From: Paludibacteraceae bacterium
Lineage (GTDB): Bacteria > Bacteroidota > Bacteroidia > Bacteroidales > Paludibacteraceae
Length of the DNA stretch: 55,493 bases
Direction of reading: 5' to 3'
Assembly (NCBI GenBank): GCA_017430235.1
Contig: JAFRNH010000013.1
Span: forward strand, 1 to 55,493
Position numbers and translations under genes: made by a program. Positions 1-55,493 of the stretch are shown here, in pieces. Position 1 is the stretch's first letter, and each line of letters begins with the position of its first letter. The notes beneath the pieces are model-generated. The model saw only the letters and a program-made list of their open reading frames with translations, did not search any database and was not told the origin of the DNA.

Positions 1-1259
1 AGTCTTTTTCCTTTATCATTCTTCACCAAAACCACATCATCATACAGATTATGTTCTGCACCGAATGTTCGAACAACGAGTGAATCTTTCGACACGGAAA
101 TCTGTTGATAGAAACGATCGTCAGTACCCCATTTCTCCACATCCCCATAGAATTTCATCGCATAATCCTTTCGAGAACAGTATGTCACAAGATACAACGG
201 AGAAGTGACTTCGCCCGACTCCGAAACATCAACACAACTCCTCGCATAAGCATGTTCATGGCCCTGCAAGACGAGGTCTACCCCCGCCTCTTTGATGACA
301 CCATCAAAATAGGCCCAAACACCTAAATTATTCGCAGCACCCTTTATAGAATGGAGCGGATGATGCAACACAACAATCTTCCATTGTTCCTTACTCTCGG
401 CCAATTGTTTTTTCAACCACTCCCGTTGTTCTCCTAAATTCCAAATATCCTTGTTAGAATCCAGCAAGAAGAAGCGAGCTTCTCCTTTCGCAAAAGAGTA
501 CAATGCATTGTCCGATTCGTCCTCCACCTCGAAATAAGGGAATGTAAGGGTAAACCTTCTTTCCAACTTGCGAGACAGGCCCTTCAGATATTCATGATTA
601 CCTGGCACGCACACGATTGGATAACGGGTGGCAAAGGTATCCAACGAGCGAAACACCAGATTCCAATAGCAATCCATGGGACGTTCGATCAAGTCGCCGC
701 CAAACAGCAAGAATGACGTCTGCCGATTGCGCTCCATGATAGAGGGAAGCAAGGAGTCGAAACCTCCATCCAGCTCATCTTGCACATCGCCCATATAGAG
801 AAACGAATATTGATGAGTAGTATCCATTTCGAAATTAAACCACCCCGTCGTATCGTGCGAAGAACGAACTCTATACGAATAAGTCTCACCTCTTCGCAAA
901 TCATTTAGCAAGGCGTGATAGAAAGCATCTACGCCGGCTCTGGAGTGATAAATAGTCGGAGTTGCCTCAACCGTCAAGGTGTCGGATGGAGTCGAGAGAG
1001 AATAGTAATCCACATATTCCACAACGGTCGTTTCGTCTCCTTCCAAGCGTGCGGAGTCTTGCCAACTGATATAGCGAGAATCAGCATCTGGGCCCACAGT
1101 AAGGAGTACGCGTTGCACCTTATTAGGAATGACATAGGAGGGTTCTGGTATATTACCGAACCAAACATTCCAACGTGAGCACACCCATACGATCAGTACA
1201 ATGAGCAGTATGAGAGGAAGGATGACCTTAAAGATGTAGAATCTGCGTGATTTTGCCAT
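1..1259 (-). CDS. Metallophosphoesterase, calcineurin-like, membrane-anchored (3' end outside window)
   Basis: The gene reads on the minus strand from an ATG at 1259 and runs off the left edge without a stop, so the C-terminus is missing. The N-terminus is basic (MAKSRR) followed by one hydrophobic segment of about 20 residues, which suggests a signal anchor. A beta-sandwich-like stretch follows, as in purple acid phosphatases, and then the calcineurin-like metal-binding motifs in order: a GDVQ-type motif, GGDLIE, GNHE, a later HHP and GHEH. These are the di-metal ligands of the family, so catalysis looks intact. It starts 3 bp after the speA stop and is probably co-transcribed with it. The substrate cannot be told from sequence; a periplasmic phosphoesterase or phosphatase is likely. 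Confidence 0.85.
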   Translation of the reverse strand, partial: MAKSRRFYIFKVILPLILLIVLIVWVCSRWNVWFGNIPEPSYVIPNKVQRVLLTVGPDADSRYISWQDSARLEGDETTVVEYVDYYSLSTPSDTLTVEATPTIYHSRAGVDAFYHALLNDLRRGETYSYRVRSSHDTTGWFNFEMDTTHQYSFLYMGDVQDELDGGFDSLLPSIMERNRQTSFLLFGGDLIERPMDCYWNLVFRSLDTFATRYPIVCVPGNHEYLKGLSRKLERRFTLTFPYFEVEDESDNALYSFAKGEARFFLLDSNKDIWNLGEQREWLKKQLAESKEQWKIVVLHHPLHSIKGAANNLGVWAYFDGVIKEAGVDLVLQGHEHAYARSCVDVSESGEVTSPLYLVTYCSRKDYAMKFYGDVEKWGTDDRFYQQISVSKDSLVVRTFGAEHNLYDDVVLVKNDKGKR

Positions 1260-1262
1260 CGA

Positions 1263-2654
1263 TTAGTAGCCCAATATTTTCAACATGGATTTAAAGCTCT
1301 GTTCCTTTGCGAAGAGTTTGGTGTAATATTCACCATTCTCATCCAAGTCGATGACCACCATCTTAGGAGCAGGCAACAAGCAGTGTTGAATACCTCCATA
1401 ACCGCTCAACGCCTCCTGATAAGCACCCATGTGGAAGAATCCGATATATTGTTCTCTTCCCTGTTGCATTTTTGGCAAGAAGATGGCATTGGAGTGAACC
1501 TCTGCATTGTAAAAATCTTCGCTATCGCATGTTAGTCCGCCTAAATGCACACGTTCGTATTCCTGATCCCAATTGTTTATCGCCAAGAATGGGAATCGTT
1601 GATTCAGAGCCCATGTATCAGGCATTGTATTAATAAATGAGCTGTCGATCATATTCCACAACTCACGGTCATTCTGTTGTTTTTGATTTACGATTGAATA
1701 GAGCATGGCACCACTTTCACCAACGGTATAAGAACCAAACTCAGTAAATATATGAGGTTCTGGGACACCCGCCTGCGTACATGCATTCTTAATTTGTGCA
1801 ACGATTTCTTCAGCCATGTATTCATAATCGTATGAGAAATCCATGTGAGATTGAAATGGGAAACCGCCACCAATGTTCAAGCTATCCAAATCCGGACATA
1901 TCTTTCTTAATTCACAATAAAGGTTGATACTTTTATTCAATTCGTTCCAATAATAGGAAGTATCTTTGATACCTGTATTCACAAAGAAGTGTAACATTTT
2001 AAGTTTCACTTGCTTATTGTTTTGTATCTTTTCTTTATAAAAAGGGATGATATCAGTAAATCGAATACCCAGACGAGAAGTATAAAAATCGAACTTAGGT
2101 TCCTCTTCTGTTGCGATTCGTATACCCAAATTAACATTCTGATCGAAGTCTTTAAGAAGCATATTAAGTTCTTCCTTGTTATCAAGAACAGAAATCACAT
2201 TCGTGAAACCGCCTCTAATCAAAGACTGAATATTTTCTACATATTGAGGAATTTTAAATCCGTTACATATAACGAATCGACTAGGATCCAAGTGACCCGA
2301 ATCGCGCAAACATTCCAACAAGTTCACATCGTACGCCGATGATATTTCAACATTCACATCATGCTTAAGTACCTCTTCCATCACAAAGGAGAAGTGGGAA
2401 CTTTTCGTACAAAAGCAATAATTATAATCCGCTTGATAATCCACTTTTGCCATAGCGACATTAAACAATCTGCGTGCGCGTTGAATGTTCTGAGCGATCT
2501 TTGGCAAATAAGAGATACGTAGCGGCGTTCCGTATTGTTTAATAATATCCATCAATGGAACATTAAACCAATACAAATCATTGTTCACAACGCTAAACTC
2601 CTCATTAGGGAATTCGAACGACTGTTCGATCAAATCAACGTACTTGTTTTTCAT
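1263..2654 (-). CDS. speA: Arginine decarboxylase, short Bacteroidota type (PLP fold type III)
   Basis: 463 residues. This is a fold-type III PLP decarboxylase of the Orn/DAP/Arg decarboxylase 2 family, which would convert arginine to agmatine as the first step of polyamine synthesis. Visible motifs are the PLP-lysine region (YCFCTKSSH), the phosphate-binding glycine loop (NIGGGFP), the ExG region (TEFGSYTVGESGA), the catalytic Cys-Asp pair (GLTCDSEDFY) and GAYQEALSGYGG near the end. The GLTCDS form is typical of SpeA rather than LysA. Classical SpeA proteins are about 630 residues; this shorter form resembles flavobacterial arginine decarboxylases. It lies between the fabG terminator and the phosphoesterase, with a 3 bp gap to the latter. 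Family is certain; arginine over another basic amino acid is likely but not proven. Confidence 0.85.
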   Translation of the reverse strand: MKNKYVDLIEQSFEFPNEEFSVVNNDLYWFNVPLMDIIKQYGTPLRISYLPKIAQNIQRARRLFNVAMAKVDYQADYNYCFCTKSSHFSFVMEEVLKHDVNVEISSAYDVNLLECLRDSGHLDPSRFVICNGFKIPQYVENIQSLIRGGFTNVISVLDNKEELNMLLKDFDQNVNLGIRIATEEEPKFDFYTSRLGIRFTDIIPFYKEKIQNNKQVKLKMLHFFVNTGIKDTSYYWNELNKSINLYCELRKICPDLDSLNIGGGFPFQSHMDFSYDYEYMAEEIVAQIKNACTQAGVPEPHIFTEFGSYTVGESGAMLYSIVNQKQQNDRELWNMIDSSFINTMPDTWALNQRFPFLAINNWDQEYERVHLGGLTCDSEDFYNAEVHSNAIFLPKMQQGREQYIGFFHMGAYQEALSGYGGIQHCLLPAPKMVVIDLDENGEYYTKLFAKEQSFKSMLKILGY

Positions 2655-2735
2655 TCTTCAAAGTCTTTTTTAATAAAAGTAAACTCCAAAAAGTAATATT
2701 CAAAAACACAATCCAACTCACTTTGTTCCAAAAAA

Positions 2736-2768
2736 AATTTGCAATCCGAGTGAATCGGATTGCAAATT
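2736..2768 (-). terminator. Rho-independent terminator of fabG
   Basis: A perfect 14-bp inverted repeat (AATTTGCAATCCGA at 2736-2749 and its complement at 2755-2768) with a 5-nt loop. Read on the minus strand it is followed by a run of T. It lies between the fabG stop and speA, so speA must have its own promoter within 2655-2735. Confidence 0.9.
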
Positions 2769-2802
2769 TATATATAAAAAATCTAAAACCAATAGTTTTA
2801 AA

Positions 2803-3549
2803 TTACATATTCATACCTCCGCAGCAATGAATTACTTGACCAGAAACATAACCTGACAAATCAGAAGCTAAGAAAAGAGCTACATTTGCCACATCTTCTG
2901 GAGTTCCACCACGTTTCAAAGGAATTGTTGCTTCCCATTGTTTGCGAACTTCTTCAGACAATTGAGCAGTCATATCTGTAATGATGAATCCTGGTGCGAT
3001 ACAATTTGCACGAATACCACGAGAACCGATCTCCTTTGCAATTGATTTTGTCAAACCAATCATACCTGCCTTAGATGCAGAGTAGTTACATTGACCTGCA
3101 TTACCAGAAACACCGACAACTGAGCTCATTCCGATAATACTTCCTGAACGTTGTCTCATCATAACTGGTGTCACAGCATGAATGAAGTTGAATGCTGATT
3201 TCAAATTGACATTCAAAACAGCGTCCCACTGTCCTTCAGACATACGCATCATCAATCCATCTTTTGTGATTCCAGCATTGTTAACAAGAACGTCTATTGT
3301 ACCAAATTCCTTAACAACCTCGTTCACCACATTATGTGTCTGCTCGAAATCTGCAGCATTAGATGCATACCCTTTCACCTTCACGCCATAAGCTTCAATC
3401 TCTTTCACAGTTGCTTGTGCCAAATCACCAATTTCCAAATCTGTAAATGCTATATTGGCTCCTTCACTTGCAAACTTCAATGCAATCGCCTTACCAATTC
3501 CGCGAGCAGCACCAGTGATCAGGGCTGTCTTTCCTGTTAGTAATCCCAT
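2803..3549 (-). CDS. fabG: 3-oxoacyl-[acyl-carrier-protein] reductase FabG
   Basis: 248 residues from the ATG at 3549. This is the NADPH-dependent ketoreductase of type II fatty acid synthesis, cytosolic, of the short-chain dehydrogenase/reductase family. Motifs: Rossmann glycine motif TGAARGIGKAI near residue 12, NNAG, and the catalytic Ser-Tyr-Lys (GMSSVVGVSGNAGQCNYSASKAG). The ending FLASDLSGYVSGQVIHCCGG is typical of FabG. The frame stays open to an upstream ATG at 3621. I reject that start because a good promoter box (3589-3596) lies inside the extension and residue 25 begins the normal family N-terminus (MGLLTGKTALITG). The gene stands alone, followed by a strong terminator. Confidence 0.95.
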   Translation of the reverse strand: MGLLTGKTALITGAARGIGKAIALKFASEGANIAFTDLEIGDLAQATVKEIEAYGVKVKGYASNAADFEQTHNVVNEVVKEFGTIDVLVNNAGITKDGLMMRMSEGQWDAVLNVNLKSAFNFIHAVTPVMMRQRSGSIIGMSSVVGVSGNAGQCNYSASKAGMIGLTKSIAKEIGSRGIRANCIAPGFIITDMTAQLSEEVRKQWEATIPLKRGGTPEDVANVALFLASDLSGYVSGQVIHCCGGMNM

Positions 3550-3588
3550 AGAATAGAAATAATTTAAGTTAGTATTTAAAATCTGACG

Positions 3589-3596
3589 CAAAGATA
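3589..3596 (-). promoter_or_regulatory. Promoter -7 box for fabG
   Basis: On the minus strand the sequence is TATCTTTG, an exact match to the Bacteroidota -7 consensus TAnnTTTG. It lies about 40 bp upstream of the chosen fabG ATG (3549) and argues against the longer reading frame. No clear -33 TTTG is seen. Confidence 0.6.
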
Positions 3597-3668
3597 ACAA
3601 TTGAATTTCAGAATTTAGCATTAAGCGCTAAGTTTTCAATTCAAAAATCAAACGGTCTCCTCCCACAC

Positions 3669-3713
3669 TGACATATTGTCACACTACTTTTCTTCCTGCA
3701 CGACATTTGTGTC
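3669..3713. promoter_or_regulatory. Two GACA/TGTC dyads upstream of groES, candidate activator sites
   Basis: TGACA-N3-TGTCA (3669-3681) and GACA-N4-TGTC (3702-3713) are two inverted repeats of the same half-site. Their centres are about 32-33 bp apart, close to three helical turns. They lie 30-80 bp upstream of the sigma-54-like promoter, where an enhancer-binding protein would dock. The dyads are seen directly; the role is inferred. Confidence 0.5.
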
Positions 3714-3736
3714 AGAAAAAAGTGTGAAATAAGATT

Positions 3737-3752
3737 TGGCACAAATTATGCA
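3737..3752 (+). promoter_or_regulatory. Sigma-54-type (-24/-12) promoter for groES-groEL
   Basis: TGGCACAAATTATGCA matches the sigma-54 consensus TGGCAC-N5-TTGCA at every fixed position but one (A for the first T of TTGC). The invariant GG and GC doublets are present at the correct 12-bp separation. Transcription would start near 3763, giving a groES leader of about 70 nt. I see no good TAnnTTTG box between the fabG promoter and groES. A CIRCE element is not visible. Confidence 0.6.
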
Positions 3753-3833
3753 GTACTCAATGTGGTTGTGAACGAAAGGAGCACGACCTCAAATGCGCAA
3801 ATAATATAAATTAATAATTAAATAATAAACGAA

Positions 3834-4103
3834 ATGAACATTAAACCATTAGCAGACAGAGTTTTGGTAAAACCTGCTGCAGCAGAAGAGAAGACTGCAA
3901 GTGGAATCATCATTCCAGATTCAGCAAAAGAGAAACCATTAAAGGGAGAAGTCCTTGCAATTGGAACAGGAACCAAAGATGAAGAGATGGTGGTTAAGGT
4001 GGGCGACACCGTTCTTTACGGCAAATACGCTGGTACAGAATTGGAGTTGGATGGAGAAAAATACCTTATCATGCGTCAGAGTGACATACTTGCTGTTATA
4101 TAA
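3834..4103 (+). CDS. groES: Co-chaperonin GroES
   Basis: 89 residues, the usual length. It forms the heptameric lid of the GroEL chamber in the cytosol. The start [21 protein letters not shown] is the canonical GroES N-terminus. The mobile loop ([16 protein letters not shown]) and the ending [13 protein letters not shown] are intact. groEL follows after 120 bp, so the two form the standard groESL operon. The region ahead of it carries a sigma-54-like promoter and paired dyads instead of an obvious housekeeping promoter. Confidence 0.98.
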
Positions 4104-4199
4104 TATAATAGGTATACACTCAACCAGTAAAATTTTCCAACAAATTATCATTAACAAAGTTAGATTGTAAGAATCAAGTGAATCTACATAAGGTTCTGA

Positions 4200-5858
<1,659 letters not shown>

Positions 5859-5885
5859 TCTCGTTTCCATAACTATTATACGACT

Positions 5886-5920
5886 AGGGAGGCTTTTCGC
5901 AAGGTCTCCCTTGTTTTTTT
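5886..5920 (+). terminator. Rho-independent terminator of groESL
   Basis: AGGGAG (5886-5891) pairs with CTCCCT (5906-5911), with further pairing inward, followed by TTGTTTTTTT. It lies 28 bp after the groEL stop. Confidence 0.85.
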
Positions 5921-5964
5921 ATCGAGTGAAATCATAGAACCCCACCTTATGTCAAAAAAAAGAG

Positions 5965-5972
5965 TATCTTTG
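5965..5972 (+). promoter_or_regulatory. Promoter -7 box for the AAA+ ATPase gene
   Basis: TATCTTTG matches TAnnTTTG exactly. The start codon of the downstream gene is about 85 bp away at 6059. The -33 element is weak. Confidence 0.55.
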
Positions 5973-6058
5973 CATCTCTGAAATAAGATTAGTGACTAAC
6001 AGGAAGATGTGCAACACATTAACCTTTAGCAACGCTCATCAAGAAAGGTAAGATAACA

Positions 6059-8068
6059 ATGAACTATACGATTAAAATCACCGTCGGATTTATAAAATCG
6101 GGCATATTCTCTTCTAAACGTGAAATTGAGCTAGAACAGCTCCCATGCGTAATGGAAGCTTGTTTCTCGGAAAACAACGTCTCTGACATCAAGCAAGTGG
6201 ACAACTCCTTTTTCTGTTGTACCATCAGCTCACCCAACTCTATCGAAGAGGTAACGAAATGCATATCCGACAAGATTGTATCCAACTTCAAGGAGGTCAA
6301 TCAACACTCCACACCAACGCAAAAAGAGAACGACTGTTTCTGTCTAATTGGTGAAAGTTCATTTCTTACCGTAAGCAAAGAATCGGGAGAGGAAGAGAAA
6401 AAAAGTTCTCTGATATTCGATGAAAACGCGTTAAACTCATTGGTGGGCGACATCGACAATCTGATTGGATGGGATTCATTCAAAGAGTTTGCTCACGAAT
6501 GTGCCGATTATGCTGACGACATGTTTAAACACAAATCCCAGAAGAGTTTCCGTTCCCAAAGTTACCTGTTTGCCATCAACGGGGGATGCGGATTAACCAG
6601 AGGTATCAACCTGCTAACACTTCTTGGTGTTTACATCGGGGCTTTCTCTCAGAAATATTATTTTGAATACATTCTCTCTGACGAAACGGAAGGTTCACGC
6701 ATCTGCATAAAAGACCTTTTTGGCGTCATCTATGAGAAAAACAATTATGGAAGTCTCATCTGCTTGGACATCAGTGAATTCCTTGAAAATTCAAAGCAAC
6801 TCACCTTAAAGAATTTGCTTATTGAACTTTCTCATTATACCAACAATTTCAACTTCGTGTTTAGAGTTCCCTACATTGAACCTCACGAGTTGAAAAAGGT
6901 GGAAGACATGCTTGCTGACATTCTTCTCATCAAGACATTTACGATACCACCATTCACAGACGAGCAGTTGGAGGAGAAAGCGAAAGAGATTCTGAATGAT
7001 TATGATTTCAAGATGGACAAATCTGCTTGTGAAGTATTCCATACCCTCATTCGGGAAGAGAAGAGTGACGGACGTTTCTACGGACTTCGCACAGTGGAAA
7101 AGGTTACGGATAAGATCATCCTACAAAAGCACAAGGCCGACATTCGGAAGAAAGTGGAGAAAAGAGATGGCATCATTCACAAACAAGACATAGAGTGTCT
7201 TGCACAAACCCTCAACGAGAAGGTCAAAGATGGCTTTGAGGAGTTGAGTGAGATGATTGGCATGGAAAAGATCATCGAGAGTGTGAAGGAGATTGTTACG
7301 CAAGCCAAGGTTGCTGTAGAGAACAAGAAGATCGAACATCCATGCATGCACATGCGTTTCCTTGGTGCTCCTGGAACAGGTAAAACCACTGTTGCCCGCA
7401 TCATTGGAAAGATTTTCGCAGAAAACGGACTACTCACAAACGGTCATTTCTTCGAGTATGAGGCGCGAGACCTCTGTGGTCAGTATGTAGGTCAGACGGC
7501 ACCAAGGACGGCTGCTATCTGTCGTGATGCATACGGCTCTGTCCTCTTCATTGATGAAGCATACGATTTGTATCGCAATGACATCGGGCAAAACGACTAT
7601 GGAAAAGAGGCACTCACTACGCTTATCGCAGAGATGGAGAACCATCGAGATAACTTCATTGTTATCATGGCGGGTTACAAAAAACCAATGGAAACATTGA
7701 TGGATGGAAACATGGGATTACGCAGTCGTATGCCATACGTCATTGAATTCCCATCCTACACTAAGGAGCAGTTGGCTCAGATTTTCATGTTGATGGCTCA
7801 GAAACACTTCGAGTGCGATCCAGACCTCGGCAAGGCAGTGAAAGACTATTTCGACAACATGCCACAAGAATACATCGATTCAGAAGAATTCCCTAACGCT
7901 CGATACGTACGAAACCTATACGAGCGCACATGGTCAAAGGCAGCCATGAGAACGCAACTTCAGAATGAGAAGGAGATCTCTTTATGTGCCGCCGACTTCA
8001 CAGCAGCCTCTTCAGAAAAAGAGTTCAGCTATCAGCAAACGAACAGTCGAAAAAGAGTTGGCTTTTAG
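6059..8068 (+). CDS. Tandem AAA+ ATPase, CbbX/SpoVK-like C-terminal domain
   Basis: 669 residues, cytosolic, no signal peptide. The C-terminal half is an intact AAA+ module of the CbbX/SpoVK/EccA type: Walker A GAPGTGKTT near residue 436, Walker B VLFIDEAYDL near 497, then a sensor/arginine region (GNMGLRSRMPYVIEF). Residues of about 150-380 look like a degenerate first AAA domain: FAINGGCGLTRG sits where a P-loop would be, LICLDISEF resembles a Walker B without the catalytic Glu, and a small helical lid with FYGLRTVEKVTDK follows. The first 130 residues match nothing I recognise. The gene stands alone between two terminators. It is probably a remodelling ATPase; the client is unknown. Confidence 0.8.
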   Translation: MNYTIKITVGFIKSGIFSSKREIELEQLPCVMEACFSENNVSDIKQVDNSFFCCTISSPNSIEEVTKCISDKIVSNFKEVNQHSTPTQKENDCFCLIGESSFLTVSKESGEEEKKSSLIFDENALNSLVGDIDNLIGWDSFKEFAHECADYADDMFKHKSQKSFRSQSYLFAINGGCGLTRGINLLTLLGVYIGAFSQKYYFEYILSDETEGSRICIKDLFGVIYEKNNYGSLICLDISEFLENSKQLTLKNLLIELSHYTNNFNFVFRVPYIEPHELKKVEDMLADILLIKTFTIPPFTDEQLEEKAKEILNDYDFKMDKSACEVFHTLIREEKSDGRFYGLRTVEKVTDKIILQKHKADIRKKVEKRDGIIHKQDIECLAQTLNEKVKDGFEELSEMIGMEKIIESVKEIVTQAKVAVENKKIEHPCMHMRFLGAPGTGKTTVARIIGKIFAENGLLTNGHFFEYEARDLCGQYVGQTAPRTAAICRDAYGSVLFIDEAYDLYRNDIGQNDYGKEALTTLIAEMENHRDNFIVIMAGYKKPMETLMDGNMGLRSRMPYVIEFPSYTKEQLAQIFMLMAQKHFECDPDLGKAVKDYFDNMPQEYIDSEEFPNARYVRNLYERTWSKAAMRTQLQNEKEISLCAADFTAASSEKEFSYQQTNSRKRVGF

Positions 8069-8090
8069 TTTTTATCAGCATAAAAAGAAA

Positions 8091-8126
8091 AACAGGCATA
8101 AGTCTTCCTCTTATGCCTGTTTTTTA
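8091..8126. terminator. Bidirectional terminator between convergent genes
   Basis: A perfect 12-bp stem AACAGGCATAAG (8091-8102) and its complement (8110-8121), with T-runs on both strands. It separates the AAA+ gene from the minus-strand O-acetylation pair. Confidence 0.9.
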
Positions 8127-8142
8127 TGTATAGGACTACCTG

Positions 8143-9309
8143 TTATTCACAATATTGATGTTCTCCAAACACAGAGCAGAGAGCTTCCAATTCACGTTCG
8201 CAGACCTCCACTAAGATACAATCTGGCTTCTCACGAAGGACCACCTCCTTATCAAAGCATACATCACCAATTGACTGATAAAATATAGTTTCATGACACG
8301 AAGTGGCGAAATAATGGAACAAAACACAACCAAAAGAATCACCAAAAATTAGCATCTTCCCTTTTGCATCAGAAGTCGTACTTCTTTTTACGTATTGCAA
8401 CCCATCACATTCACGTTGCGTAGGTACTTCTACTAAAGTTGATTGGCATATTGGATAAAAGATCTCCGTATTTTCCATCGTCTCAGGCATGGTCATCATG
8501 GTAGTCAAATCACCATACATCATAGCATCCTCTTTTACATACATAGAATCCGTCATAAGCCTCATATTTGGACAATACGAGATGAACTTATTCATAATAG
8601 AGCTATAGGCGATAAACGCACCACGGAAATTCCAATGAGTATCAATCTTTCGATACAAAGGTTTGCCTCCTTGTTTATTACTCAACAACAAACTCTTCAA
8701 ATCAATATAGTCAACTTCCTTATTGAGTAGCAGTTCATTCACCTGATCATAGCGACTCGCACTTCGTTCCGCTTGATAAGGGAAATATTCGTAATAGATT
8801 GACATCTTATTAGGTGCAATGACAAAAATGAGAGGTATATTCAGCGAGTCACAGAAAGACTTACACTGAAGCACATTCCGATCTATCTCATCCATATCAT
8901 CTGACGAAAAAGGTCTATACCCCATCGACTCTGACACGATATTAGAATAAAACTCACCCAAGAAATACCAACCATCCTCACCTACCATGATGGATTTTCC
9001 CATCGTACCTGTTCCTAGTCGCATTTTAGCCGCCATGTAACATTTTGTCATCTGATTACGAAACACGAAATGGTCCTCATAATATCTATTGTAGTCTGCA
9101 CAGTAGTTCTTCAAACCATTCACAAGGCAAGCGACCTTTTGCTTGATGGTGGCATTCTCCATAGTATCAGTAGCAAACACAGGTTTTTCTACTGATTTGC
9201 GATTCTCAATATTCACCTCATCATTATCGCTACGGAAGAACGAAACGATGGCTGGCGTCACCAGCAGAAGTGAAAACAAGACAATGAAACATATATTTCT
9301 ATTTCTCAT
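8143..9309 (-). CDS. AlgJ/AlgX-like SGNH (DHHW) O-acetyltransferase
   Basis: About 388 residues. An N-terminal hydrophobic segment (ICFIVLFSLLLVTPAIVSFF) anchors or exports it. The fold is the SGNH-like DHHW/AlgJ family: the catalytic Asp-His pair is in DTHWNFRG and the nucleophile serine in IFGDSFG. An upstream MBOAT protein passes acetyl groups across the membrane, and this protein would attach them to a polysaccharide or cell-wall glycan in the periplasm. An alternative ATG at 9321 abuts the stop codon of the MBOAT gene; I prefer the internal MRNRN start, but either shows tight translational coupling. The acceptor glycan is unknown. The gene ends at the bidirectional terminator. Confidence 0.85.
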   Translation of the reverse strand: MRNRNICFIVLFSLLLVTPAIVSFFRSDNDEVNIENRKSVEKPVFATDTMENATIKQKVACLVNGLKNYCADYNRYYEDHFVFRNQMTKCYMAAKMRLGTGTMGKSIMVGEDGWYFLGEFYSNIVSESMGYRPFSSDDMDEIDRNVLQCKSFCDSLNIPLIFVIAPNKMSIYYEYFPYQAERSASRYDQVNELLLNKEVDYIDLKSLLLSNKQGGKPLYRKIDTHWNFRGAFIAYSSIMNKFISYCPNMRLMTDSMYVKEDAMMYGDLTTMMTMPETMENTEIFYPICQSTLVEVPTQRECDGLQYVKRSTTSDAKGKMLIFGDSFGCVLFHYFATSCHETIFYQSIGDVCFDKEVVLREKPDCILVEVCERELEALCSVFGEHQYCE

Positions 9310-9321
9310 AACTACAAACAT

Positions 9322-10725
9322 TTAAAACCTGAAGTAGATAAACGGATTATATCCACTCGAGTTGATAAAGACAACTGAACATACAAATATCATCAAAAGG
9401 ATAAACATCCACCCCCACTGTACATATATATTATTAGCATGTCGTTCGAGCCACTTCTTCGCAAGAGGGAGAGAGAAGAAGATCGCCAATATAAAGACAA
9501 CCAATTCGAAAGCTGTCACCAACATATTTGCCTGCCAGATGGTCTCCGGACTTCCAGACGAAAAAGAGAAGAGTTTCTTTATGTAACCAAACGCCTGTGC
9601 CGTTGTATTAGATCTGAAAAAGACCCATCCAATTGTCACCACCAACAAGGTATATAGATGTTGGAACACCACAGGAATCTTCTCCAGCACCTTACCAAAG
9701 CCGATTCGTTCAATCACCAGAAAGAATCCATGGAACATGCCCCATGCAATATAATGCCAACTGGCGCCATGCCAGAAACCGGTAACAATAAAGACAATCG
9801 ACAGATTAATATACGTACGCACATTTCCTAAACGATTACCACCCAATGGTATATAGAGATAATCTTTAAACCATGAAGACATGGAGATGTGCCATCTGCG
9901 CCAAAAATCTTTTACGCTCTTTGCTATGTATGGATAATTGAAGTTTTCCAAAAATTCAAATCCAAAGATTCTACCCAATCCAATAGCCATATCCGAGTAG
10001 CCAGAGAAATCGAAAAAGATTTGGAAAGTATAAGCCAAGATACCAACCCATGCCATTGACGAGGAGAGATCATTCACCTGCATTTCAAAAATGCCATCCA
10101 CCACACCAGCCATCGTATTAGCTATAAGTACTTTCTTTCCCAATCCGATGATAAAACGTTCCACACCAGAAGCTATACGATCCAGTTTTGCATGACGATC
10201 ATCCATTTGCTTTTCAATATCCGTATAACGAACAATCGGTCCTGCCACCAACTGAGGGAACATACATAGGTAGGTGGCAAAATTAATGTACTTCTGACTC
10301 GGTTCCACCTTCCCATAATAGACATCTATACAATAGGACAATGCTTGGAAGGTATAAAAACTAATACCGATAGGCAATATAATATTCAAGACTGGTATCG
10401 GGCAATAGATATGGAGCAAACCAAACATCCATATTATATTGTTTAATGTAAAGTTTAAATATTTGAAGCAAAACAAGATGCCCAGATTGACCACCAACGA
10501 GAGCAGTATTCCCTTCTTTCGTTCCTTTTGAATCCATTTAGCTACATAATAATTGAAGACGGATGAAAACATCAGTAAGATGACGAGTTTTCCCTCTCCA
10601 AAAGAATAGAAAAAAAGGCTCTCAACCAATAGCGTATAGTTCCTGTATTTAACCGGAGTGATAAAATACAACAAAAAAGCTAAAGGAAGAAAGACGAACA
10701 GAAAATACAAACTGCTGAATACCAT
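9322..10725 (-). CDS. MBOAT-family O-acyltransferase (AlgI/PatA/DltB type)
   Basis: 467 residues with many membrane segments. The start MVFSSLYFLFVFLPLAFLLY is characteristic of AlgI-like acyltransferases. The conserved active-site region is present: DFSGYSDMAIGLGRIFGF, then FWRRWHISMSSWF, and the membrane histidine in VTGFWHGASWHYIAWG. It would take an acyl (probably acetyl) group from a cytosolic donor and move it through the membrane to the SGNH partner encoded directly downstream. The pair is a typical two-gene exopolysaccharide or cell-wall O-acetylation unit. No polysaccharide biosynthesis cluster is next to it. Confidence 0.92.
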   Translation of the reverse strand: MVFSSLYFLFVFLPLAFLLYFITPVKYRNYTLLVESLFFYSFGEGKLVILLMFSSVFNYYVAKWIQKERKKGILLSLVVNLGILFCFKYLNFTLNNIIWMFGLLHIYCPIPVLNIILPIGISFYTFQALSYCIDVYYGKVEPSQKYINFATYLCMFPQLVAGPIVRYTDIEKQMDDRHAKLDRIASGVERFIIGLGKKVLIANTMAGVVDGIFEMQVNDLSSSMAWVGILAYTFQIFFDFSGYSDMAIGLGRIFGFEFLENFNYPYIAKSVKDFWRRWHISMSSWFKDYLYIPLGGNRLGNVRTYINLSIVFIVTGFWHGASWHYIAWGMFHGFFLVIERIGFGKVLEKIPVVFQHLYTLLVVTIGWVFFRSNTTAQAFGYIKKLFSFSSGSPETIWQANMLVTAFELVVFILAIFFSLPLAKKWLERHANNIYVQWGWMFILLMIFVCSVVFINSSGYNPFIYFRF

Positions 10726-10906
10726 AACTATATATCATCTTTTTTGTAAGACCGAATCCATTATTAATGCTAAATAAAGGACTCCCATAAATGCACACTC
10801 AAATAAAATTCGTGCAAGAATAGTCTGCAAATTTATACTATTTTTCTTTTCTTGCAAAGAAGAAAAAGGAAAAGAGCATGGGACAAGCGATAAAAGGATT
10901 TTTTTG
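10726..10906. other. Divergent intergenic region
   Basis: This stretch separates the MBOAT gene (minus) from the acyl-CoA ligase (plus). A 68-codon minus-strand frame exists here, but its predicted product shows no recognisable features and it overlaps the promoter of the plus-strand gene, so I do not call it. Nothing else is evident. Confidence 0.5.
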
Positions 10907-10937
10907 TTTGTCGGAATAGTGAAAGAACGTATATTTG
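10907..10937 (+). promoter_or_regulatory. Complete Bacteroidota promoter for the acyl-CoA ligase
   Basis: TTTG (10907-10910), a 19-bp spacer, then TATATTTG (10930-10937). Both elements and the spacing fit the Bacteroidota sigma-A consensus. The ATG is at 11021, leaving a leader of about 75 nt. Confidence 0.75.
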
Positions 10938-11020
10938 CCACGACATTTTAACTTAAATACTAACAAAATCTAACAAAAATGTGAAAATGATAACATTTTT
11001 CACATCTAAAATTTTAAAAC

Positions 11021-12688
11021 ATGAAGTACTACAACGTAGACAATTTCAACGAAATGTTGGAAAAGTCAATCCGTGAAAACTGGGACATGCCAGCCCTAAC
11101 CAACTACCTAACCGGTGAGACATTCACGTATGGGAAAATGGCTCAAGCCATAGCAGAAGTACACCAATTATTTAAAGAACTTGAGATTGAGGAAGGCGAT
11201 AAGATTGCATTAGTCGGTAAAAACACACCAGAATGGGCCATTGTATTTTTAGCAACCGTCACATATGGTGCTACCATCGTTCCAATCCTTCAAAACTTCC
11301 CTATTGATGACATTCACCATATTGTCAACCACTCTGAGTCCAAGTTACTTTTCGTAAGTGACAACTTGAAAGAGCAAGTGATGGAAGACCACATGCGCAA
11401 GCTAAAATGTATCTATTGCTACACAGAAAAGTATCTGATACATCAAAGTACGAAGAAAGTTATCCCTGCGAAGATTCAGGAGCTTCGTGACAAAACAAGC
11501 GTTGCCTACCCTAATGGCATACAAAAGGAAGATATTCACTATGCAAAAAGAAAAGGGGATGACATATTTGCGCTTAACTACACCTCTGGCACGACCGGAT
11601 TCAGCAAAGGTGTTTTGCAAACATACGAGAACATACGTGGAAACATTGGATTTGTCATCGAAAAGAATTTGGCTTACAAAGGAAACAAGATTTTAACCTT
11701 CTTGCCATTGGCACACACCTACGGATGCACATTGGATTTCCTTTCTCAAATCACTAATGGTTCGCACATCACCTTCTTAAACAAGATTCCTGCACCTCAA
11801 ATTTTGGTAAAGGCATTCGAAGAGGTAAAACCAAACGTTGTCTTTACTGTTCCTTTGATCGTAGAGAAGATTTATCGTTCTGTAGCAGAGCCAATTATTA
11901 CGAAACACGCAGCCTTCATGAGTGAAGAGGAGTTGAAAGCAAGCATCTATCCAAAGGTACGCAACATGATGATTCAGATATTCGGAGGCAATTTCAAACA
12001 AGTGATTATTGGAGGTGCGCCTTTGAATGCAGAAATTGAAGAGAGTTTGACGAAACTAGAGTTCCCATTTGCTGTAGGATATGGTATGACAGAGTGTTCT
12101 CCACTGATTAGTTTTGTCAATCTAGAAGAGTTTATGCCAAAATCAGTGGGTAAACCGCTACGCAATATGGAGGTTCGCATTGACTCGGAAGATGAGGAAA
12201 ACATTGCAGGTGAAATTTTGGTTAAAGGCCAAAACATCACACCTGGTTATTATAAGAATCCAACCGAAACAGCTAAAACATTTGACGAAGATGGATGGTT
12301 CCACACTGGCGACATCGGAACACTTAGCAAAGATGGCTATCTATTCATCAAAGGAAGATGCAAGACGATGATATTAGGTCCTTCCGGACAGAACATCTAT
12401 CCAGAAGCATTGGAGGCTAAACTGACCAATATGCCATTTGTTTCTGAGTGTTTGATTGTAGAGAAGGAAGGCAAGCTGATTGCATTGGTATATCCAGATA
12501 TGCGAGCTATGGATGAAATCAACATCCAGAAAGAAGATTTGCAAGGCATCATGGATGAGAACAAGAAGAAATTCAATCAAGCCGTAGCCAATTACGAGCA
12601 GATATCAGAGATCATCCTCTACCCTAACGAATTTGAGAAGACTCCGAAGAAGAATATCAAACGATATTTGTATGAGAGTCACAAATAA
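11021..12688 (+). CDS. AMP-forming long-chain acyl-CoA synthetase
   Basis: 555 residues, cytosolic. It is a member of the ANL superfamily that activates a carboxylate (probably a fatty acid) with ATP to an acyl-AMP and then the CoA thioester. Motifs: the P-loop-like NYTSGTTGFSKGV near residue 188, GYGMTECSP, DGWFHTGDIG, and the hinge with the catalytic lysine region at the end (FEKTPKKNIKRYLY). The length is near that of FadD-like ligases. A small exported protein gene follows after 12 bp and is probably in the same operon. Chain length cannot be read from sequence. Confidence 0.88.
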   Translation: MKYYNVDNFNEMLEKSIRENWDMPALTNYLTGETFTYGKMAQAIAEVHQLFKELEIEEGDKIALVGKNTPEWAIVFLATVTYGATIVPILQNFPIDDIHHIVNHSESKLLFVSDNLKEQVMEDHMRKLKCIYCYTEKYLIHQSTKKVIPAKIQELRDKTSVAYPNGIQKEDIHYAKRKGDDIFALNYTSGTTGFSKGVLQTYENIRGNIGFVIEKNLAYKGNKILTFLPLAHTYGCTLDFLSQITNGSHITFLNKIPAPQILVKAFEEVKPNVVFTVPLIVEKIYRSVAEPIITKHAAFMSEEELKASIYPKVRNMMIQIFGGNFKQVIIGGAPLNAEIEESLTKLEFPFAVGYGMTECSPLISFVNLEEFMPKSVGKPLRNMEVRIDSEDEENIAGEILVKGQNITPGYYKNPTETAKTFDEDGWFHTGDIGTLSKDGYLFIKGRCKTMILGPSGQNIYPEALEAKLTNMPFVSECLIVEKEGKLIALVYPDMRAMDEINIQKEDLQGIMDENKKKFNQAVANYEQISEIILYPNEFEKTPKKNIKRYLYESHK

Positions 12689-12700
12689 ACATCATTTAAA

Positions 12701-13438
12701 ATGATCAGAAAAACAGTTATAGTTCTTGCGTTCATAGCCGGAGTCGTCAGCACCGAGGCGAAAGCGCAAGAACTTGCTTTTGATAAGAGCAACATAGCGA
12801 CACAAGATTCATTGTCACAAAACGAGGAGATCAACGCAACAAACGATTCGAAGAAGAGTCGTTTCGGTCTATATGTAGGAGGTGCATTTTCTCTGCTTAC
12901 GGGCTACGGAAATAAAGATGCAGTTCCCGAATGGGAAGAGTATGATTCACAAATGCGAAAAGGGAAATCCTTTTATCTGGCTTTCGTCGGCAAACCAGTT
13001 CGTAAACTGGAGGTTGGTGGATTAGTCAAATTTGGCATGCGATCCGTTCAATGCACAATAGAATCACAATACGACGAATCATCCACTTACTGTGAAGATA
13101 ACATATCGACACTCTATGCGGGATTCTGTGCCATTTACAAAAACAATTTCGGTTGCAACGTGGGTCATTTTACAGCGAAAGCCTCTCTGGGTGCCTTGTA
13201 TTATGTCAACGATTGGGTACGAGACGAAAGATCCAGGCGTGCAGAATCTTATTCAATCGACGCCATTTTCTCTATTGGTTACCTATTCAACCTCACAAGG
13301 AATGGACGTATTGCCTGCGGACCTTATATAATGAATCATTATGGGTTGCCCTTCAGTATAATGAGTGGCGATTTCTGTTTTTACCCTACGCAAAATCCAT
13401 CCTTCGATTTTGGATTGGCGTTTAATTTCAATTTCTAA
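12701..13438 (+). CDS. Exported protein, probable outer-membrane beta-barrel
   Basis: 245 residues with a clear signal peptide (MIRKTVIVLAFIAGVVSTEAKA, likely cleavage after AKA). The mature part is rich in alternating aromatic and polar residues (FGLYVGGAFSLLTGYG, YLFNLTRNGRIACGPYIMNHYG), and the chain ends in aromatics (FGLAFNFNF), which suits a small outer-membrane beta-barrel. I recognise no named family. It follows the acyl-CoA ligase by 12 bp and is followed by a terminator, so it may be part of a lipid-related operon. Confidence 0.65.
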   Translation: MIRKTVIVLAFIAGVVSTEAKAQELAFDKSNIATQDSLSQNEEINATNDSKKSRFGLYVGGAFSLLTGYGNKDAVPEWEEYDSQMRKGKSFYLAFVGKPVRKLEVGGLVKFGMRSVQCTIESQYDESSTYCEDNISTLYAGFCAIYKNNFGCNVGHFTAKASLGALYYVNDWVRDERSRRAESYSIDAIFSIGYLFNLTRNGRIACGPYIMNHYGLPFSIMSGDFCFYPTQNPSFDFGLAFNFNF

Positions 13439-13495
13439 TACGAGCCAAGTTAGCTTGATAAATACCAGAGTCCCATTAGGAATGGATAACAACAA

Positions 13496-13532
13496 AAAAA
13501 TCTAGTGCGAAGTTCATCACACTAGATTTTTT
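13496..13532 (+). terminator. Rho-independent terminator after the beta-barrel gene
   Basis: TCTAGTG (13501-13507) pairs with CACTAGA (13520-13526), extended by A/T pairs outward and followed by a T-run. It closes the acyl-CoA ligase operon. Confidence 0.8.
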
Positions 13533-13592
13533 AATCTTAAAACAAGGCAATAACAAACTGACTATTAATATATTACATAGAACATAAAATGT

Positions 13593-13763
13593 TTAAAACC
13601 GTTCATAATTACAAAAGCGAAAGCAACTCACAACAGATCTGTCATAGATAGAGTCATTGACTTTCTCTGTCAGGATCTTGTCGCGACCTACCTTGAACAA
13701 TTCATCTATTTGCCTGTCGAGGTTTTGTTCGTTCGTACTTACTCTTGCATATCCGATGATCAT
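13593..13763 (-). pseudogene. Truncated serine recombinase (resolvase/invertase N-terminus)
   Basis: A 56-codon minus-strand frame beginning MIIGYARVSTNEQNLDRQID, which is the canonical N-terminus of resolvase/invertase serine recombinases, including the catalytic serine in RVSTNEQ. Similarity lasts about 35 residues (to ILTEKV) and is then lost in an unrelated tail before a stop. The intact family members run to about 180 residues or more, so this is a fragment. It marks a former mobile or invertible element next to hicAB. Confidence 0.75.
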
Positions 13764-14002
13764 ATCAGCTTAATTTAACAAAAGCAAATATATAACCATT
13801 TTTGTTATTTTTGATTTTGTTCTATGTTATGTTCATATTGGGATGATGAAATGGCGGGGATTAACATGCAAAAAGGGGGTTGCACAAAACCATCCTTTTT
13901 GTGCATACTTAAATTTATTAATATTTATATTTTATTTTACACACATAATCAGTACATTACAAAAACTAAATATAAAATAGTAGCAAAATAGATATTATTT
14001 TA
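13764..14002. other. AT-rich intergenic region with one hairpin
   Basis: No gene seen. CAAAAAGG (13869-13876) pairs with CCTTTTTG (13894-13901) as a hairpin of unknown role. The rest is AT-rich spacer leading to the hicA promoter. Confidence 0.4.
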
Positions 14003-14034
14003 TTTGCGTAATAGTATCCTTTTTACTACTTTTG
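14003..14034 (+). promoter_or_regulatory. Promoter of hicA
   Basis: TTTG (14003-14006), a 20-bp spacer, then TACTTTTG (14027-14034). This is a complete Bacteroidota-type promoter 22 bp ahead of the hicA ATG. Confidence 0.75.
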
Positions 14035-14056
14035 CATAAAAATAAAATTAAAGAAT

Positions 14057-14254
14057 ATGAAAGTACTTAAAGTTTCTTTTGTATTAGATATTCTTCAAGA
14101 TGATGGATGGGAAATTGTGAGATGCAGAGGCAGTCACAGGCAATTAAAACATCCGGCAAAAAAAGGGAAGGTGACAGTAAACGGCAAACTGTCTGATGAT
14201 ATCACTGCTAACCTATTGAAGAGTATAGAAAAACAATCTGGGCTTAAATTTTAG
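14057..14254 (+). CDS. hicA: HicA-family mRNA interferase toxin
   Basis: 65 residues, the usual HicA size, with a dsRNA-binding-like fold. The hallmark GWEIVRCRGSHRQLKHP contains the catalytic histidine in GSH, and KGKVTVNGKLSDDI matches the second half of the family. It would cleave mRNA when not held by HicB. The gene for the antitoxin lies downstream at 14451, separated by 196 bp; in most hicAB loci the gap is only a few bases. Confidence 0.9.
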   Translation: MKVLKVSFVLDILQDDGWEIVRCRGSHRQLKHPAKKGKVTVNGKLSDDITANLLKSIEKQSGLKF

Positions 14255-14371
14255 TCCAGGTTGTTTTTACAAAAGAACAATAAGTAAAATATGGATAAAA
14301 ATACGCTCTCAAAGTAGTCTTCAAAAACAAAAACTTAATTATATGGATTATATGTAAATAAAAAATAAAGA

Positions 14372-14390
14372 CAAGCATTTTTAATGCTTG
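14372..14390 (+). promoter_or_regulatory. Hairpin between hicA and hicB
   Basis: CAAGCATT (14372-14379) and AATGCTTG (14383-14390) form a perfect 8-bp stem with a 3-nt loop. No T-run follows, so it is not a standard terminator. It could be a HicB operator for autoregulation, or an RNA element setting the toxin:antitoxin ratio. Confidence 0.45.
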
Positions 14391-14450
14391 CGGTGGTGTA
14401 TTTTAAAAAAGACAATAACAAATATTTCAATTAATAATCAGGTAAGTCAA

Positions 14451-14861
14451 ATGGAACATGTAATAACCATCAAAGTTGCCCGTACTGAAAACGGGTACTC
14501 TGCTGCATGTGACCTTCTTGAAGGATGGGTAGTTGCAGTAACTGGAGATTTCTGTTCTTTAGAAAAAGAAGTGAAGGAAAGTATTGATATTTACATCGAA
14601 TGGGCTAAAGAAGACGGAGATCCCTATGATCCTATTTTTGATATGGATTATAAATTAAAATATGAATTTGACGTGCAAAGTTTATTATCCTATTATCAAA
14701 AAATTTTCTCGTTGTCGGCTTTACAGTATATTACAGGTATCAATCAAAAACAATTAAGTCATTATCTAAATGGTGTTGCAAAACCGAGGAAACAACAGGC
14801 TGAAAAAATAGCGAATGGTTTACAAAATTTATCGAAGGAGTTAGCTTGTGTGACTGTATGA
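14451..14861 (+). CDS. hicB: HicB-family antitoxin with C-terminal HTH
   Basis: 136 residues from the ATG at 14451. The N-terminal part is the partial-RNase-H-like HicB fold (ITIKVARTENGYSAACDLLEGW). The C-terminal part is an XRE-type helix-turn-helix (LQYITGINQKQLSHYLNGVA). It should neutralise HicA and bind the hicAB promoter. The frame extends upstream to a TTG at 14388, but that lies in the hairpin and adds no family sequence, so I take the ATG. A terminator follows. Confidence 0.88.
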   Translation: MEHVITIKVARTENGYSAACDLLEGWVVAVTGDFCSLEKEVKESIDIYIEWAKEDGDPYDPIFDMDYKLKYEFDVQSLLSYYQKIFSLSALQYITGINQKQLSHYLNGVAKPRKQQAEKIANGLQNLSKELACVTV

Positions 14862-14880
14862 CAATGTAAAAATAAATGAA

Positions 14881-14910
14881 AAAGAGGAGTATATTATGCT
14901 CCTCTTTTTC
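14881..14910 (+). terminator. Rho-independent terminator after hicB
   Basis: AGAGGAG (14883-14889) pairs with CTCCTCT (14899-14905) and is followed by TTTTC, with flanking A/T pairs lengthening the stem. Confidence 0.8.
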
Positions 14911-14929
14911 GTTTGTAAAGATTGAATTA

Positions 14930-15300
14930 ATAATATATTACTTTATCATTAAAAAAACTTGAATCCGACCTCAGTCTTTAATACGCTCAGACTCAAATGC
15001 GTGGTGTGTTTCATTCTTCAACGCATCCGTCTTTGACGCATCTGCGAACTCTAATGCGTCTGACATTTTTTTGACCAATCTCGTCATTTTTCTTGTTCTT
15101 CTTTTCGATTGCTTCATTCTTTTCTGCAATGTTTTTTTTAGCTTCATTCTTTAGTTCGGCGACACATCGCTTTGAGCTTGTTGCTGCATCGACATGGGAT
15201 TCTTCCTGCAAAAAACCCTGGCGCACCATAGGATAAATCTGTGAGAGTTTTTCAGACTCATAAATGGTCGATTTGGAAGGTATAGGCAGAGAAATAAAAC
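14930..15300. other. Region with short minus-strand frames and scattered ATGCGT/ACGCAT copies
   Basis: No gene I can name. Between 14990 and 15065 the hexamer ACGCAT or ATGCGT recurs several times within 75 bp. Three overlapping minus-strand frames exist; one (15011-15229) encodes a Lys/Glu/Asn-rich, coiled-coil-like 72-residue peptide starting MVRQGFLQEES. In another frame a 58-codon stretch ends in ALEFADASKTDALKNE. The change of plausible frame along the stretch suggests a decayed gene rather than an intact one. Confidence 0.3.
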
Positions 15301-15323
15301 ATTAATTGTAAACAAAATAAGAC

Positions 15324-15590
15324 ATGACAAAAACAGAAGGTTATTGGAATGTAGTTCCACAGATAAAAAATATAGTATTTCCAGCACGTGGAAAAATAGG
15401 AATAGTTCTTGTTGATGGCAGAGAAATCATTGCACCCATAGCAGCATTCCCATCGATAAAGAAAGTTCCTGTAAAAGAAAGAAAAAATTGGTATCTAACA
15501 GCGGAAGGATTCACATGGGATTCTTGTCCAGAAGTGATACACATAGAACAAATCCTTGGCGATTCTTCAAAATACAAACACGAAAAATAA
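15324..15590 (+). CDS. DUF2442-like small protein
   Basis: 88 residues, no signal peptide. The pattern IGIVLVDGREIIAPIAAFPSIKKVPVKERKNW, then a tryptophan-bearing strand (FTWDSCPEVIHIEQIL), fits the DUF2442 family, in which a short beta-rich domain reads a strand, a FP motif and W..I/P-E-I...I. Such genes are common in mobile and toxin-antitoxin-rich neighbourhoods, which suits its place beside hicAB and a recombinase fragment. Function unknown. Confidence 0.6.
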   Translation: MTKTEGYWNVVPQIKNIVFPARGKIGIVLVDGREIIAPIAAFPSIKKVPVKERKNWYLTAEGFTWDSCPEVIHIEQILGDSSKYKHEK

Positions 15591-15591
15591 A

Positions 15592-15629
15592 AAATCCGCA
15601 ATGCTAGCATTAACGCGCATTGCGGATTT
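15592..15629. terminator. Bidirectional terminator between convergent genes
   Basis: A perfect 12-bp stem, AAATCCGCAATG (15592-15603) with its complement (15618-15629). The T-run is stronger on the minus strand, so it mainly ends the Cys-rich repeat protein gene and also closes the DUF2442 gene. Confidence 0.85.
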
Positions 15630-15649
15630 ATCATATATCATCGTATTGT

Positions 15650-17533
15650 TTATCTGGTCACAACACCTTCCGTCTCCTGTGAGAAATCAACCTCAAACTC
15701 ATCACCGTCTACGACGAAGCGATATTTCTGCTTTTTTAATCCTTGCACCTTCGTGGTGATGTCATATACACACTGACATCTGCAGATATCTCCTGTTTGA
15801 TATCCCTTGATGACAATGGCCTCCTTCTCATATTTCGTCGACGATCCCACTTCTCCACAACATGTGAGATTTACATCGTAAGAGACAATAACACACTCAC
15901 TTGTTTTAGGATCATATTTATAAGAGACTAACGTATCTGCACTCTCCGAACGACTACCTACATACATAAGACCTCCTCTTGTCTGATCTGGCTCTTTATC
16001 CGCCTCTACGTCACTGCCACCTTTGCATGGACTACTCTTCACAAACACACCATTTGGCTCATTCATGATTACTCCCTTATAAATAATCGCTGAAATAGGG
16101 CTATAATCCATATCAAACTCCGTTCCATCAACAATAAAGTGATATTTCCGAGGTTGCAAGCCGTACAATTTAGTGGTTACATCAAACGTACACATACACT
16201 TACAAGCCACATCTGCCTTGTCTATGGTTTTTATAATAATCGTATCATTCTGAATACTTACCTTAGAATCCAATTCTGCACAACAGTTATAGAGCAAATT
16301 GTGTGATACAACCTCACCCTCACCCGTTAACACATTAAACCAATAAGAAACCAAGGTATCTGTTTTCTCATGTCTTACAGTCGTTGGTTCTTCATATTCC
16401 AACCCTTTTTCATTGTCGAACAAAGAATTCTTACATTCACTACTTTTGAAGAAAGCACCTCTTTCGCCTCTAAGTATAACAAATTTTTCTCCATAAGCAT
16501 AGGATGTCATATCAACAACGAACTCTGTTCCATCCACCACAAAAATGTATTTTTTGTTCTTTAGGTTCTCCACTTTTGTGGTAACATCATACAAACAGTC
16601 GCAACTGCACATTGCTTCCGTCTCATACGAATTAATATAGACAGTATCCTTCGAAACTCTCACTTTAGATTCTATCTTTCCTGGACAGCAATTGAATTCT
16701 CTATCATGCGACACTACCAGACATGTTCCATAATCCATTGTATAAGTTACCAAAGTATCTCCTTTAGGCAAATAACCATCGTCAAAGGAAGTTACATAAT
16801 TGTCATGATCTTCAGATCCTTCACTTTCATATATATTACTTTTACATGGACTGTTCTTCACAAATACGCCTGTTGGGACATCCAGAAAGAATCCCTCTGG
16901 TGTTTGCGACAAATCAATATCATAGTTTTTCCCATCTAATTTCAAACGATATTTTTTTGCCTCGATGTTTTTCAACTCAACAGCTAAATCAAACCGACAG
17001 ATGCAATTGCATATATCATACCCCTTTTGTACGGGTTGAACATCTATAGTATCCTTGACAGTGGCAAGATTCATAGTCCAGCCTTCTCCACAACAATTTC
17101 CAGGGAAAGAAATAAGTTTAAGAGTCAATTGTTTCTGTTTTGGATCATACTTATAAGTGAGAATAGTGTCGTTTTCAGCACTTTCCACAAACGGATTCAT
17201 TGGGCTATTACTATTACTACCCATCGAATTATCTAAATCTTCACCGGCGCTGCATCCACCAACTCTTTTTATTGTTCCATTAACGCCTTGTTTGTCTGAG
17301 AAATAAACTCGATCTATATTTTCTGCTTGATAAGCATATCTATAATGTTTATTGGCATAGATAACCACTTGACGAGAAGAATCGACATGGGCAACAGAAT
17401 CAATCATATTTACATCATAAGCATGTTTGATACTATCACCATTTAAAATCTCATCGACAAACATTGTTTGTGCGTATGAAACTGAGGCAACGCACATCAA
17501 AGCCATAAGGCTTGTTAGTATATATTTTTTCAT
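15650..17533 (-). CDS. Secreted protein with four Cys-rich repeats
   Basis: 627 residues with a signal peptide (MKKYILTSLMALMCVASVSYAQ). After about 110 residues there are four repeats of roughly 120-130 residues. Each has a CC pair (NCCGEG, NCCPGK, NCCAEL, TCCGEV), then a C-x-C-x-C cluster (ICNCIC, MCSCDC, ACKCMC, ICRCQC), then a beta-hairpin around KKYxFxVDGTEF. A further lone Cys occurs in FVKNSPCK-type segments between repeats. I know no named family. The odd number of cysteines per repeat suggests metal binding or inter-repeat disulphides. No T9SS tail is visible. It lies 4 bp downstream of the small exported gene at 17538-18005 and is probably co-transcribed. Confidence 0.75.
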   Translation of the reverse strand: MKKYILTSLMALMCVASVSYAQTMFVDEILNGDSIKHAYDVNMIDSVAHVDSSRQVVIYANKHYRYAYQAENIDRVYFSDKQGVNGTIKRVGGCSAGEDLDNSMGSNSNSPMNPFVESAENDTILTYKYDPKQKQLTLKLISFPGNCCGEGWTMNLATVKDTIDVQPVQKGYDICNCICRFDLAVELKNIEAKKYRLKLDGKNYDIDLSQTPEGFFLDVPTGVFVKNSPCKSNIYESEGSEDHDNYVTSFDDGYLPKGDTLVTYTMDYGTCLVVSHDREFNCCPGKIESKVRVSKDTVYINSYETEAMCSCDCLYDVTTKVENLKNKKYIFVVDGTEFVVDMTSYAYGEKFVILRGERGAFFKSSECKNSLFDNEKGLEYEEPTTVRHEKTDTLVSYWFNVLTGEGEVVSHNLLYNCCAELDSKVSIQNDTIIIKTIDKADVACKCMCTFDVTTKLYGLQPRKYHFIVDGTEFDMDYSPISAIIYKGVIMNEPNGVFVKSSPCKGGSDVEADKEPDQTRGGLMYVGSRSESADTLVSYKYDPKTSECVIVSYDVNLTCCGEVGSSTKYEKEAIVIKGYQTGDICRCQCVYDITTKVQGLKKQKYRFVVDGDEFEVDFSQETEGVVTR

Positions 17534-17537
17534 ACGC

Positions 17538-18005
17538 TTACTCCTTTATTAATTTAACAGTTTGCTCATTGATTTTCAAAATATAGACACCCTTTGTATT
17601 AGGTAAGGTCAATTGAATAACTTCTCCTGATTGAGAAATCTTCTTCTCTATCATCTGTCCTAAAACAGAGAAAAGAGCCACTTGAGAATTCTCCTTCAAG
17701 CCTTCAATCTGAACGTGCTGATTGTCCAAGTAGGTAACACGCACTTCGTTTGCTTCTACACTCGACAACTTTGACAACTCCCCATCTTCAAAATAATACT
17801 TTTTGACTTGTCCAAACGAATATGTCGTGGAGGCACTTCCATTAATTACCAAACTATCATTTTTATATTGGAAAGTCGGAGACTCCGCCAACACAAATGA
17901 TTTTTTTGTTAAATCCTTGAATTCTACCGTTACTTGAGACGGTCCTGCGAGCATGGAACTACCAAGTCCCATCATACTCAATAAAATTAAACTTGTCTTT
18001 TTCAT
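17538..18005 (-). CDS. Small exported protein with T9SS type A-like sorting domain
   Basis: 155 residues: signal peptide (MKKTSLILLSMMGLGSSMLAG), a short N-terminal region, then a C-terminal part resembling the T9SS type A sorting domain (VALFSVLGQMIEKKI, ending GVYILKINEQTVKLIKE). The classical domain has a G-R/Q motif, an L-P/S-G-VY-I-V strand and a terminal Lys; this one keeps them. Cargo of only about 60 residues is unusual, so the protein may be little more than a sorting domain. It is the first gene of the pair with the Cys-rich repeat protein. Confidence 0.65.
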   Translation of the reverse strand: MKKTSLILLSMMGLGSSMLAGPSQVTVEFKDLTKKSFVLAESPTFQYKNDSLVINGSASTTYSFGQVKKYYFEDGELSKLSSVEANEVRVTYLDNQHVQIEGLKENSQVALFSVLGQMIEKKISQSGEVIQLTLPNTKGVYILKINEQTVKLIKE

Positions 18006-18323
18006 GATAACACCATTTTATAAATATACCATTAAAAATTTTATCAGACCCCAAAAATTCCCCCATCAAAACATCCACAAAGAAAAGCATTTTATTTCAA
18101 ACAAACAAAGAAATATTTATTTTTTTCATGAATTTGAGAAAATTTCACTCGGTCATTATTTAAACCTACGAGAAAACAAAGAACGACATATTCCATTTTT
18201 CAACGAAAGTGCATTTTTTATCTGCGAACGTAAAAAAACAGTTCATAAACCACCGAAAAAAGGGTGAAAAACATAGCAAAATATAGGGTTTTCTCCCTGT
18301 TTTTATTCCATGTAAAATAACCC
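18006..18323. other. AT-rich divergent intergenic region
   Basis: Between two divergent exported-protein genes. A 104-codon plus-strand frame exists here, but it overlaps the start of the minus-strand gene and looks like low-complexity translation, so it is not called. No structured RNA is evident. Confidence 0.45.
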
Positions 18324-18348
18324 ACATATTAAAAAATATGTAACTTTA
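18324..18348 (+). promoter_or_regulatory. Palindrome overlapping a probable -7 box
   Basis: ACATATT-AAAA-AATATGT (18324-18341) is a perfect 7-bp dyad. It overlaps TAACTTTA (18341-18348), one mismatch from TAnnTTTG, 32 bp ahead of the CotH gene. It is a candidate operator-promoter overlap. Confidence 0.4.
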
Positions 18349-18380
18349 TGCCGTAAAAACCACAAATACACCAATCGCTT

Positions 18381-21300
18381 ATGGTAACAAAATATACAAA
18401 AAAGATTCTGGCATTATTTCTCCTATGCGGAAGCATAGTTAGCAGTTCAGCCATTCAGATGAACGAAGTGATGCCTTGCAATTTGTCGACGTATATGAAC
18501 ACCGACAATTATAATTTCTCGGGCTTCATCGAATTTACAAACGATCAGTCCCAAAGTGTCAATTTAAGAGGATACACCCTAATCCATTACAAGAAGGGGT
18601 CTAAAAAATATTCTGAAAAGTGGACATGGCAAATCCAAAACGATTGCATGGTAAATGCCAACACCTATACATTAATATGGTTTGACGAGAGCGATCGGGC
18701 TAACCATTCGCCCTACAAACTCGATGCTGACGGTGGTTACCTCTTGTTAAAGAACGGCAACACGCTGGTCGATTCTATCGCCTACGATGCTCAAACCGCA
18801 CATATATCCTATGGTCGTTATGGAAACTCAACAGGTTATATGGAACCCACTCCAGGTGCGGCAAATACCACTGCCTATGCAGAACTGACTCGATGCCAAG
18901 CTCCTGAGTTCAGTGAAAAAGGAGGATTGAAACATGGAAATGTAAACCTACAATTGAGTTGTGCAACTGCTGGTGCTACCATACGTTACACCACAGATGG
19001 TAGCGAGCCTACCCAACAAAGCAACATCTACAATTCATCTATAAACATCAACAGCAATACTAGCGTACGTGCGAAAGCCTTCGCTAATAATATGTTGCCA
19101 AGTGAGATTGCCACTCACTCATATATTTATGCTGATAATGATCATAATGGGTGCGGAGGCGTTACCATTCCAGTCGTTTCCCTTACCGTGGAAGACCGTT
19201 ATTTCAACGACAATACCGTGGGTATGTATGTGACAGGTTCAAATGGTTCTACTGGAGACAAAACTTGTACGATGATGCGGGCCAACTACAACAACGACTG
19301 GTCTCGTCCTGTCAATTTCGAATACTTCGTTAATGGACAACAAGTACTTTCTCAAGAGTTGGAAGCTGCCATTGAAGGTGGTTGTTCAAGAACATACACA
19401 GTAAAATCACTTTCACTAAAAGCTTCAAAAAAGACAGGTAAAAATCTTGTCAATTACCGCTTCTTCGGCACTAAACCCGACCTCTACACACAAACCATTT
19501 ATTTAAGAAATGGTGGTCAAGGTGCTGATGCCGGTATGGGCATGTGGGGTGGCTTCGACTTTGGTGGCGGAGAAGGTGGTATGTTTGGCCCTGGTCAAGG
19601 TGGATTTAACCAAGGTGGATTTAATCAAGGCGGACAACAAGGTGGTCAGCAAGGTGGTCAACAAGGTGGCCAGCAAAATGGACAGAAGAGTGACAAAGTA
19701 AAGTTCAGAGACGCCCTAATGCAGGCTTACTGCACCAATATGAACATTGACTATCAAGCTTACCAACCGGTAGCTTATTACCTCAATGGACAATATTTGG
19801 GACTAATGGCATTGATGGAACGTACCAATGCAAGCTACGTAAAGGCAAACCATGGTGTCGATGAGGAGGATTTGGATTTGATTACCCTTTCCGACCAAAA
19901 AGGTATCGGTGTTTCAAAAGGAACCATCGACGCCTACAACGAATTGGTTTCGTATGTGGAGAGTTCAGACAACACCACTCCTGAATTCTATGCAGGTGCC
20001 TGCAAGCGTATGGACATGGACGAATATCTAGAATACCAAGTATTCCAACAGTTCATCTGCAATGCCGACTGGCCAGGTAACAATACAAAGATCTGGAGAG
20101 AAAGAAAAGACGGTTCTCGTTTCCGTTGGATTGTCTTCGATACTGATTATGGATGCGGACACGATGGTGCATTGAACAGCGCAAGTGATATGATCACCTA
20201 CTGTAGAGGAGAAGGTAAAACGAATTGGGGTAACCAACAAACATGGATGACCACCATATTCAAACACTTGAGCAATAATCCTCAGTTCGCTAAAAAATTC
20301 ACGACAAAATATCTTTGTCACCTATCAACGACCTTCACAGAAAACCGCATTAGAGCTGTTTACGACAGTATCACAAGTCTTGTGGAGGCAGAATACTGTG
20401 CCGACATGAACAAATCGGCTAAAGAGGCTGCAAACACTATGTTGACCTTCTTATTGGAGAGACCTGCGAACATATTGCAACATCTTCAAACCTATGCGGG
20501 AACAGGAGCTGCTGTCGAATTTGAATTGAAGTCAAATGTTGCAGGCGCTCACTTCACGATAAACGGAGAATCAGTAACTGGATTTAAAGGAAAGTATTTG
20601 GCTGAATTCGCTACCGACTTCATGGCCTACCCTCCTACTGGTTACAAATTCGACCACTGGGAAATCCAAGGTCAGTTTAACGAGACTGATAAGAAGGAGT
20701 CCTGCGTCACAAACTTGCCAGGAGAACTGAGCGGTTCTTTAACAAGCACATGTACCATAACTGCAGTCTTCTCACCTAGCAACTACGAATACACGCTTGT
20801 AATCAACGAGATGTGTGCAAGCAGTGACCAACGTTCAGGCAATGCCGACGAGTATGGCAAATATCCAGACTGGATTGAGGTCTACAACTACGGAAACGAG
20901 CCTATCGACTTGGCAGGTCTCTACTTCTCAAACAAGGCAAATGAATTGGATCTCAGCCAAATTGTATACGGAAGCAAGTCAACCATTGTAGAAAGCAAAC
21001 AGCGTGTTCTAGTATGGGCAAACAGCGACCCTGTTGATGGTCCGCTCTACCTCAACTTCAATATGAATGTAGACAAATCGAAGACCATCTATTTGAGCAA
21101 TGCTTCGGGTGAAATCATTTCATTGGCCTCATACGAGCCACATGACGTCAACGAATCATTTGGTTACCAATCCGACAACACTGGCGACTGGATATTGTTC
21201 GAGTCATGCAACAAAATCACATCTACTCCAGGCAAAGCAAACGGTACGATTAAGTGCGGCGATGTAAGTGTAATCGAAACCCAAATTTCTGAGTCTCTGT

Positions 21301-21518
21301 CTATGTATCCTAATCCTGCATCCAGTGAGGTGACTATCAGTTCGAAATCATTGATTTCTAACGTCCGCATCTGCGATCTGAATGGTAGAACATTATTAGA
21401 ATACACTCCTAAAGAGAGCGAACTCAGAATCGATTTAAGTACAATTAGTCAAGGTGTTTACATTGTACGAATCGAATGCGAAGATGGAGTATTCAATGAG
21501 AAGTTGATTAAGCAATAA
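18381..21518 (+). CDS. T9SS-secreted CotH-like protein with lamin-tail domains
   Basis: 1045 residues: signal peptide (ILALFLLCGSIVSSSAIQ), an N-terminal lamin-tail-like domain (INxEVMPCN through YGRYGNSTGYMEPTPGAAN), and a chitobiase/hexosaminidase C-terminal-like segment (IRYTTDGSEPT). Then a CotH kinase-like region, with ALMERTNASYV and GSRFRWIVFDTDYGCG holding the likely nucleotide-binding acidic residues. A second lamin-tail domain (LVINEMCASSD) follows, and a T9SS type A sorting domain ends the protein (MYPNPASSE, GVYIVRIECEDG). A low-complexity Gly/Gln insertion of about 60 residues interrupts the CotH part near residue 390. CotH proteins are protein kinases in spore-formers; activity here is inferred. 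Terminator downstream. Confidence 0.88.
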   Translation: MVTKYTKKILALFLLCGSIVSSSAIQMNEVMPCNLSTYMNTDNYNFSGFIEFTNDQSQSVNLRGYTLIHYKKGSKKYSEKWTWQIQNDCMVNANTYTLIWFDESDRANHSPYKLDADGGYLLLKNGNTLVDSIAYDAQTAHISYGRYGNSTGYMEPTPGAANTTAYAELTRCQAPEFSEKGGLKHGNVNLQLSCATAGATIRYTTDGSEPTQQSNIYNSSININSNTSVRAKAFANNMLPSEIATHSYIYADNDHNGCGGVTIPVVSLTVEDRYFNDNTVGMYVTGSNGSTGDKTCTMMRANYNNDWSRPVNFEYFVNGQQVLSQELEAAIEGGCSRTYTVKSLSLKASKKTGKNLVNYRFFGTKPDLYTQTIYLRNGGQGADAGMGMWGGFDFGGGEGGMFGPGQGGFNQGGFNQGGQQGGQQGGQQGGQQNGQKSDKVKFRDALMQAYCTNMNIDYQAYQPVAYYLNGQYLGLMALMERTNASYVKANHGVDEEDLDLITLSDQKGIGVSKGTIDAYNELVSYVESSDNTTPEFYAGACKRMDMDEYLEYQVFQQFICNADWPGNNTKIWRERKDGSRFRWIVFDTDYGCGHDGALNSASDMITYCRGEGKTNWGNQQTWMTTIFKHLSNNPQFAKKFTTKYLCHLSTTFTENRIRAVYDSITSLVEAEYCADMNKSAKEAANTMLTFLLERPANILQHLQTYAGTGAAVEFELKSNVAGAHFTINGESVTGFKGKYLAEFATDFMAYPPTGYKFDHWEIQGQFNETDKKESCVTNLPGELSGSLTSTCTITAVFSPSNYEYTLVINEMCASSDQRSGNADEYGKYPDWIEVYNYGNEPIDLAGLYFSNKANELDLSQIVYGSKSTIVESKQRVLVWANSDPVDGPLYLNFNMNVDKSKTIYLSNASGEIISLASYEPHDVNESFGYQSDNTGDWILFESCNKITSTPGKANGTIKCGDVSVIETQISESLSMYPNPASSEVTISSKSLISNVRICDLNGRTLLEYTPKESELRIDLSTISQGVYIVRIECEDGVFNEKLIKQ

Positions 21519-21540
21519 GCAAAACAAAACAAGAAGGCAA

Positions 21541-21575
21541 AGAGGATGCGTCGATGACGGCACATCCTCTTTTGT
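21541..21575. terminator. Bidirectional terminator between convergent genes
   Basis: AGAGGATG (21541-21548) pairs with CATCCTCT (21563-21570), followed by TTTTGTTGTT. It ends the CotH gene and lies 8 bp past the stop of the minus-strand hypothetical. Confidence 0.75.
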
Positions 21576-21577
21576 TG

Positions 21578-22537
21578 TTATTTGGACATAGAAAAATTAT
21601 ATCCACCAAATCTAAGAATACCTTCATACAATCTTTTTGTATACAGATATCCTGTAAGACCAGAACTATACATACAACGCTGAACAATCTTGTCATCTCC
21701 ATTAAAGTACAAATCGATATTCTTTTGCATTTTCCCTGAGAGAGTATCAAAATTGCTAAACGGTATGGTAAATTGGAAGTTCTCACCTGTCAATTTGAAA
21801 TGATCTTCATCGACGACCTCCACACAATCCTTATACTCACCTTTCTTCACATATTCATTCACCACACTATCGTATGGTTTGTTCACATCAACCTTCTCCC
21901 AATATGACAACACACCGTCGCGACAGAAAAAGAACGAAGACAGATTGCAATGACCTGCATTACCTGCCACCGAAATAAACGGATAATTCATCAGCAGGAA
22001 AGAAAATTTATCATTTCCATTGTATCCTTCAATAGGATATGATCGCGTCGGTAGTATTCGAGACAAGGCGCCGCATCTTTTCTTTTTCCTTCTGTACGTA
22101 AAGACCACAGTCTCTTCATCAGGATTCTCAGCCGTCAGAATAGCAAAACATATTATGTTCTTTGCTCGTTCTCCACCTAACACTTTAGGGATGCCAAGAT
22201 TAGTTTTTTCCTCGGAGACTTTCTGAATGCTTTGTCCAATTCTGAACTTATCCAGAAGAGGCTTAGCAAGGTTAAGTTCCTCATCAGAAACGTGAATCAG
22301 GTTCTCCCAACCATCGAATCCAGCCATCCTCGACATAAGGTGCTGGGCATTCATTAGCGTGAAGGAGAAATTAGGCTCCTGATCAGGATACTCAAAAGAA
22401 CGGAAAGCAGCAGCTATATCGTAGTACTTAGGTTGATAAGCATACAATTTTTCCTCCTCATTATAATAACGAGTTTTGTAATCTTTAAAAAGTAATTTGG
22501 ATTGTGATTTGAAAAAATCGATAGATGAAATTGCCAT
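21578..22537 (-). CDS. Hypothetical cytosolic protein
   Basis: 319 residues from the ATG at 22537 (MAISSIDFFKSQSKLL); the frame stays open to an ATG at 22558. No signal peptide or membrane segment. The N-terminal 100 residues (FFKSQSKLLFKDYKT ... NAQHLMSRMAGFDGWENLI) faintly resemble a small helical domain found in glyoxalase-related proteins, where a helix is followed by a G-F/Y-x-x-W motif. The remainder contains an RRKKKR basic patch and a beta-rich C-terminal half I do not recognise. It is monocistronic. Function unknown. Confidence 0.6.
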   Translation of the reverse strand: MAISSIDFFKSQSKLLFKDYKTRYYNEEEKLYAYQPKYYDIAAAFRSFEYPDQEPNFSFTLMNAQHLMSRMAGFDGWENLIHVSDEELNLAKPLLDKFRIGQSIQKVSEEKTNLGIPKVLGGERAKNIICFAILTAENPDEETVVFTYRRKKKRCGALSRILPTRSYPIEGYNGNDKFSFLLMNYPFISVAGNAGHCNLSSFFFCRDGVLSYWEKVDVNKPYDSVVNEYVKKGEYKDCVEVVDEDHFKLTGENFQFTIPFSNFDTLSGKMQKNIDLYFNGDDKIVQRCMYSSGLTGYLYTKRLYEGILRFGGYNFSMSK

Positions 22538-22558
22538 AAATTTAATTCCATTGCGCAT

Positions 22559-22728
22559 TAAAGTCTTTATCGAATGTATGGGCCAGTAAACTTGTTGACA
22601 AAAACCTTAACACTGAATTAAACTTATGTTAATGATATGGTATGATGAAATCTTTGCACTGGTCGGCATGCATTACCACGATGCGAGTGCAAATATATGA
22701 ATAAATGATTAGGTGACAAAATTTCCCA
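22559..22728. other. Intergenic spacer
   Basis: Separates two minus-strand genes. I see no clear TAnnTTTG box for the downstream hypothetical gene and no terminator of convincing strength for the glutaredoxin-SPOR gene. Confidence 0.35.
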
Positions 22729-23316
22729 TCAAAACGAAACGATATGCGTACCCCTATATTGTTTTTTTATCGCCTCATATTGCCTCTTTGTCTCCTCCCA
22801 ATCAGACAAGCAGAGCGCATATACATAATAGATGCCATTTTCCTCATAATAGCCCGCATAAGGATAGCCATCCATCTCCAGCACTTTTATGAAATGATTC
22901 ACCCTTGACATACTATTAAACTCACCGCAGACAAGATAATATTCTTTCTTGTATTTATCCGTCTCTACTGATGTTCCACATTTACGAATGATATACTGCA
23001 ACGCATCGTCCAATGTGATTTGTACAGAACCGGTATCCGTCTGCATAAAGGGATGAACCAGCTGATTATTCAAAAGGATGACAGGCATAGTAAACTCATT
23101 AGCATTACATCCCTTCGTTTGAAGGAGTGCAAGCATGGATGTTTCGTTTTTCTTATCTGAGACAGGCAATTCTAAGTAAGGTATCTGCTCTTCCTTCAAC
23201 TGCTTTTTAGCGTAGGCGCAGTTACCACACCCCTCCATGGTGTAGAGTTTCAACTCCTGTGCGAAGAGATTTGTCATCCACAGGAAGGTCAAGCTTATGA
23301 TTACCCATCTTTTCAT
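22729..23316 (-). CDS. Exported glutaredoxin-SPOR domain fusion
   Basis: 195 residues from the ATG at 23316. A signal peptide (WVIISLTFLWMTNLFAQ) is followed by a glutaredoxin-like domain with the redox motif GCGNCAYAKKQL and the cis-Pro region TMPVILLN. The C-terminal 75 residues (YYLVCGEFNSMSRVNHFIKV ... YYVYALCLSDWEE) look like a SPOR domain, which binds denuded peptidoglycan. So a thiol-redox module may be placed on the cell wall in the periplasm. An earlier in-frame ATG at 23340 lies inside the upstream terminator hairpin and is unlikely. Oddly, the start codon directly follows that terminator's T-tract, leaving no room for a promoter. Confidence 0.7.
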   Translation of the reverse strand: MKRWVIISLTFLWMTNLFAQELKLYTMEGCGNCAYAKKQLKEEQIPYLELPVSDKKNETSMLALLQTKGCNANEFTMPVILLNNQLVHPFMQTDTGSVQITLDDALQYIIRKCGTSVETDKYKKEYYLVCGEFNSMSRVNHFIKVLEMDGYPYAGYYEENGIYYVYALCLSDWEETKRQYEAIKKQYRGTHIVSF

Positions 23317-23325
23317 ACAAAAAAC

Positions 23326-23355
23326 AAAAGGGCTGAACACCTATCCAGCCCTTTT
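23326..23355 (-). terminator. Terminator or attenuator between the 1654-residue protein and the glutaredoxin-SPOR gene
   Basis: AAAAGGGCTG (23326-23335) pairs perfectly with CAGCCCTTTT (23346-23355). On the minus strand it is followed by GTTTTTTG and then at once by the ATG at 23316. It should end transcription of the giant gene, so the small downstream gene would depend on readthrough. Confidence 0.8.
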
Positions 23356-23367
23356 ATGTAAAGTCAA

Positions 23368-26300
23368 TTATTTTACAATGACAACTCGATTCAAATTGCA
23401 CTCTGGAGAAGAGAGAACGTACTCTCCTGAATTCAAATTCTTCACATCAATTGAGACCTCCTCTTTAGCAGCCTTCACTGTCTTGACAATCGTACCATCC
23501 ATACTGATTAGATAGATGACCTTGCCAACTATTGAAGGAGAAACGACATAAACGATCTCTGTTGCTGGGTTCGGATAGACATAGACAAGAGTATTATCTT
23601 CCTCAAGCACCTTCGTAGTTGTAGAGAATCCTCTCAAATCAACCAACGAACGCAACGTAGCTGCATTCACCATTGTTGATTTTGCACGCAAACCTGATTT
23701 TTTTGCATTCTTATTACAGATAAGTGACAAGTTCAACACTACGAAGTCAGTCTCTGTACACGTTACACTCACACTATCATAAGTGATCATCTGACCATTT
23801 TGATAAACCGTCCAGTTGGTAATCAATACATCTTGCTCGTATGACAAGACTTTCACATTGACAGAATCAATCTTCTCAGTAAAGTCAATTTCACAACCAC
23901 TTGTTTCCACCACACCGATTGACTTCACCGAATCTACATTCACCTCCTCAGTAGGGGTTGTCAATGCCACATCATTGTAAGTTGAGATTGGATTTGCATA
24001 AACGCAGCCTCCATCTTCAACAGTTGCTTTCTCATTGTAGTTGGCTGCCTTCGGATCGGTACATCCGGAAACCACCACAACATTGTCTTCTTTCGCATAT
24101 ACGCAATCTCCATCAACAGAAGCCAATGGGTTATAGTTGGCTGCTTTGGCATCCATACAACCGACGATTGTATCACTCACTTTACGATACTCACATGTAT
24201 TGTTGTCCATCTCTGCGTATGGATTATAGTTCAATGCGAAGGTATCAGTACATCCCCAAATAACCTCCTTAGGGTATTGACAGCTACCATCGTTATAAGT
24301 TGCCAAGGAATCGTAATTCAATGCACTCACGTCCGTACATCCACCCACTTCTCGAGCATATTCGCACAAACCGCTATTGTGGGTTGCCAAGGAGTCATAA
24401 TTCAAAGCTTTTGGATCGGTACATCCATAGATAATAGTCTCGTAAATACAGCTATTGTCTCTCAACGTTGCCAATGAATCGTAGTTCAATGCAGCAGGGT
24501 CGGTACATCCGCAAATGAGATCCACATCGAAGCAGGCAGTAATTCTTGCTGACTTGTCTGCCACCATCTCAAACATATAAGTTGAATCATCAAATTGCTG
24601 GAATTGGTTGCTACCCGACACATTGACAGACGCCACATGGTAGCCTGCTGCCGGATGAACGAAGAACCAAACCGTATCGTGCGCATTAGCAAGTGTATCA
24701 CGACATTCAATGTAACCCTCTCCGCAAGTAACACTCTTGTAGATGCGCAGGTCTGTCGTCTGGGCAGCCTCTATCTTCACATCAGTAAACGGCATCTTGA
24801 AGGAGACGCTCCATGTATTGTTTCTTTCCCATTCTATCTGAGTATCGTTCATTGCAAGCCATTCCTCATTCCAATATTTTTTAGAGACTCTTGGTGTAAT
24901 ACCATTCTTATAGAGAACCTTCACTGTAGAACCTGACTCTGCCGAGATTGGATAATTATAGTCATTGAAGTAGTTTATGTAAGTTGAATCATACACAATC
25001 TCATACACTGGGTTCTTCATGGTCAGAATGATATCCTCGGCTGGCATGAAGAAGTCCACGCTATCGCCTATCATGAAACTATCCAACATATATCCGCTGT
25101 TATTACGGATGTACAATCTAGACTCATAATTTAGTCCATCGAAGATATCCATGAAATCGAGCAGTTCGCCTGCCTGCATTGAATCCAAGCCCTTATGGCT
25201 TCTTTGCCAGTAAGAATCAACTGTCACATTGCATTTAGAGAAGGTGCTATCCACTGAAATGGAGTAGTATTCATAAGATGGTTGCTCCATAGTGACATAG
25301 ACTGATGTATCTGGCATAAAGAACCATACGGAATCACAATATGAGCAGGTGTTTACCTTGATATTCTGACCTGATCGTGAGGTTACCTTCACCCATTTTT
25401 TAAATTCTGAGTCTGGGCCACCGAAACTTGTCAACGTGACACGTGTTCCAGATGTCACAGAGTCAATCCTGGTTTGTTTTCTAATATCATAAGAATCATT
25501 TGATGTGAGCCCCTCACCAGCCAAGTAAACCCTTGCATACTCGTCCATCATCCTTGCACATGACGAATCAAGTACGATAGAATTATAATGGAATGGATTC
25601 TCCATGCTAATATAGATAGGCTCTGCTGGCATAAAGAACCATACGGAATCACAATATGAGCAAGTGTTGACATGGACTTTCTGACCTGACTGTGTGGTTA
25701 CCTTCACCCATTCTTTCACCACTGAACTTGGTCCTCCCAAAACTGCCAACGTGACACGAGTATTCTTTTTGGCTTCTGTAACCAACGTATCGTTTCCGCT
25801 GGTTGGTCGGTAATAAGAGAATCTATACTCTTTATTCTGTCCGGCAATATACATTTGACCATCTTCTGCCTCTCTTGCACATGAGGATGTGAAATAGATT
25901 CCATGTTTTTGCTCTTCGAAGCAGGCAGTTATACTTGCGGTCTTATCTGGCACCATCTCAAACATATAGGTTGAATCATCAAATTGTTGGAATTGGTCGC
26001 CACCCGACACAAAGACATTCTTCACCTGATAGCCTGCTGCAGGATGGACAAAGAACCAAACCGTATCGTTCGCATTAGCAAATGAATCACGACATTCAAT
26101 ATAACCCTCTCCACAAGAAACATACTTATAGATGCGCAGGTCAGTCGTTTGAGCAGCACCTATCTTCACATCATTAAACGGCATCTCGAAGGAAACGCTC
26201 CATGTATTGCCACTTTCCCATCCTACGCGAGTATCGTTCATTATACTCCAATCTCCATTCCAATATTTTTCAGAGACTCTCGGCGTAATGCCATTCTTAC

Positions 26301-28332
26301 AGAGAATCTTCACTGTAGAACCTGCCTCTGCCGAGATTGGATAACCATAGTCAGTGAAGTAGTCAATGTAAGTTGAATCATACACAATCTCATACACTGG
26401 GTTCTTCATGGTCAGAACGATATCCTCAGCCGGCATGAAGTAATCCACACTATCGCCTATCATAAAGCTATCCAACATACGTCCGTTTGTATTACGGATA
26501 TACAATCTCGTCTCATAATTTAGTCCTTTGAAGATATACGTGAAATTAAGCAGTTCGCCCACCTGCATTGAATCCAATCCTTTATTGCTTTTTTGCCAGT
26601 AAGGATTAACCGTTACATTGCATTTGGAGAAGGTGCTATCCACTGAAATGGAATGGTATTCATAATATGGTTGCTCCATAGTGACATAGACTGATGTATC
26701 TGGCATATAGAACCATACGGAATCACAATATGAGCAGGTGTTTACCTTGATATTCTGACCTGATTGTGTGGTTGCATTCACCCAATTTTTCAATTCTGAA
26801 TTTGGATCACCGAAACCTACCAACGTGACACGCGTTCCAGATGAGACTCCGTCAATCGTGGTTTGTTTTCTAATATCATAAACATCATTTGTGAGACCTT
26901 CACCAACTAAGTAGACTCTTGCATATCCATCCATCATTCTTGCGCATGATGAATCAAGTACAATAGAATTATAATTAAGTACATATGCAACGTCCACTAA
27001 TGCATCAGCAAATGGCATTTGAAAAGTGATGACAGAATCCCTTATCGAGCTATTAACCACATACCAAATTCCACCATTTTTTCTCAATGCTGAAACTTTC
27101 GGTGTAATGCCCCTCCTAAACATCACACTCACAGTAGTACCAGCCTCTGCTGATGTCGGATAGCCATAGCCAGTGAAGTAGTCAATGTAGGTTGAATCAT
27201 ATACAATCTCGTATGTAGGATTAACGACAGAAAGGACAATATCACTATCTGGCATAAAGAATACAACACTGTCACCCATTTTAAAGCTAGCAATCAGACC
27301 TCCATTTTTCTCACGGATTTTCAATGTTGATTCATAATTTAATCCTTCAAACATACCCATGAAATCCAAGCCAGAACCTACTCTTATGGAGTCTAAGCCT
27401 TTACTATTTTGCAACCAATAAGGATTGGCAGAAACATTGCACTTCGTAAAGGTTGAGTCGGTCGTAATGGAACGATACGTTGGTATCTTTTCGAAACAAA
27501 CATTAATCCAAGCCGTATGATCTGGTATCATTACAAATCGATAGGTGGTATCATCCAATTTCTCAAAATCCTTGGCTCCTGACACAAAAACATCCCGAGT
27601 AAAATAGCCTGGATCTGGGTAGACATTGAACCAAATGGTCTCTCCTGCGTCACCAGTCTTCTCACTACGCACTTCTCCGCCTCCACACTCAATGTTTATA
27701 GCCACATCAAGATTTGTTGTCCGTGCCGCCCTGATGTTCACAGGACCAGATGGCATTATAAATGTGAAGATCGAATCAGTTATTGTATAGTCGTCTACGA
27801 AATAATTACCATAAGGATTACTCCAATATGCGCATGGTGTTATTCCCTTCTTAAACATCACATTGATAGTGTCACCCACCTTTGCAGATGTAGGTCTCAG
27901 ACGACCATCAAAGTAGTTTATGTAGGTTGAATCGTAGGTAATCTCATACGTCGGATAACGATCCACCAAAGAGAGATATACTAATTCTGATGGCATATAG
28001 AACCAAACGGAATCACAGAAATCGCAAGTCTCGACTTGTATCGACTGACCTGAGGCAGTCTCCACAGTCACATCCTGTTTCATCTCTTCATTAGGGAAAA
28101 GACATATTGTCACACGAGCATTTTCTTTCACAGAATCTATCCTCATGCCATTCAACTCCCCAAATCTGTAATAGTCCCTACCTCCTAAGAAGATCAAACC
28201 GTTCGGCATCTGTCTAACAATAGACGAATCCAGAATCATGTTGTACGATGCAGCATTGGCATCAATAAAAAAAAGTGGTAATAAAAAGATTACCAGCCAT
28301 CTCATTTTTCGTAAAATATCACTCATACGCAT
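23368..28332 (-). CDS. Giant T9SS-secreted repeat protein
   Basis: 1654 residues. N-terminal signal peptide (WLVIFLLPLFFIDANA). Residues of about 30-1265 are tandem beta-rich repeats recurring around VTMEQPYYEYHSISVDSTFS, CNVTVNPYWQ, FFMPAEDI and NTCSYCDSVWF; they resemble InlB-like or bacterial Ig-like repeats but match no single family I can name. Residues of about 1270-1450 hold six copies of a short Cys motif GCTDPxAxNYDxxAxxxxGxCxY, known from secreted Bacteroidota proteins. The C-terminus is a T9SS type A sorting domain (VYVYPNPATEIV, ending RVVIVK). It is a surface or secreted adhesin-like protein. Parts are recently duplicated at DNA level (24531-25570 and 25920-26959). Confidence 0.85.
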   Translation of the reverse strand: MRMSDILRKMRWLVIFLLPLFFIDANAASYNMILDSSIVRQMPNGLIFLGGRDYYRFGELNGMRIDSVKENARVTICLFPNEEMKQDVTVETASGQSIQVETCDFCDSVWFYMPSELVYLSLVDRYPTYEITYDSTYINYFDGRLRPTSAKVGDTINVMFKKGITPCAYWSNPYGNYFVDDYTITDSIFTFIMPSGPVNIRAARTTNLDVAINIECGGGEVRSEKTGDAGETIWFNVYPDPGYFTRDVFVSGAKDFEKLDDTTYRFVMIPDHTAWINVCFEKIPTYRSITTDSTFTKCNVSANPYWLQNSKGLDSIRVGSGLDFMGMFEGLNYESTLKIREKNGGLIASFKMGDSVVFFMPDSDIVLSVVNPTYEIVYDSTYIDYFTGYGYPTSAEAGTTVSVMFRRGITPKVSALRKNGGIWYVVNSSIRDSVITFQMPFADALVDVAYVLNYNSIVLDSSCARMMDGYARVYLVGEGLTNDVYDIRKQTTIDGVSSGTRVTLVGFGDPNSELKNWVNATTQSGQNIKVNTCSYCDSVWFYMPDTSVYVTMEQPYYEYHSISVDSTFSKCNVTVNPYWQKSNKGLDSMQVGELLNFTYIFKGLNYETRLYIRNTNGRMLDSFMIGDSVDYFMPAEDIVLTMKNPVYEIVYDSTYIDYFTDYGYPISAEAGSTVKILCKNGITPRVSEKYWNGDWSIMNDTRVGWESGNTWSVSFEMPFNDVKIGAAQTTDLRIYKYVSCGEGYIECRDSFANANDTVWFFVHPAAGYQVKNVFVSGGDQFQQFDDSTYMFEMVPDKTASITACFEEQKHGIYFTSSCAREAEDGQMYIAGQNKEYRFSYYRPTSGNDTLVTEAKKNTRVTLAVLGGPSSVVKEWVKVTTQSGQKVHVNTCSYCDSVWFFMPAEPIYISMENPFHYNSIVLDSSCARMMDEYARVYLAGEGLTSNDSYDIRKQTRIDSVTSGTRVTLTSFGGPDSEFKKWVKVTSRSGQNIKVNTCSYCDSVWFFMPDTSVYVTMEQPSYEYYSISVDSTFSKCNVTVDSYWQRSHKGLDSMQAGELLDFMDIFDGLNYESRLYIRNNSGYMLDSFMIGDSVDFFMPAEDIILTMKNPVYEIVYDSTYINYFNDYNYPISAESGSTVKVLYKNGITPRVSKKYWNEEWLAMNDTQIEWERNNTWSVSFKMPFTDVKIEAAQTTDLRIYKSVTCGEGYIECRDTLANAHDTVWFFVHPAAGYHVASVNVSGSNQFQQFDDSTYMFEMVADKSARITACFDVDLICGCTDPAALNYDSLATLRDNSCIYETIIYGCTDPKALNYDSLATHNSGLCEYAREVGGCTDVSALNYDSLATYNDGSCQYPKEVIWGCTDTFALNYNPYAEMDNNTCEYRKVSDTIVGCMDAKAANYNPLASVDGDCVYAKEDNVVVVSGCTDPKAANYNEKATVEDGGCVYANPISTYNDVALTTPTEEVNVDSVKSIGVVETSGCEIDFTEKIDSVNVKVLSYEQDVLITNWTVYQNGQMITYDSVSVTCTETDFVVLNLSLICNKNAKKSGLRAKSTMVNAATLRSLVDLRGFSTTTKVLEEDNTLVYVYPNPATEIVYVVSPSIVGKVIYLISMDGTIVKTVKAAKEEVSIDVKNLNSGEYVLSSPECNLNRVVIVK
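24531..26959 (-). repeat. Tandem duplication of about 1.04 kb within the giant gene
   Basis: The stretch 24531-25570 recurs at 25920-26959 with a constant offset of 1389 bp (463 codons), for example AGCAGGCAGT at 24531 and 25920 and GAACCATACGGAATCACAAT at 25321 and 26710. The two copies are highly alike but not identical. A third, more diverged copy continues towards 27500. The offset is a multiple of three, so the frame is kept. Confidence 0.85.
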
Positions 28333-28370
28333 ATATGTTTAATAAACTAGTTGCAAATAATCAGAATCAA

Positions 28371-28378
28371 CAAATGTA
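28371..28378 (-). promoter_or_regulatory. Promoter -7 box of the 1654-residue protein gene
   Basis: Minus strand TACATTTG, an exact TAnnTTTG match, about 40 bp ahead of the start codon at 28332. Confidence 0.6.
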
Positions 28379-28407
28379 TGTGCTCTATAAGTTCATCTAA
28401 ATAAAAC

Positions 28408-28438
28408 GACACGGAATGAATTAGATTCATCACGTGTC
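28408..28438. promoter_or_regulatory. Two-tier dyad upstream of the giant gene promoter
   Basis: GACACG-GA-ATGAAT-TAG-ATTCAT-CA-CGTGTC: two nested perfect inverted repeats sharing one centre. It sits about 30-60 bp upstream of the -7 box on the minus strand, a place for an activator, and could alternatively fold as RNA. Confidence 0.5.
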
Positions 28439-28477
28439 ATCAAATTTCATCACACACCTATCGATGTTCTAATAATA

Positions 28478-28501
28478 GACTCAGCTCTTTTTATCTGAAT
28501 C
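28478..28501 (-). terminator. Probable tmRNA terminator
   Basis: GACTCAG (28478-28484) pairs with CTGAATC (28495-28501) with one G-T pair. On the minus strand it directly follows the tmRNA 3' end, but only TATTATT follows, so it is a weak call. Confidence 0.4.
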
Positions 28502-28506
28502 CGTTG

Positions 28507-28901
28507 TGGAGATGCAGGGGTTCGAACCCTGGTCCAAACGAGGAAATCATAAGCTTTCTACATGCTTATTCTTGACTTCATTTTCGTACGATAGCAAGAC
28601 CAAGACCACCAACTATCGTCTTATCCTCTAAAATTTCATTCGGGCAGCGAGGCATACCCAAACTATTCCTGATTTTTCTGCGCCTCCGATTCCGACCGCC
28701 TCAGGACTTAGCATCGGGGAAACGTCTTGTCTGAACACCCGTGTCCAGATTAAGCTTCAATCTACTATTATTCGATTAAGCAGCAAGAGCATAGTTATTC
28801 TCGCCAGTTAAATTTTTGGTCTCCAAAGATTATAGTGCTAGCCACTAGCGCACTGCATGCTTACCTACCACTTCTGCCCGCTGTCAAATCCAGTCATCCC
28901 C
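28507..28901 (-). ncRNA. ssrA: Transfer-messenger RNA (tmRNA)
   Basis: The 5' end reads GGGGATGACTGGATTTGACA and the 3' end GGTTCGAACCCCTGCATCTCC plus discriminator A, so GGGGATG pairs with CATCTCC as a tRNA-like acceptor stem and the T-loop is intact. CCA is not encoded. The tag frame at 28776-28805 reads GGC GAG AAT AAC TAT GCT CTT GCT GCT TAA, giving GENNYALAA. tmRNA rescues stalled ribosomes with SmpB and marks the nascent chain for ClpXP-type proteases. The length of about 395 nt is normal for an uninterrupted (one-piece) tmRNA. Confidence 0.95.
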
Positions 28902-28949
28902 AAACCTGACCCGTTGCATGGGTATCGTTCAGTCGCTACCAAACTTCTG

Positions 28950-28980
28950 CAAAGTTATAACCATTCAGTCAAAATAGCAA
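28950..28980 (-). promoter_or_regulatory. Promoter of ssrA
   Basis: Minus strand: TTG (28978-28980), a 20-bp spacer, then TAACTTTG (28950-28957), an exact -7 box. It would start transcription about 40 nt before the mature 5' end, which RNase P would then trim. Confidence 0.65.
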
Positions 28981-29089
28981 CTATTTTTCAAATTAAAAAT
29001 TATTACTTCAAACAACTGATACAACACGGCATATCACGACGAACATGGCACACCATATTGCAACAGACGCGGCACTCCACATTCCTACC

Positions 29090-32000
29090 CTATTTTTGTC
29101 GCAAAAGAGTGAAGTGTCCGCTATACTCTCGGTCAATCTCCGGTATATGTATGTCATACCAATAATCGGTGGATGGCATAGGATGTCCTAAATAATAGCC
29201 GTCCCAACCATCATCCAATCCGCTTCCTCGATATAGCAACTTTCCATATCGATCAAAGATGTAATAATATGAGCGTGCAAATTTATCCAACCCGAGCACC
29301 TTCCACGTCTCTCTTCCTTCAACAAAATATTCTGGTATAAATAGTTCCACTGTCGGTTTGAAAATAAAGGTATCAGCGCAACCCACCTCATCTTTAACCA
29401 CTATGTGATACTCTACGCCAACAATCGCATGCTCCAAGATATCTGACGTCGTCTCTCCTTTTCCATAATCATAAACCAATGCCGAGGATGGCGACTCCAC
29501 CTTCACCTGATACTGATCGTATGCAAGCTCCTCACAGGATAGGATAACGGGATATGGTTGCACATGCACCGTACCACTTGCTTCATTCTCGCACGCACCA
29601 TTGACTACTTCCACGTGATACTCCGTATCTGTCATCGGCTGCACCTCAAGTCGTTCGCCTCCCGTCACCGTTGTGTCTGCCGAACTCCATTCTATATTCG
29701 TGTATTGATGCACACCTTCCAGTTTCAGCATTGCCTTCTCGCCTTGACAAACTGATGGTGCCAACAATTTCACCTCATTTGGTTGATCTACATGGATGTA
29801 TATTTCATTCGAGAATGTATCCGGACAGGCTCCTCCTTCTGTTATCACCCGCACATACAAAGAGGTATCCACCTGCTCGAAATGAAAATCATTACCTATG
29901 CAATCTCCCGCTGCTCCCATCGTAGCATAAGAAGTCTCTCCTTCCCTACGCACCTGCAAGCGCGGACACGTTGCAGAATCTAAATCTGTTCCATAAGAGA
30001 TGGATAAATCCAATGGTTCATTTGCACAGAGCGAATCTGCCGATCCCTCCAATTGAATGCTTAAACGTGGTACTATGTCAACCACATATTGATTCGTATC
30101 ATTCGGGCAAACACTTCCCCTGGTAATCACAAGATAAGTAGTCTTTTCTGTAATCACATCATTGTATGGATAAGGAAGTGGAGCTTGGACTTCGCCATTT
30201 CTCGACAAACCACATCGATGCGAGAAACCAACACTCACATCAGGTTCAATGTCCAATATTACCCTTATTTCTGAATTCTCACACACTCGAGTAGGCATAT
30301 TTCGCAAGAAGAACTCTATCTTAGGCTCCACCTCAACTACGACTGGGTCGGACGTGACTGGTTCGCACACCTCCAACGGATTGGCAATCACACGATAGGA
30401 TGTTCGAACCTTCATTTGTCTTGTTTGCTCGGTGACTGCACTTGTCTCGATGGTGGTGAAATCTGTTTCTTCATCTTCTTGTTTCTGCCATGTTAAATCT
30501 TTTGCGTCGGTGGCAGTGGCGGAGAAAGTGACATCGGTTCCCTCACAAACGAATGTTTCAGAGGCTGACAATGACACAGTCGGACGCTTCTCCACCTTTA
30601 CATCGAATGTGACGGAGGACTCAGGGCAAACCGCACCTTTCACGCTAAACTCATATTGAGCGTCGGCTGTCAGATGATCAGTATAAGTTCGATCTGTTGT
30701 CGTCAGAGTCTCCGCACCTTTCTTCCATGCGAAAGTACCGTTCAAAGCAAGGGTTGGCAACACTGTTAAAGTCACCGGCTCACCCTCACACACAAGGGTT
30801 GGCACATCAAAGTCAGATGTAGAGAGTGTACTCGTTCTTTCCACCTGCACGGTAATAGGATCAGAAACGACTGGTTCACACACCTCTGTTGGATTGGCCA
30901 TCACACGATAAACAGCAGTGGCATTCATCTGCCATGTTTGTGTTGCGGTCGTACTGGTTTCGATTGTTGTAAAGTTTGAATCTTCCTCGCCCATTCTTTG
31001 CCATGTTAAATCCTTTGCATCATGTGACGTGGCTGCAAAAGTAACATCACTCGCCTCGCAGACAAATGTTTCCGAAGCATCGAGTGTCACAGTCGGACGT
31101 TTCTCCACCTGCACGTCGAATGTGATAGAGGCCTCTGGACAGGCGTTCCCCTTCACACTAAACTCATACTGAGCATCTTCAGTCAGTTGGTCGACATAAT
31201 TCAATTCGGTGGTTGTCAGGGTCTCCGTCCCTTTCTTCCATGCAAACGGAGTATTGATCGTTAAAGTTGCCAGAGGCATCAATTGCACCTCTCCGCCCTC
31301 ACATACGAGGGTTGGAACAGAGAAGTCGGACGGACTCAATGTGGCCAATTTCTCCACATTCACAGAGAGATAATCGGAGGTGTCGGAAGCACATCCGTAT
31401 AATGAGCTGGCAATCACACGATAGGTGGCGGAGGTGTTCATCTGCCATGTCTGTTCAGTGGTCGTACTGGTCTCGATTGTTGTGAAATCTGAGTTGCCCT
31501 CCTCTTTCTTCTGCCACGTTAAATCCTTCGTTTCACTTGAAGTGGCTGTAAAGGTCACGTCACCCGCCTCACAGACAGTGGTCTCCGAAGCCGACAATGA
31601 CACAGTCGGACGTTTGTTCACCTCAACAGTAAAAATTCTAGAAGTATCGGGGCATACATTTCCTTTGGCAAGGAATGTATATTGAGTAGTAGTTGTTATA
31701 CTATCAGAGAAACACAAATTAGATGTCTGTGAATCCGCACCTTTATACCATACAACATCATACGGGCCACCCAACATCACGGTTGTAAAAGCACATATCT
31801 CGAACGCCTCGTCCTCACATACAGAGGATGGCAAAGAGAAACGCTCCGGGGCCAAATCTGCTCTTCTCTCTACATCAATCTTCACACTCATTTCCTCTCT
31901 TGGACACATCTTATTATCCGTATAGTACGTGTAGACAGTCTGTTCAGATGGTGTATCCTCTACTACGGTCTGAGAGCCCTGATTCTCCCATGGTAATATA

Positions 32001-35000
32001 TCCGCTTTTTTAGTCCAGAAGCCCTCCAATTGCGGATCTTTCACAAAAGTAACTTTTTCTCCATAACAGATGGTGGTCGGACCCGTATAGGCGGCAGGTA
32101 ATGGTATTTTCTTTTCGGCATAGACAACTGCCGTGTCTGAGTAGACATCGTCACAACCTGCACCCACAGAAACACGTGCGCGATAATAGATTGTATCCGT
32201 TGCCGTAACTTCGAGAAAAGCTCCTGTTCCCGATGAAATCGGCGTAAAAGAAGTCTCTCCCTTTTTCATTTGTTCCCAAGTCAGATTACTTAAGTTTTGC
32301 TCATTGAGAGCGAGTGCAACCTGATCGCCTTCACAAGCACTCCATTCGGGGGTGATAAAAGAGAGTTTCACATCATTTAATTTAACGACATCAAACGAAT
32401 AGTGAACAGAAGGACACTTGTTTCCTTCTGCAACGAGTTCGAATGTAGCAGATTCTGTCAGAGGTATCTTGTTAGCTAATTCATTGTCAGTCAAGGCAAC
32501 TCCATCCTTTTTCCATACTGCCGATGTGTATGAACCTATCACATCAAGATACAAGTAGTCATCTGTGTTCGGACAAAGAAACATAGGACTAGGATACTCC
32601 GTATAACGAATGGAATCCTCGGCCAATATCTCCATATTCACAGGCAAAGAGGTGCAATTACCATCAGAAGCAGTAAGAGAGATAATCTTTCCTCCACGAA
32701 TATTCTCTATCACGTATGGCATGGTAACAGGTTCTGAATTCACATAAAATTCAGTTGGATTACCCCTTAAGACAACAGGGTTTAGAGTATAACTACCGCC
32801 TTCGCACATGACAGTATCGTTCAGCGGTTCCAGTACAGTCACAGGAATGATATTCAACTGATAAATAATAGAATCGGAGACGCAGTCCTCATTCGTTGCA
32901 TAGAAGAGGTATTGCATTGAATCAGCCGTGGTTGCTTTAAGGATATTAGGTTCCTCTGGGGTAGGGATAGCAGTCCATTCTGTATCGTGCGGACTTTTCT
33001 CGAACCAGTAATATTGATCCACAATGGATGTAGGCGTCGACTTCGCCTCGATGACCACCTGTACAAGAGGACCTCCACACAAGGTGTTTTCTGTTTCACC
33101 AAGAGGTGCAAATTTTGGTTTCTGACAACCCTTACAACTAATAGTAACAGGCGTAGTGATATAGAACAAATCACAATAACTGTCGGGATAACCATTCTGA
33201 GCCACCTGCTGAGCTACTTCATTCGTGAGTGCCAAGATAGCTCTGTACATGACGGAGCCTCCCTGCATATTATCATATTGAATCACTTTACTGTTGGACG
33301 GCAAAGAAGTCCAATGTATTCCATCAAAAGAGGTTTGCCATATATAAACGTATGGTTCATCTTTATCATCCCATTCTTGTGAGTAGAGATGAATTGTATG
33401 ATTCTCTGTTAGGTCATTACAATTAAAGATACCTTCATATTTTTTATTAGGATCTCCATCTATACCGATTTCAGCCTGTGGAATGTGGTCAGAGCAAACC
33501 AGGAATTGTATATCGTCAAATGCCACCTTAGCAGGTTGGGTACCGATATTCTGGCAGAATACCTTCATGTGAAAGACCTCGTCTGCATAGAAAGACAATG
33601 GCATATCAAAACGCCCCCATTGATTAGAAGGGACCGAATAAGTCATCTCCATATATCTAACACCTCGTTCGTCTTGTGCAGACAAGGTCATATAGACACC
33701 GTCACCCAGATCTAGTCCATTAGCATTCACACTGAAGACATAGCTCTGACAAGGGCATACTTTTCCCGGTATTAGTTTATCCACCACCATCACTTGCTGT
33801 CCAACAGGAATGTTAGTATACAAGAAGGCATCATTTTCTTCCCCCGTAACACCTAATATCTGATATGGTTCAGAGTAGTCGTTTGTAGAACCATCTGAAG
33901 AAAGCGCATAAACAGTAGAGTCTGGCGCACAAGTCACTGTATAATAAGCGCCCTCGTCGAAGCGAGTTGTCTGACCCGATTCGTATGCTTGATAATCCCC
34001 ACCTATAGCATCGAACGTTCTGGTTTTCAGAGAATCAATTGTACCGAAGTCCTCCCTCCAAATCCTTCTCAAAGAAGGTTGTAGCGAGCAATCATAGATT
34101 CTCGAAAAGTGAGATATGGAATTGGATACCGAATAATAGACACAGCCATTGGAGGGTCCACCGTGAGTACTTATGTAATGAGCTTCATCACTCGCTTCTT
34201 GCTCCGTATTTCCTCCCGTCACAATCAATCGATACACACGTTCACCCAGATTTTCACCCTCTTGAAACATAGAGGTTTTCTTTATACCACTAACATCCTC
34301 CAAATTCTTCCACGTATAGCCATTATCCGTAGATTCTTGCCAAAGGAAATAGACATAATCGTAAATCGCTTTCCATGAAGATAATATATTGTTTTTGACG
34401 CTATAAGTCATACCACCTTCGCAATCTACCACCGCATCAGAAGCTAAAAGTTCAGGTTCCACCAATTTATTCGAATCATCACGATACAAAGAAATGTCAT
34501 CCAAAGCGAAATCATTTCCGAGATAATCCTTCACACAATAGTTCAATACCTGAAGTTCCAATTCATCCCCCTCTTGTGCTACAAATTCCAAGTTATATTC
34601 ACTCCAATCCTTTTTATCGTGAACATGCGTTCCATCATTCGGATTATTGAACTCCCATAACGGAATCTTTCCTGTGGACTGTTCCGCCAAGACATCTCCA
34701 TCTTGATTAACGATGCGCATGGCAAGAATAGGTAAATCGATGCTACTTAGCGAGTTCGAAACAGCAGCCGCATAAATGGAAAAGCGATACTTTCGTTGTC
34801 CACACACCTGAAATTTCATCTTCTGACGATAGATAGCTTCTCCATGTCCTGTCTTATCAACATTCACCACCAACATTCCTCCGTTCGGATTTCCTGTATG
34901 ATCTGCACCTCCCGTAAAGTGTGCGGCAGAACCCATGGCACATGAAGCTTTTCGGTTGTAGGCCCACCATGGACTATTCGTTATACCATACCATCCATCT

Positions 35001-35182
35001 GCTATGGGCGCACAAGCATCAAACTGATGTCCTGGAACTGACATAGAAGGATCAGGGAAATCTCGAATAACAGAATCCTCCACCACACCAAAATCTTCAT
35101 TCCAAACCAAGTTCCAATTTTGAGAATAGGCTGACATCATCGAGATGATCATCCACACGCAACTTATTATTGCCTTTTTCAT
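29090..35182 (-). CDS. Giant T9SS-secreted protein with Ig-like repeats and type B sorting domain
   Basis: 2030 residues with signal peptide MKKAIISCVWMIISMMSAYS. The N-terminal third has carbohydrate-binding or jelly-roll-like stretches (FALDDISLYRD, VAFDDIQFLVC). The middle and C-terminal parts are Ig-like/PKD-like repeats, each opening with a VCEG/VCEA motif, such as PTVSLSASETFVCEGTDVTF and similar units, spaced about 172 residues at three near-identical copies. The C-terminus (VELFIPEYFVEGRETWKVLG, FDRYGKLLYRG, DGWDGYYLGHPMPSTDYWY) is a T9SS type B sorting domain (CHU_C / gliding-motility C-terminal). It is probably a cell-surface or secreted adhesin. Confidence 0.88.
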   Translation of the reverse strand: MKKAIISCVWMIISMMSAYSQNWNLVWNEDFGVVEDSVIRDFPDPSMSVPGHQFDACAPIADGWYGITNSPWWAYNRKASCAMGSAAHFTGGADHTGNPNGGMLVVNVDKTGHGEAIYRQKMKFQVCGQRKYRFSIYAAAVSNSLSSIDLPILAMRIVNQDGDVLAEQSTGKIPLWEFNNPNDGTHVHDKKDWSEYNLEFVAQEGDELELQVLNYCVKDYLGNDFALDDISLYRDDSNKLVEPELLASDAVVDCEGGMTYSVKNNILSSWKAIYDYVYFLWQESTDNGYTWKNLEDVSGIKKTSMFQEGENLGERVYRLIVTGGNTEQEASDEAHYISTHGGPSNGCVYYSVSNSISHFSRIYDCSLQPSLRRIWREDFGTIDSLKTRTFDAIGGDYQAYESGQTTRFDEGAYYTVTCAPDSTVYALSSDGSTNDYSEPYQILGVTGEENDAFLYTNIPVGQQVMVVDKLIPGKVCPCQSYVFSVNANGLDLGDGVYMTLSAQDERGVRYMEMTYSVPSNQWGRFDMPLSFYADEVFHMKVFCQNIGTQPAKVAFDDIQFLVCSDHIPQAEIGIDGDPNKKYEGIFNCNDLTENHTIHLYSQEWDDKDEPYVYIWQTSFDGIHWTSLPSNSKVIQYDNMQGGSVMYRAILALTNEVAQQVAQNGYPDSYCDLFYITTPVTISCKGCQKPKFAPLGETENTLCGGPLVQVVIEAKSTPTSIVDQYYWFEKSPHDTEWTAIPTPEEPNILKATTADSMQYLFYATNEDCVSDSIIYQLNIIPVTVLEPLNDTVMCEGGSYTLNPVVLRGNPTEFYVNSEPVTMPYVIENIRGGKIISLTASDGNCTSLPVNMEILAEDSIRYTEYPSPMFLCPNTDDYLYLDVIGSYTSAVWKKDGVALTDNELANKIPLTESATFELVAEGNKCPSVHYSFDVVKLNDVKLSFITPEWSACEGDQVALALNEQNLSNLTWEQMKKGETSFTPISSGTGAFLEVTATDTIYYRARVSVGAGCDDVYSDTAVVYAEKKIPLPAAYTGPTTICYGEKVTFVKDPQLEGFWTKKADILPWENQGSQTVVEDTPSEQTVYTYYTDNKMCPREEMSVKIDVERRADLAPERFSLPSSVCEDEAFEICAFTTVMLGGPYDVVWYKGADSQTSNLCFSDSITTTTQYTFLAKGNVCPDTSRIFTVEVNKRPTVSLSASETTVCEAGDVTFTATSSETKDLTWQKKEEGNSDFTTIETSTTTEQTWQMNTSATYRVIASSLYGCASDTSDYLSVNVEKLATLSPSDFSVPTLVCEGGEVQLMPLATLTINTPFAWKKGTETLTTTELNYVDQLTEDAQYEFSVKGNACPEASITFDVQVEKRPTVTLDASETFVCEASDVTFAATSHDAKDLTWQRMGEEDSNFTTIETSTTATQTWQMNATAVYRVMANPTEVCEPVVSDPITVQVERTSTLSTSDFDVPTLVCEGEPVTLTVLPTLALNGTFAWKKGAETLTTTDRTYTDHLTADAQYEFSVKGAVCPESSVTFDVKVEKRPTVSLSASETFVCEGTDVTFSATATDAKDLTWQKQEDEETDFTTIETSAVTEQTRQMKVRTSYRVIANPLEVCEPVTSDPVVVEVEPKIEFFLRNMPTRVCENSEIRVILDIEPDVSVGFSHRCGLSRNGEVQAPLPYPYNDVITEKTTYLVITRGSVCPNDTNQYVVDIVPRLSIQLEGSADSLCANEPLDLSISYGTDLDSATCPRLQVRREGETSYATMGAAGDCIGNDFHFEQVDTSLYVRVITEGGACPDTFSNEIYIHVDQPNEVKLLAPSVCQGEKAMLKLEGVHQYTNIEWSSADTTVTGGERLEVQPMTDTEYHVEVVNGACENEASGTVHVQPYPVILSCEELAYDQYQVKVESPSSALVYDYGKGETTSDILEHAIVGVEYHIVVKDEVGCADTFIFKPTVELFIPEYFVEGRETWKVLGLDKFARSYYYIFDRYGKLLYRGSGLDDGWDGYYLGHPMPSTDYWYDIHIPEIDREYSGHFTLLRQK
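30420..31650 (-). repeat. Three near-identical Ig-like repeat units
   Basis: Within the 2030-residue protein, units containing GCCATGTTAAATC-type sequence recur near 30488, 31001 and 31515, an offset of about 513-516 bp (171-172 codons). The copies are still close at DNA level, indicating recent duplication or homogenisation. Confidence 0.65.
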
Positions 35183-35495
35183 AACACAAATTTATCCTTA
35201 TTCACGATTTTCCACACGTTTCTCTCATCACAACGTATTATCACCCTCTCTCCCCAATCACAACCCCATGTACGATAAATTTCAAAGGAAACTTCAAGTG
35301 GTGTTTTTCAAAATTCATATCACATCCGACAAAATTAAGAAAAAAAACAATTCATGCTTATATTCTTGTTGTATTTTTAAGAAAAGTAACTTTCCTATAG
35401 ACCAACGCTCCTCTACCAACACACTTTTCATTCAAATTGAATTAAAAGTCCTCTTTTTTGAATTCATATTCATGGTATATTTTTCTTTTCTATGA
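35183..35495. other. AT-rich divergent intergenic region
   Basis: Separates the 2030-residue gene (minus) from the pectate lyase (plus). A 116-codon plus-strand frame here overlaps the start of the minus-strand gene and reads as low-complexity sequence; not called. No RNA gene is evident. Confidence 0.4.
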
Positions 35496-35503
35496 TAGTT
35501 TTG
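35496..35503 (+). promoter_or_regulatory. Promoter -7 box of the pectate lyase gene
   Basis: TAGTTTTG matches TAnnTTTG exactly. The start codon is 115 bp away, leaving a long leader that carries a pair of direct repeats. Confidence 0.55.
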
Positions 35504-35521
35504 TCATAAACAAATGGGAGA

Positions 35522-35605
35522 CCATAAAATCTTATAGAATATTTTGCTCATAATAAGGCTGAACTTTTTTGAATTGGAAACAGGAAGCCATAAAATCTTA
35601 CAGAA
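35522..35605 (+). repeat. Direct repeats in the pectate lyase leader
   Basis: CCATAAAATCTTATAGAA (35522-35539) and CCATAAAATCTTACAGAA (35588-35605), 18 bp with a single mismatch, 66 bp apart. The second lies 12 bp before the start codon, near the ribosome-binding region. They could bind a regulator or form an RNA control element. Confidence 0.6.
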
Positions 35606-35617
35606 CCACTTTCGATT

Positions 35618-37351
35618 ATGAGAAAAACGGTTATTATAATAGCCTTTTTTAGCACACTAACGGCTATTGCACAAACGAAACTGAACATCCATCAGAAGGA
35701 TGGAGCTATTATCGAGTATGAAGTTGCCGACATCGACAGTATCGTGTTTACACCGAGATTGCCAGCCGACACTGCCTTGTCATCCATCGAGACGGGTGAT
35801 GTGAAGGTAACCAACTATGGTGGATGGTTTGAATCAGGTTTTGTAGAATGGAGTGCTGTGGAAGGTGCCGACAACTACCATGTGTATTGTAAAAAAGCAT
35901 CTGCTTCCGATGATGCTTATCAGAGAATCGATCCGATGCTGATCCGCAAGTATCCGACGGGGATACGGGCGGACGTGCTCGGGCTGGAAGCTGGCGATTA
36001 CCATCTGAAAATCATAGCCGTCAACTCCGGAAGGGAGAAAGGAAGTCCATCCATCGTCTCAATAAAAGCGAAAGCATACAATCGTGAAGGCTACGCCCAC
36101 TTCAACAACCAAGGTGTCGGCGCCTACAATGACAACGGAACACTCAAAGAGAATGCCGTCGTACTTTATGTAACGGAAGAGACAAAAAAGAGCGTTTCCA
36201 TGGAGGTTTTCACATCTTCCAATGGGACTACCCAATGCACGGGAATTTCCAATATTTTAAAAGCACTTCAGAAAGGATACGAGACAAGACCCATCTGCAT
36301 CCGTTTGATTGGTCAGATTACTGCTGACGGAATGACAGAATCGGGCGACACGAATAATCTTTTAGTGAAAGCTTCCAGTAGTTCTATGTCAATCGACAAT
36401 GTTACCATTGAGGGAGTCGGCGAAGACGCCACCTGTTATGGTTTTGGCATAAGAGCCATTCGTGCGCACAACCTAGAAATTCGCAATCTTGCCATTATGC
36501 TCTTCAACGACGATGGTATCGCTTTCGAAAACAATAATAAACATATATGGATTCATAACAATGACATCTTCTATGGCACAGCAGGCTCGGATGCAGATCA
36601 AGCAAAAGGAGATGGGTCAATCGACTTAAAAGATGACTCCCAATATATGACGATTGCACACAACCACTTCTTCGATTCCGGCAAGATGTCACTCTGCGGG
36701 ATGAAAAAAGAAACAGGTCCCAACTATATCTCTTATCATCACAACTGGTTCGACCATTCCGACTCTCGTCATCCACGCATAAGAACCATGTCTGTTCACA
36801 TATACAACAACTATTACGATGGCGTTTCAAAATATGGTGTGGGCGTAACGTATGGAGGAAGTGCCTTTGTCGAGGCCAACTACTTCCGAAATGTAGCTAA
36901 ACCTATGCTCTCCACCGGACAAGGAACGGATGCGAAGGGAGACGGCACCTTCTCTGGTGAGACAGGTGGAATCATCAAATCTTTCAATAACTATTTCACC
37001 GAGAAACCCAGCTCGTTTAGTTATATCACACAAAAAGAGAATGCTACCGACTTCGATGTTTATGAAGTCTCATCGCGAAACGAAACAATTCCAGCCTCAT
37101 ACAAAACTGTTGCTGGTGGCACAAGTTATCATAATTTCGATACAGACAATTCTCTAATCTACAACTATACACCCACAGAGCCTTCTATTGTGAAAACAGT
37201 TGTCACCTCATCTGCAGGGCGTATGAATGGCGGTGATTTTCATTGGAATTTCAATAATAATGTAGACGATCAGAGCCATACTCTCAACGAAGAGTTGATG
37301 AATGCCATCAGGAGTTACAAAACAAAACTCATATCTTGTTTCGACGAATAG
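35618..37351 (+). CDS. Secreted pectate lyase, PL1 family, with N-terminal Fn3-like domain
   Basis: 577 residues with a signal peptide (MRKTVIIIAFFSTLTAIAQ). Residues of about 60-150 form a fibronectin type III-like domain. The rest is a right-handed beta-helix of polysaccharide lyase family 1: Ca-binding region DADQAKGDGSIDLKDDSQYM, and the catalytic signature WFDHSDSRHPRIR with the conserved arginine. It would cleave polygalacturonate by beta-elimination outside the cell. No T9SS tail is visible. A TonB-array gene converges on it with only 20 bp between stops and no terminator hairpin. Confidence 0.92.
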   Translation: MRKTVIIIAFFSTLTAIAQTKLNIHQKDGAIIEYEVADIDSIVFTPRLPADTALSSIETGDVKVTNYGGWFESGFVEWSAVEGADNYHVYCKKASASDDAYQRIDPMLIRKYPTGIRADVLGLEAGDYHLKIIAVNSGREKGSPSIVSIKAKAYNREGYAHFNNQGVGAYNDNGTLKENAVVLYVTEETKKSVSMEVFTSSNGTTQCTGISNILKALQKGYETRPICIRLIGQITADGMTESGDTNNLLVKASSSSMSIDNVTIEGVGEDATCYGFGIRAIRAHNLEIRNLAIMLFNDDGIAFENNNKHIWIHNNDIFYGTAGSDADQAKGDGSIDLKDDSQYMTIAHNHFFDSGKMSLCGMKKETGPNYISYHHNWFDHSDSRHPRIRTMSVHIYNNYYDGVSKYGVGVTYGGSAFVEANYFRNVAKPMLSTGQGTDAKGDGTFSGETGGIIKSFNNYFTEKPSSFSYITQKENATDFDVYEVSSRNETIPASYKTVAGGTSYHNFDTDNSLIYNYTPTEPSIVKTVVTSSAGRMNGGDFHWNFNNNVDDQSHTLNEELMNAIRSYKTKLISCFDE

Positions 37352-37371
37352 GAGAAGGAGAATTTAAGCCA

Positions 37372-38367
37372 CTATGGTTTATTCTCCAACTCTATCAACC
37401 TATCAATTTCCTCCTTGCGATAGTGGATTATGATTGTTTTCCTTGTTTTTATCGGAGTCCCGTTCAGCCACTGGCACCGCCATCCATCCATTCTCTTTAT
37501 GGTCTCTATGGCTGCCTCGTTGAATCGTTCATCATCAGATTTGACAATCTTAAAATCAGACAAGGAACGATCCACATTGATTCTAAACCGCACCTTTACC
37601 TTTACATCTTGGTTCATCTTTCCGACCATCGGATATACTTTGTTGAACAAGACATCCTGCTGCAAGTCTCTTTTTCCATCTTTGCTTCGATATTCGTCAA
37701 TCTGAATCAACGGTTTGGGGGTCAAATACTTGCCATTCTCAGGCTCCCACAATCCTCTGACTCGTTTTATTTCCTCTTCTAACGGTATTGTACAGTACAC
37801 AGCCCCCACCATTACGCCATCATATCCATATTCATCCTTCATCACAATATCAAGTGTTGATGATTTGATCTTATCAACCCTTTTAACTACTTTTTTTAAT
37901 CCCACAGCGGAAATTTCCAAAACGTCTCCTCTTTTGACATAGATACTATACTTGCCGTCAAAATCCGTAGCTACACCTTTCGTAGTTCCCCGAATCATCA
38001 CCGACGCAAGAAATATAGGTTCTCCATAAGAATCCATCACCGTTCCCTTTATCAAAATTGTCCGTCCATCATTTTGTGTCGTATCTTGTTGAGTGGAGAC
38101 TTCATTCACCTGTATATTTTCAGCCGCTGCCATTGGGGTCCAACTTAGTCCTGCAGACAAACCTGCCAACACAAGTTTTTTACCCATAGATCTTCGCTTC
38201 ATCAGTTCTCTTTCTAAATATTCCAATTCTGCCTCACATCGTGGACAAGTGCCTCGACACTCCCCTTTGTAATGGCACTCCTCCACCACCAAGGGAATAT
38301 CATTTTCAGATGCAATATTCTGACGAATCTGTTTGAGTATTTTGCATGTCTCTTTTCCTCTGAACAT
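37372..38367 (-). CDS. CarboxypepD/TonB hybrid protein, array copy 6 (last transcribed)
   Basis: 331 residues. Residues 1-60 are a charged head with five cysteines (C8 and C31-x5-C37-x3-C41-x2-C44 in CHYKGECRGTCPRC), probably a metal- or FeS-binding cytosolic knuckle. Residues 61-82 are a hydrophobic segment (KKLVLAGLSAGLSWTPMAAA), a signal anchor or signal peptide. Residues about 103-177 are a CarboxypepD-regulatory-like beta-sandwich (KGTVMDSYGEPI ... TDFDGKYSI). Residues 235-318 are a TonB C-terminal domain (SLSDFKIVKSDDERFNEAAI, MDGW, YRKEE). The Pro-rich linker of classical TonB is absent. The middle segment (YDGVMVGAVYC...) differs from the paralogues. Confidence 0.85.
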   Translation of the reverse strand: MFRGKETCKILKQIRQNIASENDIPLVVEECHYKGECRGTCPRCEAELEYLERELMKRRSMGKKLVLAGLSAGLSWTPMAAAENIQVNEVSTQQDTTQNDGRTILIKGTVMDSYGEPIFLASVMIRGTTKGVATDFDGKYSIYVKRGDVLEISAVGLKKVVKRVDKIKSSTLDIVMKDEYGYDGVMVGAVYCTIPLEEEIKRVRGLWEPENGKYLTPKPLIQIDEYRSKDGKRDLQQDVLFNKVYPMVGKMNQDVKVKVRFRINVDRSLSDFKIVKSDDERFNEAAIETIKRMDGWRCQWLNGTPIKTRKTIIIHYRKEEIDRLIELENKP

Positions 38368-38409
38368 ATACAGTCTTTTTGAATTTACACGATAAAGCTA
38401 ACCTTTGAA

Positions 38410-39402
38410 TTATTTCTCATCCCTTTGTCTGGACAACCTCAACAGTTCCTCTTTCCGATATATAATTTTAACCGTCTTTCTTGTCTCCACAGGTTTTCCG
38501 TTCACAATTCGACGCTGCCAACCATCCATTCGCTTTATGGTCTCTATGGCTGCCTCGTTGAATCGTTCATCATTAGAACTGACAATCTTAAAATCGGACA
38601 AGGAACGATCCTCGTTGATTCTAAACTGCACCTTCACCTTTACATCTTGGTTCATTTTTTCGACAATCGGATATACTTTGTTGAACAAGACATCCTGCTG
38701 CAAGTCTCTTTTCCCATCTTTGCTTCTATATTCATCAATCTGAATCAACGGTCTTTGAGTCAAACTCATGCCATTTTCAGCCACATCCAATCCTCTGACT
38801 CGTTTTGTCCCCTCATCCAACTTCGGTTCACAGTACACAATAATCCCTTCTGATATCGGTTCATCATCCTCCTCTAAAACAACATCTAATATTGGTGATT
38901 TGAGTTCATCAACGCGTTTAACCACTTTCTCATATCCAATAGCGGAAATTTCCAAATTTTCTCCTCTTTCGACATTGATACTATACTTACCATCAAAATC
39001 TGTGGAGACACCTTTTGTTGTTCCCTGAATCATCACTGTTGCACCATATATAGGCTCTCCATAAGAATCTTTAACTATTCCCTTTATCAGAATTGTTCTT
39101 TCATCATTTTGTGTCGTATTTTGTTGGGTGGAGACTTCGCTCACCTGTATATTTTCAGCCGCAGCTATTGGGGTCCAACTTAGTCCAGCTGACAAACCTG
39201 CCAACACAAGTTTTTTACCCATAGCTCTGCGCTTCAACAACTCCTTTTCCAAATATTCCAGTTCAGACTCACATCGTGGACAAGTGCCTCGACACTCCCC
39301 TTTGTAATGGCACTCCTCCACCACCAAGGGAATATCATTCTCAGATGCAATATCCTGACGAATCTGTTTGAGTATCTTGCATGTCTCTTTTCCTCTGAAC
39401 AT
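38410..39402 (-). CDS. CarboxypepD/TonB hybrid protein, array copy 5
   Basis: 330 residues, same architecture as copy 6 and nearly identical to it in the first 90 residues and in the TonB domain. The CarboxypepD segment reads KGIVKDSYGEPIYGATVMIQ with TDFDGKYSI. The variable linker before the TonB domain contains EPISEGIIVYCEPKLDEG. The gap to copy 6 is 42 bp and resembles the gap sequences downstream of other copies, so the unit of duplication included the spacer. Confidence 0.85.
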   Translation of the reverse strand: MFRGKETCKILKQIRQDIASENDIPLVVEECHYKGECRGTCPRCESELEYLEKELLKRRAMGKKLVLAGLSAGLSWTPIAAAENIQVSEVSTQQNTTQNDERTILIKGIVKDSYGEPIYGATVMIQGTTKGVSTDFDGKYSINVERGENLEISAIGYEKVVKRVDELKSPILDVVLEEDDEPISEGIIVYCEPKLDEGTKRVRGLDVAENGMSLTQRPLIQIDEYRSKDGKRDLQQDVLFNKVYPIVEKMNQDVKVKVQFRINEDRSLSDFKIVSSNDERFNEAAIETIKRMDGWQRRIVNGKPVETRKTVKIIYRKEELLRLSRQRDEK

Positions 39403-39429
39403 ATACAGTTTTTTTTAGAATTCACACGA

Positions 39430-39437
39430 CAAAGCTA
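39430..39437 (-). promoter_or_regulatory. Possible internal promoter in the TonB array
   Basis: Minus strand TAGCTTTG, an exact -7 box, in the spacer between copies 4 and 5; the corresponding spacers elsewhere read TAGCTTTA or TATCTTTA, one mismatch off. So copy-specific promoters are possible. Confidence 0.35.
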
Positions 39438-39446
39438 ACCATTGAA

Positions 39447-40766
39447 TTATTTTCCATCCTTTTGTTTGGACAACATCTGCAGTTCTTCTTTCCGATAAAC
39501 AAATTTCACCATCTTTCTTGTTGCAATAGGTTTCCCATTCACCTTTCGACACTGCCAGCCATCCATTCGCTTTATGGTCTCTATAGCAGCTTCGTCGAAT
39601 CGTTTATCATTAGAACTGACAGTTCTAAAAGAGATGGATTGATCCGCATTGATAACAAACCAAACTTCCACCTTCACATCTTCTTTTATCTCTTCTACTC
39701 TCGGATAAACTTTATGGTATTGTATATCCTGTTCCAAGTTTCTCGCACCATCTTCACTTCGGTATATTTCCTCTATCCAATAAACAATTTTAACTGACCT
39801 TCTTGTTTTCACCGGCTTCCCGTTTACCCTACGACATAGCCAACGATCATTCATTCTCTTTATGGTCTCTATGGCTGCATCATTGAATCGTTCATCATTA
39901 GAACTGACAATCTTAAAATCGGACAAGGATTGATCCGCATTAACAACAAATCGTACCTTCACCTCCACATCTTCTTTTATTTCTTCCACCTTCGGATAAA
40001 CTTTATGGTATTGAATATCCTTCTCCAAATTTCTAAACCATTCACTACTTCTGTATTTGTTTTCACCATCAGAAATCAATGCTTTAGGAGTCGGTCGTCT
40101 ATCGTATCTAATATATTTCTTCCAATAATCATAATAATCATATTCCTGATCATATTCCCAAAACAATGAATCAATTGGAGTCTCTCTTGGCCTAAGCATT
40201 CCTGTCCCTGACGTTACTGCTATTTCCAAATCATCACTCACCTCCGTAAGGACAATCCTTAGATAACTACTTTTTATTTTTTTTATTACTTCGTAATAAC
40301 CGATCGAAGAGACCCGTAACACATCATTACGTCTAACTTTCAGACTAAAATTTCCATCAAAATCCGTAGCTACACCTTTCGTAGTTCCCTGAATCAATAC
40401 TGCTGCACCATATATTGGCTCTCCCTCAGAATCTACCACCTTTCCCTTCACCAATATAGTCTCTTCATCATTTTGTGTCGTATCTTGTTGAGTGGAGACT
40501 TCGCTCACCTGTATGTTTTCATTGGCCACCATTGGGGTCCAACTTAGTCCAGCTGACAAACCCGCCAACACAAGTTTTTTACCCATAGATCTTCGCTTCA
40601 TCAGCTCCCTTTCCAGATATTCCAATTCTGCCTCACAGCGCGGACAGGTGCCTCGACACTCCCCTTTGTAATGGCACTCCTCCACCACCAAGGGAATATC
40701 ATTCTCAGATGCAATATTCTGTCGGATCTGTTTGAGTATCTTGCATTTCTCTTTTCCTCTGAACAT
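39447..40766 (-). CDS. CarboxypepD/TonB hybrid with two TonB domains, array copy 4
   Basis: 439 residues from the homologous ATG at 40766 (an ATG two codons earlier also exists). The head with the CHYKGECRGTCPRC motif, hydrophobic segment and CarboxypepD domain match the others. It then has a unique Tyr-rich stretch (EYDQEYDYYDYWKKYIRYD) and two consecutive TonB C-terminal-like domains, each starting with a NLEKDIQYHKVYPKVEEIKE or similar motif and containing FKIVSSNDERFNDAAI or FRTVSSNDKRFDEAAI. This makes it about 110 residues longer than its siblings and the only copy with a doubled energy-transducer domain. Confidence 0.85.
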   Translation of the reverse strand: MFRGKEKCKILKQIRQNIASENDIPLVVEECHYKGECRGTCPRCEAELEYLERELMKRRSMGKKLVLAGLSAGLSWTPMVANENIQVSEVSTQQDTTQNDEETILVKGKVVDSEGEPIYGAAVLIQGTTKGVATDFDGNFSLKVRRNDVLRVSSIGYYEVIKKIKSSYLRIVLTEVSDDLEIAVTSGTGMLRPRETPIDSLFWEYDQEYDYYDYWKKYIRYDRRPTPKALISDGENKYRSSEWFRNLEKDIQYHKVYPKVEEIKEDVEVKVRFVVNADQSLSDFKIVSSNDERFNDAAIETIKRMNDRWLCRRVNGKPVKTRRSVKIVYWIEEIYRSEDGARNLEQDIQYHKVYPRVEEIKEDVKVEVWFVINADQSISFRTVSSNDKRFDEAAIETIKRMDGWQCRKVNGKPIATRKMVKFVYRKEELQMLSKQKDGK

Positions 40767-40812
40767 AATCACTTCATATTGTTTGAATGATGAGTAAGCA
40801 ACTCTCCTTTAT

Positions 40813-41796
40813 TCAAAATGTATAAAATATACTTTTCTGCTCTAATAAATACTTCAGTTCTTCTTTTCGATAGACAATGGTGATTGTCTTTCTTGTTTTT
40901 ATCGGACGATTGTTCATCATTCGACATTTCCACCCATCCATTCTCTTTATCGTCTCCATGGCTGCCTCATCAAATCGTTCATCATTAGAACTGACAATCT
41001 TAAAATTGGACAAGGATTGATCCTTGTTGATACTAAATTGTACTGTCACCATCACATCCTGATCTATCTCTTTTACTTTCGGATAAACTTTATGTAACAT
41101 GGCATCCTTATCCAAGTTTCTATTTCCATCTTTACTACGATATTCCTCCATAGTAATCAGAGGTCTTACAGTCTCCGTTCCCCATCTCAATCTCACTGCC
41201 GACCTTGAACCTCCACCGCCACATATATCCCTTTTAGTCCTCAATGACTCAAAAACAACATTAAGAACCGAATAGGGCTCATCTTTATTTACCTTCACCA
41301 CCTTTATCAATCTGATTGATTGAGAATCAGAAGATCTACTAAATTCAAGAACATCACTATTTTTAACTTTTATGCTATAATTTCCATTTTCATCCGTATA
41401 AACCTTATTTGTAGTTCCCCGAACCACCACCGTTGCACCATATACAGGAATTTCATCAGTATCAGTAACAGTTCCCTTCACCAATATAGTCTCTTCATCA
41501 TTTTGTGTTGTATCTTGGCGGGTGGTGACTTCATTCACTTGTATATTTTCAGCCGCTACCATTGGGGTCCAACTTAGCCCTGCAGACAAACCTGCCAACA
41601 CAAGCTTTTTACCCATAGATCTGCGCTTCATCAGTTCCCTTTCCAGATATTCCAATTCTGCCTCACAGCGCGGACAGGTGCCTCGACACTCCCCTTTGTA
41701 ATGGCACTCCTCCACCACCAAGGGAATATCATTCTCAGATGCAATATTCTGACGAATCTGTTTGAGTATCTTGCATTTCTCTTTTCCTTTAAACAT
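40813..41796 (-). CDS. CarboxypepD/TonB hybrid protein, array copy 3
   Basis: 327 residues, same architecture. The head is nearly identical (MFKGKEKCKILKQIRQNI). The CarboxypepD domain is one of the most diverged (TVTDTDEIPVYGATVVVRGT, TDENGNYSI), and the linker holds a short Gly-rich cluster (DICGGGGSRSAVRLRW). The TonB domain ends MDGWKCRMMNNRPIKTRKT. The extra C-terminal tail SIFYTF is not in the siblings. Confidence 0.83.
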   Translation of the reverse strand: MFKGKEKCKILKQIRQNIASENDIPLVVEECHYKGECRGTCPRCEAELEYLERELMKRRSMGKKLVLAGLSAGLSWTPMVAAENIQVNEVTTRQDTTQNDEETILVKGTVTDTDEIPVYGATVVVRGTTNKVYTDENGNYSIKVKNSDVLEFSRSSDSQSIRLIKVVKVNKDEPYSVLNVVFESLRTKRDICGGGGSRSAVRLRWGTETVRPLITMEEYRSKDGNRNLDKDAMLHKVYPKVKEIDQDVMVTVQFSINKDQSLSNFKIVSSNDERFDEAAMETIKRMDGWKCRMMNNRPIKTRKTITIVYRKEELKYLLEQKSIFYTF

Positions 41797-41839
41797 ATAT
41801 AGTTTTTTTAGAATTTACACGATAAAGATAACCTTTGAA

Positions 41840-42823
41840 TTATTTCTCATCCTTTTGTTTGGACAACATCTGTAGTTCCTCTTTTCGATAAACAATTTTG
41901 ATTGTCTTTTTTGTCTCCACAGGTTTCCCCTTCACCTTTCGACACTGCCAGCCATCCATTCGCTTTATGGTCTCCATGGCTGCTTCGTTGAATCGTTTAT
42001 CATTAGAACTGACAATCTTAAATTCGAACAAGGATGCATCCGCATTGATAACAAGCCTAACTTCCACCTCCACATCTTCTTTTATCTCTTCTACTTTCGG
42101 ATAAACCTTATGGTATTGTATATCCTGTTCCAAGTTTCTCTTACCATCTTTACTTCGGTATTCTTCATCACAAAAAATCAAGGAAGGCAAGTGCGACCTT
42201 TTATTGTTATCAAATTCTCCAAACAGTGTGTCAATTGACGTTTTACCAACATAGCCAGATGTCACTACAATGACCTCACTCGGAATTTCTTCAGGCTTCA
42301 TCATAACATCAAATCTTTTTGATTTAATTTCATCAACACATCTAACCACTTTTTCATATCCAACACAGGAAAATTCCAAAATATCTCCTCTTTTGACATA
42401 GATACTATACTTGCCGTCAAAATCCGCAACAACACTTTTCGTAGTTCCTTGAATCATCACCGTCGCACCATATATAGGTCCCTCAGAATCTTCAATCGTT
42501 CCCTTTATCAGAATTGTTCTTTCATCATTTTGTGTCGTATCCTGTTGAGTGGTGACTTCGCTCACCTGTATATTTTCAGCCGCTGCCATTGGGGTCCAAC
42601 TTAGTCCTGCTGACAAGCCTGCCAACACAAGTTTTTTACCCATAGATCTGCGTTTCATCAGCTCCCTTTCTAGATATTCCAGTTCCGCCTCGCAGCGCGG
42701 ACAGGTGCCTCGACACTCCCCTTTGTAATGGCACTCCTCCACCACCAAGGGAATATCATTCTCAGATGCAATATTCTGTCTAATCTGTTTCAGTATTTTA
42801 CATGTCTCTTTTCCTCTAAACAT
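41840..42823 (-). CDS. CarboxypepD/TonB hybrid protein, array copy 2
   Basis: 327 residues from the homologous ATG at 42823 (another ATG is two codons upstream). Same head, hydrophobic segment, CarboxypepD domain (KGTIEDSEGPIYGATVMIQ, ADFDGKYSI) and TonB C-terminal domain (FKIVSSNDKRFNEAAM). The variable linker contains VIVVTSGYVGKTSIDTLFGE, a stretch partly shared with copy 4, which suggests segment exchange between copies. Confidence 0.84.
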   Translation of the reverse strand: MFRGKETCKILKQIRQNIASENDIPLVVEECHYKGECRGTCPRCEAELEYLERELMKRRSMGKKLVLAGLSAGLSWTPMAAAENIQVSEVTTQQDTTQNDERTILIKGTIEDSEGPIYGATVMIQGTTKSVVADFDGKYSIYVKRGDILEFSCVGYEKVVRCVDEIKSKRFDVMMKPEEIPSEVIVVTSGYVGKTSIDTLFGEFDNNKRSHLPSLIFCDEEYRSKDGKRNLEQDIQYHKVYPKVEEIKEDVEVEVRLVINADASLFEFKIVSSNDKRFNEAAMETIKRMDGWQCRKVKGKPVETKKTIKIVYRKEELQMLSKQKDEK

Positions 42824-42855
42824 AATCAATCGGTGTTGTTTTAGGTGGTAAAAAA

Positions 42856-43857
42856 CTACTTATCCATTAACTCTATAACCCTCATAAGTTCCTCTTTGGT
42901 ATAACTAATTGTGACGGTCTTTCTTGTTTTTACGACTCTTCCATTCACCTGTCGGCATTGCCATCCATCCATTCGCTTTAATGTCTCCATTGCTGCTTCA
43001 TTAAACCGCTCATCATCGGTACATACAATCTTAAAATCAGACAAAGAATGATCCTCGTTGATTATAAACCGCACCTTTACCTTCACACTTTGTTTCATCT
43101 CTTTGACTATCGGGTAGGCTTTATTGAACAGAATATCCTGTTTTAAATTTCTTTTCCTATCCTTGCTTCGATATTCATCCGTCTTAATCAAAGGTCTTAG
43201 TTTCAACTCGGCACCATTTTCTGGCACTTTCAATCCTCTAACTCGTTCTGTTGCTTCTTCTAACGATACCGACGAATATATGCCCCCACACACTGCAACA
43301 ATCTCGCCTAAAATATCTGTGGCATCTTGCATCCTCACATCAACTGTTGACCCTTTAATTTTATCAACAAGCTTCGTCACCGTTTTAAATCCGATATAGG
43401 ATATTTCCAAAACATCTCCTCTTTTGACATAAATACTATAGTTACCGTCAAAATCCGTGGCAACTCCTTTCGTAGTTCCTTGGATCATAACCGCAGCACC
43501 ATACAGAGGTTCTCCATCTGAATCCATAATTGTTCCCTTTATCATGAATATTCTGTCATCATTTTCTGTCGTATCTTGTCGAGCAGGGACTTCATTCATC
43601 TGTATGTTTTCTGCCGCCATCATTGGTGTCCAACTTAGTCCGACAGACAAACCTGCCAGCACAAGTTTCTTACCCATGCTTCTTCGCTTCAACAACTCCC
43701 TTTCCAAATATTCCAATTCTGCCTCGCAGCGCGGACATGTACCACGACAATCACCTTTGTAATGGCACTCCTCCACCACCAAGGGGATATCATTCTCAGA
43801 TGCGATGTTCTGTCGAATCTGTTTCAGTATTTTGCATGTCTCTTTTCCTCTGAACAT
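42856..43857 (-). CDS. CarboxypepD/TonB hybrid protein, array copy 1 (first transcribed)
   Basis: 333 residues, same architecture. The head has CHYKGDCRGTCPRC, one Asp for Glu relative to the others. CarboxypepD domain: KGTIMDSDGEPLYGAAVMIQ and TDFDGNYSI. Linker: IVAVCGGIYSSVSLEEATER. TonB domain: FKIVCTDDERFNEAAM and MDGWQCRQVNGRVVKTRKT. A promoter box lies directly upstream (43884-43891), so this is the head of the array transcript. No exbB/exbD or TonB-dependent receptor gene is adjacent. Confidence 0.85.
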   Translation of the reverse strand: MFRGKETCKILKQIRQNIASENDIPLVVEECHYKGDCRGTCPRCEAELEYLERELLKRRSMGKKLVLAGLSVGLSWTPMMAAENIQMNEVPARQDTTENDDRIFMIKGTIMDSDGEPLYGAAVMIQGTTKGVATDFDGNYSIYVKRGDVLEISYIGFKTVTKLVDKIKGSTVDVRMQDATDILGEIVAVCGGIYSSVSLEEATERVRGLKVPENGAELKLRPLIKTDEYRSKDRKRNLKQDILFNKAYPIVKEMKQSVKVKVRFIINEDHSLSDFKIVCTDDERFNEAAMETLKRMDGWQCRQVNGRVVKTRKTVTISYTKEELMRVIELMDK

Positions 43858-43883
43858 AAATCTATCGGTGTTGTTTCAATCGC

Positions 43884-43891
43884 CAAATGTA
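43884..43891 (-). promoter_or_regulatory. Promoter -7 box of the TonB array
   Basis: Minus strand TACATTTG, exact TAnnTTTG, about 27 bp ahead of the first gene's start codon and immediately after the RNase Y terminator. Confidence 0.6.
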
Positions 43892-43910
43892 ATAAATTAA
43901 AGGCAATAAA

Positions 43911-43946
43911 AAAAGAGGATGCCCTCATTTGATTGAGCGCACCCTC
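43911..43946 (-). terminator. Rho-independent terminator of rny
   Basis: GAGGATGC (43915-43922) pairs with GCACCCTC (43939-43946) with one G-T pair; on the minus strand it is followed by TTTTTTTATT. Confidence 0.8.
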
Positions 43947-43966
43947 CTTCAACTTATGAAAACAAT

Positions 43967-45496
43967 TTATTTTGCGAAGCTAACAGCTCTTGTCTCGCGA
44001 ATAACTGTGATCTTCACCTGACCAGGATAAGTCATCTCATCCTGAATCTTCTTAGCTATATCGTAAGACAATGTTTCGATCTCTTTATCGTCAATCTTAT
44101 CAGCACCCACAATCACACGAAGTTCACGACCAGCTTGGATAGCATAGGTCTTCACAACACCAGGATAAGAAAGCGCCAATTTCTCCAAATCATTCAAACG
44201 TTTGATGTAAGCCTCAACGATTTCACGACGTGCACCAGGACGTGCACCAGAAATGGCATCACAAGCCTGAACGATAGGAGACAACAAGCTATCCATTTCA
44301 ATCTCATCGTGGTGAGCACCGATAGCGTTGCAAATCTCTGGTTTCTCCTTGTATTTTTCAGCCAGTTTCATACCCAAGATTGCGTGTGGCAATTCTGGTT
44401 CATCATCAGGCACTTTACCAATATCGTGTAGTAATCCGGCACGTTTAGCTTTCTTAGCGTTCAAACCTAACTCAGAAGCCATGATAGCACAAAGATTGGC
44501 TGTTTCACGCGCATGTTGCAACAAGTTTTGTCCGTAAGAAGAACGGTATTTCATCTTACCGATCAGACGGATCAAATCAGGGTGAAGACCGTGGATACCC
44601 AAGTCGATTGTAGTACGTTTACCGGTTTCAACGATTTCGTCCTCCACTTGTTTCTTCACTTTAGCAACCACCTCTTCGATACGAGCTGGGTGGATACGAC
44701 CGTCCGTCACCAACTGGTGCAAAGCCAAGCGAGCTATTTCACGACGTACAGGGTCGAAAGCAGAAAGGACGATAGCCTCTGGGGTATCATCCACAATGAT
44801 TTCCACACCCGTTGCAGCCTCAAGGGCACGGATGTTACGACCTTCACGACCGATGATACGTCCTTTGATTTCATCAGAATCGATATTGAAAACAGTGACA
44901 GAGTTTTCGATGGCAGCCTCAGTAGCAACGCGTTGGATCGTCTGAACCACAATACGTTTTGCCTCTTTGTTGGCAGTCATTTTAGCCTCTTCCATTATTT
45001 CGTTAACGTATGACATAGCATCCGTTTTAGCCTCTTCCTTCAATGATTCAATCAAGTTGGCTTTAGCCTCCTGAGCCGACAAACCAGAGATTGCCTCCAG
45101 ACGCTCATTAGCCATACGATTCAATTTCTCCAACTCCTGTTTGCGAGAATTGACCACATCCAATTGATTGCTTAGATTTTCCTTCGTGTTTTCATTTTCT
45201 GCACGACCCCTTTGCACTTCAGACTGCATTTGGTTCAATTGCATCTCTCTCTGCTTCAATTTTGACTCAAATTGTTGCATTTTAGCATTACGTTGATTGC
45301 ACTGAGCCTCATACTCATTTTTCAACGTCAAATATTTTTCTTTCACCTCCAACATTTTATTTTCACGGAGGACTTTTGCTTCAGCTTCAGCTTCCTTCAA
45401 TATATTGTTTGTTCGAGACTTTAGCATCGTATTCATCACAATCCAAGTCAACAATCCACCAACTAAGAAAGCTGCTATAATATAAACAACTGTCAT
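43967..45496 (-). CDS. rny: Ribonuclease Y
   Basis: 509 residues, full length. It is a membrane-anchored endoribonuclease that starts mRNA decay. A single N-terminal membrane helix ([19 protein letters not shown]) is followed by a long coiled coil (about residues 30-190), a KH domain ([20 protein letters not shown]) and an HD domain with the catalytic motif [19 protein letters not shown]. It ends with the family C-terminus ([16 protein letters not shown]). It lies downstream of zapA, with a hairpin between them. Confidence 0.97.
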
Positions 45497-45526
45497 AAAA
45501 AAATTAATTAAATATATATAAAAAAA

Positions 45527-45562
45527 CGCATCCCTCTTCGAGCCATACGAAGACGAAATGCG
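45527..45562 (-). terminator. Probable terminator of zapA
   Basis: CGCAT (45527-45531) with ATGCG (45558-45562), and inside it TCTTCG (45535-45540) with CGAAGA (45548-45553). On the minus strand TTTTTT follows. The rny start is 30 bp further on, so readthrough would be needed for co-transcription. Confidence 0.65.
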
Positions 45563-45592
45563 GGAATTTTCAATACTTGTAGGTTAAGAATT

Positions 45593-45901
45593 TCACTTCA
45601 AATGTTGGTCAATATCCTTCTCCAATTGTTCCAACCGTTGTTTCAATTCTTCATTAGCGGCTTCCTCTAATTTATAGCGAACGCCCAAGTCTAATGCGAC
45701 GAACTTCAAATATGTTTCAACTCTAAAATTATTTTGCGTTGCAGAAATGCTTTTCGCGTATTTATTATACGAAAGTTCTATCAACTTTGCCACCTCACGA
45801 AAATATTGCTCATCACGCCGTTTAATAGGAACCTTCATTGTCTCTCCAAGAATCTTCAACGTGATATAGAAATACTCTTCCTCGCTCGGCATATTATTCA
45901 T
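45593..45901 (-). CDS. zapA: Cell division protein ZapA
   Basis: 102 residues. ZapA binds FtsZ polymers in the cytosol and stabilises the division ring. The N-terminal ITLKILGETMKVPIKRRDEQYFREVA and the following helix with AALDLGVRY-like VALDLGVRYKLEE fit the family, and the C-terminus is a short coiled coil (LKQRLEQLEKDIDQHL). Its start overlaps the end of the upstream coiled-coil gene by 8 bp, so the two are translationally coupled. Confidence 0.9.
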   Translation of the reverse strand: MNNMPSEEEYFYITLKILGETMKVPIKRRDEQYFREVAKLIELSYNKYAKSISATQNNFRVETYLKFVALDLGVRYKLEEAANEELKQRLEQLEKDIDQHLK

Positions 45902-46193
45902 TTAAAAGTGAAATACATTTCTCTACCTCCCGCTCCAATTTCAACATCCGATTGTGCATCTGTCTTGCCTCTTCAGCAGTGACCTGTGTTGCTTTCACAC
46001 ACATCAAATCAGACAACTCTTTGCGACAATCCTGCAACTTCTTCCGCGTTTCAGAAAGCTCCTGCTCTAAATGCATCACTTTCTTAGTTAGCTCGAGATT
46101 TTGTGCCCTCAATCCATCGACTTCCACCAACAGACGATGCACCTTTGTCTCAACTCTTTTTTCTAAGCTATCCACGCTATCCAAAGTAGCCAT
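45894..46193 (-). CDS. Small coiled-coil protein upstream of zapA
   Basis: 99 residues, no signal peptide. Most of it is a heptad-rich coiled coil (VETKVHRLLVEVDGLRAQNL, LEQELSETRKKLQDCRKELS). It overlaps zapA by 8 bp and is preceded by a promoter, so it is the first gene of the zapA operon. By size, position and coiled-coil content it may be a ZapB-like FtsZ-ring partner; that is inference only. Confidence 0.75.
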   Translation of the reverse strand: MATLDSVDSLEKRVETKVHRLLVEVDGLRAQNLELTKKVMHLEQELSETRKKLQDCRKELSDLMCVKATQVTAEEARQMHNRMLKLEREVEKCISLLNE

Positions 46194-46209
46194 TTTATAA
46201 AAATCTACG

Positions 46210-46217
46210 CAAAAGTA
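46210..46217 (-). promoter_or_regulatory. Promoter -7 box of the zapA operon
   Basis: Minus strand TACTTTTG, exact TAnnTTTG, 17 bp upstream of the first start codon (46193). Confidence 0.65.
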
Positions 46218-46302
46218 ACATTCTACATTGAAATATGAAAGTATTTTGAAAATTAAATTTAGATAGATTCGAAAAATTACCGGTTCATAATCTTTTTTTT
46301 CT

Positions 46303-46310
46303 TAATTTTG
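46303..46310 (+). promoter_or_regulatory. Promoter -7 box of the ABC exporter operon
   Basis: TAATTTTG, exact TAnnTTTG. Transcription would begin around 46315-46318, so a TTG at 46315 would be leaderless and the in-frame TTG at 46342 is preferred as start. Confidence 0.6.
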
Positions 46311-46341
46311 GGTATTGAATTACAGTTTCCTATACGTAACA

Positions 46342-48078
46342 TTGAATTCGACCTCTGAAATATTTAAATTTTTAAAACCTCATTACAAATGGGCTCTTCT
46401 CTCACCTCTATTGGTCGGAATGGAAGTGTGCGCCGAGCTGTCTCAGCCCTATCTGATGTCTAAAATCGTCAACGACGGCGTTCTCCATAGTCAGTACGAC
46501 ATCATTCTTCCCATAGCCTTACAGATGCTGATCATCACCATCATCGGCATGATAGGTGGCGTTCTCTCTATCTTTGCGGCGGGTCACGTCTCCTACAGCT
46601 TCGGTGCTGATATGCGCCAAGAACTATTCGAAAGAGTCTCCCACTACTCCTTTCACAACATCGACAAACTACAAGCGGGCTCACTCATCACTCGCATCAC
46701 AAGCGACGTCTACAAGGTGCAAAGCGTCATTCAGTCCTCCATGCGACTGCTCTTTCGCTCTCCTTTCCTATTCGTGGGCTCCGTTGTCATGGTACTCTCC
46801 ATCAGCAAAACGCTCTCGTCTGTTCTCCTGATTATTCTTCCTATCTTGCTGGGCGCTGTCTTCATCATTGTCAAAAAGGCTTACCCTATTTTCATGAAGA
46901 TTCAAGGGAAAACCGACCGACTCAACACCGTCATTCAAGAGTCGCTCGCCGGCATACGCGTCGTGAAAGCCTACACGCAAGAGGGAAAAGAGCAACAACG
47001 ATTTCAAGAAGCTAATGACGACCTGATTGAAAACAACCTAAAGGTCAGCAAACTGATTGTGCTTCTCGGTCCAATCATGTCACTCATCCTCAACATCGGA
47101 ATCGCCATCGTCGTCTTCCTAGGTGCCAAACTAATAGATGCTGGCGACCCCATCCACGTGGGTGAAATCATGGCCATCACCAACTACCTGACTCAAATTC
47201 TCATGTCGCTGATGATGGCTCAACGTATCATCATGTCTATTACAGAAGCGAAAGCCTCTATGATGCGCATCAACGAGGTGATTGTTACTTCTGACAATCA
47301 GGAGAACGACACGCAACCAAACCCATCCTCCATCAATGACGATTCTTGCATTCGTTTCGAAAACGTCTATTTCAGCTATAATGAAACCAAAGAGGAACAA
47401 CATGACAACTATGTTCTGAAGGGCATCTCCTTCGCCATTAAGGAGGGCGAAACCATTGGCATCGTCGGAGGAACGGGATCGGGGAAAAGCACCTTGGCTC
47501 AGTTAATTATGCGATGCTACAAGCCTTGTGAAGGAAGCATCTACCTAAAAGGCAAACCTATCAACGGATATGCTTCTGAAGAACTTCATCAAATAGTAAG
47601 ATTAGCCATGCAGAACATACAACTCTTCTCTGGCACCATTGCAGAAAACCTACGCTGGGGTAAACCCGACGCCACCGAAGAGGAGATGCGAAAAGCATGC
47701 GAAATTGCTCAAATCGACGATTTCATCGAGAGTTTGGACGATGGCTACAACCATATTATCCAACAAGGAGGAGTTAACTTCTCCGGTGGACAAAAGCAAC
47801 GTATCTCTTTAGCGCGCACATTAATCGGGCACCCAGAGGTTTTGGTTTTGGACGATTGTCTCAACGCCATCGACCTAAAAACAGAAGTGCGTCTCAACCG
47901 TGCATTACGCGAGATCGACTGCACCAAAATCATCGTCTCTCAACGAATCAGCACCATAAAAGATGCCGACCGCATCCTCCTTCTGGAAAATGGAGTCATC
48001 ATCGGAGAGGGAAGTCATGAAGAACTATTAAAAAGTAATACGGTTTATCAGGAAATTTGTTACTCTCAATTGGAATAG
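46342..48078 (+). CDS. ABC exporter half-transporter with degenerate catalytic site (subunit A)
   Basis: About 578 residues. N-terminal six-helix exporter domain, C-terminal nucleotide-binding domain: Walker A GIVGGTGSGKSTLA, signature NFSGGQKQRISLA (canonical), Walker B VLVLDDCLNAID with Asp replacing the catalytic Glu, and SQRIST with Gln in place of the switch His. There is no ATG near the expected N-terminus; the frame runs to a TTG at 46315. I choose the TTG at 46342, after the promoter and just ahead of the family-like SEIFKFLKPHYKW. The next ATG (46420) would remove part of the first helix. It forms a pair with the gene 3 bp downstream. Confidence 0.88.
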   Translation: MNSTSEIFKFLKPHYKWALLSPLLVGMEVCAELSQPYLMSKIVNDGVLHSQYDIILPIALQMLIITIIGMIGGVLSIFAAGHVSYSFGADMRQELFERVSHYSFHNIDKLQAGSLITRITSDVYKVQSVIQSSMRLLFRSPFLFVGSVVMVLSISKTLSSVLLIILPILLGAVFIIVKKAYPIFMKIQGKTDRLNTVIQESLAGIRVVKAYTQEGKEQQRFQEANDDLIENNLKVSKLIVLLGPIMSLILNIGIAIVVFLGAKLIDAGDPIHVGEIMAITNYLTQILMSLMMAQRIIMSITEAKASMMRINEVIVTSDNQENDTQPNPSSINDDSCIRFENVYFSYNETKEEQHDNYVLKGISFAIKEGETIGIVGGTGSGKSTLAQLIMRCYKPCEGSIYLKGKPINGYASEELHQIVRLAMQNIQLFSGTIAENLRWGKPDATEEEMRKACEIAQIDDFIESLDDGYNHIIQQGGVNFSGGQKQRISLARTLIGHPEVLVLDDCLNAIDLKTEVRLNRALREIDCTKIIVSQRISTIKDADRILLLENGVIIGEGSHEELLKSNTVYQEICYSQLE

Positions 48079-48081
48079 ATT

Positions 48082-49902
48082 ATGAGGAAAGGATTAACAG
48101 CCAACGGAGGACAAAAGAGAATGGCAGCCATGGGCAGTGCCGTGGAAAAGGCCAACGACGTGAGGGGTACCACACGCCGACTGCTCTCCTATTGGGGTGA
48201 GTACAAGCCTATGCTGTGTCTTATCGTATTCCTTTCTCTGCTAGGTGTCGGTTGTTCCCTCCTAGGTCCATATATCCTAGGTCTCGCCATCGACCAATGT
48301 GTGACAGAAACGGTTTCATCTGGCGTTCTTGACATCAGCAAGATAACGAAATTGCTACTACTCTTCTTCGGAGTTCACCTCTTCTCCGCCTTCTGCGTAT
48401 GGTTTCAAGAGTACGGCATGATGTACACCACACAGAAGATCATCAAAAAGATGCGTGAAGAGATGATTCTGAAACTACAGTCTCTCAGCATCCGCTACTA
48501 CGACAACCACCTTAGAGGTTCGCTGATGAGTTACTTCACCAACGACATAGAACTGATCAAAGAGGCTATGGGCAACTCCCTCATACAACTCATCACCAGT
48601 GGTCTAACCTTGATAGGTTCCATCATCATCATGGCCAAACTCAGTCTGCAACTGATGTTAGTCACCTGCATCACCGTTCCTCTCACCATCCTACTAAGCA
48701 AATTTGTCATGAAGAGAACCCGCAACTACTTTTCAAAACAACAAGTGGCCTTGGGAAATCTAAACGGTATGGTGGAAGAGTCAATATCAGGAATGAAGGT
48801 GATTCAGACCTTCGGACAGGAGAAACAACAATTGGAGAAGTTCAAAGTACTCAACCAAGAGGTGAAAGAAACGGGTGTGCGTGCACAGATTTACAGCGGT
48901 ATACTGATGCCTCTCATGAGGGTGTTAGATAACTGCAGCTATATCTTCGTCACCTTAGTGGGTGCATTATTAGCCTACAAGGGCAGCATCACGATTGGTG
49001 TCATTCAATCCTTTTTATTATACACAAAGAACTTCCAACGTCCCATTAACGCCATTGCCACCCAACTCAACTCCATCCAATCTGCCATAGCAGGTGCTGA
49101 GAGAATCTTCGCATTACTGGATGAGCAACCAGAGGTGACAGACAAACAGGAGACCATCCATCTCTCCGATGTAAAGGGAAAAATCGAGTTCGACAACATC
49201 CACTTCGGTTATACAGAGAATCATCCAGTTCTGAAGGGAATCACATTCAATGCCATGCCCGACGAGGTGGTGGCCATTGTGGGTACAACAGGTGCCGGAA
49301 AGACCACCATCATCAACCTACTCACCCGCTTTTATGATTCGCAAGAGGGACACATCCGCATTGATGGGGTTGACATACGAGACCTAACACAGAAAGAGCT
49401 GAGAGAGAATATCGGCATTGTACTTCAAGACCCTTACCTTTTCTCCGAAAGCATTCAGTATAACATCGGATATGGAAAGAAAGCCTACACCGAAAGTGAG
49501 GTCGTTCAGGCTGCCCGCGACGCCAACTGCGAAAGCTTCATTCTGCAACTTCCTTCACAATACGACCAACCGATCATGGAACAAGGTGGCGGAATCAGTC
49601 ACGGACAAAAACAGCTATTGACAATTGCCCGCGCCATTCTCTCCAAAGCCCCTATTTTAGTGTTGGATGAAGCTACCAGCAACATCGACACCAGAACTGA
49701 GATTCTGATTCAACAAGCCATACAACGATTGTCCGTAGGCAAAACCTGCATCGTTATTGCCCACCGACTCAGCACCATTAAAAATGCAGATAAAATCATT
49801 GTCATCGACGATGGTAAAATAGTGGAATGCGGCAAGCATCAAGAGTTGCTAGACAAGAAAGGGGCTTATCATCAGATCTATCACAGTCAGTTTTCTTCTT
49901 AA
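48082..49902 (+). CDS. ABC exporter half-transporter with degenerate signature (subunit B)
   Basis: 606 residues, exporter fold plus nucleotide-binding domain. Walker A is AIVGTTGAGKTTI, Walker B ILVLDEATSNID (catalytic Glu present) and the H-loop IAHRLST (His present), but the signature is ISHGQKQLLTIA, with His replacing Gly in the SGGQ core. Together with subunit A this gives one intact ATP site (B Walker motifs with A signature) and one dead site (A Walker motifs with B signature), the pattern of asymmetric heterodimeric exporters such as TM287/288. Substrate unknown; lipids or drugs are typical. Confidence 0.9.
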   Translation: MRKGLTANGGQKRMAAMGSAVEKANDVRGTTRRLLSYWGEYKPMLCLIVFLSLLGVGCSLLGPYILGLAIDQCVTETVSSGVLDISKITKLLLLFFGVHLFSAFCVWFQEYGMMYTTQKIIKKMREEMILKLQSLSIRYYDNHLRGSLMSYFTNDIELIKEAMGNSLIQLITSGLTLIGSIIIMAKLSLQLMLVTCITVPLTILLSKFVMKRTRNYFSKQQVALGNLNGMVEESISGMKVIQTFGQEKQQLEKFKVLNQEVKETGVRAQIYSGILMPLMRVLDNCSYIFVTLVGALLAYKGSITIGVIQSFLLYTKNFQRPINAIATQLNSIQSAIAGAERIFALLDEQPEVTDKQETIHLSDVKGKIEFDNIHFGYTENHPVLKGITFNAMPDEVVAIVGTTGAGKTTIINLLTRFYDSQEGHIRIDGVDIRDLTQKELRENIGIVLQDPYLFSESIQYNIGYGKKAYTESEVVQAARDANCESFILQLPSQYDQPIMEQGGGISHGQKQLLTIARAILSKAPILVLDEATSNIDTRTEILIQQAIQRLSVGKTCIVIAHRLSTIKNADKIIVIDDGKIVECGKHQELLDKKGAYHQIYHSQFSS

Positions 49903-49923
49903 TCATCACATAATCAAAAGAAA

Positions 49924-50793
49924 ATGGGAAAAGGTACATTTCAATGGACAAAAGAGCTTCGACGTATAGGTGTCATCATCATAGCAGCCCTACTCATGGC
50001 TGCCAATATTAGAACACTCGTACATACGGGTGGACTCTACCCTGGAGGTGCCACCGGACTCACCATTCTCATACTTCGTATCGGAGAGTCGTTCTTTGGC
50101 ATTCATCTGCACTACACCTTCATCAACATCATTTTAAATGCAATACCCATCTACATTGGGTTTCGATTCATCGGACGCAAATTCACCATCTATTCCTGTC
50201 TGATGATCTTGCTCACAGGTATTTTCACGGATCTAATCCCTTCCTACGTCATCACGGAAGACATCCTGCTCATCTCCATCTTCGGAGGTATCATCAATGG
50301 ACTTGCCATCTGCCTTTGTCTCTTGGTTGATGCCACATCTGGGGGAACCGACTTCATTGCCATCTACATGTCGGAGAAGAAACATCGGGATTCATGGAAT
50401 ATTTCATTAGCGATCAATATCGTCATACTGATTGCTGCTGGATTTCTTTTCGGTTGGGACAAGGCGCTCTACTCCATCATCTTCCAATATGCATCCACGC
50501 AGATACTACACACACTTCACAAACGCTATCAAAAGGAGACTTTGCTCATCACCACCACACACCCCGACACGGTATGCGACGTCATCGCACAACAGAGCAA
50601 CCACGGAGCAACCATTATGGAGAGTGAAGGTTCCACACACAATAAAAACTTCCTCGTCTACTCCGTAGTCTCACGAGAAGAATACATAAAGATTATCCAC
50701 GGCGTCAAAAAAGCAGATCCGGACGCTTTCATCAACACCATCAACACCGACAAACTGATGGGTAAATTCTACCAACGGAACTACAAAGACTGA
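49924..50793 (+). CDS. YitT-family membrane protein (DUF161/DUF2179)
   Basis: 289 residues. The N-terminal two-thirds has five or six membrane helices with the family signature GGLYPGGATGLT and VDATSGGTDFIA. The C-terminal part is a cytosolic DUF2179-like domain (LLITTTHPDTVCDVI). It probably works in transport or membrane regulation; family function is unclear. It follows the ABC pair by 21 bp and precedes the next gene by 2 bp, so the four genes form one operon. Confidence 0.88.
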   Translation: MGKGTFQWTKELRRIGVIIIAALLMAANIRTLVHTGGLYPGGATGLTILILRIGESFFGIHLHYTFINIILNAIPIYIGFRFIGRKFTIYSCLMILLTGIFTDLIPSYVITEDILLISIFGGIINGLAICLCLLVDATSGGTDFIAIYMSEKKHRDSWNISLAINIVILIAAGFLFGWDKALYSIIFQYASTQILHTLHKRYQKETLLITTTHPDTVCDVIAQQSNHGATIMESEGSTHNKNFLVYSVVSREEYIKIIHGVKKADPDAFINTINTDKLMGKFYQRNYKD

Positions 50794-50795
50794 CC

Positions 50796-51506
50796 ATGAT
50801 CAACAACCTAATCGCCATTGTCGACCATCGATGCAGTCCCAGCATTCAAATGCAACTGCTCAACTACGTCGAGGAGGTTTTTCCCTTCCGTTCCGACGGA
50901 ATCACTTATGAATCGATTTCATGTCATCCTGACATCTTTCTATACCAAGATGAACAACACCTGATTGTGGCACCCAATGCGCCACAGGAGCTATTCGACC
51001 TACTCAATCGCAATAACATATCCTATAAAATCGGACATTCTGTCATTGGTGCACTTTTGTCAGACTCCTGTTTCTACAACTGCGTATCCACCACCGATGC
51101 ATTTTTTCATAAAGAGGGATTCACAGACCCAATGATTCAAAGCCTCAACAAGGAGAAACGATTCATCGCCCTACCCCAATCATACACACGCTGTTCGATG
51201 CTTCCCCTATCAGACCATGCCATCATCACTTCTGATGCAGGCATTCATAAGGTGTTACAAAGAGAGCGATTCTCCTCATTCCTATTTTCTCCTGATGAGA
51301 TTCGCATTGCCATCCATCGGAATGGTTTCTTAGGTGGCACTTGTGGCATAAGCAATGGCAAGATCTTCTTTTTAGGCAACCCTCTCCGACATAAGGATGG
51401 ACGGGGACTATGTCAATTCATCGAATCAGCAGGACTGGAGATTATCGCTCTGAGCGACGAAAAGTTGTACGACGGAGGAGGAATCTTTTTCCTACACCGT
51501 TCATAA
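50796..51506 (+). CDS. Probable GME-fold protein, DUF6873-like
   Basis: 236 residues, cytosolic. It resembles the pentein/guanidino-modifying-enzyme fold of the DUF6873 type: SCHPDIFLYQ (with a catalytic-type His-Pro-Asp), a GIHK-containing stretch ITSDAGIHKVLQ, GFLGGTCGISNGKIFF, and DGGGIFFLHRS at the end. The Cys in GGTCG is a candidate nucleophile. Function is not known. The start is 2 bp after the YitT stop. Confidence 0.6.
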   Translation: MINNLIAIVDHRCSPSIQMQLLNYVEEVFPFRSDGITYESISCHPDIFLYQDEQHLIVAPNAPQELFDLLNRNNISYKIGHSVIGALLSDSCFYNCVSTTDAFFHKEGFTDPMIQSLNKEKRFIALPQSYTRCSMLPLSDHAIITSDAGIHKVLQRERFSSFLFSPDEIRIAIHRNGFLGGTCGISNGKIFFLGNPLRHKDGRGLCQFIESAGLEIIALSDEKLYDGGGIFFLHRS

Positions 51507-51638
51507 ATAACCAATGTGGACAAAATGGCAGAAAAAGTCGGTTTGGCATGTTTTATGATGTACCCTAAACGAGCAGTCCAGCATTTTGCTACTGAACACG
51601 ACTCATATTAATAATATTAATTGTTTAATTTTATTTTT
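51507..51638. other. Intergenic region ahead of the 40-residue gene
   Basis: AT-rich leader. TTGGCATGTTTTATGATG near 51542 resembles half of a sigma-54 site but lacks the -12 GC, so I do not call a promoter. No TAnnTTTG box is evident. Confidence 0.3.
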
Positions 51639-51644
51639 AGGAGG
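51639..51644 (+). promoter_or_regulatory. Strong Shine-Dalgarno site
   Basis: AGGAGG, 7 nt ahead of the ATG at 51652. Bacteroidota rarely use strong Shine-Dalgarno sites, so this stands out and fixes the start of the small gene. Confidence 0.75.
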
Positions 51645-51651
51645 ACTCGTT

Positions 51652-51774
51652 ATGAAAGGTTCAGATGTAAAAAAAGAGAAGAAAGTGAAAAAAACAGGAC
51701 ATCACATTCCCGCTTATTTGAGGAATGAAAGTGCAGAACATGAAATTTCACAAACTGCTTCAAGGAAAAAATAA
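51652..51774 (+). CDS. Small basic protein, 40 residues
   Basis: MKGSDVKKEKKVKKTGHHIP onward, 40 residues, very rich in Lys with a Pro-Ala-Tyr segment (IPAYLRNES) and a Glu/His/Ser tail. No family recognised. A longer reading frame (from 51586) exists, but the strong Shine-Dalgarno site marks this ATG. Its terminator is the first double-hairpin repeat. The basic head could bind nucleic acid or ribosomes; speculative. Confidence 0.6.
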   Translation: MKGSDVKKEKKVKKTGHHIPAYLRNESAEHEISQTASRKK

Positions 51775-51790
51775 TTTTTTCCTTTTTAGA

Positions 51791-51863
51791 GGGTCAGCCA
51801 ACAAGCTGACCCCAACAAAAAAAATAATCTTTTGCTGTAAAACAAAAGATTATTTTTTATCCC
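51791..51863 (+). repeat. Double-hairpin repeat, copy A (also terminator)
   Basis: GGGTCAGC/GCTGACCC hairpin (51791-51812 region), then a second 12-bp stem AATAATCTTTTG and CAAAAGATTATT with T-run. Copy B lies at 54101-54167 in the same orientation. It can act as terminator of the small basic gene. Confidence 0.8.
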
Positions 51864-51901
51864 TTGACTTCTTCAATGTGCCATCCAATTATTTTGTAGC
51901 A

Positions 51902-51953
51902 CATTGATTTTTAATATACTCTATATAATGGCGAAAAAAAATAATGAAGTCAG
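51902..51953 (+). repeat. 52-bp repeat, copy A
   Basis: Begins CATTGATTTT, contains CTATATAATG and ends ATGAAGTCAG. Copy B (54031-54082) has exactly the same length and the same landmarks at matching positions. Confidence 0.7.
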
Positions 51954-52224
51954 GTGAAGGTGAAGATTCTTGCAGTACAAATTCTATAAGAAAATCTCAG
52001 ACATATCATAAGAGTAAAATTTTATTTGTCATATTCTATCCTCCGAAACAACTTTCTGTAATGTTCTGCGTTATCATATCTTATCGTAATAACATTGCAT
52101 ATAGGCATTCAAATTCATAGAACTACTGTAATTTTGATGGACAAAACAGTCCAAAGTGCCCTTTCGAGAACCTCTTTGCCGCTTTTAGAGCAATAATGAT
52201 TCTCTGTCTAATAGTAAAAACGTA
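51954..52224. other. Intergenic tail downstream of the HEPN operon
   Basis: No convincing gene. One frame reads NSPKCPFENLFAAFRAIMIL near 52140-52200, vaguely like a transposase C-terminus, but it is too short and uncertain to call. Confidence 0.3.
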
Positions 52225-52623
52225 TCAAGCCTCCTTAGCCCTGAATCTTTCCTCAAGAAATCTCCTTAAAGACTCACACCATTCCCTACAATCAGTGCAC
52301 TCTTCATCGGAACACAGTTCAGGTTCATAATCAGCCTTCTTACGTAATGACAACATCTTGCGAAAAAGTTTTTTCATCTTTTCTACGTCCTTAGGTTTAA
52401 TTAAGCGCGAGATTATGTCCTCTAGTGTTCGTTCATGAATATTTTCGTCCAATGGATTTTGATCTTCATAAGCCATTGGACGTAATGAAGAAACGGTTAA
52501 AGAGTACCACATCTTTTGAAGAACAGAGTAATAGAAACAGGCTATACTCTGACTATACAACCGTTTCGAGAGAAGTTCTAAACCTGCATTATAATAGACA
52601 TCGCTTCTTTGATTCATAATCAT
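52225..52623 (-). CDS. HEPN-domain protein (UPF0332-like), fourth gene of the SecB-like operon
   Basis: 132 residues, helical. The N-terminal YYNAGLELLSKRLYSQSIACFYYSVLQ and the later SLRKKADYEP match the HEPN family of the UPF0332 type, where an R-x-x-A-D-Y motif replaces the RNase R-x4-6-H motif. Several extra Cys (CSDEECTDCREWC) are unusual. The start ATG shares its A with the stop TGA of the SecB-like gene (TGATG), so translation is coupled; an alternative ATG is two codons on. HEPN proteins are often toxins or partners of nucleotidyltransferases; none is present here. Confidence 0.75.
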   Translation of the reverse strand: MIMNQRSDVYYNAGLELLSKRLYSQSIACFYYSVLQKMWYSLTVSSLRPMAYEDQNPLDENIHERTLEDIISRLIKPKDVEKMKKLFRKMLSLRKKADYEPELCSDEECTDCREWCESLRRFLEERFRAKEA

Positions 52624-53006
52624 CAGCGTTGCGACATGTTAAGCGTAGGCAATATTACAGGTTTTACTCCCGAAAGAGAGGAAAGTGTTGTAATGTATGC
52701 TCTCAAATAAGGGAATAGAATTGCAGGGGCATTGGTACGGAAAAATATTTCTTTCTCCTCGGGGTTGAGATCTGAATCGAACTCAAAAAATCCCAGAGCC
52801 TTCACCTTAATAACGAGCATCTTATTCTCATCATTAATGTTTGCAATCATCTCCAAGCGCATGTTGTGGCCTTCTTCATTAACTCCAATGGTTTGCTCAA
52901 ACTCCACATTCAGGTTCTGTGAAGCTTCTTCTTCAGGATTCGTTGAAATGTGAGATTCAACTATTTTATATCCCTTAAAACGGAATTTTGCTATTTGTTC
53001 TGCCAT
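52623..53006 (-). CDS. SecB-like chaperone
   Basis: 127 residues, acidic, no signal peptide. The second half (EKEIFFRTNAPAILFPYLRA, then SGVKPVILPTLNMS) matches the SecB core, where NAPxILFPY and a Pro-rich LPxxN motif are conserved. SecB-like chaperones in toxin-antitoxin-chaperone (TAC) systems protect an unstable antitoxin from proteolysis. It lies third in the operon, 3 bp after the unknown protein's stop and overlapping the second HEPN gene by one base. Confidence 0.82.
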   Translation of the reverse strand: MAEQIAKFRFKGYKIVESHISTNPEEEASQNLNVEFEQTIGVNEEGHNMRLEMIANINDENKMLVIKVKALGFFEFDSDLNPEEKEIFFRTNAPAILFPYLRAYITTLSSLSGVKPVILPTLNMSQR

Positions 53007-53009
53007 AAA

Positions 53010-53423
53010 TTATGCGGCTAATGCGTAATAATTATTTATGTTATTTAATTGTTTCTCTACGATGTTACTTGAATGCACTTGATAAAAATCATATTGGGTA
53101 TAGTCAAAACTTTCCTTCTTAATAACTTTCTCTTGTGAAATAAATGACCACGTTGTTTTTGTCTCAAACAATACATTAGTCATGTCATTAGCATCCGATG
53201 GAGCACATATCAAAAGACATTCATCTGGATACTGCTCCATAAAATCCATCCACAATTGCATCTCTGCCTTTTTGTAATCCACACTTCCACGACGGATTTC
53301 TTCAGGCTTTACCTCTACTATATGATACTCTGTCACTGCATCATAAGCATACTTTAACTTAATACCTTCAAAAAGTGATTCCCACCTCTTGAGAGTTTTC
53401 TTTAAGAATTCTTGTGCAGTCAT
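53010..53423 (-). CDS. Unknown protein with a tmRNA-tag-like C-terminus, possible antitoxin
   Basis: 137 residues, no signal peptide, acidic-to-neutral, no family I recognise. The key feature is the end: NNINNYYALAA followed by stop. The tmRNA tag of this organism, read at 28776-28805, is GENNYALAA, so the last eight residues differ from the tag tail only by one extra Tyr. Such a tail is a ClpXP-type degradation signal. In TAC systems the antitoxin is labile and shielded by the SecB-like chaperone through its C-terminal region. It lies second, 6 bp after the first HEPN gene and 3 bp before the SecB-like gene. Role as antitoxin is inferred. Confidence 0.7.
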   Translation of the reverse strand: MTAQEFLKKTLKRWESLFEGIKLKYAYDAVTEYHIVEVKPEEIRRGSVDYKKAEMQLWMDFMEQYPDECLLICAPSDANDMTNVLFETKTTWSFISQEKVIKKESFDYTQYDFYQVHSSNIVEKQLNNINNYYALAA

Positions 53424-53429
53424 ATTAAT

Positions 53430-53831
53430 TTAGTAAAGTTTGAATTTATCATTGATACCTTTTGCAAAATCACGAGCATATTTAACATTATCTTCGTAGA
53501 TGGACTGTCGCAATTTTTCTGGTTTGTAATCTGCTTTATTTCTTAGCATATTCGTTTGGTAGAACCATTGAACGAAGTCGTTTGGCTCAAAGTTTGACAC
53601 AGTGCTCAAACATTCTGTAAACTTTTTAATGAATTTTTGATGTGAGTTGGGGCCATTTACAAGAATCTTTTGTTCTTCATATCCAACGCCAAAGCGTGAA
53701 TTCAATAATTCTTTTGACAAGAGATATATCGAATAGTAAGCAGAATGAGCCGAAGCCTCATACCAAGCACCATCAACCAAACCATTTGCTGCATCAAGGT
53801 TGTCTTTTGATTTTTGGATATAAGAACTCAT
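53430..53831 (-). CDS. HEPN-domain protein (UPF0332-like), first gene of the SecB-like operon
   Basis: 133 residues from the ATG at 53831 (MSSYIQKSKDNLDAANGL); an ATG 12 codons upstream (53867) is possible but adds sequence unlike the family. The fold is HEPN: AHSAYYSIYLLSKELL and MLRNKADYKPEKL, again R-N-K-A-D-Y instead of the RNase motif. Similar in size and motifs to the fourth gene, so the operon holds two HEPN proteins. It would be the toxin, or one toxin and one structural partner. Upstream region 53860-53900 on the minus strand has a possible promoter but no clear -33/-7 pair. Confidence 0.75.
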   Translation of the reverse strand: MSSYIQKSKDNLDAANGLVDGAWYEASAHSAYYSIYLLSKELLNSRFGVGYEEQKILVNGPNSHQKFIKKFTECLSTVSNFEPNDFVQWFYQTNMLRNKADYKPEKLRQSIYEDNVKYARDFAKGINDKFKLY

Positions 53832-53867
53832 AATATCTTTCTTGTTAATTATACGATTTCCCCACAA

Positions 53868-54030
53868 AAATTATATTCTGCGCGGTTTTTCTTGCTTGTG
53901 AAACGCAAATTTACAATTTCTCCATCAAATATAATACATTTCAAAGAAAAATAACACAAAACGAAGTGAATTTTTACATTTAAAGGACAAAAGGCTTCAT
54001 CAATGCACCACCTAAATATTCTTTGTAAAT
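53868..54030. other. Intergenic region upstream of the HEPN operon
   Basis: Holds the promoter region of the minus-strand operon. A TTTTTG near 53866-53872 (minus) could be part of a -7 box with an extra base in the spacer; I am not confident in it. No gene or RNA seen. Confidence 0.35.
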
Positions 54031-54082
54031 CATTGATTTTCAGCCATCGCTATATAATGATGCAAAAAAGTGATGAAATCAG
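54031..54082 (+). repeat. 52-bp repeat, copy B
   Basis: CATTGATTTT, CTATATAATG and ATGAAATCAG at the same offsets as in copy A (51902-51953). About two-thirds or more of positions match by eye. Confidence 0.7.
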
Positions 54083-54100
54083 TAAATAATCCTTCATTAA

Positions 54101-54167
54101 GGTCAACATCCTAGCTGACCAAAAAAAATAATCTTTTGCCGCACAGCAAAAGATTATTTTTTTATCC
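54101..54167. repeat. Double-hairpin repeat, copy B (also metG terminator)
   Basis: GGTCA...TGACC hairpin (54101-54120), then stem AATAATCTTTTG and CAAAAGATTATT with T-runs on both strands. Nearly the same as copy A and in the same orientation. On the minus strand it ends metG, 19 bp after its stop. Confidence 0.8.
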
Positions 54168-54185
54168 GTAGTATATAGAATCGTT

Positions 54186-55493
54186 TTATCCTACCTGAGA
54201 ACCATTAGCAACTTGCTTAGAAGGTGAAATCACCACTAAGTTACCATCACTGTTAACAGCAGACATAATCATACCTTGGCTCTCCAAGCCCATCATCTTA
54301 CGAGTAGGGAAATTAGCCACGAAACAAACCTGTTTGCCTACCAACTCAGCAGGATCAGGATATGATTTTGCTATACCAGAAAGAATGGTTCGTCCACCCA
54401 AACCATCATCAATCTTGAATTGAAGCAGTTTATCTGATTTCTTCACCTTTTGGCACTCCAACACCGTTCCGACGCGGATATCCAACTTTGCGAAATCATC
54501 TATCGTGCTTTGACCATTGATAGGATCTGGTTGCCAGTTATTCTTCTCATTCTCTTTCTTATTGTTCTCCAAACGTTGAATCTGAGCTTCGATGGCATCG
54601 TCTTCAATCTTTTCGAAGAGCAACTCTGGCGTACCCAACTCAGCACCAGTCTTTAACAAATCGATTCTACCCAATTGGTTCCATTCAAACGACTGCATAT
54701 TCAACATCTTACGAAGTTTCTCTGACGAGAAAGGCAAGAATGGTTCAAATGCAATGGCCAAATTGGCAGCGATTTGCAGACTCAAATGGAGGATAGACAA
54801 TGTACGATCCATATCTGTCTTCGCCAATTTCCATGGTTCCGTATCAGCCAAATACTTGTTACCAATACGAGCCAAGTTCATTGCCTCCTTCTGGGCATCG
54901 CGGAACTTAAAGTTATCCAACAAAGACTCTAGTTTTTCCTTCACATCAGCGAACTCCTTCAAAGTCTCCTTATCGTAGTCAGTCATCTGAGAAACAGGAG
55001 GCACCTTACCATCGCAGTATTTCTTTGTCAAGACCAAAGCACGGTTGACGAAGTTACCATAGATAGCCACCAACTCACTGTTGTTGCGAGTTTGGAAATC
55101 CTTCCATGTGAAGTCATTATCCTTTGTTTCAGGAGCATTGGCTGTCAACACATAACGAAGCGTATCTTGCTTACCAGGGAAATCGACCAAATATTCATTC
55201 AACCAAACCGCCCAGTTACGAGAGGTGGATATTTTGTCACCTTCAAGGTTCAAGAACTCATTACTTGGTACATTATCTGGCAATATATAGCTACCCTCAG
55301 CTTTCAACATAGCAGGGAAGACGATGCAATGGAAAACGATGTTGTCCTTTCCGATGAAATGAATCAAGCGGGTTTCAGGATCTTTCCACCACTTCTCCCA
55401 GTTTCCATATTTTTCAGGATTGTTATCGCACAGCTCCTTCGTGTTACTGATATAGCCGATAGGGGCATCGAACCACACATAAAGCACTTTTCC
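54186..55493 (-). CDS. metG: Methionyl-tRNA synthetase, C-terminal part (5' end outside window)
   Basis: 436 residues visible on the minus strand, running off the right edge without a true start. The enzyme charges tRNA-Met. Visible elements: [20 protein letters not shown] at the start of the window part, the second ATP-binding motif as KISTS ([15 protein letters not shown]), the anticodon-binding helical domain, and a C-terminal EMAP-like tRNA-binding domain ([20 protein letters not shown] ... [13 protein letters not shown]). The KISTS form is a known variant of KMSKS in this subgroup. Followed by the copy B double-hairpin terminator. Confidence 0.97.

What the first reader, a model, noticed from the sequence alone, without database searches (positions are those of the whole stretch)
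52225..53831. Four-gene HEPN - unknown - SecB-like - HEPN operon: candidate new toxin-antitoxin-chaperone (TAC) system
Four small minus-strand genes are packed with gaps of 6 and 3 bp and a one-base overlap, all translated in one direction. Two encode HEPN proteins of the UPF0332 type, one a SecB-like chaperone, one an unknown protein with a degradation-tag-like tail. In known TAC systems a SecB-like protein shields an unstable antitoxin; here a HEPN protein may be the toxin. The pairing of two HEPN genes with SecB-like is not an arrangement I can match to a described system.
Basis: partly seen in the sequence, partly recalled or inferred. Interest (0 to 1): 0.92.

Follow-up and report, generated by a model that had tools for sequence, protein, structure and literature searches.

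The report
HEPN toxin–antitoxin–chaperone operon copying ssrA tag
A small mobile gene set in a Bacteroidales bacterium looks like a new kind of chaperone-guarded toxin–antitoxin switch whose antitoxin ends in a built-in copy of the cell's own "destroy me" tag; it probably lets the cell shut itself down when a phage distracts the chaperone.

Summary
In detail: four tightly packed minus-strand genes, HEPN, unknown, SecB-like and HEPN. The first three form a conserved core. In 36 distinct loci found by searching with the unknown or SecB-like protein, a HEPN gene precedes the unknown gene in 34, and a SecB-like gene follows in 35 by HMM and one by eye. The unknown protein is predicted as a folded domain of about 90 residues without a database family plus a disordered tail. 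35 of 36 tails end AA and 25 LAA, against 3 and 0 of 370 background ORFs. Three of 20 tails equal their own genome's tmRNA tag, preceded by the alanine that tmRNA does not encode. Both HEPN proteins keep the alternative HEPN-T active-site residues. The second HEPN, in 6 of 36 loci, groups with first-gene HEPNs of other three-gene loci. Verdict: a toxin–antitoxin–chaperone system with a HEPN toxin and an unnamed antitoxin family, inserted behind metG and also seen beside phage structural genes. Toxicity, neutralisation and chaperone dependence are untested.

The parts
53430..53831 (-). HEPN-1 (HEPN-T/UPF0332-like), predicted RNase toxin; conserved Y32 Y33 H64 R97 D101 Y102
53010..53423 (-). predicted antitoxin: folded domain residues 1-90 (a-b-b-a-a-b-b) plus disordered tail; no Pfam or PADLOC family
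53013..53138 (-). predicted disordered, chaperone-addiction-like tail (residues 96-137)
   Evidence: pLDDT below 50 for 96-132; variable length
53013..53036 (-). built-in ssrA-like C-terminal degron NNYYALAA
52623..53006 (-). SecB-like chaperone of the CmdC (PD-T4-9_C) kind
52225..52623 (-). HEPN-2, accessory toxin-type HEPN; conserved YY, H63, R94, Y99
51859..54119 (.). inserted low-GC segment (34.6% against 40.8% for the window) carrying the operon; absent at the same site in three relatives of the genus
51816..51858 (.). left copy of the 43-nt terminator-like hairpin flanking the insert
54120..54162 (.). right copy of the hairpin (91% identical), just past the end of metG
28506..28901 (-). 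tmRNA gene of this genome, tag GENNYALAA (coding part 28776-28805), the peptide that the antitoxin tail resembles

Best explanation
It is a toxin-antitoxin-chaperone (TAC) module with a HEPN toxin. HEPN-1 (and HEPN-2 where present) is the toxin, probably an RNase that stops translation. The middle protein is the antitoxin: its folded domain holds the HEPN protein inactive, while its disordered tail ends in a built-in ssrA-like degron that makes ClpXP destroy it. The SecB-like protein binds the tail and hides the degron, keeping the antitoxin alive. When the chaperone is drawn away, for example by a phage protein as in CmdTAC, the antitoxin is degraded and the HEPN toxin is freed, aborting the infection. 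Shown by computation: gene order and its conservation, families, tail and degron conservation, exact host-tag copies in relatives, conserved HEPN site, insertion, copies beside phage genes. Inferred: toxicity, RNA target, neutralisation, chaperone binding, ClpXP degradation, phage trigger.
For: Conserved HEPN-antitoxin-SecB order found by searching with the antitoxin or SecB alone (read). SecB matches CmdC of CmdTAC; the same SecB scan of viral contigs recovered a true CmdT locus (L072, PD-T4-9_A 9.5e-80). 35/36 tails end AA and 25/36 LAA, against 3/370 and 0/370 background ORFs. Three of 20 tails equal A + own tmRNA tag. Folded domain plus disordered tail. [quoted passage not shown] a HigBAC TAC is activated by a phage tail protein (PMC11980606, passages). 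HEPN-type fold and H/R/D/Y conservation in 38 to 40 of 40. Copies near terminase, portal, tape-measure and endolysin genes on viral contigs.
Against: No experiment. The canonical HEPN Rx4-6H motif is absent, so RNase activity rests on the alternative-site proposal of PMC3710099. Fold hits for HEPN-1 do not reach E 0.001, and the antitoxin fold has no significant match. L010 lacks the AA end; L013 has only a 41-aa HEPN remnant. The host-tag match leans on three exact cases. No complex was modelled.
Confidence: 0.82

Rival explanations
1. Roles reversed: the tailed protein is the toxin and the HEPN protein(s) neutralise it; SecB and the degron set the toxin's lifetime.
For: The middle domain has no known family, and the HEPN proteins lack Rx4-6H.
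Against: The degron is on the middle protein, and in the TACs described in the passages I saw the unstable tailed component is the antitoxin. In other three-gene SecB loci (L074, L076, L077, L091, L101) the LAA tail is on the short protein next to SecB, not on the longer toxin-like one. HEPN proteins keep the H/R/D/Y set.
Confidence: 0.08
2. In the four-gene form the two HEPN proteins make one heterodimeric toxin rather than two toxins.
For: HEPN-1 and HEPN-2 of the six four-gene loci each fall on one side of a branch (100/99) and branch in largely the same order. They are homologous (99.8%) and keep the same residues. A HEPN dimer is the RNase in a HEPN-MNT system (PMC7701990, passages).
Against: HEPN-2 relatives L068, L086 and L087 are the only HEPN of three-gene loci, so the type can stand alone.
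Confidence: 0.4
3. HEPN-2 is a regulator (a non-toxic immunity or sensor subunit) added to a complete three-gene TAC.
For: It is the last gene, in only 6 of 36 loci, and further from the Pfam HEPN model (4 of 9 members match at E up to 0.1).
Against: H, R and Y are invariant in 9 of 9 aligned members, and it groups with first-gene HEPNs (94/94; just under the tool's star threshold, midpoint root).
Confidence: 0.2
4. Ordinary export: a SecB for the Sec pathway with unrelated neighbours.
For: The SecB domain is real.
Against: Only 17 of 358 family genomes have a SecB match; 8 of those 17 are HEPN loci and 6 more look like CmdT- or MqsA-type TACs by eye. The order is conserved and the segment is an insertion.
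Confidence: 0.02

Closest known systems
CmdTAC (PD-T4-9), E. coli anti-phage TAC
   Same: Toxin, antitoxin and SecB genes in one operon; SecB of the same family (PD-T4-9_C 2.3e-23); antitoxin with a disordered tail ending LAA
   Different: Toxin is HEPN, not an ADP-ribosyltransferase; the antitoxin has a predicted a-b-b-a-a-b-b domain of about 90 residues and no PADLOC hit better than one stray at E 0.023 among 15 members, whereas CmdA is described as two helices plus a tail
HigBA-SecB, MqsRA-SecB and HicAB-SecB TACs
   Same: SecB-like third gene; chaperone-addiction tail on the antitoxin (passages)
   Different: Different toxin and antitoxin families; PMC5105189 names HigBA, HicAB and MqsRA as the three families associated with SecB at its date, and none matches here
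HEPN-MNT (HepT-MntA) toxin-antitoxin
   Same: HEPN toxin
   Different: No nucleotidyltransferase antitoxin; a chaperone is present; D-Y in place of the Rx4-6H histidine
HEPN-T family PF05168 with D in place of H (AF0298, 2hsb)
   Same: Top fold match 2hsb, TM 0.72/0.76; D replaces H with another conserved N-terminal H, as described in PMC3710099
   Different: Here in an operon with a SecB-like chaperone, an association not found in the papers searched

Membership tests
TAC (toxin-antitoxin-chaperone) | toxin, antitoxin and SecB-like genes in one operon | tested here: met
   HEPN upstream in 34 of 36 antitoxin loci (L013 remnant, L020 contig edge); SecB downstream in 35 of 36 by HMM, L087 by eye
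TAC (toxin-antitoxin-chaperone) | SecB-family chaperone | tested here: met
   Pfam SecB above cut-off, PADLOC PD-T4-9_C, solved SecB by profile
TAC (toxin-antitoxin-chaperone) | C-terminal extension (ChAD) on the antitoxin | tested here: inconclusive
   predicted disordered residues 96-132 after a folded domain, tail variable in length; that it binds the chaperone is not tested
TAC (toxin-antitoxin-chaperone) | ClpXP-type LAA end | tested here: met
   window protein ends ALAA; family 25/36 LAA, 35/36 AA; sequence only
TAC (toxin-antitoxin-chaperone) | toxin neutralised by antitoxin only with the chaperone | not testable with these tools
   needs expression tests
CmdTAC | ADP-ribosyltransferase toxin (PD-T4-9_A) | tested here: not met
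   no PADLOC hit for HEPN-1, HEPN-2 or the middle protein; positive control L072 hits at 9.5e-80
HigBA/MqsRA/HicAB TAC | HigB, MqsR or HicA toxin with cognate antitoxin family | tested here: not met
   no such Pfam or NCBIfam hit for the four proteins
HEPN-T (PF05168) | HEPN fold | tested here: met
   13 of 15 HEPN-1 members match PF05168 at E up to 0.1; AlphaFold pLDDT 94; 2hsb first in the fold search (E 5.4e-3, TM 0.72/0.76)
HEPN RNase, canonical site | Rx4-6H motif | tested here: not met
   R97-xxx-D101-Y102; no H at the motif position
HEPN-T variant site | D in place of H plus a conserved upstream H | tested here: met
   H64 39/40, R97 40/40, D101 38/40, Y102 40/40; proposal in PMC3710099 (passages)
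HEPN-MNT TA | MNT nucleotidyltransferase antitoxin | tested here: not met
   no nucleotidyltransferase family listed for any of the four proteins or the 15 antitoxin homologues

The most novel reading that the evidence does not exclude
The antitoxin tail is a true mimic of the host's own trans-translation product: selection keeps it close to, and in some lineages identical with, A + the genome's tmRNA tag, even though tmRNA does not encode that alanine. The module would then be wired to trans-translation. HEPN cleavage of mRNA makes broken messages and tagged peptides. Those compete with the antitoxin either for the SecB-like chaperone (amplifying the switch) or for ClpXP (sparing the antitoxin and shutting the switch off). 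Phages or stresses that raise tagging would set the module's threshold.
Probability: 0.2. Interest if true: 0.88.

Novelty: new variant of a known kind. Interest (0 to 1): 0.74.

Why it matters
It adds a HEPN toxin and a previously unnamed antitoxin family to the chaperone-guarded toxin–antitoxin systems. In the window's taxonomic family it accounts for 8 of the 17 genomes with any SecB match. Exact copies of host tmRNA tags in three distantly related antitoxins, and the same ending on a CmdTAC-like antitoxin whose host tag is unknown (L091), suggest that these antitoxins imitate a cell's own destruction tag. That makes a direct test possible of how TACs are coupled to ClpXP and trans-translation. 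The second HEPN poses a clean question: one antitoxin and one chaperone for two toxins, or one heterodimeric toxin.

Tried and rejected
Tried without result: family libraries for the middle protein (nothing but one PHROG at E 0.11; only stray single-member matches at E 0.02-0.07 among 15 homologues); relatives of the single protein in viral contigs (none) and plasmids (none); phages gave one partial (L009, contig edge). Fold searches of the middle protein gave nothing at E<=0.001, only weak KH-, BolA- and RimP-like hits and one phage protein; I draw no function from these. The pattern A-G-[D/E/K/N]-N-N-Y-A-L-A-A-stop in viral contigs: 0. VIA-align was not available. Papers on PDB entries 9xbd/9xbc: none relevant.

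Considered and rejected: capture of the tmRNA tag by DNA recombination, because the exact tails differ from the tmRNA at synonymous sites and carry an alanine codon that the tmRNA lacks. Host-tag matching is not uniformly strong: without the three exact pairs p=0.07, and relatedness of genomes is not controlled. Whether the D1 repeat occurs elsewhere in the genome is open: one search found no further near-identical copy, but it also failed to return the known 74% left copy, so diverged copies would be missed.

Rows dropped before the count of 36: duplicates L028 (=L002), L032 (=L003), L034 (=L006), L080-L084 (same places as earlier loci) and L092-L097, L099, L102 (same loci seen by SecB); L008/L085 (broken gene); L009 (contig edge); L025, L027, L088 (weak or spurious); L070 (partial antitoxin frame, no HEPN seen); L069, L072, L074, L076, L077, L091, L098, L101, L103, L104, L106 (SecB loci without the HEPN/antitoxin pair); L100, L105, L107 (unclear). 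Dropped before the 20 tag-tail pairs: G023 (ARAGORN tag implausible), G179, G552, G664 (no tmRNA gene called) and G492 (none called by ARAGORN). The 370 background ORFs are mechanical ORFs of 120 aa or more, not all genes, and the cut-off leaves out the shorter antitoxins of other TACs.

Full report
OBSERVATION. The first HEPN could start at 53831 (ATG) or at an in-frame TTG at 53867. The proteins are SecB-like (Pfam above cut-off; PADLOC PD-T4-9_C); HEPN-1 (below cut-off alone; 13 of 15 aligned homologues match PF05168 at E up to 0.1, best 1.1e-6); HEPN-2 (identified through its family: profile comparison with HEPN-1 at 99.8%; 4 of 9 members match PF05168 at E up to 0.1; no PDB sequence relative); and a middle protein with no Pfam or PADLOC family (among 15 homologues only stray single-member matches).

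CONSERVATION. Searching with the middle protein or its alignments gave matches in 8 of 300 and, with a larger alignment, 11 of 358 genomes of the window's family, 17 of 393 of its order, 4 of 395 of its phylum (two of the four, own and G462, were already known, and one, G1071/L027, is spurious), and 7 loci in the named genome collection (titles name Prevotella, Prevotellaceae, Paludibacteraceae, Paludibacter, Bacteroidaceae and Bacteroidales). A SecB search of viral contigs gave 13 loci. HEPN was not used in these searches. Among 36 distinct antitoxin loci kept (dropped rows under Tried and rejected), a HEPN gene lies directly upstream in 34 (L013 has a 41-aa remnant, L020 ends at the contig edge); a SecB-like gene lies downstream in 35 by HMM and in L087 by eye. 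The extra downstream HEPN occurs in 6 of 36: L001 (window), L002, L003, L029, L030, L031.

HOST. Equal contig lengths identify G062 (L002) with L028, a Paludibacteraceae assembly from yak rumen, and G061 (L006) with L034, Paludibacter, so the family is probably Paludibacteraceae (inference). Antitoxins of loci titled Prevotella or Prevotellaceae (L029, L030) are 78-79% identical to the window's, which fits horizontal transfer.

THE TAIL. Of those 36 C-termini, 35 end AA, 25 LAA, 17 ALAA, 16 YALAA; of 370 other ORFs of 120 aa or more in the same DNA, 3 end AA and none LAA. tmRNA genes were looked for in 31 TAC-bearing genomes (23, 2, 6) and tags read by ARAGORN. Twenty HEPN-TAC genomes had both a usable tag and a tail. 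G488 and G462 have tag GENNYALAA and tails ending AGENNYALAA; G602 has tag GNDYNYALAA, seen in no other of the 20, and a tail ending AGNDYNYALAA. G646 is near (GNNNNYALAA; tail AGKNINYALAA). The leading A is not encoded in the tmRNA reading frame; that it comes from the alanine carried by tmRNA is established knowledge (recalled). The DNA differs at synonymous positions, so the match is at the peptide level. Matching of tails to their own genome's tag exceeds shuffled pairings (33 against 21.1 identities upstream of the last five residues, p about 0.001), but it leans on the exact cases: without G602 p=0.017, without G488 and G462 p=0.007, without all three p=0.07. Relatedness was not controlled. 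The window's own tail, NNYYALAA against tag GENNYALAA, is similar, not identical. A CmdTAC-like antitoxin in the same family (G177, L091; identified by eye) also ends AGENNYALAA; no tmRNA was found in its assembly, so its own tag is unknown. Five further genomes with other SecB loci had tags; where an antitoxin could be read (L098, L101, L104, L106) its tail did not equal the tag.

STRUCTURE. AlphaFold with 15-row alignments gives the middle protein a well-predicted domain (residues 1-90, a-b-b-a-a-b-b) and a disordered stretch 96-132. Foldseek found nothing at E<=0.001. HEPN-1 is predicted with pLDDT 94. Its top six Foldseek hits have probability 1.00 but E 5.4e-3 to 0.16: 2hsb, 1wol and 1o3u are titled HEPN, 2q00 is listed as HEPN in PMC3710099, 1ufb has no such title. 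By sequence its profile matches 9xbd_A at 8e-10; the companion entry 9xbc_A has F for Y in the same motif, which hints that this tyrosine was mutated on purpose (inference; no paper found).

HEPN SITE AND TREE. In 40 HEPN proteins (34 first, 6 second): Y32 40, Y33 39, H64 39, R97 40, D101 38, Y102 40 (numbering of HEPN-1). PMC3710099 (passages) describes HEPN-T members where D replaces the motif H and another, N-terminal H could complete the site; this family fits that description. The six HEPN-2 lie on one side of a branch (100/99), next to L086, L087 and L068 (94/94, just under the tool's star threshold; midpoint root), each the sole HEPN of a three-gene locus. So HEPN-2 is probably itself of toxin type, and the four-gene operon a three-gene module plus a second toxin-type HEPN.

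CONTEXT. In G143 (flanks 96% identical) and G054 (90-93%) metG is followed by one copy of a 43-nt terminator-like hairpin; L111 (78-89%) shows the same. The window has two copies with the operon between them, an insert of about 2.3 kb with GC 34.6% against 40.8%. A weaker direct repeat pair (74%) lies just inside; whether it recurs elsewhere is open (one search was not sensitive enough to return its own second copy). No integrase-like ORF is in the insert. Ten neighbour proteins of eight viral loci were scanned; eight matched PHROGs, among them terminase (L068, L070), portal (L067), tape-measure (L065, L075) and endolysin (L066); those of L071 and L073 had none. This fits carriage by prophages and a role in phage conflict, without proving it.

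CENSUS. 17 of 358 family genomes have a SecB match. By my reading 8 are HEPN loci, 5 have a toxin gene resembling CmdT and one resembles MqsA (both by eye, not confirmed by PADLOC), and 3 are unclear or spurious. A further HEPN locus (G158, L087) escaped the Pfam SecB search. On this reading the HEPN type is the commonest TAC in the family.

MECHANISM. Best reading: HEPN toxin held by the antitoxin's folded domain; the tail carries the degron; the SecB-like chaperone covers it; loss of chaperone leads to ClpXP degradation and toxin release. This follows CmdTAC, where a phage capsid protein takes the chaperone and the antitoxin is degraded by ClpP (PMC11618068, passages), and the M. tuberculosis TAC, where chaperone site and ClpX degron lie in the same tail (PMC8165232, passages). 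For the present family every functional step is inferred.

LITERATURE. Searches for HEPN with SecB or TAC terms and for ssrA or tmRNA with antitoxin and SecB showed no described HEPN TAC and no report of full tmRNA-tag copies in antitoxins. Of the nine papers that hold both HEPN and SecB I saw passages of all nine; most others were seen only as listings, none was read whole, and only open-licence PMC papers were searched. That TAC antitoxins end LAA is already in print, so the degron as such is not new. PMC5105189 names HigBA, HicAB and MqsRA as the three antitoxin families found with SecB at its date (passages); PMC4257090 notes that SecB outside proteobacteria is mostly TA-associated (passages).

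VERDICT. Real, conserved, mobile; a new variant of a known kind (TAC), with tag mimicry as its most surprising part.

Noticed in passing
window 51816-54162: Operon inserted between two copies of a 43-nt terminator-like hairpin behind metG; empty site in G143 (L109), G054 (L110) and L111. A second, 74% direct repeat pair (51893-51953, 54022-54082) lies just inside.
   Followed up: partly
L074, L076, L077 (viral contigs): Three-gene SecB loci with a different, unclassified toxin-like gene and a short protein ending LAA; no PADLOC hit for those two proteins in L074 and L076.
   Followed up: no
L091 1118-1408 (G177): CmdTAC-like antitoxin (by eye) that ends AGENNYALAA, i.e. alanine plus the common tmRNA tag of this group; its own tag unknown.
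   Followed up: partly
L072, L103, L104: CmdTAC-type loci with the toxin gene after SecB rather than first; CmdT confirmed by PADLOC only in L072.
   Followed up: no
L008/L085 (G201): Antitoxin gene broken off and followed directly by a transposase-like ORF (399-1322), a natural disruption of this gene.
   Followed up: no
PDB 9xbd/9xbc: Solved HEPN proteins related to HEPN-1; the two chains differ Y to F in the R..DY motif, suggesting the tyrosine was tested by mutation.
   Followed up: partly
L086 1071-2315 (G139, same genus): A three-gene locus with a HEPN-2-type first gene in a congeneric genome, antitoxin tail DNHYALAA, tmRNA tag GENNFALAA.
   Followed up: partly
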